The notes under the pieces were generated by a model that saw nothing but the letters and a program-made list of their open reading frames with translations, was not told where the DNA came from and ran no database searches. From Verrucomicrobiota bacterium (GTDB lineage Bacteria > Verrucomicrobiota > Verrucomicrobiia > Limisphaerales > JAKPVM01), in contig JAKPVM010000245.1 of the NCBI GenBank assembly GCA_029572555.1, forward strand, positions 1-46,687: a stretch of 46,687 nucleotides of DNA, written 5' to 3'. Within the stretch, counting starts at the first letter, position 1. Every line of letters begins with the position of its first letter. This document shows positions 1 through 46,687 of this stretch, one piece after another. The position numbers and the translations under genes were made by a program.

Positions 1-240
1 CTATAATAATGTCACCTCTTACGAGGTTCTTTTGTGATGCCAGCATTCTTGCTGGCATTTTTTAACCATCGATAGATGGTGACAGGATTATAGCATAGAA
101 ATTAACATAGAGGAAAACCCCGTTAGGGGTGACAGAGCGATAATTTAGAAATCCAATAATGGCTCTGTCACCGCTTTGGGCGGTTTATGATGTTTCGTAT
201 TTCCTTTGCTATAATAATGTCACCCGCTTTTGCGGGTTTG
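1..240. repeat. Array of five GTCA-hairpin modules (three on +, two on -), three of them with TATAAT-N3-GTCA-stem-4nt loop-stem-TT
   Basis: Read directly. + strand: TATAAT(2-7)-aat-GTCA(11-14)-CCTC/TTAC/GAGG(15-26); GTCA(167-170)-CCGC/tttgg/GCGG(171-183); TATAAT(210-215)-aat-GTCA(219-222)-CCCGC/TTTT/GCGGG(223-236). - strand: TATAAT(92-87)-cct-GTCA(83-80)-CCATC/TATC/GATGG(79-66); GTCA(133-130)-CCCC/TAAC/GGGG(129-118). Confidence 0.85.
37..63 (+). terminator. Intrinsic-terminator-like hairpin with T tract (ATGCCAGCA-TTCT-TGCTGGCAT-TTTTT)
   Basis: Perfect 9-bp stem 37-45/50-58, followed by T run through 63. Could equally be a palindromic repeat. Confidence 0.5.
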
Positions 241-317
241 GTTTATATCATTTTTACAACCCTAAAAAATAATCACATAAGATATATCAAAGGATTAAAA
301 AAGATTAAATTAACAAG

Positions 318-412
318 GATAGACAGGATGGACAGGATTTTTTACAAGATGAACAAGATACAAAAGATAAACAAGATACAATATGTTTATCCTGTATATC
401 CTGTATCTCCCT
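318..412. repeat. Degenerate short tandem repeats (gACAGGATg / ACAAGATa, then TTTATCCTGTATATCCTGTATC)
   Basis: Repeated ACAGGAT/ACAAGAT words at ~9-11 nt period, followed by their reverse complement form ATCCTGT. Confidence 0.7.
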
Positions 413-684
413 GTTAAATAAAATATCCGTGTAAATCTTATGTTTTTCTTTTGTTTCCATAAGAAAGAATCCCTGTGATAAATCCGCGTTTATTAGTGTT
501 TTAAATATTTGCGAACATTTGCGAGAAATTTTCATACTAACTATTTTCGCAGATTAACGAAGCTGTTTATATTATTGTGTCAATTCAACAAATATCCACC
601 CATATATCCAATTGTAATTTATTTGCTAATGATTGAGGGAAAAAGGGATAAAAATTTCGCAAAAGTGATTTTTAAAAATACGTT

Positions 685-707
685 AAAAAATCCCTGAAAA
701 ATCAGGG
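685..707 (-). terminator. Rho-independent terminator for the minus-strand GT2/methyltransferase pair
   Basis: Minus strand reads CCCTGA-TTTT-TCAGGG-A-TTTTTT, 3' of the CDS ending at 774. Confidence 0.7.
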
Positions 708-773
708 GGGTAAGGTTTGATTTTTATCAGTTATAGGATGATAGTGACGCGTTTTTAATTATTTATTAATGAA

Positions 774-1484
774 TTACCCAGCTTTCGCTACAGCGATTAG
801 GCTTTGACCAAATGGTGGACGCACAAAGTTATATTCCCAAGAATGCATTACTGGCAAAATATATTTATCAAAAGTTTTAACCGCGGTTGGATTAAAAGTC
901 CGTGTTTTAAACATCTTAAAAATTAGGAACCAGCTGAAATACCCAATAAAATTAAAATAATGCATCTTTACAATGTTAAAACCAGATTGATTTAATTTAC
1001 TTATTAACTCCTTGCGATTATATCTGCGATAATGACCAAAAAGCGCATCAATATCAGAATAAAGTTCTTTTCTTGCAGGCACAAACAGACACAAATTGCC
1101 ACCATTATTTTCGAGCAATTGATTGTAATATTTCAACTCATCCAAATCATCTTTAATATGTTCAAGGACATTTACACAAACAATCGCGTCCCATTGCGAG
1201 TTCAAATTAACTGATTTGATTGTTCCTCTAATTGACTCAATGTCTGGCAAAGTCTGTTTAATCTTTTTGACAAATGGTTCGTGCGGTTCAATTGTGAGAA
1301 TTCTTTTAGCATCATTTATTGTTTTTAACAACTCTGTAAATTGTCCAATGCCAGCGCCAACCTCAATAATTTCTCCTTTTAAATATGGCAAAAACTCTTT
1401 CAAAATAGCCGACCTATAATTGTTAGCATACTGCAAGTCCTCAAATTCGTAATTTTTTATAGTATTTGAATTAGATGATTCCAT
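774..1484 (-). CDS. Class I SAM-dependent methyltransferase
   Basis: Motif I EVGAGIGQFTELL, motif IV WDAIVCVNVLEHIKDD. Confidence 0.85.
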   Translation of the reverse strand: MESSNSNTIKNYEFEDLQYANNYRSAILKEFLPYLKGEIIEVGAGIGQFTELLKTINDAKRILTIEPHEPFVKKIKQTLPDIESIRGTIKSVNLNSQWDAIVCVNVLEHIKDDLDELKYYNQLLENNGGNLCLFVPARKELYSDIDALFGHYRRYNRKELISKLNQSGFNIVKMHYFNFIGYFSWFLIFKMFKTRTFNPTAVKTFDKYILPVMHSWEYNFVRPPFGQSLIAVAKAG

Positions 1485-1486
1485 TT

Positions 1487-2227
1487 CTATTTAAAGAAAT
1501 TGTATTTTAATATGCATAAGAACGCATAAACACCGTCTTTCCACCCAATTTTCTTACCTTCGTCATAAGTGCGTCCATAATAAGAAATTGGGACCTCATA
1601 AATTCTCAAATTTAATTTGCTTACTTTTGCTGTTATTTCGGGTTCAAATCCAAATCTATTTTCTTCAATTTTTATTTTGTCTAATACTTCTTTTCTGAAC
1701 AGTTTATAGCATGTCTCCATATCTGTCAGGTTCAGGTTTGTAGCCATATTTGACAGCATTGTCAGAAAATGATTACCAAGCGAATGCCAATAATACAAAA
1801 CGCGGTGAGTGCCAAAACCAAGAAATCGCGAACCATAAACCACATCAGCCTTATTCATTAAAACTGGTTTTAATAGCATATAATATTCAGTCGGGTCATA
1901 CTCAAGGTCTGCATCCTGAATTATCACATAAGGCGCAGAAACATTCATAAAACCAGTTCTTAACGCAGCGCCCTTACCTTGATTATAATCAAGTTTGAAC
2001 AACTTAATGCGCAAATCTTTTTCTGCTTTCTGGCATACAATTTCATAAGTTTTATCATTAGAACCGTCGTCCACTACGATAACTTCCATCACTGGGTGCT
2101 GTTCAAGAATCACATCTAAAATTGCAGCGATAGTGTTCTCTTCATTGTAAACAGGGACAACAACCGCAAGACACGGCGGTATATCTACGTTTGAGTTTAT
2201 AGTAATGGGACTACTGCTACTGTTCAT
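1487..2227 (-). CDS. Glycosyltransferase family 2 (dolichyl-phosphate mannosyltransferase-like)
   Basis: AVVVPVYNEENTIAAIL, EVIVVDDGSNDKT, QDADLEYDPTEY, DMETCYKLFR motifs. Confidence 0.9.
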   Translation of the reverse strand: MNSSSSPITINSNVDIPPCLAVVVPVYNEENTIAAILDVILEQHPVMEVIVVDDGSNDKTYEIVCQKAEKDLRIKLFKLDYNQGKGAALRTGFMNVSAPYVIIQDADLEYDPTEYYMLLKPVLMNKADVVYGSRFLGFGTHRVLYYWHSLGNHFLTMLSNMATNLNLTDMETCYKLFRKEVLDKIKIEENRFGFEPEITAKVSKLNLRIYEVPISYYGRTYDEGKKIGWKDGVYAFLCILKYNFFK

Positions 2228-2332
2228 TTAATCATAAACCTTTCAAAAATAAGCATTAAATTCAAGTCAGAATATCCTACGATTTTATTTTAATCTTTTA
2301 AATAGAATAGAAATAGCGTAGTAGATTGATTT

Positions 2333-3190
2333 ATGAAATCAAAAACAATTCAAGTATCCTGCGCACAAATGCACTGGGGTAAGAAACTTGAGTATAATCT
2401 TGCAAAAACGGTTGAATTTATTAAAGAGGCTGCAAAAACAGGCTCTCGTGTGATTTGTTTTCCTGAAGCAAATCTCACCGGATTCTATTTCCCGTATGTT
2501 TTAAAATATTCTATCGAATCTGTAATTTCAGCATTAGATGAAGTGTGCTCAGTTGCAAAAACTTATGATATTTGGGCAATCGTTGGCACTATCCAGAAGA
2601 CAAGAAACAAATTTTTGAACCTCGCTCATATAATATCGCCTGATGGGAAAATTGTTTATGAATATGCAAAAATCCACCTTGCTGGAAACGAAGAGAAAAA
2701 ATATTGTTGCGGTGGCAATAAACTTGCACTTTTTGAAATAGATGGGATCTGCTGTACTATGGCAATCTGCCGAGATGGAAGACACCCTGAGGTTTACAGA
2801 ATTCCGGCTATGGCTGGTGCTCAAATCCTTTTTCATCCTTCTTGCAGTTTTGATAAAATAGAAACGGTCGTCTGGAAGCGAACAAGCGGCAGAGCGCAAC
2901 TTCCAGCAGGTCCAACAACCCGAATTTTTCATTGCGTAGCAAATACAGTTGGGCAATCTCCTGACGGTCTATATACCTCAAGCGGAGCATCATTCATTCG
3001 TGACCCATCCGGATTGCCTTTAATTGAAGCAAGTCCATATCAAGAAGAATTGATAACTGCTGTTTTAAACCTCAAAAAGGCTGATTGTTCTTTTGCAATT
3101 GATAGCCTGAATGAACCGTCTTTTTTGAAACCATACTGGGAACAAATGATTTTAGAAATGAAAAAAAGAGCAAATCTAAAGCCTGAATAA
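2333..3190 (+). CDS. Carbon-nitrogen hydrolase (nitrilase superfamily)
   Basis: FPEANLTGF (Glu), AKIHLAGNEEKKY (Lys) and ICRDGRHPEVYR (Cys) form the E-K-C triad context. Confidence 0.88.
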   Translation: MKSKTIQVSCAQMHWGKKLEYNLAKTVEFIKEAAKTGSRVICFPEANLTGFYFPYVLKYSIESVISALDEVCSVAKTYDIWAIVGTIQKTRNKFLNLAHIISPDGKIVYEYAKIHLAGNEEKKYCCGGNKLALFEIDGICCTMAICRDGRHPEVYRIPAMAGAQILFHPSCSFDKIETVVWKRTSGRAQLPAGPTTRIFHCVANTVGQSPDGLYTSSGASFIRDPSGLPLIEASPYQEELITAVLNLKKADCSFAIDSLNEPSFLKPYWEQMILEMKKRANLKPE

Positions 3191-3259
3191 ATTTTCCGAT
3201 TTAAATTAATTCAAATATTGCATTTTCGTTATGGGAATTTATAATCTGATATAACAACA

Positions 3260-4363
3260 ATGTATCAAGAAGAAAAACTAAAAGAACTATCGAGTAAGTT
3301 TCAAATCTACGGGCATTTCCTTCACGCCGAACCGTGTAAAATCGGGCACATAAACGAAACTTATACCGTGACTTATAACCAGGGCGGCACTAATGTAAGA
3401 TATGTGCATCAAAAGTTAAATGTTTCGGTATTTAAGGATCCTGACGCAGTGATGGAAAACATAATGAGAATCACAACCCATATCAGGTCTAAACTTGAAT
3501 CGCAAAATGTTGATGACGTTACACGAAAAGCACTTATAGTTGTGCCGACAAGAAATAATGAACCATACTACAAGAACCATCATCAGGAGTGTTGGCGCGC
3601 TTTTGTTTTTATTGAGGACGCAGAAACATTTGAAGCCGCGCTTTATCCAAAACAAGCATATCAGGCTGGAAAGGCATTTGGGACATTTCAATCTCTTTTA
3701 AGTGATTTACCCGGAAAACGGTTAAATGAAACCATACCAGATTTTCACAACACCAGGAAAAGGTTCACGACCTTACAATCTGCAATTCAAGAAGATAGAT
3801 TTAATAGAGCAAAGTCTGCTGAAAAAGAAATTGAATTTGCGCTGAAACACGAACCAATCGTAGACGTACTTTTAAAAGCCCATTCAAACGGAAAAATTCC
3901 CGAACGGATTACCCACAATGATACAAAGTTTAATAATGTAATGCTTGATATAAAAACTGGTGAACAAATGTGTGTGGTTGACCTTGATACAGTAATGCCC
4001 GGACTTGTACTTTATGATTTCGGCGATATGGTCAGGACAACCACAAGTCCCACACTTGAAGACGAACTTGATTTGTCAAAAGTAAAGATGCGAATGCCAA
4101 TGTTCCAGTCGCTTGCTCGCGGTTATATTGAAGCTACACAATCATTCCTGACAAAGGCTGAAAAATCTTTTTTAGCCTTTTCTGGAAAATTAATAACTTT
4201 CACAATTGGAATAAGATTTTTAACAGACTATTTAATGGGGGATATTTACTTCCGCGTCCATCGCCCAAATCATAATCTTGATAGATGTCGAACACAATTT
4301 AAACTTGTTGAATCTATTGAAGAGCAAGAAGACAAAATGCAAAAATTTGTTGATAGTATATAA
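3260..4363 (+). CDS. Aminoglycoside phosphotransferase-fold sugar kinase, N-acetylhexosamine kinase (NahK)-like
   Basis: GHINETYTV, RITHNDTKFNNVMLD, MCVVDLDTVMPGLVLYDFGDMVR. Confidence 0.8.
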   Translation: MYQEEKLKELSSKFQIYGHFLHAEPCKIGHINETYTVTYNQGGTNVRYVHQKLNVSVFKDPDAVMENIMRITTHIRSKLESQNVDDVTRKALIVVPTRNNEPYYKNHHQECWRAFVFIEDAETFEAALYPKQAYQAGKAFGTFQSLLSDLPGKRLNETIPDFHNTRKRFTTLQSAIQEDRFNRAKSAEKEIEFALKHEPIVDVLLKAHSNGKIPERITHNDTKFNNVMLDIKTGEQMCVVDLDTVMPGLVLYDFGDMVRTTTSPTLEDELDLSKVKMRMPMFQSLARGYIEATQSFLTKAEKSFLAFSGKLITFTIGIRFLTDYLMGDIYFRVHRPNHNLDRCRTQFKLVESIEEQEDKMQKFVDSI

Positions 4364-4401
4364 AAAGGTTTATGACTTTTAAATCCAGTCAGAGCCAAAA
4401 A

Positions 4402-5892
4402 CTATAATTCATTTAAATAGATTTTGCCGATTTTATATCTCCTGTTGCCATCTTCGTCGTCCAATGGCAATGCAATTTTTGGTGTTCCATCGGCTAATCC
4501 GATTGAAATGAAGGCGTCATAATGTCCAGGTTTTATTGCTGGTTTAAAAACGCCCTGCTTATCCACGAATTTTCTCCCAATAACGAACTTAGAAGAAACA
4601 GTAACCGTATCATAATTGATGGCAGTTGATGATGGTTTAAGCGATGAAAAATCAAAAGAGTCGTCAACGTTAACAGAGGCTATTCCCTCTTTTTCATCCT
4701 TAAGAGTCAAAGCCAAAAATCCCCCTTTGTATAACGGGGCGACACCAGCATTAGCCCATTGAGTTTCAAAAGTAAAGGTTTCTCCAATTGCAATAGATTC
4801 TGGAATTTTTATTTGATGAAGTTGAAATCGGTAGCCGATTCTTTTATTTACATTATTGATGATTTCCCTGTTTTCATTCAAAAACTCTCTGGGCCACCAG
4901 TGGATTGACATATAACTTGCGTGGTATTCTTCAACTGCTTTCAGCAAAAGCGAACCATCACCCCACGCCCCTCGTTGTTTTGAAGCCCCATAATGTTCAT
5001 GCTCAAGTATAACGGGTAAACGAGGCCAGAATTCTTGAGCCATTTCTGAATGATACCATGAATTTGGTGGAGGTTGAACCATAATACTATCGTCACGAAG
5101 TGTCACCCCTTTTGAAAGCGCATAATCAGTAATCGGAAAATGTCTTCCCGGCTTGCTTGCTCCCGCAACATCGTCGCTAATGCATAACAATGTCTTTTTA
5201 AAATATTTTAGATGGAGGTCTATATGGGCTTTGCAGGCTTCAAAGGTCTGTTTTTCATCAAGACGGCTACCGAAACCAGTATGCCCTTCCCCCCACATTC
5301 CGAATGAGCCAATATCAATAAAAGCCACATTGGGATTTCCATCATATCTTTTTGCCATTGCGGAAATAAAATTCTCAAGTTTCTTGAGAAATACCGAGTC
5401 AAGATAATCTGGTTCCCATAACGCGCCATCCTGCGCTGGTCCTTTTCCAAAATTAAAATTCACTCCTTTGGCTCCAGCATTTTTCACCCACTCTGGTGTG
5501 GCATATCTTAACCAGCTTTCAGTGCAAGAGACCCTGATGGCTATTTGTTTGCCTTTATCAATCCAACGTTGAGATGGAGTATCGAATAACCACCAGTTAA
5601 ATTTGCCTTCCTCAGGTTCAAGAAAAGCCCACGGCACCCTTAAATAAATTACTGTTAATCCCGGAAAATCATCTAAGGTATCCGACGGTTCAAGTTTAGA
5701 ACCATAATTTTTTATAATGTTCGAATAGAAATGAAAAGTCCATCCCATACCGGGATTATTCAAAACCTTATTATTGTCCGTGAATCTTCTGATTAAGTAT
5801 TTTTGTTGAGAATCTGATGTGTATCCGATTTGTTGCCAATTGAGAGTGAATGCCCCAATCACAAACAATAATGGTAAATAATTTCTTTTCAT
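4402..5892 (-). CDS. Secreted DUF4832/DUF4874-type, glycoside-hydrolase-like protein
   Basis: NNPGMGWTFHFYSN start of mature region, TIM-barrel-like FIDIGSFGMWGEGHTG, N-terminal hydrophobic signal. Confidence 0.65.
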   Translation of the reverse strand: MKRNYLPLLFVIGAFTLNWQQIGYTSDSQQKYLIRRFTDNNKVLNNPGMGWTFHFYSNIIKNYGSKLEPSDTLDDFPGLTVIYLRVPWAFLEPEEGKFNWWLFDTPSQRWIDKGKQIAIRVSCTESWLRYATPEWVKNAGAKGVNFNFGKGPAQDGALWEPDYLDSVFLKKLENFISAMAKRYDGNPNVAFIDIGSFGMWGEGHTGFGSRLDEKQTFEACKAHIDLHLKYFKKTLLCISDDVAGASKPGRHFPITDYALSKGVTLRDDSIMVQPPPNSWYHSEMAQEFWPRLPVILEHEHYGASKQRGAWGDGSLLLKAVEEYHASYMSIHWWPREFLNENREIINNVNKRIGYRFQLHQIKIPESIAIGETFTFETQWANAGVAPLYKGGFLALTLKDEKEGIASVNVDDSFDFSSLKPSSTAINYDTVTVSSKFVIGRKFVDKQGVFKPAIKPGHYDAFISIGLADGTPKIALPLDDEDGNRRYKIGKIYLNEL

Positions 5893-6003
5893 ATTGGCTA
5901 AGAATTATTGTTAATAGGTTATTTTATTTGCAATAGCCGCAGAGACTGTAAAAAAATCTCCCGAAGAAGTTATAAATTAAAATAGCAATATTATTACATT
6001 AAA

Positions 6004-7257
6004 CTACTTCTTAACATCAACTTGTTTTATATAATTTACCTGAGTCGGATATGCCATTTCTATGCCTTCTTCTTTAAATCGTTTAAGTATGGTAATATTT
6101 AACTCCTGCATCCCCGCCACATATTCCTTATAATCAAGCCCATTCCACCAGTGAACCACTGAAATATTTAAAGAAGAATCATTAAATTTATCCAAACCGA
6201 CTAAAACATCTTTGGTTTTAGGATGCGCTCGGTAAATCTCATCAAGAATTTGTGTGGCAAGTGTAACTTTATCCAGCGGCGTTTCATAAATTATCCCTAT
6301 GTTAATAGAAGTTTTAATATCTGGCCTGCGTGAAACGTTAACGATTGTAGATTGAGCAACTGTTTTGTTAGGAACTGAAATAAGGTGTCCATCAAGATTC
6401 CTTACCAAAGTGCTTCTAAGTCCAATCCTTTCAACAACACCGTCATAAGAGTCCCATTTAACTCTCTCTCCAATATGAAAAGGTCGGTCTAAGAAAATTG
6501 CTATAGCTCCAATGAAATTTGCTATAGTTTCTTGTGCCGCTAAGCCAAGCGCTAAACCGCCGATAGATAGAGAGGCGAGCAAGCTGGTGATATTGATATT
6601 AAGATTTTGGGCTGTAACTAGAATTGCTATGATAGCGAGAATTATCTTTAAAGTCTTTTTTAGTACTCCAAATAATTGCGCATCAAATGCCTTGTCAGGC
6701 TCGGCGGCTTTATCTTCCATAAACCCCAACAAGACATCTATTGAACGCATTGCCATTATGGTTAATGACCATGCAACCACAAGTTTTAAGCCCTTTGAAA
6801 AATAAGATTCAATCCATTCAGGCCAATTAAATATATCCAAACCAATATGCAAAAATATTACAAATACGATTACTTTTGCAGGTTTGCGAAGAAGATCTAT
6901 CAATAAATCGTCATATTTACTTTCCGTCCTTCTGGCAAGTCCTTTAAATATTCTAATGAAAATAAAATCAATCAACAACATTACAAGATATGCAATGGAA
7001 AAATAGATTAATGAGGCAATGTATTGATAAATAGGATACCCTAAAATTCCTACTTTAAAAACTTCTATTTGGTCAAAACCAAACGTTAAACTATTAGTAG
7101 AAATTGCTTTGCTACTGATTGCCGCAATGGAAATAGAATTGGTTGTCCCTGCTGAATTTGTCATTGTTGTCTGGGCATTTACCCAAACGGAAAACAACAA
7201 AACTATTATTAAAATTCCAATATATACCCTAAAAAAAGATTTAAATTTAATTTTCAT
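6004..7257 (-). CDS. Mechanosensitive ion channel, MscS family
   Basis: SLSIGGLALGLAAQETIANFIGAIAIFLDRPFHIGERVKW and DGHLISVPNKTVAQSTIVN; multiple N-terminal TM segments. Confidence 0.92.
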   Translation of the reverse strand: MKIKFKSFFRVYIGILIIVLLFSVWVNAQTTMTNSAGTTNSISIAAISSKAISTNSLTFGFDQIEVFKVGILGYPIYQYIASLIYFSIAYLVMLLIDFIFIRIFKGLARRTESKYDDLLIDLLRKPAKVIVFVIFLHIGLDIFNWPEWIESYFSKGLKLVVAWSLTIMAMRSIDVLLGFMEDKAAEPDKAFDAQLFGVLKKTLKIILAIIAILVTAQNLNINITSLLASLSIGGLALGLAAQETIANFIGAIAIFLDRPFHIGERVKWDSYDGVVERIGLRSTLVRNLDGHLISVPNKTVAQSTIVNVSRRPDIKTSINIGIIYETPLDKVTLATQILDEIYRAHPKTKDVLVGLDKFNDSSLNISVVHWWNGLDYKEYVAGMQELNITILKRFKEEGIEMAYPTQVNYIKQVDVKK

Positions 7258-7300
7258 ATAAACTATCTTTCCTAAAATAAATTAATCAAAATATAAATAA

Positions 7301-7519
7301 TTATCCACCCGCAACAATTTTAACAATTTCCAATCTGTCGCCTTCTTTTAAAATACGATTCTTAAATTCTGACGGCGCAACAGCATCGCCATTATGCTCA
7401 ATAACTACATTTCGTGGCAAGAAATTATTGTTTAAAAGAAATTCCTCTATCGTGCAAGGCAAATTTACCTCGATTGCCTCGCCATTTGCGATAATAATCT
7501 TTTTAGTTTTCTCTGACAT
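7301..7519 (-). CDS. thiS: Sulfur carrier protein ThiS
   Basis: 72 aa with C-terminal Gly-Gly (VKIVAGG), INGE-like N-terminus. Confidence 0.88.
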   Translation of the reverse strand: MSEKTKKIIIANGEAIEVNLPCTIEEFLLNNNFLPRNVVIEHNGDAVAPSEFKNRILKEGDRLEIVKIVAGG

Positions 7520-7618
7520 AAATTATAAAAACAACAAAACACTATAAAATCTAAAATCATTTCAGCGCAAGTTAAACATATAATTTAAACCATTGAACAA
7601 TTATGGTATAAATAATGT

Positions 7619-10318
7619 GTGCTACAAAATGAAGAAAAATTTAGGTTAGCAGATAACGCCATAGTTGTTTACGGCGCAAGAGAACACAATTTAAAAAATA
7701 TTAATGTAAGAATACCACGCGGAAAGTTCGTTGTTATTACTGGGATTAGCGGTTCTGGCAAAAGCACACTTGCATTTGATGTATTATTTTCGGAGGGACA
7801 GAGACGGTTTCTTGATTCAATAAATGCCTATGCGCGCCAATTTGTAGAACAACTGCCGCGTCCTGATGTTGATTTAATTACTGGACTTCCTCCAACTGTT
7901 AGCATTGAACAACGAACTTCTCGTGGCGGTGGCAAAAGTACAGTAGCGACTGTTACCGAAATTTACCATTTTTTACGTCTACTTTTTTCAAAACTCGGCA
8001 CTCAATTTTGTCCTGATTGCAATTTGCCGGTTCAATCGTGCACAATAGAACAAATCCAATCAATCATCAAAAAAGAATCATTAACCCGTGGCGAATTAAC
8101 ACTCCTTGCCCCTGTTGTAAAAGGACGAAAAGGATTTCATTCGGAAATTTCCTGGTGGGCGCATACCCACGGTTATTCTACAATCAGAGCAGATGACAAA
8201 TTTTATTCAACCTTCGACTTACTTCATCTGGATAGATACCGTGAACATAACATCGAAATTGTTACTGGAAAAATAAGATGTGCTAAAAAATCATCACTTA
8301 CACCAACGGAAGGTTCGTTAATAGAAACCACCATTAAATTAGGGGCTGGAACATTATTTGCAATGGATAAAAAAGGTGAACTATCGGTGTTTTCAATCCA
8401 TAGAAGTTGCCCCCGCTGTGGTAAATCTTTCGAACCTCTTGATCCAAAAATGTTCAGCTACAACTCCCCAGCAGGCTGGTGTCCAAAATGCAGAGGTTTT
8501 GGAGAGATATTTTATTTACCTGATGTTGACCGCGGTGCACGAGCCGATGCAATAGAAGAATCCTGGTTTGAATGGATGGAAAACGAGAGGGAAGTCTGTC
8601 CAGAATGCAATGGCACACGAATAAACAAAATCGCCCTTTCAGTTCGTTTAATGTTAGAGGGCAAAAAATATCCCCTGCTCCATTCTTTATATCACTATGA
8701 CAATCCTTCAATTGATGATTTCGCAAAGGCTTCCATAGAACGAGCTCTTGAATATTTTAAGGTTTTAAAATTTTCTGGTAATGCAGGTATAATATCTCGC
8801 GATATTATTGTTGAAATTCGTGAAAGATTAAAATTTCTATGTGAGGTTGGGCTTGACTACCTTCAATTAGGACGAGCAGTTCCTACATTATCGGGCGGAG
8901 AGGCTCAAAGAATTCGCCTTGCAGCTCAATTAGGTTCAAATTTATACGGTGTTTTATATGTGTTAGATGAGCCAACCATTGGTTTACACCCGAGAGACAA
9001 TGAAAAATTAATCAACACCTTAAAAGCCCTTAGAGACCGCGGAAATTCAATCATTGTTGTAGAACACGATGAAACAACAATGAGAAATGCCGATTTCATT
9101 GTTGACCTTGGACCCGGAGCCGGTGTCAATGGTGGCTATCTCGTTGCTACAGGGACTTTAAAACAAATCCTGAAAAATAAAAACTCTGTAACCAGCAGAT
9201 GCCTTAATGAACAGAGCAAATATCCGTTGAGCGGATTTAGACGCCAAGTCCAGATTGTCAAAGGTAAAGTTATTCCGGAAAATTGGCTTGTACTTAAAGG
9301 CGCTAAATTACATAATCTTAAAAATCTTACGGTTGAATTTCCACTCGGAAGGTTTATTGCAATTACAGGAGTTAGTGGTTCAGGAAAAAGCACGCTCATA
9401 CACGATTGTTTATTTACATCGTTAAAATCAATCCTATCAGGTAAAAATCCACCAATAGGCATTGAAATAGGTGGGTTTGAGTCAATAAAATCTGTCTATG
9501 AAGTTGACCAAACACCTATTGGTCGGACTCCGAGGTCAATACCAGCCACATACATCGGTTTTATGGATGAAATACGACGACTGTTCTCAATTGTGCCAGA
9601 ATCCAGATTGCGAGGCTACAGAACAGGTAGGTTTTCTTTCAATAGCAAGCAAGGCAGATGTCCTGAATGTAATGGAACAGGAATGATCAAAATGGAAATG
9701 AATTTCTTACCACCTGCGTATGTCCTCTGCAACAAATGCAAAGGAATGCGCTTCAATCCAGAAACAATGGATATTAAATATAACGGAAAAACTATTGCAG
9801 AAGTTCTTGAAATGACTGTGAGTGAGGCACTCGAATTTTTCAAAGCGGTGCCGTCTCTGCACAGTCCATTAAAGATATTGTGTGAAACAGGACTTGATTA
9901 TTTAAAACTTGGTCAGGCAAGCCCAAGTTTGAGCGGCGGCGAGGCGCAACGAATAAAATTAGTGGCTCACTTATTAAGCGGATTAACAAACAAAGACGAA
10001 AAATTGGAAAATGCATCAGCACGTCCTACCAAAAAGAAAACCAAACTCTTCATTCTCGAAGAACCAACAATTGGACTTCATAATGCTGATGTTGCCAAAC
10101 TTGTCGAACTTATCCACAAACTTGTTGACCTTGAAAATACAGTAATCGTTATAGAACACAATTTAGAATTAATTGCCGAGGCAGACTGGGTAATTGACCT
10201 TGGTCCTGAAGGGGGTGAACTCGGAGGCAAAATAGTGGCTATGGGAACACCAGAAAATATTGTTTCCGATAATCATTCTTATACTGGAAAATATCTTAAA
10301 AAACTGTTAAGTATATAA
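7619..10318 (+). CDS. uvrA: Excinuclease ABC subunit A (GTG start)
   Basis: Two ABC ATPase domains, two LSGGEAQRI signatures, zinc-finger CPRC...CPKC and CPEC...CNKC. Confidence 0.93.
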   Translation: MLQNEEKFRLADNAIVVYGAREHNLKNINVRIPRGKFVVITGISGSGKSTLAFDVLFSEGQRRFLDSINAYARQFVEQLPRPDVDLITGLPPTVSIEQRTSRGGGKSTVATVTEIYHFLRLLFSKLGTQFCPDCNLPVQSCTIEQIQSIIKKESLTRGELTLLAPVVKGRKGFHSEISWWAHTHGYSTIRADDKFYSTFDLLHLDRYREHNIEIVTGKIRCAKKSSLTPTEGSLIETTIKLGAGTLFAMDKKGELSVFSIHRSCPRCGKSFEPLDPKMFSYNSPAGWCPKCRGFGEIFYLPDVDRGARADAIEESWFEWMENEREVCPECNGTRINKIALSVRLMLEGKKYPLLHSLYHYDNPSIDDFAKASIERALEYFKVLKFSGNAGIISRDIIVEIRERLKFLCEVGLDYLQLGRAVPTLSGGEAQRIRLAAQLGSNLYGVLYVLDEPTIGLHPRDNEKLINTLKALRDRGNSIIVVEHDETTMRNADFIVDLGPGAGVNGGYLVATGTLKQILKNKNSVTSRCLNEQSKYPLSGFRRQVQIVKGKVIPENWLVLKGAKLHNLKNLTVEFPLGRFIAITGVSGSGKSTLIHDCLFTSLKSILSGKNPPIGIEIGGFESIKSVYEVDQTPIGRTPRSIPATYIGFMDEIRRLFSIVPESRLRGYRTGRFSFNSKQGRCPECNGTGMIKMEMNFLPPAYVLCNKCKGMRFNPETMDIKYNGKTIAEVLEMTVSEALEFFKAVPSLHSPLKILCETGLDYLKLGQASPSLSGGEAQRIKLVAHLLSGLTNKDEKLENASARPTKKKTKLFILEEPTIGLHNADVAKLVELIHKLVDLENTVIVIEHNLELIAEADWVIDLGPEGGELGGKIVAMGTPENIVSDNHSYTGKYLKKLLSI

Positions 10319-10350
10319 TTAGTTTTATCCTGGATTGATTAAAATAATAA

Positions 10351-10824
10351 ATGATTGATAAATATGAGGAAATAATAGATGGAGAGCGATATATTCGGCT
10401 TGCACCGGGTGATATTCACGAGGCTATCTGCACGGGATTATATAAACACATTATAGATTGTATGCCTTCGTCTTCACCGGTTAAAATTTTGCCGATTCGT
10501 TCTCCTATAACATTCAGTAACAATTCCGTCATTCGTCCCGACATTGCATTGATTACATTAATTGGAGCAAAAGTCTGGCTTGCAATAGAGATCATTGATT
10601 CATCTGACCATAAAACTGATACAGTAATTAAAAAGAATTTTTATGAAGAAATCAAATTGCCCCGTCTATGGGTTGTAGATCCAAGATTTGAAAATGTAGA
10701 AATATATTGTCAAACTCCTTATGGAATGACACTAAATCATATTTATGCAGGGAAAGAATTATTAACAGATATCTCTTTGCCCGGATTTGCATTGCAAACT
10801 TATAAAATTTTTGAAGGGAAATAA
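10351..10824 (+). CDS. Uma2-type (DUF820) putative endonuclease
   Basis: RPDIALI, VWLAIEIIDSSDHKTDTVIKKNFYEEIKLPRLWVVDP (PD-(D/E)xK-like Uma2 motif). Confidence 0.8.
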   Translation: MIDKYEEIIDGERYIRLAPGDIHEAICTGLYKHIIDCMPSSSPVKILPIRSPITFSNNSVIRPDIALITLIGAKVWLAIEIIDSSDHKTDTVIKKNFYEEIKLPRLWVVDPRFENVEIYCQTPYGMTLNHIYAGKELLTDISLPGFALQTYKIFEGK

Positions 10825-10829
10825 CAGTA

Positions 10830-12866
10830 TTATATACCAAGCTTATAGAATCCCAGAACTGAAATTACCGTATTATCAAAAGGTATCTCATTCCAACTAT
10901 TAACTAAATAACGAATCTTGGGACCCATACGACCAAGGTTTTCATCGTAATGAAAATTAAAATGTCCATTCATCGTAACATTGTTTGAAACTATTGCGCC
11001 AACAAAATCCTCTGCATTATTTCCCCCACCGCGTAAGACCAACGATGCATTAGGCGCATATAAAACACCTGTAAATTGACCGTTTCCTGATATATCTATA
11101 GATGTATTTGAATCCAGTCCATAATATTGAAAATTCAGCGCATTACCATTCTTATTAACCACACCATTGCCTGCAATTTTTGTGTTTGCCCCAGCCATAT
11201 AAAGTTTAAGACTTCCATTGGGACCTATAACAATTCCACCTTGACCAGTAAATTGAATGCTGTTTCTAACAAGAAGGCAAGCATCACCTCTGACATAAAC
11301 TGAACCACTCAAGTTATCTACAACATAATTATAGCTATCAAGGACATAATCATACCTTGTGGAAGTTGTTACAATATTAGTACTTGTCGGTTGCATAAAA
11401 GTATATGAGATAGCACTTTTGTATGTGTAACTTGGCATACTGTATGAATAAGTCTCCGAAAGATAACTATACACTTTAACTGTATATGAATAGGATTGTA
11501 TCGCATTATAATATCGAAACCATGCCTTTTGAGAATTCACATAATCATAAGTAAAACCACCGACATAAGTGCCCGGCAGAGGAAGAAATCCATAATCACT
11601 ATCATTAGAAGGAGGGGTCCCATTTTTTGAAGGCATTGGGCTCAAAATACATTTAACCGATGCACTTGTATCATTAGTAGTAATTGAGCCATAAACATCA
11701 ACATTGGTTGGATAGTAAACTGTGTTCGTGTCTATATAACTTATTGTTATAAAAGGTCTATGTCCGGGGTATGAATAAGAAGTTATCATAGTTGTGTTTG
11801 TTGTTATAGGTCCCGGAGGAAGCGGGTCAGGAAAATCGGTTGTTATAATGGTAACCAAATTCGTCGTAACCCCATCTGGAGGAGGTACAATCGGATAATT
11901 AGTTGTTGTTACAATTCCAAAATTCGTTACTATACCAGTTATTGAAGGGTCTGTTGGATATTCAGTAGTGGTAACAGTTGCATATTGATATTGAAAGTTA
12001 GTCTCTGTAACAGTACCTCCAGATGGTGTATAACCGCCCGAAAAAGGAACCTCTATAGATGGAAAACTCATATTCATATCATCGGAAAAATGACCGGATT
12101 CTATTCCAGAATTACCGTTATAAAACCAGGCAAGGCTTCCTACGATCCCATTTGGACCTATAGAAACTGATCCGCCGGGTCCGGTTGCAACATAACCAAG
12201 TATATTTGCATTGCCAGCATTAAACATATTGGGTTCGCCAGAATTTGTTGCAACATCCCCGTTGTCCTTCCTTTTTCGTGAATTATACCGTCCAAGCACA
12301 CTAAAATTTGGGTCAGCTGAATCGAAACTGTCCGACATCACATTATTGCCATTAAAGTCTATGCTACCTTTTGCGACCATTCCTTTGACAAATAATGCCC
12401 CACCTGAGACCAAAACTTTAACTGAACGTCTAATTTCGTATCTCTTCGGACCCCAATAAGGCCAGATATCAGCGAAAATTGTGCCAGTAGTCGAACCATA
12501 AAAAATCGGCATCGGAATAAAACCGGCACTTTCTATAATCGGTTGAGTTTTAGGATAAATTATTACCACGTATCTCCCCTCTCCAATTATCCTTCTTTTA
12601 ACGGCATAACCTAATTCATAAGACCAACCATCAGAAAATAGATTTGTTAAGCCATTTTTATTTAAGTGAGCAAGCGCTTCCTCGATTCCTGCTTCAATAA
12701 TCGGCATTGTAGCATTCCAGCATTGAGACCTTATTACAGAACGATTTTGAGCGCTCACAAGAGTCAAATAGCTGGCAAGAGTAAAACCAATTATTCCGGC
12801 TATTATTATTGTGATTGCCAGAATACTGCCTTGTTCACGTTTTCTATTGAAAAAATTGATTTTCAT
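10830..12866 (-). CDS. Large PilX/GspK-like protein with pilin-like N-terminal helix and Thr/Tyr/Pro-rich internal repeats
   Basis: N-terminus KREQGSILAITIIIAGIIGFTLASYLTLVSAQ; directly downstream of two prepilin-like genes; Thr/Tyr-rich centre. Confidence 0.6.
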   Translation of the reverse strand: MKINFFNRKREQGSILAITIIIAGIIGFTLASYLTLVSAQNRSVIRSQCWNATMPIIEAGIEEALAHLNKNGLTNLFSDGWSYELGYAVKRRIIGEGRYVVIIYPKTQPIIESAGFIPMPIFYGSTTGTIFADIWPYWGPKRYEIRRSVKVLVSGGALFVKGMVAKGSIDFNGNNVMSDSFDSADPNFSVLGRYNSRKRKDNGDVATNSGEPNMFNAGNANILGYVATGPGGSVSIGPNGIVGSLAWFYNGNSGIESGHFSDDMNMSFPSIEVPFSGGYTPSGGTVTETNFQYQYATVTTTEYPTDPSITGIVTNFGIVTTTNYPIVPPPDGVTTNLVTIITTDFPDPLPPGPITTNTTMITSYSYPGHRPFITISYIDTNTVYYPTNVDVYGSITTNDTSASVKCILSPMPSKNGTPPSNDSDYGFLPLPGTYVGGFTYDYVNSQKAWFRYYNAIQSYSYTVKVYSYLSETYSYSMPSYTYKSAISYTFMQPTSTNIVTTSTRYDYVLDSYNYVVDNLSGSVYVRGDACLLVRNSIQFTGQGGIVIGPNGSLKLYMAGANTKIAGNGVVNKNGNALNFQYYGLDSNTSIDISGNGQFTGVLYAPNASLVLRGGGNNAEDFVGAIVSNNVTMNGHFNFHYDENLGRMGPKIRYLVNSWNEIPFDNTVISVLGFYKLGI

Positions 12867-12870
12867 AATA

Positions 12871-13413
12871 TTAATCCTGTTGTTTTCTTATGACAATTCT
12901 TGCTGTTTGAATACTTTCAGTATTGATTAAGCCGTTTAAAACCCTTCTTGAACAAACCCAACTCACATCAATTGCTTTGCAATTAACGGCGTTCGTCGTA
13001 GGCACCAGGTCGTAACTACCGGGTATCGGATTACGTTGGTAAGTTTTGAAAATTAACTCATCGCATCCAGTTAACAAAAGGTTCGTTACGCCTTCTTTTA
13101 CTCTGTAAAAAATCCTTTTGTTTGGCTCATAAATAAACATCAATGTCTTTTTGTCTGAATCCTCTAAAACAAGAGTTGTACTTGTGAAACTATCCAAAAA
13201 ATTAACCTGACGAAGATCGCGCGTCAAAACATCAAGCGCATTTCTACTGTTATTATCAAGCTCAGCATAATTTCCTAACGAAGCAAAACTGCGTCCGGTA
13301 TATAAAGATAGAGAAGCAATTGCGACAAACACAATCGACCCCACTCCGATTGTTACAAGGAGTTCCGGAAGTGTAAATCCACAAATAAAGAAATTCTTAA
13401 TTTTAAGGTTCAT
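12871..13413 (-). CDS. Prepilin-type N-terminal cleavage/methylation protein (PilW/GspJ-like)
   Basis: ICG|FTLPELLVTIGVGSIVFVAIASL (type III signal, Glu5). Confidence 0.82.
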   Translation of the reverse strand: MNLKIKNFFICGFTLPELLVTIGVGSIVFVAIASLSLYTGRSFASLGNYAELDNNSRNALDVLTRDLRQVNFLDSFTSTTLVLEDSDKKTLMFIYEPNKRIFYRVKEGVTNLLLTGCDELIFKTYQRNPIPGSYDLVPTTNAVNCKAIDVSWVCSRRVLNGLINTESIQTARIVIRKQQD

Positions 13414-13446
13414 AATCCATAACTCAACTTATTAAACATTACAATT

Positions 13447-13911
13447 TTAAAATATGTAATTTTGCATACCATCTTTTGCGACCATAGTTTGCATTTCTCG
13501 TGTTCTTACGATTGAACCGTTGGTCCAGACCAACATTATTTTAATAAGACGTAAATCATCGTTGTAACTCATTCCAGTATTAGCACCGGTTATTGTCAGT
13601 GTCCCATAATAAGGAATCCCCTGTTTATTCGCCAAACCTTTGGGATAGTAATATTCAACAAACGAAGTCGGCAAATTAGTTTCACTTGTTATTTGTTCCC
13701 AACTACAAAGACGGACTGTTTCCATCCGCTCCACAATGATTTGAGTTGCTCTTAAATTCTCGCGTGCAAGTTGAATTACAGCAACGCCACCCGATATTCC
13801 CGCGTATAATGAAACGAATACTATCCCCACCAAGCCTATCCCCACCATAGCTTCAACTAATGAGAATCCTTTTTGTTTAATTCTATTTCTGTTTTTTCTA
13901 TCTATTTTCAT
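13447..13911 (-). CDS. Prepilin-type N-terminal cleavage/methylation protein (PilV/GspI-like)
   Basis: KQKG|FSLVEAMVGIGLVGIVFVSLYAG. Confidence 0.85.
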   Translation of the reverse strand: MKIDRKNRNRIKQKGFSLVEAMVGIGLVGIVFVSLYAGISGGVAVIQLARENLRATQIIVERMETVRLCSWEQITSETNLPTSFVEYYYPKGLANKQGIPYYGTLTITGANTGMSYNDDLRLIKIMLVWTNGSIVRTREMQTMVAKDGMQNYIF

Positions 13912-13976
13912 AATAGAATTTCCAAGATTTGATAAAGCAACTAGCTTGCCAATTTAAATGTAAATTTTTCTTCAAT

Positions 13977-16238
13977 TTAACTTGTTTTTTGGAAAAATAC
14001 AAATCTTTTCTTTTTTGAAACTTTCAAAATTTTAAATAACGAAACGACAATACACAGGGAAATTACAATACCAGAGATAAAGTTTATGTCGAAATAATAT
14101 ATTTCTACATTGTGCCTACCCTTTGGAATTGACAACGCCTGAAATCCATAATTTGCTTTTAAAATCCGAGTTTTTCCTCCATCTATCTTCGCTCTCCAGC
14201 AAGGATAGTATGCTTGCGATATCGTTACCATAGCAGTATTATCAGAAAATGTTCTAAAAGAAATCTTATGTGTATTTATCTCAATTGAGTCGACATTTGG
14301 TTCATTATTCTTAATTTCACCAATCAAATCCTTATAAGAATCTTGAATAAAAACAACTTCGTTGGGATTGAATGCTGGTGAAAAAACGCCATTCCATATC
14401 TCTACTTCAGACGCAAAAATTACATTTTGACCGACGTTGACTAAACCAAGTGGGGATGTTCGTTCCATCCATTCATATTGACGATTGGTATTCACCGTCC
14501 ATCTTATTGACAAAAAATCCGCCAGACCAGTCGGTATCGAAATCCCATCTTCATAAATTTTGGAAACTATTGCGGCTGTGGAATAAATATGGATAGAAAA
14601 CATTCCGCTTACTTTAGAGATTCCTTCAATTAAATTTAAATTCGAAAACAAACCGACTCTTTTTGAAAGCATTTCCATTACAGCATCACCAGTAAAAGAA
14701 CTGCTTTTATAATCTTTGTCGTGGTAAGTAAGAATTCTCCCATTAGAAAAGCCGCTTGGTCTATCTTCTTTTAAAAGTTTTTTTTCAAACACCCAGTTTT
14801 CAACTGTTGGATTCTGGCGCGGAGAATGTGTTTTCACATCAAAGAAAATAATAAAAAACAATAGTAACCCATTAATCAACAACAACTTAACAAAATGTTT
14901 GTATCCAGCCACCATTAAAACAAAGATAAACAGAAACAAACATCTCACGATGGAATTCTCAAAAATGTATTTTTTTTGTAGAAATGATATTCCGGAAACA
15001 GACAATTCTCTAAAGGTAAAAAACAAAATCAATATAACTAGTCCCGCAGCCGAAGCAAAAGAGATAATGCGTTTTAATTTTGAATATTTTGCATTAGTTT
15101 TTATCATTTCTGCAAATCCAATTGAGGCAAGTAATGGAATTAAAAATACGGGTATAATAATAAATTTAATAGGAAATCTGATAGTAGAAATTACACGAAA
15201 CATCTTCATAATCAATGGATAAAAAAAGGTGTTTTCACCCATTGATAAAACCAAACCTATTATACATAGGAATAATAAAATAAAGTTAAGAAATCTTCGT
15301 TTATAAATAAATGCAACAATGGCTAACCATATTACGCCAACATTGATATAGATTGATGATGTCCAGAACTGTTCTTTTTGAAAAAATACGCCGTATTTCC
15401 ACTGAAATGTATTTATCATTGGCGCGATAATATTAATCGGTGATGAAAGTGCCCATGAACTATCCCCAGCAATTGCATAACGATGCGAGTTTAAAAACAA
15501 CTGGTAAAATGAAAGTAATTGGGGAAGAGATATTAAAATAGTTCCAATAAATACAATTATAACAGACGAGCAGATTTTATAAATATTGAGTTTGTTTTCT
15601 ATCATTTCGGAAAGCATTATTGCCAGAACAATAAGCCATGTTATCCCAATAATTTCTGGCGCCCCAGTAAGAATTTGTATAGTGCATAAAACAATTGCAA
15701 ATACAAGCGATTTCAAAGAAAAGGATTTTAACATAAAATGGACACCAGCAATTACCCATGGCATCCAACCTAAAGCGGCGATATTATTGGTCCACATTAA
15801 ACTATTTAGCGTTACTCCATTGAACTGATAAGCAACTCCTGCAATTGTAGCGGCAATGCTGTTTTTGGTAATTCGATAAGCAAGTACATACATCCCAATG
15901 GCGCCAAAAATTAAGTGTAAGAGGTTAAATACGCCGACACTCCATTGTGGTGGTAATAATATGTAGAAGAAATTCCCCGGATAAAGAACCATTGTATTCC
16001 ACTGCGCAAGGAAAGGAATTCCAAATTCATTTAAAGGATTCCATAATGGTAATTCACCGTTTAAAAAGCAGTCTTTTACATAAACTGCATTGGGATAAGA
16101 GAATATTCCAAAATCTCTAAAAAAAAAGGTGAATCCGCCAAAAACCACTTCAGGGTATTCAGCAATCAACAATGAAGATGCCAAAAACGTAAAAAAATTG
16201 AAGGAAACTGTTTTATTATCAAAGCCTTCTAAATGCAT
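13977..16238 (-). CDS. Multi-pass membrane protein, YfhO-like / GT-C fold
   Basis: Many TM helices, PLWNPLNEFGIPFLAQWNTMVLYPGNFFYILLPP, C-terminal YYPCWRAKIDGGKTRILKANYGFQALSIPKGRHNVEIYY typical of YfhO-type proteins. Confidence 0.75.
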   Translation of the reverse strand: MHLEGFDNKTVSFNFFTFLASSLLIAEYPEVVFGGFTFFFRDFGIFSYPNAVYVKDCFLNGELPLWNPLNEFGIPFLAQWNTMVLYPGNFFYILLPPQWSVGVFNLLHLIFGAIGMYVLAYRITKNSIAATIAGVAYQFNGVTLNSLMWTNNIAALGWMPWVIAGVHFMLKSFSLKSLVFAIVLCTIQILTGAPEIIGITWLIVLAIMLSEMIENKLNIYKICSSVIIVFIGTILISLPQLLSFYQLFLNSHRYAIAGDSSWALSSPINIIAPMINTFQWKYGVFFQKEQFWTSSIYINVGVIWLAIVAFIYKRRFLNFILLFLCIIGLVLSMGENTFFYPLIMKMFRVISTIRFPIKFIIIPVFLIPLLASIGFAEMIKTNAKYSKLKRIISFASAAGLVILILFFTFRELSVSGISFLQKKYIFENSIVRCLFLFIFVLMVAGYKHFVKLLLINGLLLFFIIFFDVKTHSPRQNPTVENWVFEKKLLKEDRPSGFSNGRILTYHDKDYKSSSFTGDAVMEMLSKRVGLFSNLNLIEGISKVSGMFSIHIYSTAAIVSKIYEDGISIPTGLADFLSIRWTVNTNRQYEWMERTSPLGLVNVGQNVIFASEVEIWNGVFSPAFNPNEVVFIQDSYKDLIGEIKNNEPNVDSIEINTHKISFRTFSDNTAMVTISQAYYPCWRAKIDGGKTRILKANYGFQALSIPKGRHNVEIYYFDINFISGIVISLCIVVSLFKILKVSKKKRFVFFQKTS

Positions 16239-16244
16239 TTCATA

Positions 16245-18599
16245 TTAATATGGATATTCAACCACTCTATAAAAACGACGGCCAAAATTACTTGCGTCCG
16301 AATCAGTAAATTCAATTATCGTACCGGATGCAGTTACATTCGTTAGAGGGAACCATAGAAATAAATCATCTGAAACTTGAACTTCGTAATAATGTCCAAC
16401 CAATCCGTTAGCGGTAAAAGTAAAAGTCCCATTTTGATTAATCCGGTTTGATAAAATTTTTGATGGTGTTGTTAATACTATTTTTAATTGAATTCTTCCT
16501 GTCATAGCTTGGAAACCATCAACTGCAATCTGATAAGTAATATTAGAAGAAGTATAAAATGTAACAGCGCTTGTAAATTCACCTCCTCCGGGGTCTATAT
16601 CATTATTACTAACAATTGGTATTAAGTTTGTAACAGATGTGCCAGTATAAACCGCGAGAGTAGTATCAAAATCGCTACCAATTGTAGAAATAGTGGCAAA
16701 ACCGGAAAATGGTGGTCGCCAACTCCACCACACCGAAGCGCCACCACTATCACCTGCGTGCTCTGGTTCTCCCGTTTCTTTTGTGGCATTTTGATTTGAA
16801 CCGGTAATATCAATTAAATCACCAGAAACTAAAATCTGATTTGAAAAATTATCATTATCCGGTGAGACAACTTGCACGATAGATAAAACAATATTTCCAT
16901 TATCAACGCTATCGTAATAATCGCCAAACATTAATCCATCCACAGCAATATGATATGTTATCCCTTTAATTGCATCAAATGAAAGTGTACTTGTTATGCC
17001 ACCAAAGACAGGGTCGTCATTATTTGATGCAATAGTTACAAGAGATGTTACTGAATTTCCGGTATAAACAGCCAATAGCGTATCAAAGTCGCTGTCTGAG
17101 GTTGAAATTTGCACAGGTCCGGTTTGAGGAGCCGTCCACTCCCACCAAACTGATTTGCCATTATTCAATCCAGCGTGTTTTGGTTCATCATCCTCAGAAC
17201 TTGCATGCATATTATCTCCTGTCACAGTTATTTTATCAATTGAAGGTAAAATAGTTCGATTTGTAAACATATCATTCGCTGGTCCTTGATTAAAACTCAC
17301 ATTGACAACAACTTTGCCATATCCATCGGTTTCATTACCCATTACCTGTATTTTGTATGCCCTTCCTGGAACAACCCCAAGAACGCAAACATCTAAAAAT
17401 GGGTATTGTTCAGGTGCATTGTTATCGCCCCATGTAATCAGTTTAATATCCGTTCCAGGAGGAGTAAAAATTGTTTTCTCTCCCTGATAGACAGCAAGTA
17501 AAGTATCAAAATCGCTACCAATAGTATCCACAGTTAATTCACCGTTTGTTGGCGCCATCCATTCCCACCAAACTGATTTACCATTTGGCAACTGTGGTTC
17601 GGGGACAACTGGGATTAAATAGTAAGTAACCTCGCCTGGCTCAGCATTTGCTCGCCCATTTGCGCTTATATCACTGGCGTTTGTGGTATTTGTCAGTCTT
17701 ATCCTGTTAGTATATCGGTTATTATCAGGAAAAATGCTGAGAATTACTTTCCCAGCCCAATTTATTTCGCTATCCTGATAACCATCCACCACTATGTAAT
17801 AGGTAATGTTCGTTTTTGCATTTATGGATACAAGACTTGTCAGGTCAAATGGAGAACCACTGTCATCATCTCTCATTGCAGTGGCATAAGGAGGTACTTC
17901 ATTAAAATTCGTATATACTCCAAGAACAGTATTAAACGAACTGCCAATTGTAGAAATAAGAAAATCACCATCTCGCGGTGGATTCCATTTCCACCAGATA
18001 GTTTTTCCGGTTGCGCTAATTCCAATCGTTACAGTTTCTCCGGTCTCTACATCTGCTTGGCCATTAAATCCAACTGTCTGAGGTCTTTCTCCTGAAAGCG
18101 GTATCGCATTTTCAAACATATTGTTATCAGGCATAATTCGTAAAACAATATTACCACTTACCGCATTTGATCCGCTGCCCTTACCGTAGACTGCAATATA
18201 GTATGTTGTATTCGACATTGCGCTAAATGATATTAAACTTGCGTAAGACGTAAGAAAATCCGGAGTTACCCCATTATCGTCTTCTGTAATCTTTAAAATC
18301 GCACCACTATATCCTGGTATATATAGGACGAGTATAGTATCAAAATCACTGTCTTCGGTGCAGAATAAAAATCTGCCACTATAAGGTGCCTTCCATTCCC
18401 ACCAAACTGATTTACCACAGGGAACTGATACCTTGTTTGATTCTATATTCTCAATTGTAGCGCCAACATTTGAACCTGTCGTGTAAATATAGTTTGTAGA
18501 AGGCAAAACAATGCGATTTGTGAAATTATCATTGGCTGGGGCAGATGCATATATGTTGGCAACAACAATGCAATATAATAATAACATCAACTTCTTCAT
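16245..18599 (-). CDS. Secreted protein with five ~135-aa repeats
   Basis: Signal peptide; recurring (P)DNxFxNxIxL...GKSVWWEWxxPxxGxxxISTxxSDFDTxLAVYTG...YxIAVDGxxxxxGxxxLxI unit five times. Confidence 0.8.
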   Translation of the reverse strand: MKKLMLLLYCIVVANIYASAPANDNFTNRIVLPSTNYIYTTGSNVGATIENIESNKVSVPCGKSVWWEWKAPYSGRFLFCTEDSDFDTILVLYIPGYSGAILKITEDDNGVTPDFLTSYASLISFSAMSNTTYYIAVYGKGSGSNAVSGNIVLRIMPDNNMFENAIPLSGERPQTVGFNGQADVETGETVTIGISATGKTIWWKWNPPRDGDFLISTIGSSFNTVLGVYTNFNEVPPYATAMRDDDSGSPFDLTSLVSINAKTNITYYIVVDGYQDSEINWAGKVILSIFPDNNRYTNRIRLTNTTNASDISANGRANAEPGEVTYYLIPVVPEPQLPNGKSVWWEWMAPTNGELTVDTIGSDFDTLLAVYQGEKTIFTPPGTDIKLITWGDNNAPEQYPFLDVCVLGVVPGRAYKIQVMGNETDGYGKVVVNVSFNQGPANDMFTNRTILPSIDKITVTGDNMHASSEDDEPKHAGLNNGKSVWWEWTAPQTGPVQISTSDSDFDTLLAVYTGNSVTSLVTIASNNDDPVFGGITSTLSFDAIKGITYHIAVDGLMFGDYYDSVDNGNIVLSIVQVVSPDNDNFSNQILVSGDLIDITGSNQNATKETGEPEHAGDSGGASVWWSWRPPFSGFATISTIGSDFDTTLAVYTGTSVTNLIPIVSNNDIDPGGGEFTSAVTFYTSSNITYQIAVDGFQAMTGRIQLKIVLTTPSKILSNRINQNGTFTFTANGLVGHYYEVQVSDDLFLWFPLTNVTASGTIIEFTDSDASNFGRRFYRVVEYPY

Positions 18600-18725
18600 C
18601 TTAGACAGGGTAGATTACTGATATTTATTAAAAAATAAAGAAAAAAATTAGGATAAATAAAATATTGATTATTTCTTTTAATATGCGAAGTTTACTAAAA
18701 TTATTAAAAATAAAAACATTATACT

Positions 18726-19145
18726 ATGGAATATAATCAAAATAGTTCACCAGTGGTTGTAAAATTGCAGGAACTTTGCAAAGCTCTTGTAGATGACCCG
18801 CAGTTTGCTTCAATTAGAGATCGTGTTTCTTTATTCCTCTCGGATGAGGAAACACGAAGGCAGTATGAAAACCTGAACAACAAAGGGATGATGCTTCACG
18901 GAAAACAACAGAGTGGAGTTGAACTTACTGAAGAAGAGATAAATGATTTTGAAAAAGATAGGGACACGCTTTTAAATAACCCTATTGCAATGGGCTTTAT
19001 CGAAGCTCAGCAAGAGATGAGTGAGATTAAAAACCTCGTAAATCAGCATATATCCAGAACATTTGAACTTGGAAGAATACCCACCGTAGAAGATTTTATG
19101 GGGTGTGATTCTGGTTGTGGCTCTGGTTGTTCCTGTGGTCAATAA
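18726..19145 (+). CDS. YlbF/YmcA (RicF/RicA)-like protein with C-terminal Cys-rich tail
   Basis: LQELCKALVDDPQFASIRDRVSLFLSDEETRRQYENLNNKGMMLHGKQQSG; tail GCDSGCGSGCSCGQ. Confidence 0.75.
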   Translation: MEYNQNSSPVVVKLQELCKALVDDPQFASIRDRVSLFLSDEETRRQYENLNNKGMMLHGKQQSGVELTEEEINDFEKDRDTLLNNPIAMGFIEAQQEMSEIKNLVNQHISRTFELGRIPTVEDFMGCDSGCGSGCSCGQ

Positions 19146-19161
19146 AAAGCCTAATTTTTCT

Positions 19162-19201
19162 AACCCTCATTCTGATTTAATAGAATGAGGGTTGTTTTTT
19201 T
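19162..19201 (+). terminator. Rho-independent terminator
   Basis: Perfect 12-bp stem AACCCTCATTCT (19162-19173)/AGAATGAGGGTT (19182-19193), then GTTTTTTT, 17 nt after the YlbF-like stop. Confidence 0.93.
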
Positions 19202-19228
19202 ATTGCGCATAGTCTTGATTAATCGGTG

Positions 19229-19996
19229 ATGGCTAACCAATCTAAACAGTCAGATCTTGAACAAATGTTTAATCGTATCGCAAGGCATTATGACCTTGCA
19301 AACGATTTGCAAAGCTTATTTCTACATAGATATTGGAAAAAGAAGGTTAAATCCCTTGCAGCAGTTTCTTCAAACCAATATGCACTTGACATTTGTTGTG
19401 GCACAGGGGACATTGCGTTTGAATTAGCACAAACCGACGCAACAGTTGTCGGCATTGATTTAAGCCTGCCTATGCTCGAAATTGCGCAATTTCGTATACA
19501 GGAATATGATTTTCCTATAAATCGTCGTTCCACTAATTCTAACAACCAATCCAAACTAAACAAAAAAACTGAAAATGTTTTTTTTATCAAATCCGACGGC
19601 TTAAACTTACCATTTAAGGATAATACCTTTGACGCAATCACAATCGGCTACGGTTTAAGAAACATTATCGATTATGTCAAAGCCCTTGCCGAGATGTTCA
19701 GAGTATTAAAACCCGGCGGAAGAATTGTAATTTTAGAATTCGGTAAACCTCCAAACAAATTATGGAATAAAATTTATTTTTTCCATTTAAAAAAAATCGT
19801 TCCTTTGCTTGGTAAATTAATCGCAAAAGATTGGGGCGCTTATTTTTATATTTACGAATCTCTACTAAAATACCCGGGACAGTTTATTGTGGATAAAAGG
19901 CTAAAAGACCTCGGCGGAATAAATACTAAAATCATAAATATAATGGGCGGAGCTATGACAATTAATTACTGCGAAAAGCCTTTTAAAAATAAATAA
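19229..19996 (+). CDS. ubiE: UbiE/MenG-type demethylmenaquinone/ubiquinone methyltransferase
   Basis: FNRIARHYDLANDLQSL, ALDICCGTGDIAFELA, TIGYGLRNIIDYVKALAEMFRVLKPGGRIVILEF. Confidence 0.88.
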   Translation: MANQSKQSDLEQMFNRIARHYDLANDLQSLFLHRYWKKKVKSLAAVSSNQYALDICCGTGDIAFELAQTDATVVGIDLSLPMLEIAQFRIQEYDFPINRRSTNSNNQSKLNKKTENVFFIKSDGLNLPFKDNTFDAITIGYGLRNIIDYVKALAEMFRVLKPGGRIVILEFGKPPNKLWNKIYFFHLKKIVPLLGKLIAKDWGAYFYIYESLLKYPGQFIVDKRLKDLGGINTKIINIMGGAMTINYCEKPFKNK

Positions 19997-20081
19997 TTCC
20001 TTAATTTTTCTAATATTAAAACTATCCACCCATAAGTCATTTCTTATTGCATTTTTTTATAATTTATATTAAAAGTGTGTT

Positions 20082-21434
20082 ATGAATCGCCGTCAATTTG
20101 TAAAAGTAAGTGGACTTGGTACTGCAAGCCTTTTACTTACTCGTAATCTTTTTTCGGATGAATTTTCCGAAATGAAAAAACGCGTTGGACTTATCGGCTG
20201 CGGCTGGTATGGAAAAACCGACCTATGGCGTTTAGTTCAGGTTGCACCAGTAGAAATTATCTCGCTGTGCGATGTTGATAAACGAATGCTCGAAGACGCG
20301 GGTGAAATGGCAGCAAGTCGTCAATTGTCAAAAAAGAAACCACGTCTATACACCGACTATCGTGAGATGTTAAAGGAAAAGGATTTAGACATTGTTCTTG
20401 TTGCATCGCCTGACCATTGGCATTCATTGCAAATGATTGAAGCAGCAAAGTCCGGTGCCGACGTCTGGGTGCAAAAGCCCACGAGCGTCGATGTAATAGA
20501 AAGTCTTTCAATGATTGCCGCAGCAAGAAAATATAAGAGAGTGGTTCAAGTAGGCACTCAAAGGAGAAGCACGCCCCATTTAATGGACGCCCTCAATAAA
20601 GTAATCAAAGAAAAAAGACTTGGTAAAATTGCGTATGTTGACATTTGTTGCTACTGGCATATGCGCGCCAAAGGAAATCCGCCAGATATAGATCCACCTG
20701 AATATCTTGATTACGAAACGTGGACAGGACCAGCACCAAAACGTCCTTTCTGTAAATGGACGCATCCGCGGGGTTGGCGCGCATTTATGGAATATGGAAA
20801 TGGAATCGTTGGCGATATGTGCATCCACATGTTCGATATGGTTAGATGGATGCTTGAACTTGGCTGGCCTAAACGAATTAGTTCTTTCGGTGGAATCCTT
20901 GTTGACAAAGAAAGCAAGGCAAATATAACCGACACACAGACCGCGGCATTTGACTACGATAATTTAAAAATTATCTGGACGCATAGAACATGGGGCGAAT
21001 CCGTCGACCCCAAATATCCCTGGAGCGCCACATTTTACGGCGATAAAGGCACATTAAAAGCAAGCGTTTTTTCTTATGATTTTACACCGCTTGGCAATGG
21101 CGAGAAATTGCACGGTGAAGCACTTTATGAATATGATAAGTATCCGGAAGATAAGACCGAAAAGGATTTAGAGCGACATTGTGCCGCTGCTATAAGAGGA
21201 CATATGAGGGACTTTTTGCGCGCGATTGCCAATCGTAGCAAACCGGTTGCGGATATTGAACAGGGCTGTATTTCAAGTATCTCCTGCATACTTGCCAATC
21301 TTTCTATGCAGGTTGGTAGAACACTTGAATGGGATCCGGTGAACAATAGGGTTGTTAATGATGAAGAGGCAAATAAACTTTTAAAGAGACAATATAGAGC
21401 GCCCTGGATACATCCCGAACCAAATACGGTATAA
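20082..21434 (+). CDS. Gfo/Idh/MocA family oxidoreductase with Tat-like signal
   Basis: MNRRQFVKVSGLGTASLLL; VGLIGCGWYGKTDLW Rossmann; VWVQKPTSVD. Confidence 0.88.
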   Translation: MNRRQFVKVSGLGTASLLLTRNLFSDEFSEMKKRVGLIGCGWYGKTDLWRLVQVAPVEIISLCDVDKRMLEDAGEMAASRQLSKKKPRLYTDYREMLKEKDLDIVLVASPDHWHSLQMIEAAKSGADVWVQKPTSVDVIESLSMIAAARKYKRVVQVGTQRRSTPHLMDALNKVIKEKRLGKIAYVDICCYWHMRAKGNPPDIDPPEYLDYETWTGPAPKRPFCKWTHPRGWRAFMEYGNGIVGDMCIHMFDMVRWMLELGWPKRISSFGGILVDKESKANITDTQTAAFDYDNLKIIWTHRTWGESVDPKYPWSATFYGDKGTLKASVFSYDFTPLGNGEKLHGEALYEYDKYPEDKTEKDLERHCAAAIRGHMRDFLRAIANRSKPVADIEQGCISSISCILANLSMQVGRTLEWDPVNNRVVNDEEANKLLKRQYRAPWIHPEPNTV

Positions 21435-21442
21435 AGATTGAA

Positions 21443-24025
21443 TCAACCTACTGGGGCAATTTTTTCAAACTTGATTAGGGGTTTCCCGCTTTTTCGCGAG
21501 GCTTCTATGTCAACGGTGAATTCAGCCATCCAATCATTATAACCATTAACATCAACAAGCACCTGCTGAATTTTCATAGGATTGGTTTGGTCATTGGAAA
21601 CATAAGTATGTTTTATATTCCGTGCTTCGGGTTCAAAGGATAAACGAATATGCCCCTTTAAATACTCTTCTTGATACCTTTTTAACTCTTCAACTTGAAC
21701 ACCAATAATAGACTCATCAACATTGCTATTTGTTCCATACAGACTTAAAAGAGCCTTTTCCATATTCCCGCTAATCCAGTTTCGTAAAAATACAAAAATA
21801 ATATTCCTTATTTCAGAAATAAACCCTTTAAAGTCTATGGTAATATCTTCGGTTTCCGGAACAAATTGCGGCAATGCCCCGGTAGAATCAATGGTCTTTG
21901 CAAGTTGAACGGTTGGCTGGCTTGATAACAACCGCATCCGTTCCCATTCCTCTAAAAGGCTTGAATCAACCTGCCGAATCATTGATTTGAAATATCTGTC
22001 GACTTCTTTGACCTCTTCGGTCTTTACATTTTCTGGCACAGTTTGTTCGAGAACTTTATGAACATTGGTTAGGTGTCTGAGCAATAATCCTTCCACCCTT
22101 TGAAGCCTGTAATCTTCTACATAATCGTCAAATGTTCTGATGTTTTCATACATTTCACGGGCAATTGATTTTGGTTTGATATTTTCATTGCCAATCCACG
22201 GGTGTTTATCCGCAAATTCATTAAAAGTAGAATAGATAAAATCGCGCAAAGGCTTCGGATACTCTAATTGTTCTAACTCTTCCATCCGCTTTTCATAATC
22301 TATTCCTTCGGCTTTCATTTCAGCCATCTTTTCATTTTTGATTTTATCAAGTTGCTTTTGTAAAATTATCTCCGGGTCTTCAAGTATTGATTCTACCAAA
22401 GTTAAGACATTAAGCGGATAATCTAATGCTGTTTTATCAAGCCTTTGTATCGTCTCAATTAGATAAAGCGAGAGCGTTTGGTTCATTGAAAAATCATCTT
22501 GTAAATCAATGCTAACCCGCAGATATGAACCATCAGGTTGCTTTGGTATAAATTCGATTATTTTTTTGTCAAGCAATGCACGGAATAATTGCCACGACTT
22601 TTTAAAATGCAATTTTTTTGCATTTGGCGATTCGTGGCAGGTATGTATAATCCGTTGCATAGCAGAACAGGAATCCCCTTTTCTGCTTAGCACATTTAAC
22701 AGCATCCCGTGATTTACTGAAAATCTTGAAACAAGTTGTTCCGGTTTTGAATTAACAAGCCTGTAAAATGTATTTTTATCCCAGTTCAAAAAGTTCTTTT
22801 CTGGTGGTTTCCGTTTTTTGATCTTCTTACCATCGCGAGCGGCTTTTTCTTCCATCTTTAAATTTTGAACAATATGTTCAGGCGCAAGCGCAACTACCCA
22901 ACCTTGTTCATCAAATCCTTTTCTACCAGCCCTGCCAGCGATTTGATGAAAATCGCGAACGGTTAAGATAGACATCTTTTCGCCGTCATATTTGCATAAT
23001 CGGGTAAACAAAACTGTCTTAATAGGAATATTAACACCGACACCGAGAGTATCTGTCCCGCAAATAATTTTTAACAAACCCTGCTGTGAAAGTTTCTCAA
23101 CAAGAACACGATATTTTGGCAATAAACCCGCGTGATGCAAACCAATACCGTGTTTCAACCAACGTCTAATTTCTGGTCCATAAGGCGAATTGAATTTAAA
23201 CCCTTCAATTGCATTAGCGATAGCGTTCTTTTCTTCGCGGCTACAAACATTTATGCTCATAAAATCCTGAGCGCTCTGGGCTGCCTCTGATTGACTGAAA
23301 TGAACTATGTAAATCGGCGCTTTATTTTCCTTAACCAGTTTTTCAACAGTCTGCGCTAATGGTTCTTCAAAGTAAGAAAATTGAAGCGGAACAGGACGTT
23401 CGTTCGACTTGATAGTTACCGTTGTTAATCCGGTGAGTCTTATTAATTCTTTTTCAAAAAGTTCAGTATCACCAAGTGTTGCTGACATTAACAAAAACCG
23501 CGATTGCGGCAATGTCAGAAGCGGTACCTGCCATGCAACTCCCCTATCGCGGTCTGAATACCAGTGAAATTCATCTATTATTACATCGTTGATTGGCGCA
23601 TTTTCGCCCTCTTTTAAGGCAATATTTGCAAGAATTTCTGCCGTGCAGCACAATATTGGCGCATCCCTATTAACTGAAGCGTCTCCTGTGGATAATCCAA
23701 CATTATGAGCGCCGAATTCTCTGCAAAGCGAGAGCCACTTTTCATTAACAAGGGCTTTTACCGGGCAGGTATAAACAGAGCGCTTGCCTTGAGCAAGGCT
23801 TTTAAAATGAAGCGCAAGGGCAACGAGCGATTTTCCTGAACCTGTTGGTGTGTTTAAAATTACATTTTTTTCTTGAAACAATTCAAGTATCGCCTCCTCC
23901 TGTGAATTATACAGTTCAATATTTAACGATTGAACATATTCAAGGAATTTACCCAATAAATCATCATTGCTAATCCGTTCATCACGCGGCAACAAATCAT
24001 ATAATGTTAATCTCGTTGCCTCCAT
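21443..24025 (-). CDS. DExH-box RNA helicase-like protein with DUF3516-type C-terminus
   Basis: NTPTGSGKS (Walker A), [14 protein letters not shown] (DEFH box), [10 protein letters not shown] motif VI; C-terminal [22 protein letters not shown]. Confidence 0.85.
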
Positions 24026-24084
24026 TTTTTATCAAAAAATACAAGGAATTTCATAAATTAACAATACAAAAACAGGTTTAATTT

Positions 24085-25050
24085 TTAACTCAACGGTACT
24101 GAAAAAGTTTCGCCAATCTCTTTGACGGCGATTCGCTCTGGTTCATTCTCTAAAGCCTTCTGAAATCTTTGAATTGGTTGATCCATCGGTTCATCGCTTA
24201 ATTTGAAGGTTTGATGGTGAACAGGGACAATATATTTAGCCCCGGCATCATTTGCCATTTGAACAGCCTGTTCAGGCGTGCAATGATGACGAATCCACGG
24301 GTCGTAAGCCCCAATAGGCATTATTGCAATATCATACTTGCCATATCTTCTATAAGTTGAAAATAACGAGGTATATGCTGTATCGCCTGCAAACAAAATC
24401 GCCTTTTCTTCTCTCTTAATAATATAACCGTTATATCCCCTGTAGGTATTATCAGGCCAACGTTTCCCCCAATGAACAACCTCAATTGCGGTAATTTCTG
24501 TGTCCCCAATTTTAGAATTAAGACGGACATTTTCTCCCCATCCAAGTTCATAAGGATCCGATATATCTGCCTTTTTCAGAATATCCGTCGTAATCTTTGC
24601 TGTAAGGATATACTTTGCGCTTTTGAGCCTCAATGATGGCAAATCAATGTGGTCATAATGCGCATGAGATAAAAGAACAATGTCAATATCAGGCAACTCG
24701 TTAATAGTAAGGGCAGGCTGAATATATCGTTTTGGCCCAATTTGAACTATCCCGAGTGAGGGACCTATCCGCTCACTAAAAACCGGGTCGGTTAAAATCC
24801 ATACGCCAAAAAAGTTTATCAAAACCGTAGAGTGACTTAACCAACTTAATGTAATTGCATTGCTTGACCAGTTTGAAGGAGACGGTTTTAGCCCCGGCAA
24901 TTTTATATCCCGCTCGCCATCATAAACCAGTTCACGCAAAAATTTAATCCTACGGTTCTGCGTCGTTCCAACATAAGCAGCGCCTACCCCGACAAGTCCA
25001 ACAGTTCCTAACAATAAACTTTTAATCACTTTTCTCCGATTAATAGCCAC
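24085..25050 (-). CDS. MBL-fold metallo-hydrolase, NAPE-PLD-like, with Tat-like signal
   Basis: SHAHYDHIDLPSL metal motif, FAGDTAYTSLF, VPVHHQTFKLSDEPMDQPIQRF; N-term MAINRRKVIKSLLLG; GTG start. Confidence 0.82.
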   Translation of the reverse strand: MAINRRKVIKSLLLGTVGLVGVGAAYVGTTQNRRIKFLRELVYDGERDIKLPGLKPSPSNWSSNAITLSWLSHSTVLINFFGVWILTDPVFSERIGPSLGIVQIGPKRYIQPALTINELPDIDIVLLSHAHYDHIDLPSLRLKSAKYILTAKITTDILKKADISDPYELGWGENVRLNSKIGDTEITAIEVVHWGKRWPDNTYRGYNGYIIKREEKAILFAGDTAYTSLFSTYRRYGKYDIAIMPIGAYDPWIRHHCTPEQAVQMANDAGAKYIVPVHHQTFKLSDEPMDQPIQRFQKALENEPERIAVKEIGETFSVPLS

Positions 25051-25109
25051 TTAATAAAGTTCACCAAAATAAAAACAAGGTCAAGTCTGAGCATATTTAA
25101 ACGGTCAAA

Positions 25110-28100
25110 TTATTTTTGCCTTACTAATATTTTTACCGGACCAAAAAGCCCCGATTCCATCAATGGCGAATCCTCTGTAAACTTGCGAATATTGGTTTTA
25201 GTAATTCGCCTTTCTTCTGGAAGATTTAAGTCGCCGATAATTCTATTTGGCCAGAAATTTATTACAATGATTTCAATTTTATTTTCACCGGGCTTTAACA
25301 TACCGGTTATATTTAATCTAAACGGTGGCGACCAGGTTATTCCTGCCGATTTATCATTCACTCTGACTTCCGCAAGTTCCCTTAAATAACCAAGATCGAT
25401 AAAATATGCATCATCTTTTGAAACCATTCGTTCCGGGATGACGACTTTTTTATTATAACTAGCCGAGCCTGAATAATATTTTATCCCCGGGTCTGTATGT
25501 TTTGTCCAACTTGACAATTCATCAAAAGAGACCTCATCAGGCGCGCCCATATTATTATCAAATTTAACAATAAAGGGTGGATTAATTTCAAACACAGTCT
25601 TAAATTCATAAGAATTATCAACCCTTCTGGGAGGATTTTTTGAGGCTGATTCTCTAAACAAAATGAAATAGGAACCATAAGGCGAAAATTCAATAGGCAT
25701 TAACGTTTTACTATCCAATACCTTATAAGCTGTAGCAAATTGTCTCTCGCCAGTAACAGGATTCCACAATTCTGGCGCCTTGCCAGACACCCTGAATGCG
25801 CAGTTTATTTTTCGCCACTGGTTCGTCCTATTTGCGACAAAATATATCTCCATTTCTCTGTCGCGTCTATGAATAAAGTCAAATTCAGACAAAAATTCTT
25901 TTTCAATGATTTCGAAATCAGGGGAAATATTTAGGAATTCGAGAACTTCGCAAGTTGATTTGTTGAAAACCACTTTGCCATTGGCGGGTTTTTGTTCGCC
26001 TGTCAGCCCCTCTTTTCCCCATAATTCATCGGATATTTTTCTAACTTCAATATCGCATTGTGGATAATTGCTCAATCCTGTTGCCATTTTCGGCTTCTTT
26101 CCAATAACAATTGCGCCATCTTTAACGAGTCGTTGAATTTTGCGTAAGACATTCAGGGATATAGATTCTCTATCCGGTAAAACAAGAACTGAATAATTCA
26201 TTCCATCCGGCAGTGTTAATCTCCCATTTTTAACGGCAAGCCTGTCTATTATTGCATCAGCAGTTATGACATCATAATCGTAGCCGGGCAAAATATCTGC
26301 AGGGTCAGAAGCCTTTAACTGGACAAAATTAGGGACGTGGTCCCCATAATAATAGCATACATCAGCCACAAACAATCCTTGTTGCAACATCCATTGGCAA
26401 CGATCAATGTATAATAAAAATGCATCAGACCAATTCCACCAGGTGCTGTTTGGGTTGAAATGTGTTCCAGCAAAATATTGTATACCCGGCAGACCAAATT
26501 CCTCCGGAGAACATACAAATGCATGCCAGACAAGGAAATTCATACCTTCACAAAGCGCTTTATCAAAAGAAGGTTTTAAATTATCCCATATTGTTTCCTG
26601 CCAGTGAGGTCCAATTGTAGTAAAGCCTTCAGCCGCCACAAATTTGCGTCCGTAAGTATGAGCAGCAGAAGCCGGCTGCTTGCAAAAAAAACGGTTGGCA
26701 TCACCGATTCTGTGTCTCCATGACCAAGCCCAGAACTCGCTCATAGGGATGTCATTATACCCAAGACATTGTTGAGCATCTATTGGAACGGCGTGTGGAC
26801 CGCCTGATTCAGGATGAATCAGCAAATTATGCTTATGCGCAAATTCTTTGAATAATTTGTAATGATTATCAATGGCAAGGTCTCCAAGAGTCCTACGAAA
26901 ATCGTGTAAAAACCGATTGCTAATCTCTCTGTTTTGAACAATTCTTCCCGCAAGCACTGGAAGATATGGCAACATATCGTAGCCTCTACGTTTTTTAAAT
27001 TCTTCCATTAGGGTTGGCGTCCAGTTTATAGCCTCAATTTCCCAGCTATCTGTGTGTAAATATTTTAATGTTTTGCCAGCATACTCTCCTGCATCAGAAA
27101 TCAAAGGTTTAACCACAGCATTCCAGTACATTATAAATGCGCCTGAATCCAGAACATCAATTGCGTAACCCTTCCAATTATCACTACAAGTAGAAACCCT
27201 TGCATTATTGCCAATCGTGCAACCGAATCTCAATACCTGCCAATTTCCTTCGGGGACATCCCATTTGAGTACGCCATTTGCATCGAGGTTTTTTGTCAAA
27301 TCCACAACGGACGATATTTTCGTATCTTCTTCACCTTCTTCGGGCGGATAATCAATCAATAACGGCGTAGTGTCTGGTGCAGAAAAATGCAACGTTTTAT
27401 ACATTGCCTTTTCCTGCCAGTTCATTATTGGCTTTTTTCGACGAGAACGAACAAGATTATTCCCTTTATCATCAAACAGATTTATTTCTGAAATTTGAAC
27501 ATTGCGGGGATTTACAGGATACTTTGGATCATAAGCAGAGGTAATTAAAATTCTAATGGATTTACAACTTATGAATGGGTCAAAATTATGCTCAAATTTG
27601 TTGTCATCAATAGTAAATTTGCCACAACTTTCAAACTCAGTTCCATTCTTTGAAGCGCTAATTTCTAAGCTGCGAGGACCATAACCAGGTCGTCCTATAA
27701 TAGAAATCTTTTTCAATTTACAAATATCTTTAAAATCGAACTCTACATACTCCGGTTTATCCGGCTTTGGCCCCTCACTCGCTTTCTCTCCATAAGATAC
27801 CCAGAATGTATTTGTATTATTGTCAATTAGGTTTGATGGAGGATAATTTTTTTGAAAAGAACTTACCTTTGTTTCAAACAAATCGACTTCGGTTGTTTTC
27901 AATGGATAAGCAACAACGAATAAATCGCGATAAAAATTATCGCGATGTATTGGAATTGGTAACACGACCTCACATTTTCCAGAGCCTTTCACCACTGTTT
28001 CAGACCAGACGAGTTTTTTTGCGGCGTCATCAGGGGTTACCATAGGTCCACCAAGGTTCCACCCACTCTGAATGTTTAATCCAATCTCAAGCCCAAGCCT

Positions 28101-28454
28101 GTTTGCTTCCGTCAGGGTATGCCTAAACATATTACGCCATTGTGGACTGAAAAATTCAACTCCCTGTTTAACTGGCGCATTTCCATCTTGTTCAGCACCG
28201 CCAGCATCACAAATTAATGCACCGCCAAAACCCTTTTTCTTCATTTCTTCGAGGTCGCGAGTAATAGCCTTCTTTGTTACATTGCCATTCAGCCACCACC
28301 AGTAAGCGCGTAGTCGGGCTTCGTTTGGCGGGTTCTCCCATCCTTTTTCAAGATTTGAATTTGCGTAAATATTCAGATTAGCAAAAATCGAAAGGATAAT
28401 TATCCACAGTAAAAAAGATGTCAGATTTAACTTTTTCATTTTTATTACATTCAT
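25110..28454 (-). CDS. Secreted glycoside hydrolase, alpha-L-rhamnosidase-like (GH106-like)
   Basis: ARLRAYWWWLNGNVTKKAITRDLEEMKKKGFGGALICDAGG; C-terminal beta-sandwich WPNRIIGDLNLPEERRITKTN. Confidence 0.75.
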   Translation of the reverse strand: MNVIKMKKLNLTSFLLWIIILSIFANLNIYANSNLEKGWENPPNEARLRAYWWWLNGNVTKKAITRDLEEMKKKGFGGALICDAGGAEQDGNAPVKQGVEFFSPQWRNMFRHTLTEANRLGLEIGLNIQSGWNLGGPMVTPDDAAKKLVWSETVVKGSGKCEVVLPIPIHRDNFYRDLFVVAYPLKTTEVDLFETKVSSFQKNYPPSNLIDNNTNTFWVSYGEKASEGPKPDKPEYVEFDFKDICKLKKISIIGRPGYGPRSLEISASKNGTEFESCGKFTIDDNKFEHNFDPFISCKSIRILITSAYDPKYPVNPRNVQISEINLFDDKGNNLVRSRRKKPIMNWQEKAMYKTLHFSAPDTTPLLIDYPPEEGEEDTKISSVVDLTKNLDANGVLKWDVPEGNWQVLRFGCTIGNNARVSTCSDNWKGYAIDVLDSGAFIMYWNAVVKPLISDAGEYAGKTLKYLHTDSWEIEAINWTPTLMEEFKKRRGYDMLPYLPVLAGRIVQNREISNRFLHDFRRTLGDLAIDNHYKLFKEFAHKHNLLIHPESGGPHAVPIDAQQCLGYNDIPMSEFWAWSWRHRIGDANRFFCKQPASAAHTYGRKFVAAEGFTTIGPHWQETIWDNLKPSFDKALCEGMNFLVWHAFVCSPEEFGLPGIQYFAGTHFNPNSTWWNWSDAFLLYIDRCQWMLQQGLFVADVCYYYGDHVPNFVQLKASDPADILPGYDYDVITADAIIDRLAVKNGRLTLPDGMNYSVLVLPDRESISLNVLRKIQRLVKDGAIVIGKKPKMATGLSNYPQCDIEVRKISDELWGKEGLTGEQKPANGKVVFNKSTCEVLEFLNISPDFEIIEKEFLSEFDFIHRRDREMEIYFVANRTNQWRKINCAFRVSGKAPELWNPVTGERQFATAYKVLDSKTLMPIEFSPYGSYFILFRESASKNPPRRVDNSYEFKTVFEINPPFIVKFDNNMGAPDEVSFDELSSWTKHTDPGIKYYSGSASYNKKVVIPERMVSKDDAYFIDLGYLRELAEVRVNDKSAGITWSPPFRLNITGMLKPGENKIEIIVINFWPNRIIGDLNLPEERRITKTNIRKFTEDSPLMESGLFGPVKILVRQK

Positions 28455-28479
28455 ATTAGAGTATAAAAGTATACTAAAA

Positions 28480-29910
28480 ATGAACTCATTAAAAAATATT
28501 TTTGTTCTACTGATTTGTGTTTGTTTCTTAATTCACAAAGCCTATTCGCAAGAGAACCTTGCACTAATTGATTGTTCTCGAACAATAGGGACAATAAAAG
28601 GATTGCACGGGGTAAATCTTGGTCCGTTGTGTTATCGTGGGACAATTGATTTATCTTCTTACCATAAAGAATTGAAAGTTCCCTATACCCGTCTTCACGA
28701 TGTTGTATGGATAAATGCAGATGCCGTGGATATTAGCACAATATTCAGGGATTTTCGCGACGACCCTGAAAATGCAGAAAATTATGACTTCAAGACAACT
28801 GATGATTATATTCAAGCAATTGTCAATGTGGGGTCGAAAATTGTGTACCGTCTTGGTGAAAGCATCGAACATACGCCCCGAAAATACCGCGTTCATCCAC
28901 CGCAAGATTATGAAAAATGGGCAAAGATATGTCTTGGCATAATTCGGCATTACAATCAGGGGTGGGCAAACGGTTTTCATCATAATATCCAATACTGGGA
29001 AATCTGGAATGAACCGGATGTTAAGCCCTCAATGTGGACGGGGACGGATAATCAATATTTTGAGTTATATAAGGTTACAGCACAATTAATTAAAAAACAG
29101 TTCCCTGATTTAAAAGTCGGAGGACCTGCCGTTGGCAATCCTGTCGTATTTGAAGGCGGTAGTTCTAAACCATCTGACTTTGCATATAAATTTCTTGATT
29201 ATTGCAAAGAAAATAAGGTCCCATTGGATTTTTTTTCGTGGCATTGTTATACAGATAATCCATCAGTTATTGTCAGAAAGGCAAAGGCAGTCCGTTCAAT
29301 CCTTAATGAATATGGATTTCAATCAACAGAAAGCCATCTAAACGAATGGAATTATCTTCCGAATAATGACTGGCGTCCAATGTTAAAAAATGGTCAGGGA
29401 ATTATGAGGGAGAAATGGTATGAAAAAATGGGTGGGACAGCAGGATCGTCATTTCTTGTTTCGGTATTATCGCTTCTTCAAGACTCACAAGTTGATGTAG
29501 CAAACTTTTATACAGGCGAAATTCAAGGATTCGGTTTATTCAACTACTATGGCGCGCCAAAGAAAAATTACTATGGTATGAAGGCGTTTTCTCTTATGCT
29601 TGGAACACCGACAAGAATTCAAGCCACATTGCCAATTCCACAATCTACAATACTTGCAGGTGTTAATGAGAACAGAGACAGGGTCAATGTCTTGATAGCG
29701 CTTAACAGTAAGACCAAACAGCAACTAAAAATACAGATTAATAATATTTTCTGGAATCAACAAACCGATTGCAACATATTAGCGGTTAACTCCGATAAAA
29801 ACCTTGAACCAATCTCTAATACTTTATTGCAGCCACCGAATAATTTAATTAAAATCACCTGTGAACCACCCACTGTCTTGCTTCTTGAATTGCAGCCCGC
29901 AAAAAAATAA
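28480..29910 (+). CDS. Glycoside hydrolase family 39-like (beta-xylosidase-like)
   Basis: YWEIWNEPDVKPSMWTG (acid/base NEP) and STESHLNEWNY (putative nucleophile Glu); signal peptide. Confidence 0.78.
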   Translation: MNSLKNIFVLLICVCFLIHKAYSQENLALIDCSRTIGTIKGLHGVNLGPLCYRGTIDLSSYHKELKVPYTRLHDVVWINADAVDISTIFRDFRDDPENAENYDFKTTDDYIQAIVNVGSKIVYRLGESIEHTPRKYRVHPPQDYEKWAKICLGIIRHYNQGWANGFHHNIQYWEIWNEPDVKPSMWTGTDNQYFELYKVTAQLIKKQFPDLKVGGPAVGNPVVFEGGSSKPSDFAYKFLDYCKENKVPLDFFSWHCYTDNPSVIVRKAKAVRSILNEYGFQSTESHLNEWNYLPNNDWRPMLKNGQGIMREKWYEKMGGTAGSSFLVSVLSLLQDSQVDVANFYTGEIQGFGLFNYYGAPKKNYYGMKAFSLMLGTPTRIQATLPIPQSTILAGVNENRDRVNVLIALNSKTKQQLKIQINNIFWNQQTDCNILAVNSDKNLEPISNTLLQPPNNLIKITCEPPTVLLLELQPAKK

Positions 29911-29972
29911 TGAATTTTTGCAATCGCTTAATATTCTTGTCATCAAATAACTTTTATATATGTTATTAATCT

Positions 29973-30653
29973 ATGGCGAATCAGGATCAATCATTTACTC
30001 AAGAGGACCCGTGGCGGATATTCCGCATAATGTCTGAATTTGTTGAATCATTTGAAATAATGTCGCAAATCGGACCTGCTATAACAATATTCGGTTCTGC
30101 GCGGATGAAGCCCAATTCTGAATATTACAAAAGTGCCGAAATAATCGGTAAAAGGCTCGCAAAACAAGGATTCACGGTAATCACAGGTGGAGGTCCCGGG
30201 ATAATGGAGGCAGCAAATAAAGGGGCAGCGGAGGCTGGTGGAAAGACAGTCGGGCTAAATATTCAACTTCCATCAGAACAAAAACCAAATCCTTATGCAA
30301 ATATCCCACTACAATTTCATTACTTTTTTGCCCGCAAAGTTTGTTTTGTTAAATATAGTATGGGGTTCATTTATATGCCGGGCGGTTTTGGGACGCTTGA
30401 TGAATTTTTCGAGGTTTCAACGCTTGTGCAAACTGAAAGGATCCCGAGATTCCCAATGATATTGTTTGGGAAAAAATTCTGGAATGGCTTGATAAAGTGG
30501 ATGAATAATTCAATGGGCACTGCTGGATACGTATCACCGGAAGATACAAGTATTTATACCATAACAGATAGGGTTGATGATGTCATAGATACTATTTTGG
30601 ACTATCAAAAGCGGGTGGGGCCTCCGAAGACTATTCCGAAAGCATTCGTATAA
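29973..30653 (+). CDS. LOG family protein (Rossmann-fold nucleotide-binding / cytokinin riboside 5'-monophosphate phosphoribohydrolase-like)
   Basis: VITGGGPGIMEAANKGAAEAGGKTVGLNI and YMPGGFGTLDEFFEV. Confidence 0.9.
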   Translation: MANQDQSFTQEDPWRIFRIMSEFVESFEIMSQIGPAITIFGSARMKPNSEYYKSAEIIGKRLAKQGFTVITGGGPGIMEAANKGAAEAGGKTVGLNIQLPSEQKPNPYANIPLQFHYFFARKVCFVKYSMGFIYMPGGFGTLDEFFEVSTLVQTERIPRFPMILFGKKFWNGLIKWMNNSMGTAGYVSPEDTSIYTITDRVDDVIDTILDYQKRVGPPKTIPKAFV

Positions 30654-30657
30654 CAAA

Positions 30658-31941
30658 ATGCAGGAGTTTCCTGTTTATAAAACCACCCAGTTTGAAAATG
30701 GCTTAACGGTGAGTACCTGCGAGATGCCTTATATGAATAGTGTTTGTATAGGGCTATGGGTTGGTATTGGTAGCAGATACGAGGCGATGAAAATTAGCGG
30801 TACCACTCATTTTATTGAGCACATGCTTTTCAAAGGAACTAAAAGCCGTTCTGCTTTTGATATTTCATCTGAAATTGAATCGATTGGTGGACATATCAAT
30901 GCATGGACAAGCGAGGAATCAACTTGCTTTCATACAACCGCAAGTGCAAAACACTTTAAAACCCTCCTCGCTGTGTTAATGGATATGTTTCATTTTTCAT
31001 TGTTTTCCGAACCAGACATTAATAAAGAAAGAGAGGTCATAAAGGAAGAAATTTCAATGTATAGAGACCAACCGGGTCAGTATGTTGAAGATTTGTTGAA
31101 CGGAGCAATGTGGGAAAATCACCCATTAGGAAGACCAATAACAGGCACCGAAGAGACCGTTGATAATCTCACAAGAAACATTTTGATTGACTTCAAGCAT
31201 AAAAATTATAGCGCCTCAAACACCTACATTGCAGTGGCTGGCGCAGTTTCCCACAGTGAAGCGGTGGAGGTAGTTTTGAAGTATAAATCCTATTTTAATA
31301 CTTGTCCTCCACCAGTTTTTACACCGGCAATTTCGCTTCAAGAAAAACCTATAATTAAACTTTCAACCAGAGATATCGAACAGTCAAATATTGCCCTTGG
31401 TTTTAAAACCTGTTCCCGACATAGTAATTGTCGTTATGCCTTGCGAGTCTTAAATGCTATTGTTGCGGAAAATATGAGTTCTCGGCTTTTTCACCTCCTT
31501 CGCGATGAATTAGGATTAGCTTATAATATTTATTCAAATCCAACTTTTCTTGAAGATACAGGCGATTGGACAATTTTAGCAGGAATGGATAATGATAATA
31601 TTTTTAAAACCATCAATGTTATACTAAAGGAATTGAAAATATTTAAATCAGAAAGAATATCGGAAAAGGAAATTAATACCGCAAAAAATTATCTAATTGG
31701 ACAAATGGAAATAGCGCTTGAAACAACAGAAAACCAGATGAACTGGATTGGTGAACAGTTATCAGGATACAAAAATATTGTTTCACCAGTAGAAATAATT
31801 GAATGCGTTAATAAGGTCACGGGTGATGAAATAAAGGCTATTGCAAACCAATACATTAAGCCGCAAAACGCAACACTTGCATTGGTTTGCTCTTTAAAAA
31901 ACGAAAAATGTTTGTCAGAATTGTTCGGTATTTTAAATTAA
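30658..31941 (+). CDS. M16 family zinc peptidase
   Basis: HFIEHMLFKGT (HxxEH) and downstream NKEREVIKEEISMYRD. Confidence 0.92.
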   Translation: MQEFPVYKTTQFENGLTVSTCEMPYMNSVCIGLWVGIGSRYEAMKISGTTHFIEHMLFKGTKSRSAFDISSEIESIGGHINAWTSEESTCFHTTASAKHFKTLLAVLMDMFHFSLFSEPDINKEREVIKEEISMYRDQPGQYVEDLLNGAMWENHPLGRPITGTEETVDNLTRNILIDFKHKNYSASNTYIAVAGAVSHSEAVEVVLKYKSYFNTCPPPVFTPAISLQEKPIIKLSTRDIEQSNIALGFKTCSRHSNCRYALRVLNAIVAENMSSRLFHLLRDELGLAYNIYSNPTFLEDTGDWTILAGMDNDNIFKTINVILKELKIFKSERISEKEINTAKNYLIGQMEIALETTENQMNWIGEQLSGYKNIVSPVEIIECVNKVTGDEIKAIANQYIKPQNATLALVCSLKNEKCLSELFGILN

Positions 31942-31967
31942 ACGAACCGTAATAACATGGTTCTTCG

Positions 31968-33416
31968 GTGAAAACGATTGTAAAACAAATTGAGTCACCA
32001 CCTAATTTGATGTCCATTGCAAAACAGTTATGCAATGAATCTGGTTTTATTTTTCTATTAAGTGGGCAAAATTCACACCCACACTCCCGATATTCTTTAA
32101 TTTGTAGAAAACCTTTTTTAGAATTCAGTTCAGTCGGTTCTGTTTGCAAAATATCCACACATAACCAAGAATTTTTATCTTTTGGAAATCCATTTAAAAT
32201 ACTTGAATATCTATTGCAAAGATACGAATTGCCAAACGAGATTGACCTGCCATTTCCATTAGGCGGGGCATTTGGATATTGGGATTATGATTTAAAAAAT
32301 TACGTAGAACAACGACTCACAACTCGCGCAAAAATTGATAGTGGTTGTCCTGATTGCAAAATCGGTTTTTATGACAATATTGTTGTATATGACCATTATC
32401 TTAACAGGGCTTTCATTATTTCAACGGGATTAAATCCAGAATGCATCCCTTATCAGTCTGATGCGGTAGCAAAGATAAATGAATGGCTAAATATCTTTGA
32501 AGACGCCGGGTCAATAAAAGAATGCGATGTCGAATTCCCCGAAACATCTCTTTCAAAAATAGAACCAATTTTCACTTCAACGATGGAGAGAAATGAATTT
32601 ATTTTTGCAGTGGAAAAAGCAAAAAAATATATACATACCGGCGACATCTATCAGGTAAATCTTTCTCATCGGATTGAAACAGATTCAAAAGATATTAATC
32701 CGTTTCAATTATTTATTAACCTGTATAACAATTCCCCTGCCCCATTTTCAGCCTTTATGAATTTTGGGGACTTTCAAGTCGTATCATCATCGCCAGAATT
32801 GTTTTTGAAAATGATAGAACGACATATCATAACGCGTCCCATTAAAGGTACAAGACCGAGGTCAAAAGACCCGCAGATTGACATCCAAATGTTGTATGAA
32901 TTAAAGACCAGCCCAAAAGAAACTGCGGAGTTGGTAATGATAACCGACCTATTAAGAAATGATCTTGGTAAGGTGTGCGAATATGGAAGCGTGCAGGTTA
33001 GTGAACTATTAAAAGCTGAAACCCACCCTCATATTTACCACTTGATTTCAACTATTGAAGGAGAATTACGCTCTGACATTTCACACATTCAAGCGCTTGC
33101 TTCTTGTTTTCCCGGCGGCAGTATTACAGGCGCACCTAAAATTCGCGCTATGGAAATAATCGACGAACTTGAACCAACGGCGCGTGGAATTTATACAGGA
33201 ACGCACGGCTATATTGGATTTAATTCGATAAGCCAGCTTTCGATTACTATCAGAACTGCTGTGGTTAGTAATGGGAAAATATGTTTTCAAACTGGCGCTG
33301 GTATTGTTGCAGATTCTAATCCCGAGTCTGAATTTGACGAGACTTTATCAAAGGCTAAAGGATTCTTTTTGGCTATGAAATCTCACAACATAAAAAGAAC
33401 ACCTCAAAAATTATGA
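31968..33416 (+). CDS. pabB: Aminodeoxychorismate synthase component I (GTG start)
   Basis: GSITGAPKIRAMEIIDELEP and TRPIKGTRPR (Lys in PIKGT, typical of PabB rather than TrpE PIAGT). Confidence 0.85.
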   Translation: MKTIVKQIESPPNLMSIAKQLCNESGFIFLLSGQNSHPHSRYSLICRKPFLEFSSVGSVCKISTHNQEFLSFGNPFKILEYLLQRYELPNEIDLPFPLGGAFGYWDYDLKNYVEQRLTTRAKIDSGCPDCKIGFYDNIVVYDHYLNRAFIISTGLNPECIPYQSDAVAKINEWLNIFEDAGSIKECDVEFPETSLSKIEPIFTSTMERNEFIFAVEKAKKYIHTGDIYQVNLSHRIETDSKDINPFQLFINLYNNSPAPFSAFMNFGDFQVVSSSPELFLKMIERHIITRPIKGTRPRSKDPQIDIQMLYELKTSPKETAELVMITDLLRNDLGKVCEYGSVQVSELLKAETHPHIYHLISTIEGELRSDISHIQALASCFPGGSITGAPKIRAMEIIDELEPTARGIYTGTHGYIGFNSISQLSITIRTAVVSNGKICFQTGAGIVADSNPESEFDETLSKAKGFFLAMKSHNIKRTPQKL

Positions 33417-34279
33417 TGGTCTATATTGATGGAAAATTCGTCCCCGAAAACGAGGCAAAGGTCTCGGTGTTTGACCGTAGCTTTTTGTATGGCGACGGCT
33501 TATTCGAAACAATATTGTTATTTAACCACTCTCTTTTCCGTTATAAAGAACACATTGAAAGATTAAAACGCGGTTTAAATTTCCTAAAAATCCCGTGCAA
33601 TTTTAAAGACGATGATATTCAAAAAACCGCAATTGAACTTTCACATAAAAACAATATGCCCAAAGGGATGTTGCGGTTTCAGGTTTCGCGCGGGATTGGT
33701 TTGCGCGGCTATGCAATAAGAGGTGCAAAAACGCCATTTATGACAATGTCAACTCATCCTATGCCCGTTGTAAATCCTGATACTCCGCAACAATGGGATG
33801 CCATCACTTCATCTTATAAAATCCCAGTGAACAATGACCTGTTTAATCATAAGACTTGCAACAAATTAATTAATATTTTAGCAAAACAAGAGGCTGATTC
33901 ACAAAATGTTGATGACGCAATCCTATTGAATACAGACAACAATGTCGTTTGCGGAAGTTCATCAAACTTGTTTTATATAAACTCAGGAATTATTCTTACG
34001 CCGCCTGCTGAAAGCGGTGCATTGCCCGGTGTAACAAGGTCTGTCATATTTGAACTGTGTAAAAAACTTGGTCTTCATTATGGAGAATCAAATGTTAAAC
34101 CACACAAGTTATTTGAAATGGACGGCGTGTTTTTAACAATGTCATCGTGGGGTATTATTGAAGTATCAACAATTAATAATAAGGATATTCGCACCTCTGA
34201 ATTGACTAAAATTTTACATACACATTACTGGAATACTGTTTCCGATGAATGCAAAAATGAAGAATTTCAGGCAAATTAG
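33413..34279 (+). CDS. Class IV aminotransferase (aminodeoxychorismate lyase-like)
   Basis: VFDRSFLYGDGLFETI, KTCNKLINILAKQEA, ATGA overlap with pabB. Confidence 0.8.
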   Translation: MMVYIDGKFVPENEAKVSVFDRSFLYGDGLFETILLFNHSLFRYKEHIERLKRGLNFLKIPCNFKDDDIQKTAIELSHKNNMPKGMLRFQVSRGIGLRGYAIRGAKTPFMTMSTHPMPVVNPDTPQQWDAITSSYKIPVNNDLFNHKTCNKLINILAKQEADSQNVDDAILLNTDNNVVCGSSSNLFYINSGIILTPPAESGALPGVTRSVIFELCKKLGLHYGESNVKPHKLFEMDGVFLTMSSWGIIEVSTINNKDIRTSELTKILHTHYWNTVSDECKNEEFQAN

Positions 34280-34297
34280 TGTAAATTGATAACAGAT

Positions 34298-35191
34298 ATG
34301 CGTGGGTTGATTTTTAATATCCAGAAGTTTAGCATAAATGATGGACCCGGAATTAGGACGACCGTTTTCTTAAAGGGATGCCCGTTAAGTTGTCTCTGGT
34401 GTCATAATCCGGAAGGCATCTCATCTGAAAAACAACTCATAGTGATTAAAAATAGATGTATTTCTTGCGGAAAATGTATAGAAGTTTGCCCTGATAATCT
34501 CGGCAATTCGTCAATATTTCACCAATCACATAACAAATGCAAGGTTTGCGGCGAGTGTGTTAAATTTTGTCCAACCGAAGCCCGACAGATTGTCGGAACT
34601 AAAATTGAAGATGAACAATTGACGCGAGAAATACTTAAAGACCGCATTTTCTTTGACGACGACGGTGGAGTAACTTTTTCTGGCGGTGAACCGCTCAAAC
34701 AATTTGATTTTCTCATTTCTGTATTGGAAATACTTCAGCGCAATTGTATTCACACAGCAATTGATACCTGCGGTTATGCTCATCCTGATATTGTAAGGTC
34801 TGTGGCAAAAGTAGCGAACTTGTTTCTATTTGATTTAAAATTTATATCATCACAAAAACATAAACTATACACGGGAATACCAAACGACATTATCCTTGAA
34901 AATCTTTTACTTTTAAATGCTATTCATAAAAATATCTGGTTAAGAATACCTGTCATTGAAGGTATAAACACAGATGAATCCGAGATAGAAAAAATCGCCC
35001 GATTTATAGCCCCGCTTAATTCAATAAAACAAATTAATCTGCTCCCGTACCACGAGATTGGCATCAGTAAGGCAATAAGAATTGAAGATGACAAAAGAGT
35101 AAATAAATATGTTTCACCTTCATACGAAACATTAGATAGAATAAAAGAGATTTTGAAAACATCAGGTAAAGTTGTTAATATAGGTGGGTAA
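34298..35191 (+). CDS. Glycyl-radical enzyme activating protein (radical SAM, with ferredoxin-like insert); ORF could also start at TTG 34286
   Basis: TVFLKGCPLSCLWCHNPEG (CxxxCxxC), CISCGKCIEVCP and CKVCGECVKFCP clusters, VTFSGGEPLKQ. Confidence 0.92.
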   Translation: MRGLIFNIQKFSINDGPGIRTTVFLKGCPLSCLWCHNPEGISSEKQLIVIKNRCISCGKCIEVCPDNLGNSSIFHQSHNKCKVCGECVKFCPTEARQIVGTKIEDEQLTREILKDRIFFDDDGGVTFSGGEPLKQFDFLISVLEILQRNCIHTAIDTCGYAHPDIVRSVAKVANLFLFDLKFISSQKHKLYTGIPNDIILENLLLLNAIHKNIWLRIPVIEGINTDESEIEKIARFIAPLNSIKQINLLPYHEIGISKAIRIEDDKRVNKYVSPSYETLDRIKEILKTSGKVVNIGG

Positions 35192-35194
35192 ACT

Positions 35195-37555
35195 ATGACA
35201 TCAAGAACAGAATTATTGCGCAGACAAAGCATCGATACACATCCCCGAATTACTTGTGAACGCGCATTGTTAATGACCGAATTTTATCAAAAATATTCAG
35301 GCTTGTATTCACCGCCTGTAATGCGCGCAATGGCATTTCTTCATTTATGTAAGAACAAAACAATTTATATTGGAGACGGCGAACTAATCGTTGGAGAACG
35401 CGGACCGGCACCAAAGGTTGTGCCCACTTACCCCGAATTGACCTGCCATAGCATAGAAGATTTGAAAATCCTGAATAGTCGTCAAAAAACAAGTTATTCC
35501 GTTGATGATGAATGTATAAGAGTTTATGCTGAAAAAATTATACCATACTGGCGTGGTCGCTCAATAAGGGACAAAATGTTTTCAATCCTACTCCAGGAGT
35601 GGAAGGATTGTTATGAAGCCGGGATTTACACTGAATTTATGGAACAACGCGCACCCGGTCATACAGTCCTTGATGACAAAATTTATAACAAAGGGATGTT
35701 AGATTTTAAAAAAGAAATTGCCGAATCAATAGCAAAAATTGATATTCAAAATGATCCACGCGCCTATGCTAAAATTGAGCAACTCAAGGCAATGGATATT
35801 GCCTGCGATGCAGTGATTATTTTTGCAAAACGTCATTCAGAACTTGCCAGTGAATTAGCTAAAAATTGCAATAACCCGCAACGGAAAGCGGAATTAGAAC
35901 GAATCGCAGAGGTCTGCTCTCACGTTCCTGCTTATGCACCGCGTAATTTTTACGAAGCCCTTCAATATTACTGGTTTTGTCATCTTGCCGTTATCACTGA
36001 ATTAAATGGCTGGGATTCATTTAATCCGGGACACCTTGACCAACACCTTTTGTCATTTTATAAAAGAGAACTTGATAGCGGTTCTTTGACGCCCGAATTC
36101 GCAAAGGAATTACTTGAGTGCTTTTTCATTAAATTCAACAACCATCCAGCCCCTCCAAAAGTAGGTGTTACAGCAGAAGAAAGCGGGACATATACCGATT
36201 TTGCAAATATAAATATTGGCGGTCTGTTAAGAGACGGTAGTGATGGCTCAAATGAAATTTCGCATCTGTTGCTGGATATAATCGATGAAATGCATCTATT
36301 GCAACCAAGTTCAAACATACAACTATCCAAGAAAACTCCTGATGCACTTTTAAAACACGCATTGCACGTCATAAGCAAAGGCTATGGTTTTCCGTCGCTA
36401 TTTAATGCAGATGCAGTAATTCAAGAACAACTGCGACAGGGAAAGACAGTTGAAGATGCGCGGGCTGGTGGATGTAGCGGCTGCGTTGAAACAGGGGCTT
36501 TTGGAAAAGAGGCGTTTATCTTAACCGGTTACTTTAACCTGCCAAAGATTTTAGAAATAACACTTCACAATGGGTATGACCCGAGAACAAAAAAGCAAAT
36601 CGGATTGAAAACCGGTGAACCATCAGAGTTTAAAACTTTCGATGACCTATTTTCAGCATATAGAAAACAACTTAACCATTTTCTAACTATTAAACTTAAA
36701 GGTAATCAAATAATTGAACAGCTATATGCAAGAGAAATGCCAGCCCCATTTTTATCGGTTCTGATTGATGATTGCATTAAAAAGGGTATGGACTACAACG
36801 AAGGCGGCGCAAGATATAACAATAGCTACATTCAAATGGTCGGGATTGGGAGCATCACCGATAGCTTTTCAGCAGTAAAAGACGTGGTTTTTGAAAAACA
36901 AAAACTATCTCTTGAAGAATTAGTGCACATATTGGATTCTGATTTTGCAAATGCAGAACAGATACGACAATGGCTACTCAATAAAACACATAAGTACGGT
37001 AATGACGATGATTATGCAGACTCAATAATGCGTAAAATCTTTGACGTTTTATTTGAAGAGTTAGACGGGAAACCAAATTCAAAAGGCGGATGTTATCGGG
37101 TAGAAATGTTGCCTACAACCTGTCATATTTATTTTGGACAGGTTACAGGCGCATTACCAGACGGCAGAAAAGCAACTAAACCACTATCAGAAGGCATCTC
37201 ACCGGTGCAGGGCGCGGATAGGAATGGCCCAACTGCTGTGTTCAAATCAGCAGCAAAATTAGACCACATTAAAACAGGCGGCGCCCTTTTAAATATGAAA
37301 TTCTCACCTTCATTTCTGCAAACCGAAGAAGGTTTTGATAAACTCGCAAAATTAATCAGGGCTTATTTTAAAATGGATGGGCATCACGTACAGTTCAATA
37401 TAGTTACAACTGACACATTGAGAAAAGCCCAGAAAAACCCACAAGAATACAGGGATTTAATCGTCAGGGTTGCAGGCTATAGCGATTATTTCTGTGATTT
37501 ATCAGCAAGTTTACAAGAAGAAATAATCAGCAGAACAGAACACATTGGTTGCTAA
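35195..37555 (+). CDS. hypD: Glycyl radical enzyme, trans-4-hydroxy-L-proline dehydratase (HypD)-like
   Basis: GGCSGCVETGAFGKEAFILTGYFNLPKILE (putative thiyl Cys430) and RVAGYSDYF (putative radical Gly761). Extensive resemblance to the HypD family as recalled (FMEQRAPGHTV, KVGVTAEESGTYTDFANINIGG, MLPTTCHIYFG, AKLDHIKTGGALLN). Confidence 0.8.
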   Translation: MTSRTELLRRQSIDTHPRITCERALLMTEFYQKYSGLYSPPVMRAMAFLHLCKNKTIYIGDGELIVGERGPAPKVVPTYPELTCHSIEDLKILNSRQKTSYSVDDECIRVYAEKIIPYWRGRSIRDKMFSILLQEWKDCYEAGIYTEFMEQRAPGHTVLDDKIYNKGMLDFKKEIAESIAKIDIQNDPRAYAKIEQLKAMDIACDAVIIFAKRHSELASELAKNCNNPQRKAELERIAEVCSHVPAYAPRNFYEALQYYWFCHLAVITELNGWDSFNPGHLDQHLLSFYKRELDSGSLTPEFAKELLECFFIKFNNHPAPPKVGVTAEESGTYTDFANINIGGLLRDGSDGSNEISHLLLDIIDEMHLLQPSSNIQLSKKTPDALLKHALHVISKGYGFPSLFNADAVIQEQLRQGKTVEDARAGGCSGCVETGAFGKEAFILTGYFNLPKILEITLHNGYDPRTKKQIGLKTGEPSEFKTFDDLFSAYRKQLNHFLTIKLKGNQIIEQLYAREMPAPFLSVLIDDCIKKGMDYNEGGARYNNSYIQMVGIGSITDSFSAVKDVVFEKQKLSLEELVHILDSDFANAEQIRQWLLNKTHKYGNDDDYADSIMRKIFDVLFEELDGKPNSKGGCYRVEMLPTTCHIYFGQVTGALPDGRKATKPLSEGISPVQGADRNGPTAVFKSAAKLDHIKTGGALLNMKFSPSFLQTEEGFDKLAKLIRAYFKMDGHHVQFNIVTTDTLRKAQKNPQEYRDLIVRVAGYSDYFCDLSASLQEEIISRTEHIGC

Positions 37556-37561
37556 TTACTT
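37527..37561 (+). repeat. 35-bp direct repeat, copy A (hypD 3' end plus pepP 3'-terminal bases)
   Basis: tcagcagaacagaacacattggttgctaattactt; 32/35 identical to 40528-40562. Confidence 0.92.
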
Positions 37562-37891
37562 TTATTGCACTAATCATCAATTCAGGATAAATGCCTGTGC
37601 TACGATTGTAAGGAATTATATCAGCCAATTTGTCGCCATCACCATACCTATGAAAAACCCAGTTGAATATAAAATTTATTGATGGAAAAATTCACTCATT
37701 TCAGTAAGAATAACATTGGCAAGATAAAATTGAGATGTTTTAAAAAATGCACAGAAACATAAAAATGTTTAGTATAAATCAAAAAGATGATGCAAAGAGT
37801 CGGGCAATAATTTGTTTGTTTTGATTTTTTCGTTTCGTGTGTGATATTTGAGAAGATAATAAACGAAAATTGATGGAGAAAATGTTGAATT

Positions 37892-39496
37892 ATGAGCCAG
37901 ATTTCACTTTTTAGTAAAGATGACAAGAAATTAATTAATTTAAAAGAGGCGAGTTTATGGGCTTCTGAATACTTAAACCGCAAAGTCACAGTGTCAAACA
38001 TATCATACCTTATTCAATATGGCAGAATAAATAAATATGGTAATAATGGGAATCCTTATATAAATGTTGAAGAACTTAAAAATTATTACGACTCTTTTTC
38101 TAAGGAAAACGATTGGAAAAAAACGTTAGGAGAAGATATTAATTGGCACCTTTCGTTTGTTCAATACAAAGAGGCAGAAAGGACAAAACATGTCCATAGA
38201 TTACATCCTTACAAAGGGAAATTCATTCCTCAATTAGTTGAATATTTTCTTGATTCTCACACTGATGAGTATAAAAAAAGCGTTTATTTTCATAAAGGCG
38301 ATATAGTTCTGGATCCCTTCTGTGGGAGTGGAACAACATTAGTTCAGGCAAATGAGTTAGGACTTAATGCAATCGGAATTGACATCTCTCCTTTTAATGT
38401 TTTGATTTCAAATATAAAAGTGGAAAAACATAGTTTAATTTTAATTAAAGAGATAATTAATAAACTAACTTTGCATTTGAAGGAATTTCAGAAAACTAAA
38501 AACAATATTATCTTTGAAGAACATTTATTATCAGAACTTTCTAAATTTAATGATAAATATTTTCCTTCTCCGGAATATAAAATAAAAATTGCCGATGGAA
38601 CGATAAACGAAAATGAATATTCAAAAGAGAAAGAAAAAACGTTTTTGTTCACTTATAATGACTTGATACAAAAATATGGAATTAAAGTAAAACAAGATAA
38701 GAAGGATACTTTTTTAGATAAGTGGTTCTTGAATCCTGTTAGAGAAGAAATTGAATTTTTATCAAAAGAGATAAAAGAAATAGAAAATATAGATGTTAAA
38801 AATGTTCTAACAATTATTTTAAGCAGGACTGTTCGTTCTTGTAGAGCAACAACTCATGCAGATTTAGCAACACTGAAAGAACCTGTTACTGCAACATACT
38901 ATTGCAAAAAGCACGGAAAAATTTGTAAACCAATATTTTCTATTGCAAAGTGGTGGGAGTTTTACACAAAAGATACATTACAACGACTTAGAGAATTTGA
39001 TAAATTAAGGACGGATACGTTTCAAATATGTATAACCGGAGATAGTAGAACGATTAATATTTTAGATGAAATCAAAAGAAGAAACCTCGATTTTTCAGAA
39101 ATTCTATTCAGACAAAAGATTAAAGGGATATTTTCAAGTCCGCCTTATGTTGGACTCATTGATTATCACGAACAACATGCATACGCTTATGAGATATTTG
39201 GTTTTGAACGTAATGACGAGTTAGAAATAGGACCTTTATCTAAAGGACAGGGGGAAGAACAAAGGGGTTCTTATGTCAAAGCCATCGCAGAAGTCCTCTC
39301 AAATTGTAAAAAATATCTTCAAAAAGATTACGACGTCTTTTTGGTGGCTAACGACAAATTTAACCTTTATCCTGAAATTGCAGATTTGGCTCGGATGAAA
39401 ATTGTTAATCAGTTTAAGAGGCCCGTCCTTAACAGAGTCGAAAAAGATAGGGAAACTCCTTATTCGGAAACAATATTTCATTTGAAGGAAAAATAA
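37892..39496 (+). CDS. DNA methyltransferase of a Type II R-M system, N-terminal HTH-like domain
   Basis: RLHPYKGKFIPQ, GDIVLDPFCGSGTTLVQANELGLNAIGIDIS (motif I), GIFSSPPYVGLIDYHEQHAYAYEIF (motif IV SPPY); N-terminal TVSNISYLIQYGRINKYG. Confidence 0.88.
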   Translation: MSQISLFSKDDKKLINLKEASLWASEYLNRKVTVSNISYLIQYGRINKYGNNGNPYINVEELKNYYDSFSKENDWKKTLGEDINWHLSFVQYKEAERTKHVHRLHPYKGKFIPQLVEYFLDSHTDEYKKSVYFHKGDIVLDPFCGSGTTLVQANELGLNAIGIDISPFNVLISNIKVEKHSLILIKEIINKLTLHLKEFQKTKNNIIFEEHLLSELSKFNDKYFPSPEYKIKIADGTINENEYSKEKEKTFLFTYNDLIQKYGIKVKQDKKDTFLDKWFLNPVREEIEFLSKEIKEIENIDVKNVLTIILSRTVRSCRATTHADLATLKEPVTATYYCKKHGKICKPIFSIAKWWEFYTKDTLQRLREFDKLRTDTFQICITGDSRTINILDEIKRRNLDFSEILFRQKIKGIFSSPPYVGLIDYHEQHAYAYEIFGFERNDELEIGPLSKGQGEEQRGSYVKAIAEVLSNCKKYLQKDYDVFLVANDKFNLYPEIADLARMKIVNQFKRPVLNRVEKDRETPYSETIFHLKEK

Positions 39497-39498
39497 CA

Positions 39499-40272
39499 AT
39501 GGCTCTTACAAAAGTTCAAATAGATAAAATTAAAGACACTGTTAGAGAAAGCCTGAAGAATAAATTTTCAACATACGAACCAGAAACGAACGCTATGCCA
39601 TTTCATTATCGTTTGCTTGGACGAGATAGATTGGCTTTGTTTTCGTTTATTCATTCGTTAAATACTACTTTTGGTACTTCAATTTTTGAACCGGTGGCTG
39701 AAACATTGGCAAGCGCGAGATTTGCTATCGCTCAAAAACAATTTATAGTAGGAGATACAATAACAGAACAGGCTCAAACTGAAATTCAACAAATAATAAA
39801 TGAAATTTCAATTGGTAAAACGCCCGATAAAGTAAAAGAAATAGAAAGGATTAGAAAGGTCGTTGCTTCAGGCAAAACGAATAAATTAAAAACTGTGAAG
39901 GTAGATTTATTTGTTAAAAACAATAATGGAACCGTATATTTTTTTGATTTAAAAACCGCCAAACCCAATATCAGTAATTTCAAGGATTTTAAGAGAACAT
40001 TATTGGAATGGATAGCGATTTATTTGTTTCAGCACCCAGACGCGGATGTTCATTCTTATATAGCAATACCTTATAATCCTTACGAACCTAAACCCTATCA
40101 GAGATGGACATTACAAGGAATGTTAGATTTGAAAAATGAACTGAAAGTTGCAGAAGAATTTTGGGATTTTTTAGGTGGTGATGGTGCTTATTTAGAATTG
40201 CTTAATTGTTTTGAAACAGTAGGAATTGAATTGAGACCGGAAATAGATGCCTATTTTTCAAAGTTTAAATAG
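39499..40272 (+). CDS. Type II restriction endonuclease, TdeIII-like
   Basis: Starts 2 bp after the methyltransferase; VDLFVKNNNGTVYFFDLKTAKPN is a PD-(D/E)xK-like core; overall resemblance to the TdeIII family from memory. Confidence 0.78.
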   Translation: MALTKVQIDKIKDTVRESLKNKFSTYEPETNAMPFHYRLLGRDRLALFSFIHSLNTTFGTSIFEPVAETLASARFAIAQKQFIVGDTITEQAQTEIQQIINEISIGKTPDKVKEIERIRKVVASGKTNKLKTVKVDLFVKNNNGTVYFFDLKTAKPNISNFKDFKRTLLEWIAIYLFQHPDADVHSYIAIPYNPYEPKPYQRWTLQGMLDLKNELKVAEEFWDFLGGDGAYLELLNCFETVGIELRPEIDAYFSKFK

Positions 40273-40317
40273 AGCCTATTGCATAAATAAACTTAACAAA
40301 GGTTAACAGTATATTTT

Positions 40318-40345
40318 ACAAGATACAATTTTTATCCTGTATATC
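40318..40345. repeat. Second copy of the ACAAGATACAA...TTTATCCTGTATATC intergenic repeat seen near 371-400
   Basis: Shares ACAAGATACAA and TTTATCCTGTATATC in the same order with the region near 371-400. Confidence 0.7.
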
Positions 40346-40350
40346 TAAAA

Positions 40351-40410
40351 TGTGGTGTCAGCATCCCTGCTGACAATTTCAATACTTGGGAGCAAGATAC
40401 TCCCGCCACT
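40351..40410. repeat. ~60-bp nested palindromic (MITE-like) element built from two inverted hairpin modules
   Basis: Hairpin TGTCAGCA-TCCC-TGCTGACA (40356-40375) and GGGAG-caagata-CTCCC (40388-40404), with outer GTGG (40352-40355)/CCAC (40406-40409). Confidence 0.75.
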
Positions 40411-40527
40411 TTATCATCTGTGTAAATCTGTGTTCCATTTCCCATCACTATGTAATGCCAACCTGTGGCTGATAACAATAATTTATGTATGGTCTTGAAC
40501 CTCTTCTACCGCATTAATCGTCAAAAC

Positions 40528-40562
40528 TCAGCAGAACAGAACATATTGGTTGTTGATTACTT
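40528..40562 (+). repeat. 35-bp direct repeat, copy B: remnant of the hypD 3' end abutting the pepP stop codon
   Basis: tcagcagaacagaacatattggttgttgattactt; encodes ...SRTEHIGC-stop like the hypD C-terminus. Confidence 0.92.
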
Positions 40563-41843
40563 CTTCATTATTTCTTCAATTTCTTCTGCTTCTATTGGGA
40601 TTGAAGCCATTAAATCAACGGCTCCATTTTCGGTCACAAGGACTGTATTTTCAAGCCGTATCCCCAACTCTTCTTCCCTAATGTAAATTCCGGGTTCACA
40701 AGTCATCACCCAGCCAGCCTGTATCGGTTCGGTCGTGTAGCCAACATCGTGAACGTCAAGCCCAATCGGATGCCCTACACCGTGCATAAAATATTTCTTT
40801 ACCGCAGGAGAATCTGGTGATTGCCGTTTGATTTCTCGTGTTGTTAATAATCCCAAATCTACAAGTTCTTTTTCTATCATCTGTTCAGCCTCTTTTTGCC
40901 ATTCTTTTATTAATTTTCCCGGTTTAAGATTGTTCATCGATCCTTTTAACACTCTTAATACCGCGTTATAAACCTTCTTTTGTCGTGGAGAAAATTTCCC
41001 ATTAACCGGGATTGTCCTTGTCATATCTGAATTATAATTTGCATATCCTGCTGCAACATCCATTAACAATAGTTGACCTGATTTGCATTGTTCATCATTT
41101 TTTATATAATGAAGCGCACAACCATTTTTACCGGTGGCAATAATCGGCTGATATGCAAAATAACCACCACCGCGGATAAATTCATAAGCGAACTCAGCCT
41201 CAACTTCCATTTCGTTTACGCCGGGTTTTACAAATTTCAAAACCCTTTCAAAGCCCTTTGCGGTTAAATTGCACGCCTTTTTTATGACATCTACTTCTAT
41301 TGGCGATTTAATGGCGCGCAACCGATGCATAAGGCGGGCAAGCCGTAAATATTTATGCAAAGGATACCTTTTTTGGCACTCTTCAATGAACCTTGCATCC
41401 CGCGTTTGCACTTCCACAACTGCCCGTTTATGTTCATTGGTGTTCAAATAAACGGCGTCGCAATCACACATTAAATTGTGGAAAGTCTTGCGGAACTCAG
41501 ACAACCATTGAACATTTTTTATTCCCGATATTTTTCTTGCTTCTTCTTTAGTTAATTTATGTCCTTCCCATGTTTCTATTAATGGATTTGTCTCCTTCAT
41601 AAATAATATTTCCCGAGAATCGGCGTCGACGGCGTCAGGATAAAACAAAAAAATTGTCTCTTCCTGTTCAATCCCGGTCAGATAAAACAAATCGGAATTT
41701 GGTTTTAATGGCATTGTTCCATCGGCATTTGTTGGCAAAATGTCATTTGCGTTCAACACTGCCAAAGAATTTTTTTCCATCAATTGTGAAAGACGAAGCC
41801 GATTTTCTACAAATAATTTACAATCAATTGGCGTATATTTCAT
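40557..41843 (-). CDS. pepP: Xaa-Pro aminopeptidase (aminopeptidase P, M24B)
   Basis: MDVAAGYANYNSDMTRTIPVNG, FMHGVGHPIGLDVHD, MTCEPGIYI, GIRLENTVLVTENG metal ligands; AMP_N-like N-terminus. Confidence 0.9.
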   Translation of the reverse strand: MKYTPIDCKLFVENRLRLSQLMEKNSLAVLNANDILPTNADGTMPLKPNSDLFYLTGIEQEETIFLFYPDAVDADSREILFMKETNPLIETWEGHKLTKEEARKISGIKNVQWLSEFRKTFHNLMCDCDAVYLNTNEHKRAVVEVQTRDARFIEECQKRYPLHKYLRLARLMHRLRAIKSPIEVDVIKKACNLTAKGFERVLKFVKPGVNEMEVEAEFAYEFIRGGGYFAYQPIIATGKNGCALHYIKNDEQCKSGQLLLMDVAAGYANYNSDMTRTIPVNGKFSPRQKKVYNAVLRVLKGSMNNLKPGKLIKEWQKEAEQMIEKELVDLGLLTTREIKRQSPDSPAVKKYFMHGVGHPIGLDVHDVGYTTEPIQAGWVMTCEPGIYIREEELGIRLENTVLVTENGAVDLMASIPIEAEEIEEIMKK

Positions 41844-41872
41844 AATAAAGAGCGCTCCATTTCACCGCTTAA

Positions 41873-43033
41873 TTATTTTGCGGAAAACTTATATATTGTT
41901 GTCTGGGTATAAGTTTGTCCGGGCTTTAAAACTACAGAGGGAAATTCAGGGTGATTTATAGAATCAGGGAAATGCTGGGTTTCAAGGCAGAAACCGTGAT
42001 TTTTCTTATATGCAACACCTTTCTTTCCGGTTATCGTTCCATCAAGAAAGTTTCCTGAATAAAATTGGACACCGGGTTCTGTTGAATAGACATCCATCGT
42101 CCTTCCCGTTACAGGCTCATAAACCCTTGCCACAAATTCTAAACTCACGCCACTTCCATTTAAAACATAATTATGATCATATCCACTTGGATTATTGCCA
42201 ACCTTAACCTGTTCAATTCGTGCACCAATTTGTTCTGGTTTGCGGAAGTCTAATGGTGTTCCTTCTACTGGTTTGATTTCACTTGTTGGAATCAGGGTGT
42301 CATCAACAGGCGTGTAGTAATTTGCGTTTATTAATAATTCGTGGTCTAAAATCAATCCATTTTCCGGTCCTGAAAGATTAAAATAACTATGATTGCTCAA
42401 ATTGACTATGGTCTCTTTGTCTGTGGTAGCCTTATATTCAATTTTTAATTCGTTGTTATCTGTCAAAACATAATCTACCGTAACTGATAGATTTCCCGGG
42501 TACCCTTCTTCGCCATCAGGGCTTAAATAAGAAAGCCTCACGCCCACACCATCGGTTCTGTGAAGTGGTTCAGCATTCCAAACAACTTTATCAAATCCTT
42601 TGATTCCACCGTGTAAATGATTTGGTCCATCATTTTTTGCGACTGTGTATTCTTTGCCGCCGAGTTTAAATTTGCCATTTGCAATTCTGTTAGCCACTCT
42701 ACCAACTATGGCGCCGAAATATGGATTAACATTCAAATAGCCGTTCAGGTTATCAAATCCAAGAACAACATCATTGAACGCGCCTTTTCTATCAGGGGCA
42801 TATAATTCAGTAATCCTACCACCATAGGTAGTAATTTTTACTGTCATACCTTTACTGTTTTTCAATATATATAGGTCTACACTTTTCCCATCTCCGGTTT
42901 GACCGAAGCTTACCTTTTGGATTTCTGCCTGTGTCATAGATTTAGTTTGTGTTGTTGTTTGTTTTTGGTTAGCGCAGCCAGACATAAACATCAATGCGCC
43001 TGCGCTAATGCAAGTTATAAAAATATTTTTCAT
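41873..43033 (-). CDS. Aldose 1-epimerase (mutarotase), putative lipoprotein
   Basis: LMFMSGCANQ lipobox; ANRIANGKFKLGGKEY, GPNHLHGGIKGFDKVVW, NLSNHSYFNL, PGVQFYSGNFLDG. Confidence 0.92.
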   Translation of the reverse strand: MKNIFITCISAGALMFMSGCANQKQTTTQTKSMTQAEIQKVSFGQTGDGKSVDLYILKNSKGMTVKITTYGGRITELYAPDRKGAFNDVVLGFDNLNGYLNVNPYFGAIVGRVANRIANGKFKLGGKEYTVAKNDGPNHLHGGIKGFDKVVWNAEPLHRTDGVGVRLSYLSPDGEEGYPGNLSVTVDYVLTDNNELKIEYKATTDKETIVNLSNHSYFNLSGPENGLILDHELLINANYYTPVDDTLIPTSEIKPVEGTPLDFRKPEQIGARIEQVKVGNNPSGYDHNYVLNGSGVSLEFVARVYEPVTGRTMDVYSTEPGVQFYSGNFLDGTITGKKGVAYKKNHGFCLETQHFPDSINHPEFPSVVLKPGQTYTQTTIYKFSAK

Positions 43034-43968
43034 AGTTCGTTTATAATATTTTTAACAATTTTTTCTGGAATATGCAAAACAGTTCCGTGTTTTGCCCCTT
43101 TCGGAAACACCAACTGTTTTGAAATATCTTCCCACACTTTCATATCTTTTGATTTAACCGCCCCATAATACTGAGGATTTACATAATGGTCAAAATAAAC
43201 AAAAAATTCATCGCCAATTTTTATTGCCGAGGGACCCTCAACCCAGCTAATAGTGAATGGTTCACCAGCCTTTCCAAATGGACCTTCTGGGGAATCGCTA
43301 ACTGCAATCCTCAAATTCTTTTTCACAGGTTTTAATGTCTCATCTTTCACAATAAGATAATATTTGCCGTTATTCTCTAACAATGTTGCATCGATTACAT
43401 TAAATCCACCATCATAAAAAAGTTTTGTAGGAGTAAAATCCTGAAAATCTTTTGTAGTGGTATAATAAATTCTATGGTTATAACCATCGTCGCCTGTGTC
43501 TGCGGTCTCAGGAAATTTTCCCGGAATTGTAGAAGCCCAAAAGATTAAAAACTGCTTTTTATGTTTATCGTAAAATAATTCTGGCGCCCAGACATTGCGA
43601 GTATTCGGTTCATTGCTCATTACAGGTATTGCCTTTTGTTCAGACCAATCAATTAAATTACTCGACCAAGCATACCCAATGACTGGCGGTTTTCCCCAAC
43701 CTGTAGTCCAAACAAGGTGAAACCGTTCATCCGCTCCCTGACAAATACAAGGGTCTCTCATTAATTTTCCACCAACCTCTGGCTTTAAAAACGAACTGCC
43801 GCGCGGCTTTAATTCCTCCCATTTCAAACCATCTTTGCTCAATGCAAGATACAAACCATCCTCACCATTTTTTCTAAAAAAAGAAAATAATAATACAGTG
43901 TTCGTTGATTCTTGCGCAATGCAGTTAAGCAACGAAATTAAAAGCAATGTTAAGATACATTTCCTCAT
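43030..43968 (-). CDS. Glycoside hydrolase family 43-like (arabinosidase-like five-blade propeller)
   Basis: LMRDPCICQGADERFHLVWTTGWG, NVWAPELFYDKHKKQFLIFW, VEGPSAIKIGDEFFVYFD. Confidence 0.75.
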   Translation of the reverse strand: MRKCILTLLLISLLNCIAQESTNTVLLFSFFRKNGEDGLYLALSKDGLKWEELKPRGSSFLKPEVGGKLMRDPCICQGADERFHLVWTTGWGKPPVIGYAWSSNLIDWSEQKAIPVMSNEPNTRNVWAPELFYDKHKKQFLIFWASTIPGKFPETADTGDDGYNHRIYYTTTKDFQDFTPTKLFYDGGFNVIDATLLENNGKYYLIVKDETLKPVKKNLRIAVSDSPEGPFGKAGEPFTISWVEGPSAIKIGDEFFVYFDHYVNPQYYGAVKSKDMKVWEDISKQLVFPKGAKHGTVLHIPEKIVKNIINEL

Positions 43969-43972
43969 ATAT

Positions 43973-46360
43973 CTATTCTTCTGCTTCTATTACCTTCCAT
44001 TCATGTGCACCGGTAGCCCACGAATTTTGCATTTGAACAACAAGCCGTAAAGCCTTTGTCTTTACAGGTGTAAACCGCACCTCACACCATTGGTCTTTTT
44101 TGACTGGATATGTTGTTGTGTTATTGACGGGTTTCCACTCTCCATTTTCCAGATAAAGAATCTTCCACGATTGTGGCAGTCTGCATTCTCCTCTGCCTGT
44201 ATCATCAAACCAATAAACCTTGCATCCTTCTACATTAATTGGTTCTTTCCAGTCATATTGCACCCATTCTTCTGTGCCCTTATGAGGCCACCAATGGCAC
44301 ATATATCGTGGTTGCTCACCCGATTTAGACGGTTCAATCCCGTCATTTATACCTCGAGGTTGACTGTTATCATTTGCAAAACTTACAGAAACTTTTGCCA
44401 ATGCCTCCACACCTTTGACAGCGGGAACTGGCGCCATCGTTGGAGTCCAGACAGTCATTTCACCCGCCTTTCTATTATCCCAACTATAATATGGAATAGC
44501 CGTCAGTTTTACCTTTTCGGGCTTATCAATTGATTGATACAAGACATTGCGCCAATCCATTTCAGGAAGCCTTTGCGCCTCTCCTTTAATTACAGTAATT
44601 CCTCCAAGAAGTAACGGCTGTTTCTCTACCGTAAATTCCGAGTTCAATGGCAAAAATATTGATTTTATTGGTACGTCATAGTCGCAGGCTTCGATACAAT
44701 AAACCAGTGGTCCTCTCTGGATTGCAACAAGACCATTATCAGCCTTTACTTTAGGATTGGCTATTACTTTCTTCACTGGCATAGCAAGGTCAAGTTCAAC
44801 CTTATCCGTAGAACGCCATTCTCTTTCAATCACAAAATAACCTCGTTCAATTTTGGGTTGCGCAACCTTCTTATTGTTGATGTAAACAACCGAATCATCA
44901 CACCAACCCGGTTTTCGTAAATATAAGGTGAATTTAGTGGCTTTATCTACGATTGGTACCAATGAAACTTTACCATCCCACGGATAATCAGTTGTAACTT
45001 TTAAGCCGACATTTCCCGATGAAATCTTCGTTTGAACCTTGCCCTGAATATAAAGATTAACATACAGGGCGTTATCGCCTGCTGCATAAGCATACTCACC
45101 AAGCGATGCTAATGTTCGGGCAACATTAGGCGGACAACACGCACAACCAAACCACGGTGAACGATGGTGGTTGCCTTCGCTTGCAAGTGGATTTACATAG
45201 AAAAACCTTGTCCCATCAAGCGACACGCCTGCCAGAACCCCGTTATACAAAGAACGTTCATATACATCCGCATATCTTGCATCTCCATAAAGTAAGGCAA
45301 GCCTGTGATTCCATTGGGCAAGTGCAACTGATGCGCAAGTCTCTTGATATGCGGTCAAGTTCGGTAAATCATAATCTTCGGTAAATCCTTCATTATGAGC
45401 CGATGGCCCTATGCCACCGGTAATATACATATTTCTTGTAACCGTATTTCGCCAAACCCTATTAATCATTTTCAATAAAGGCTCATCTCCCAACTCGCCA
45501 CCAACATCAGTAGCCCCTGACATTAAATACGCTGCACGAACCGCATGTCCCTTAATATTCCTATGCTCAAAGATTGGGACATCATCCTGCCAGTAAGAAC
45601 CATCATACCTTTCAATTGGTATTTTATGTTCTTCGGCAAAATATTTTTTACCACGATTTAAAATAAAAAACTTTGCAAGGTCAAAATACCGTTTCTCACC
45701 TGTGACCCTATAAAGTTTGACCAGAGCAAGTTCAATTTCAGGATGTCCGGGATAGCCCATTCGTTTGCCCGGACCAAATACCGAATCTATATTGTCAGCA
45801 TATTTAATGGCTACATTTAGCAACTCCCGTTTACCCGTAGCCTGATAATGTGCCACTGCCGCTTCGAACAAATGCCCTGCGCAATACAACTCATGCCAAT
45901 CCCTCAAGTTTGTCCATCGTTTTTCAGGTTCTTTTACAATAAAATAAGTATTAAGATAACCATCAGGTTGTTGAGCCTTTGCAATTATTGAAATTATCTC
46001 ATCTAACCTCTTATCAAGTGCGGGGTCGGGGTGTATAGCAAGAGAGTATGAGACAGCCTCAATCGCCTTATACAAATCCGAGTCCATAAAAACAGGTCCT
46101 TGAAACCCGGTTCTTGCACCGGCGGCTGCAAGTTCAAAATTTTTTATATTACCAGCCTTAACAAGATTTTCCAAATTCACCGGTATTGAGGCAATGCGGT
46201 TTGTTTCCTGACGAGGTTTCCAGAATTTATCAGAAATTTCAACATCAGTAAACGAGACCCTTCTCATCTTTGCCAAAGACGTTTCCTGTGAATAACCTGA
46301 CATTAAGGTAGATGCCAACACCCCGACAGTTAAAAATATAATTTGTTTCTTCATTGCCAA
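43973..46360 (-). CDS. Glycoside hydrolase family 127-like (beta-L-arabinofuranosidase, DUF1680)
   Basis: ISDKFWKPRQETNR, GYLNTYF, DWHELYCAGHLFEAAVAHYQATG, WFGCACCPPNVARTLASLG (Cys-cluster motif). Confidence 0.88.
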   Translation of the reverse strand: MAMKKQIIFLTVGVLASTLMSGYSQETSLAKMRRVSFTDVEISDKFWKPRQETNRIASIPVNLENLVKAGNIKNFELAAAGARTGFQGPVFMDSDLYKAIEAVSYSLAIHPDPALDKRLDEIISIIAKAQQPDGYLNTYFIVKEPEKRWTNLRDWHELYCAGHLFEAAVAHYQATGKRELLNVAIKYADNIDSVFGPGKRMGYPGHPEIELALVKLYRVTGEKRYFDLAKFFILNRGKKYFAEEHKIPIERYDGSYWQDDVPIFEHRNIKGHAVRAAYLMSGATDVGGELGDEPLLKMINRVWRNTVTRNMYITGGIGPSAHNEGFTEDYDLPNLTAYQETCASVALAQWNHRLALLYGDARYADVYERSLYNGVLAGVSLDGTRFFYVNPLASEGNHHRSPWFGCACCPPNVARTLASLGEYAYAAGDNALYVNLYIQGKVQTKISSGNVGLKVTTDYPWDGKVSLVPIVDKATKFTLYLRKPGWCDDSVVYINNKKVAQPKIERGYFVIEREWRSTDKVELDLAMPVKKVIANPKVKADNGLVAIQRGPLVYCIEACDYDVPIKSIFLPLNSEFTVEKQPLLLGGITVIKGEAQRLPEMDWRNVLYQSIDKPEKVKLTAIPYYSWDNRKAGEMTVWTPTMAPVPAVKGVEALAKVSVSFANDNSQPRGINDGIEPSKSGEQPRYMCHWWPHKGTEEWVQYDWKEPINVEGCKVYWFDDTGRGECRLPQSWKILYLENGEWKPVNNTTTYPVKKDQWCEVRFTPVKTKALRLVVQMQNSWATGAHEWKVIEAEE

Positions 46361-46456
46361 TTTAATTGATATTTATTGTAATTTAACTTTCTAAAATCTT
46401 TTGAATTTGCAAACAAATCTAATTTCGCATTAATTAACACTAATAACTTATGCTAA

Positions 46457-46687
46457 TCAAACATTTATAATCTCATCTATTGCTACCCATCTTCTCGATT
46501 CAACGGATTTAACTGTGGCGTCCATAACCGCTTGAACCTTTGCGCCATCATAAAATGTTGCTTCGCAAGGTCTATTGTTCCTTATAGCATCAACAAATTC
46601 AAACGCCTGGTCATATCTAAAACTTATCAACGGGTCTACCAATGGGTCTCTTTTGCTAAAGGGTAATTTCCAAAATACCTCTGGAAC
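46457..46687 (-). CDS. Gfo/Idh/MocA family oxidoreductase, C-terminal part (truncated by window end)
   Basis: Frame stays open to the window edge (VPEVFWKLPFSKRDPLVDPLISFRYDQAFEFVDAIRNNRPCEATFYDGAKVQAVMDATVKSVESRRWVAI). Confidence 0.7.
   Translation of the reverse strand, partial: VPEVFWKLPFSKRDPLVDPLISFRYDQAFEFVDAIRNNRPCEATFYDGAKVQAVMDATVKSVESRRWVAIDEIINV

Follow-up and report, generated by a model that had tools for sequence, protein, structure and literature searches.

The window, by which we mean the whole stretch of 46,687 nucleotides that was analysed, from a Verrucomicrobiota bacterium, opens with an array of short hairpins led by GTCA. These are very probably REP-type palindromes mobilised as single-stranded DNA by a Y1 HUH transposase, of a family that would have come from outside the lineage and been amplified as a composite element. 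The modules are dispersed, lie outside genes, keep their stems paired as these change and, in Bacteroidota, are associated with one clade of Y1 transposases. A sequence-only reading of the array had offered a mobile palindromic (REP-like) repeat as one of two possibilities, and the dispersed extragenic copies, the paired stems and the Y1 genes beside hairpins elsewhere speak for it.

The array at the start of the window

The first 240 bases contain five modules (Table 1). The window has five matches, compared with 0.30 expected, and none of 100 shuffles reached five. All five lie at the positions given by the sequence-only reading and in the order + - - + + that it reported. The TATAAT-N3-GTCA header that it assigned to three modules is present in modules 1, 2 and 5, and the 11-bp inverted repeat it saw at 128–138/162–172 is exact. 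Folded as single-stranded DNA, bases 1–240 reach -53.3 kcal/mol, as against -21.2 for shuffles (z = -8.9).

Table 1. Hairpin modules and related features in bases 1–240 of the window
Feature	Position	Strand	Header	Guide	Hairpin and stem arms	TATAAT	Remark
Module 1 (type P)	1–28	+	CTATAAT 1–7	GTCA 11–14	14–27: ACCTC 14–18 / GAGGT 23–27	2–7	
Sixth hairpin	37–58	none			ATGCCAGCA/TGCTGGCAT		between two P modules facing each other
Module 2 (type P)	64–93	-	CTATAAT 93–87	GTCA 83–80	65–80: ACCATC 65–70 / GATGGT 75–80	87–92	
Module 3 (type Q1)	116–145	-	AATTATCGCTC 145–135	GTCA 133–130	117–130: ACCCC 117–121 / GGGGT 126–130		
Module 4 (type Q2)	155–185	+	AATAATGGCTC 155–165	GTCA 167–170	170–184: ACCGC 170–174 / GCGGT 180–184		
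Module 5 (type P)	209–238	+	CTATAAT 209–215	GTCA 219–222	222–237: ACCCGC 222–227 / GCGGGT 232–237	210–215	
Composite four-hairpin element	64–238						P(-) Q1(-) Q2(+) P(+); arrangement recurs in most of 39 aligned copies

Modules 3 and 4 form a head-to-head pair within an inverted repeat (114–145/155–186), and same-strand modules start 52 bp apart. Since the window is the start of its contig (C114), the array is truncated by the contig edge, which cuts into module 1 at base 1; bases 1–58 represent the end of a neighbouring composite copy. They include a sixth, longer hairpin, which was absent from the earlier list of five. Its ends are reverse complements of each other, a feature shared with the REP type that PMC6006769 calls 'double foot'. 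An integron attC reading was dismissed, as the GTTRRRY/RYYYAAC boxes generally known for such sites are lacking in the sequence.

The array is followed, at 296–415, by a second kind of repeat made of short imperfect units (GGATAGACAGGATGGACAGGAT, two of AAGATGAACAAGATACAA, and CCTGTATATCCTGTATCTCCCTGT). Tracts resembling these units also trail many other copies of the composite element in the genome.

Copies across the genome

In the assembly of the window's genome (3.34 Mb, 83% complete, 356 contigs), the pattern TGTCACCN7-14GGTT has 262 matches, whereas the reversed pattern has 13; the further copies that the sequence-only reading had proposed to look for are thus there in number. A pattern combining CTATAATNNTGNCACC with the hairpin end gave 102 matches against none in the control. 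Within the stretches that were read, which are 84% coding, 131 of 132 modules fall outside open frames of at least 100 aa. Neighbouring genes are divergent in seven cases, tandem in four and convergent in three, so that their orientation is not uniform.

Alignment of 39 copies on the Q2 module revealed a single composite element of the kind seen at 64–238. Its same-strand modules are about 50 bp apart, an extra hairpin often lies beyond the left P module, and across the 39 copies the outer flanks vary from one to the next. Each position has its own small set of stems: ACCCC or ACCAC at Q1, mostly ACCGC at Q2, and ACCCGC, ACCTGC or ACCTC at the right P. It follows that the composite elements pair unlike palindromes. 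The family accordingly has the features of REPs in the broad sense: its palindromes are short, numerous, scattered and extragenic, and their 5' foot bears a conserved tetranucleotide, which is GTCA in this genome and G/T-N-C(-A) at the transposase loci described below.

Stem pairing and header conservation

Stem pairing was assessed on modules selected by the header, CACC and GGTT only, leaving the inner positions free. The first variable inner pair is Watson–Crick in 60 of 67 distinct inner strings, and all four pair types occur (35 C-G, 12 A-T, 7 T-A and 6 G-C). When the partner was shifted by one or two positions, 12–38 of the 67 strings were paired, and 5000 shuffles gave a mean of 25.6 and a maximum of 38. 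Stem covariation of the kind that had been remarked on in the array is therefore real. In the other genomes alone, 40 of 45 strings are paired, while 2000 shuffles yielded at most 36 and none reached the observed value. In the window's genome alone, within length classes, 50 of 2000 shuffles for Q modules and 319 of 2000 for P modules reached the value observed for the first inner pair; covariation is weak there because independent stems are few, and the signal comes from the other genomes and the pooled set.

When modules at the loci of the transposase clade were chosen by their hairpin only, strong upstream conservation appeared (T-A-t-A-A-T-NN-T), fading past about -12 and ending at CTATAAT. 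In sister repeat families this header is replaced by CTACAAA, CTATTAAC or other forms. The CTATAAT header thus probably marks the 5' end of the element rather than a promoter.

The sequence-only reading had also considered TATAAT as a -10 box for very short hairpin RNAs. Read in this way, the modules would be tiny transcription units or terminators, with the hairpin and its T-rich tail ending the RNA. As a -10, TATAAT does agree with the sigma-70 consensus, and it frequently appears as TTTGCTATAAT; bases 1–700 hold three terminator-like sites where 0.4 are expected. On the other hand, no TATAAT header is part of a promoter-like hexamer pair: a search for a -35 hexamer 16–18 nt before TATAAT found none at the headers, and 5 sites overall against 3.9 expected. 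The replacement of the header in sister families and the limit of conservation at CTATAAT do not support the -10 proposal either, and linkage to one transposase clade would be left unexplained. Rfam models at gathering scores returned no match, nor was there a tRNA match. Moreover, the housekeeping promoter of Bacteroidota, where the module is commonest, is TTTG/TAnnTTTG and not TTGACA/TATAAT. We regard a transcriptional role of this kind as highly improbable.

Occurrence in other genomes

We scanned one genome per species with a pattern made of GCTATAATNNTGTCACC and the hairpin end. Among the matches listed, most records are Bacteroidota (Saprospiraceae, Chitinophagales, Cyclobacterium, Bacteroidales, Flavobacteriaceae and others), two are KSB1, and other groups have single matches that are possibly due to chance. 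The form CTATAAT-NN-TGTCA plus hairpin is shared between the window's genome and many Bacteroidota, whose commonest form among the matches listed is CTATAATNATGTCACCCCTTCGGGGTT, with stems that are changed yet paired. The sequence-only reading had voiced an impression that clusters of this sort are found in further environmental genomes, and the many Bacteroidota records among these matches show it to be right.

Closer to the window, the module is nearly absent: 320 other genomes of the order gave only two single matches, and 115 other genomes sampled from the phylum gave none. From this near-absence, the window's genome seems to be the only one in the order and phylum samples that acquired the family. 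Coupled with the lack of a cognate transposase (see below), this makes horizontal arrival and amplification likely. The family probably entered the genome from outside the lineage, with Bacteroidota as the probable source.

Bacteroidota have arrays of up to ten same-strand modules with a spacing of about 50–57 bp, and single modules as well. These layouts bear on the possibility that the modules are parts of a MITE of an ordinary DDE transposon, moved as double-stranded DNA, with P modules serving as terminal inverted repeats (GCTATAAT-NN-TGTCACC). Inverted P pairs do flank some stretches, for example 1–93 and 64–238 in the window, but inverted termini would give neither single modules nor same-strand arrays of up to ten. 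Paired stem changes are not needed for a double-stranded binding site, and the linked gene is a Y1_Tnp rather than a DDE gene. A MITE origin is therefore very unlikely.

Outside the GTCA modules, one strand of G013:C22 carries TGTCACCAATGCCTTTCGGCGGTT nineteen times without change at 19–5368, at intervals that are multiples of about 75 bp. The arrangement resembles a CRISPR array and has no bearing on the modules.

Linkage to one clade of Y1 transposases

Y1_Tnp genes are listed in 20 of the 23 module-bearing genomes, and in six genomes such a gene adjoined modules that the pattern had found independently. At two loci (L228 and L229) the transposase gene lies between outward-pointing hairpins, and at two others (L230 and L249) the hairpin unit extends to the transposase start codon. 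The header itself abuts the start codon at about 5130–5190 of L230 (ATTATATATGGCAGG) and in the upstream flank of L249 (ATTATGGCAGG). Through this placement the repeat may affect how its own enzyme is expressed.

Protein searches of 17 further genomes and 15 earlier ones raised the number of usable Y1 proteins to 79. Linkage was defined strictly: within 700 bp of the gene there had to be a header, a foot and a hairpin of at least 5 bp. By this definition 13 are linked and 66 unlinked, and all 13 linked proteins fall inside one clade of 17. Of the other four in that clade, L225 has the hairpins but lacks the full header, L248 has them with a shorter stem, and the last two rows are long, unreliable branches. 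In the final tree, from which nine long or off-family rows were dropped and to which two plasmid proteins were added, all 15 linked proteins form one clade (bootstrap 100, SH-aLRT 98) with 55 other Y1 proteins outside it. Nearly all of those 55 come from the same genomes as the linked ones. As the genomes were picked for carrying the module, absolute frequencies are biased, but the contrast between clades within genomes is not.

The linked proteins are about 150 aa long, match Pfam Y1_Tnp and display the motifs [DN]H[VI]H, WQ and Y---Q--HH; at the HuH motif four of them have NHVH in place of DHVH/DHIH or vary there. Against the NCBIfam IS200/IS605 transposase model (cut-off 55), L230 scores 61.6 bits and L228, just under, 52.4 bits. 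With the REP-associated model NF047646 (cut-off 80), L230 scores 20.5 bits and L228 has no match. Searching PDB sequences with one protein of the clade gave no match.

The sequence-only reading had suggested looking for a transposase in the genome. Y1 genes flanked by the same hairpins, as is typical of REPs, do exist in other genomes, in Bacteroidota. In the assembly of the window's genome, by contrast, a protein search for the clade transposase found none, the best Y1 protein being 38% identical and on a distant branch. Consequently, the family would now be either moved in trans or left over; the clade enzyme may have been lost, may be hidden in a collapsed array or may be supplied from outside. 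The genome's own Y1 genes are out as the source of the modules, given their distant branch and the other repeats around one of them. Subclass 1.2-type Y1 genes are present on its contigs C151 (L031) and C92 (L032), and both contigs may be foreign to the bin. The C151 gene is surrounded by quite different hairpins (ACCCGACCTGC..GCAGGTC and ATAGCCCG). A Y1_Tnp fragment on C42 has stops in the translated stretch and looks like the degenerate remains of a gene.

Two Y1 genes that do not belong to the clade likewise have GTCA hairpins next to them. At L209 these are GTCACCCC hairpins, mostly under a different header. On a Persicobacter plasmid (L300, 1380–1400), a TGTCACCCCTTTGGGGTGG hairpin accompanies the Y1 gene, reflecting either convergence or an older shared foot.

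In principle, slippage during replication and gene conversion could have spread the modules passively, and they would adjoin Y1 genes simply because both gather in intergenic repeats. Tandem units of about 50 bp would fit slippage, and a passive process would agree with the missing cognate transposase in the window's genome. What it fails to account for is the association with one clade among the many Y1 genes of the same genomes, the presence of copies next to unrelated genes genome-wide and the different hairpin families of other clades. We therefore deem passive spread very unlikely.

Comparison with known systems

Like the GTAG REP/BIME/REPIN elements served by TnpAREP/RAYT (PMC3733652, PMC8266576, PMC3116915), the modules are short extragenic palindromes with a 5' foot tetranucleotide, occur as singles, inverted pairs and clusters, and flank a Y1 gene. 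They differ in having the foot GTCA instead of GT[AG]G, a CTATAAT header at a fixed distance and stems of 5–6 bp. The enzymes differ too: GTAG REPs go with class 2 proteins (Y---NP), whereas the linked enzymes have Y---Q--HH. Neither foot nor enzyme thus places the family with GTAG REPs and class 2 TnpAREP.

CGTC-tagged REPs (PMC3733652) also have a non-GTAG foot, with TGTC among its variants, and are found in Bacteroidetes, mostly as head-to-head dimers. Their stems of 8–9 bp start with A-T pairs, their tail is CCA and no transposase gene is linked. In contrast, the family described here has stems of 5–6 bp with one A-T pair followed by C-G, the foot GTCA and a linked transposase. By foot, stem and tail it falls outside the CGTC-tagged REPs. 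The ends of IS608 and ISDra2 (IS200/IS605) are similar in that a Y1 transposase reads a hairpin preceded by a guide tetranucleotide on its 5' side, but here most hairpins are gene-less and numerous, and the linked genes are not seen as multiple identical copies.

Two subclasses delineated in PMC6006769, here considered as its main text presents them, come from Bacteroidetes. Subclass 2.6 (Bertels group 5) likewise has 'atypical' non-GTAG hairpins with copies elsewhere in the genome. Its enzymes, unlike the linked ones, have NH[LIV]H and YIH[QN]NP, and the distinction is drawn by these motifs. Subclass 1.2 (Quentin 2018) is defined by DH[IV]H, WQ and Y---Q--HH. The linked enzymes share its motifs, size (about 150 aa) and hosts, and belong to it as far as placement by motifs goes, as distinct from the paper's own profile. 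The same main text reports subclass 1.2 without REP association, whereas here 15 genes of one clade are linked to GTCA hairpins. GTCACCCCTTCGGGG was not found in the REP literature searched. Against this literature, including the main text of PMC6006769, the GTCA-tagged REP-type family appears to be new.

Repeats are not limited to the GTCA clade. At 27 of 72 loci encoding Y---Q--HH proteins, at least three hairpins within 1.2 kb share one 6-nt foot; the same arrangement occurs in 1 of 119 other pieces of the same genomes and in 1 of 27 from order relatives. Headers and feet at these subclass loci include CTACAAATGTG, CTACAAACCGGTAG and, on the other strand as printed, CTATTAACATGTCG. Other Y1 clades have other hairpin families. 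For example, a Y1 gene on a Bernardetia plasmid, retrieved by a protein search that ignored repeats, does not belong to the GTCA clade; TCTACAAATATTGC-GTTGC-TCT-GCAAC stands near it, and the TTGC foot recurs at L276, in the same larger group. It could be that the whole of subclass 1.2 is a REP-bearing lineage with a two-part signal, in which a CTAYAAW-type header holding the cut or target site is combined with a guide and a short hairpin. The clades would differ in the guide (GTCA, GTCG, TTGC, GTAG and others), and the repeats would cross phyla and amplify without keeping the enzyme, as in the window's genome. We give this generalisation an even chance of being correct.

Proposed mechanism

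The mobilisation of the GTCA modules as single-stranded DNA might proceed as follows. Each module has three parts: a header (CTATAAT, for which Q modules have AATAATGGCTC or AATTATCGCTC), a foot formed by the guide GTCA, and a hairpin that can vary in its letters provided that these still pair. The hairpins would form in single-stranded DNA, for instance on the lagging strand, where a Y1 HUH transposase of the IS200/IS605 superfamily would bind, cut and rejoin the palindromes. In E. coli, Stenotrophomonas and Marinomonas, the REP foot and hairpin are recognised in single-stranded DNA, which is cut at CT (or CA), and in Marinomonas changing the foot moves the cut according to cross-pairing (PMC8266576). 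By analogy with IS608 and the Marinomonas REPtron Mb, cross-pairing with GTCA would determine where the cut falls, and the cross-pairing rule predicts a TG or TA dinucleotide for it. The sharply bounded CTATAAT, as the 5' end of the unit, might provide the site of the 5' cut or the target. If new units were inserted next to headers already in place, same-strand arrays of roughly 50-bp units with one header each would result. In the window's genome, the family would have been amplified as the four-hairpin composite element.

Implications

The window's genome shows that a REP-like family can reach high copy numbers in a lineage in which the enzyme has not been detected. In addition, repeated hairpin families lie near many genes of a subclass that is said, in the main text of PMC6006769, to have none. 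REPs are among the commonest bacterial repeats, yet for many families the enzyme is unknown; the GTCA family supplies a candidate enzyme clade. Moreover, related pairs of enzyme and repeat that differ in their guides offer material for a direct test of the rule by which the guide sets the cut site.
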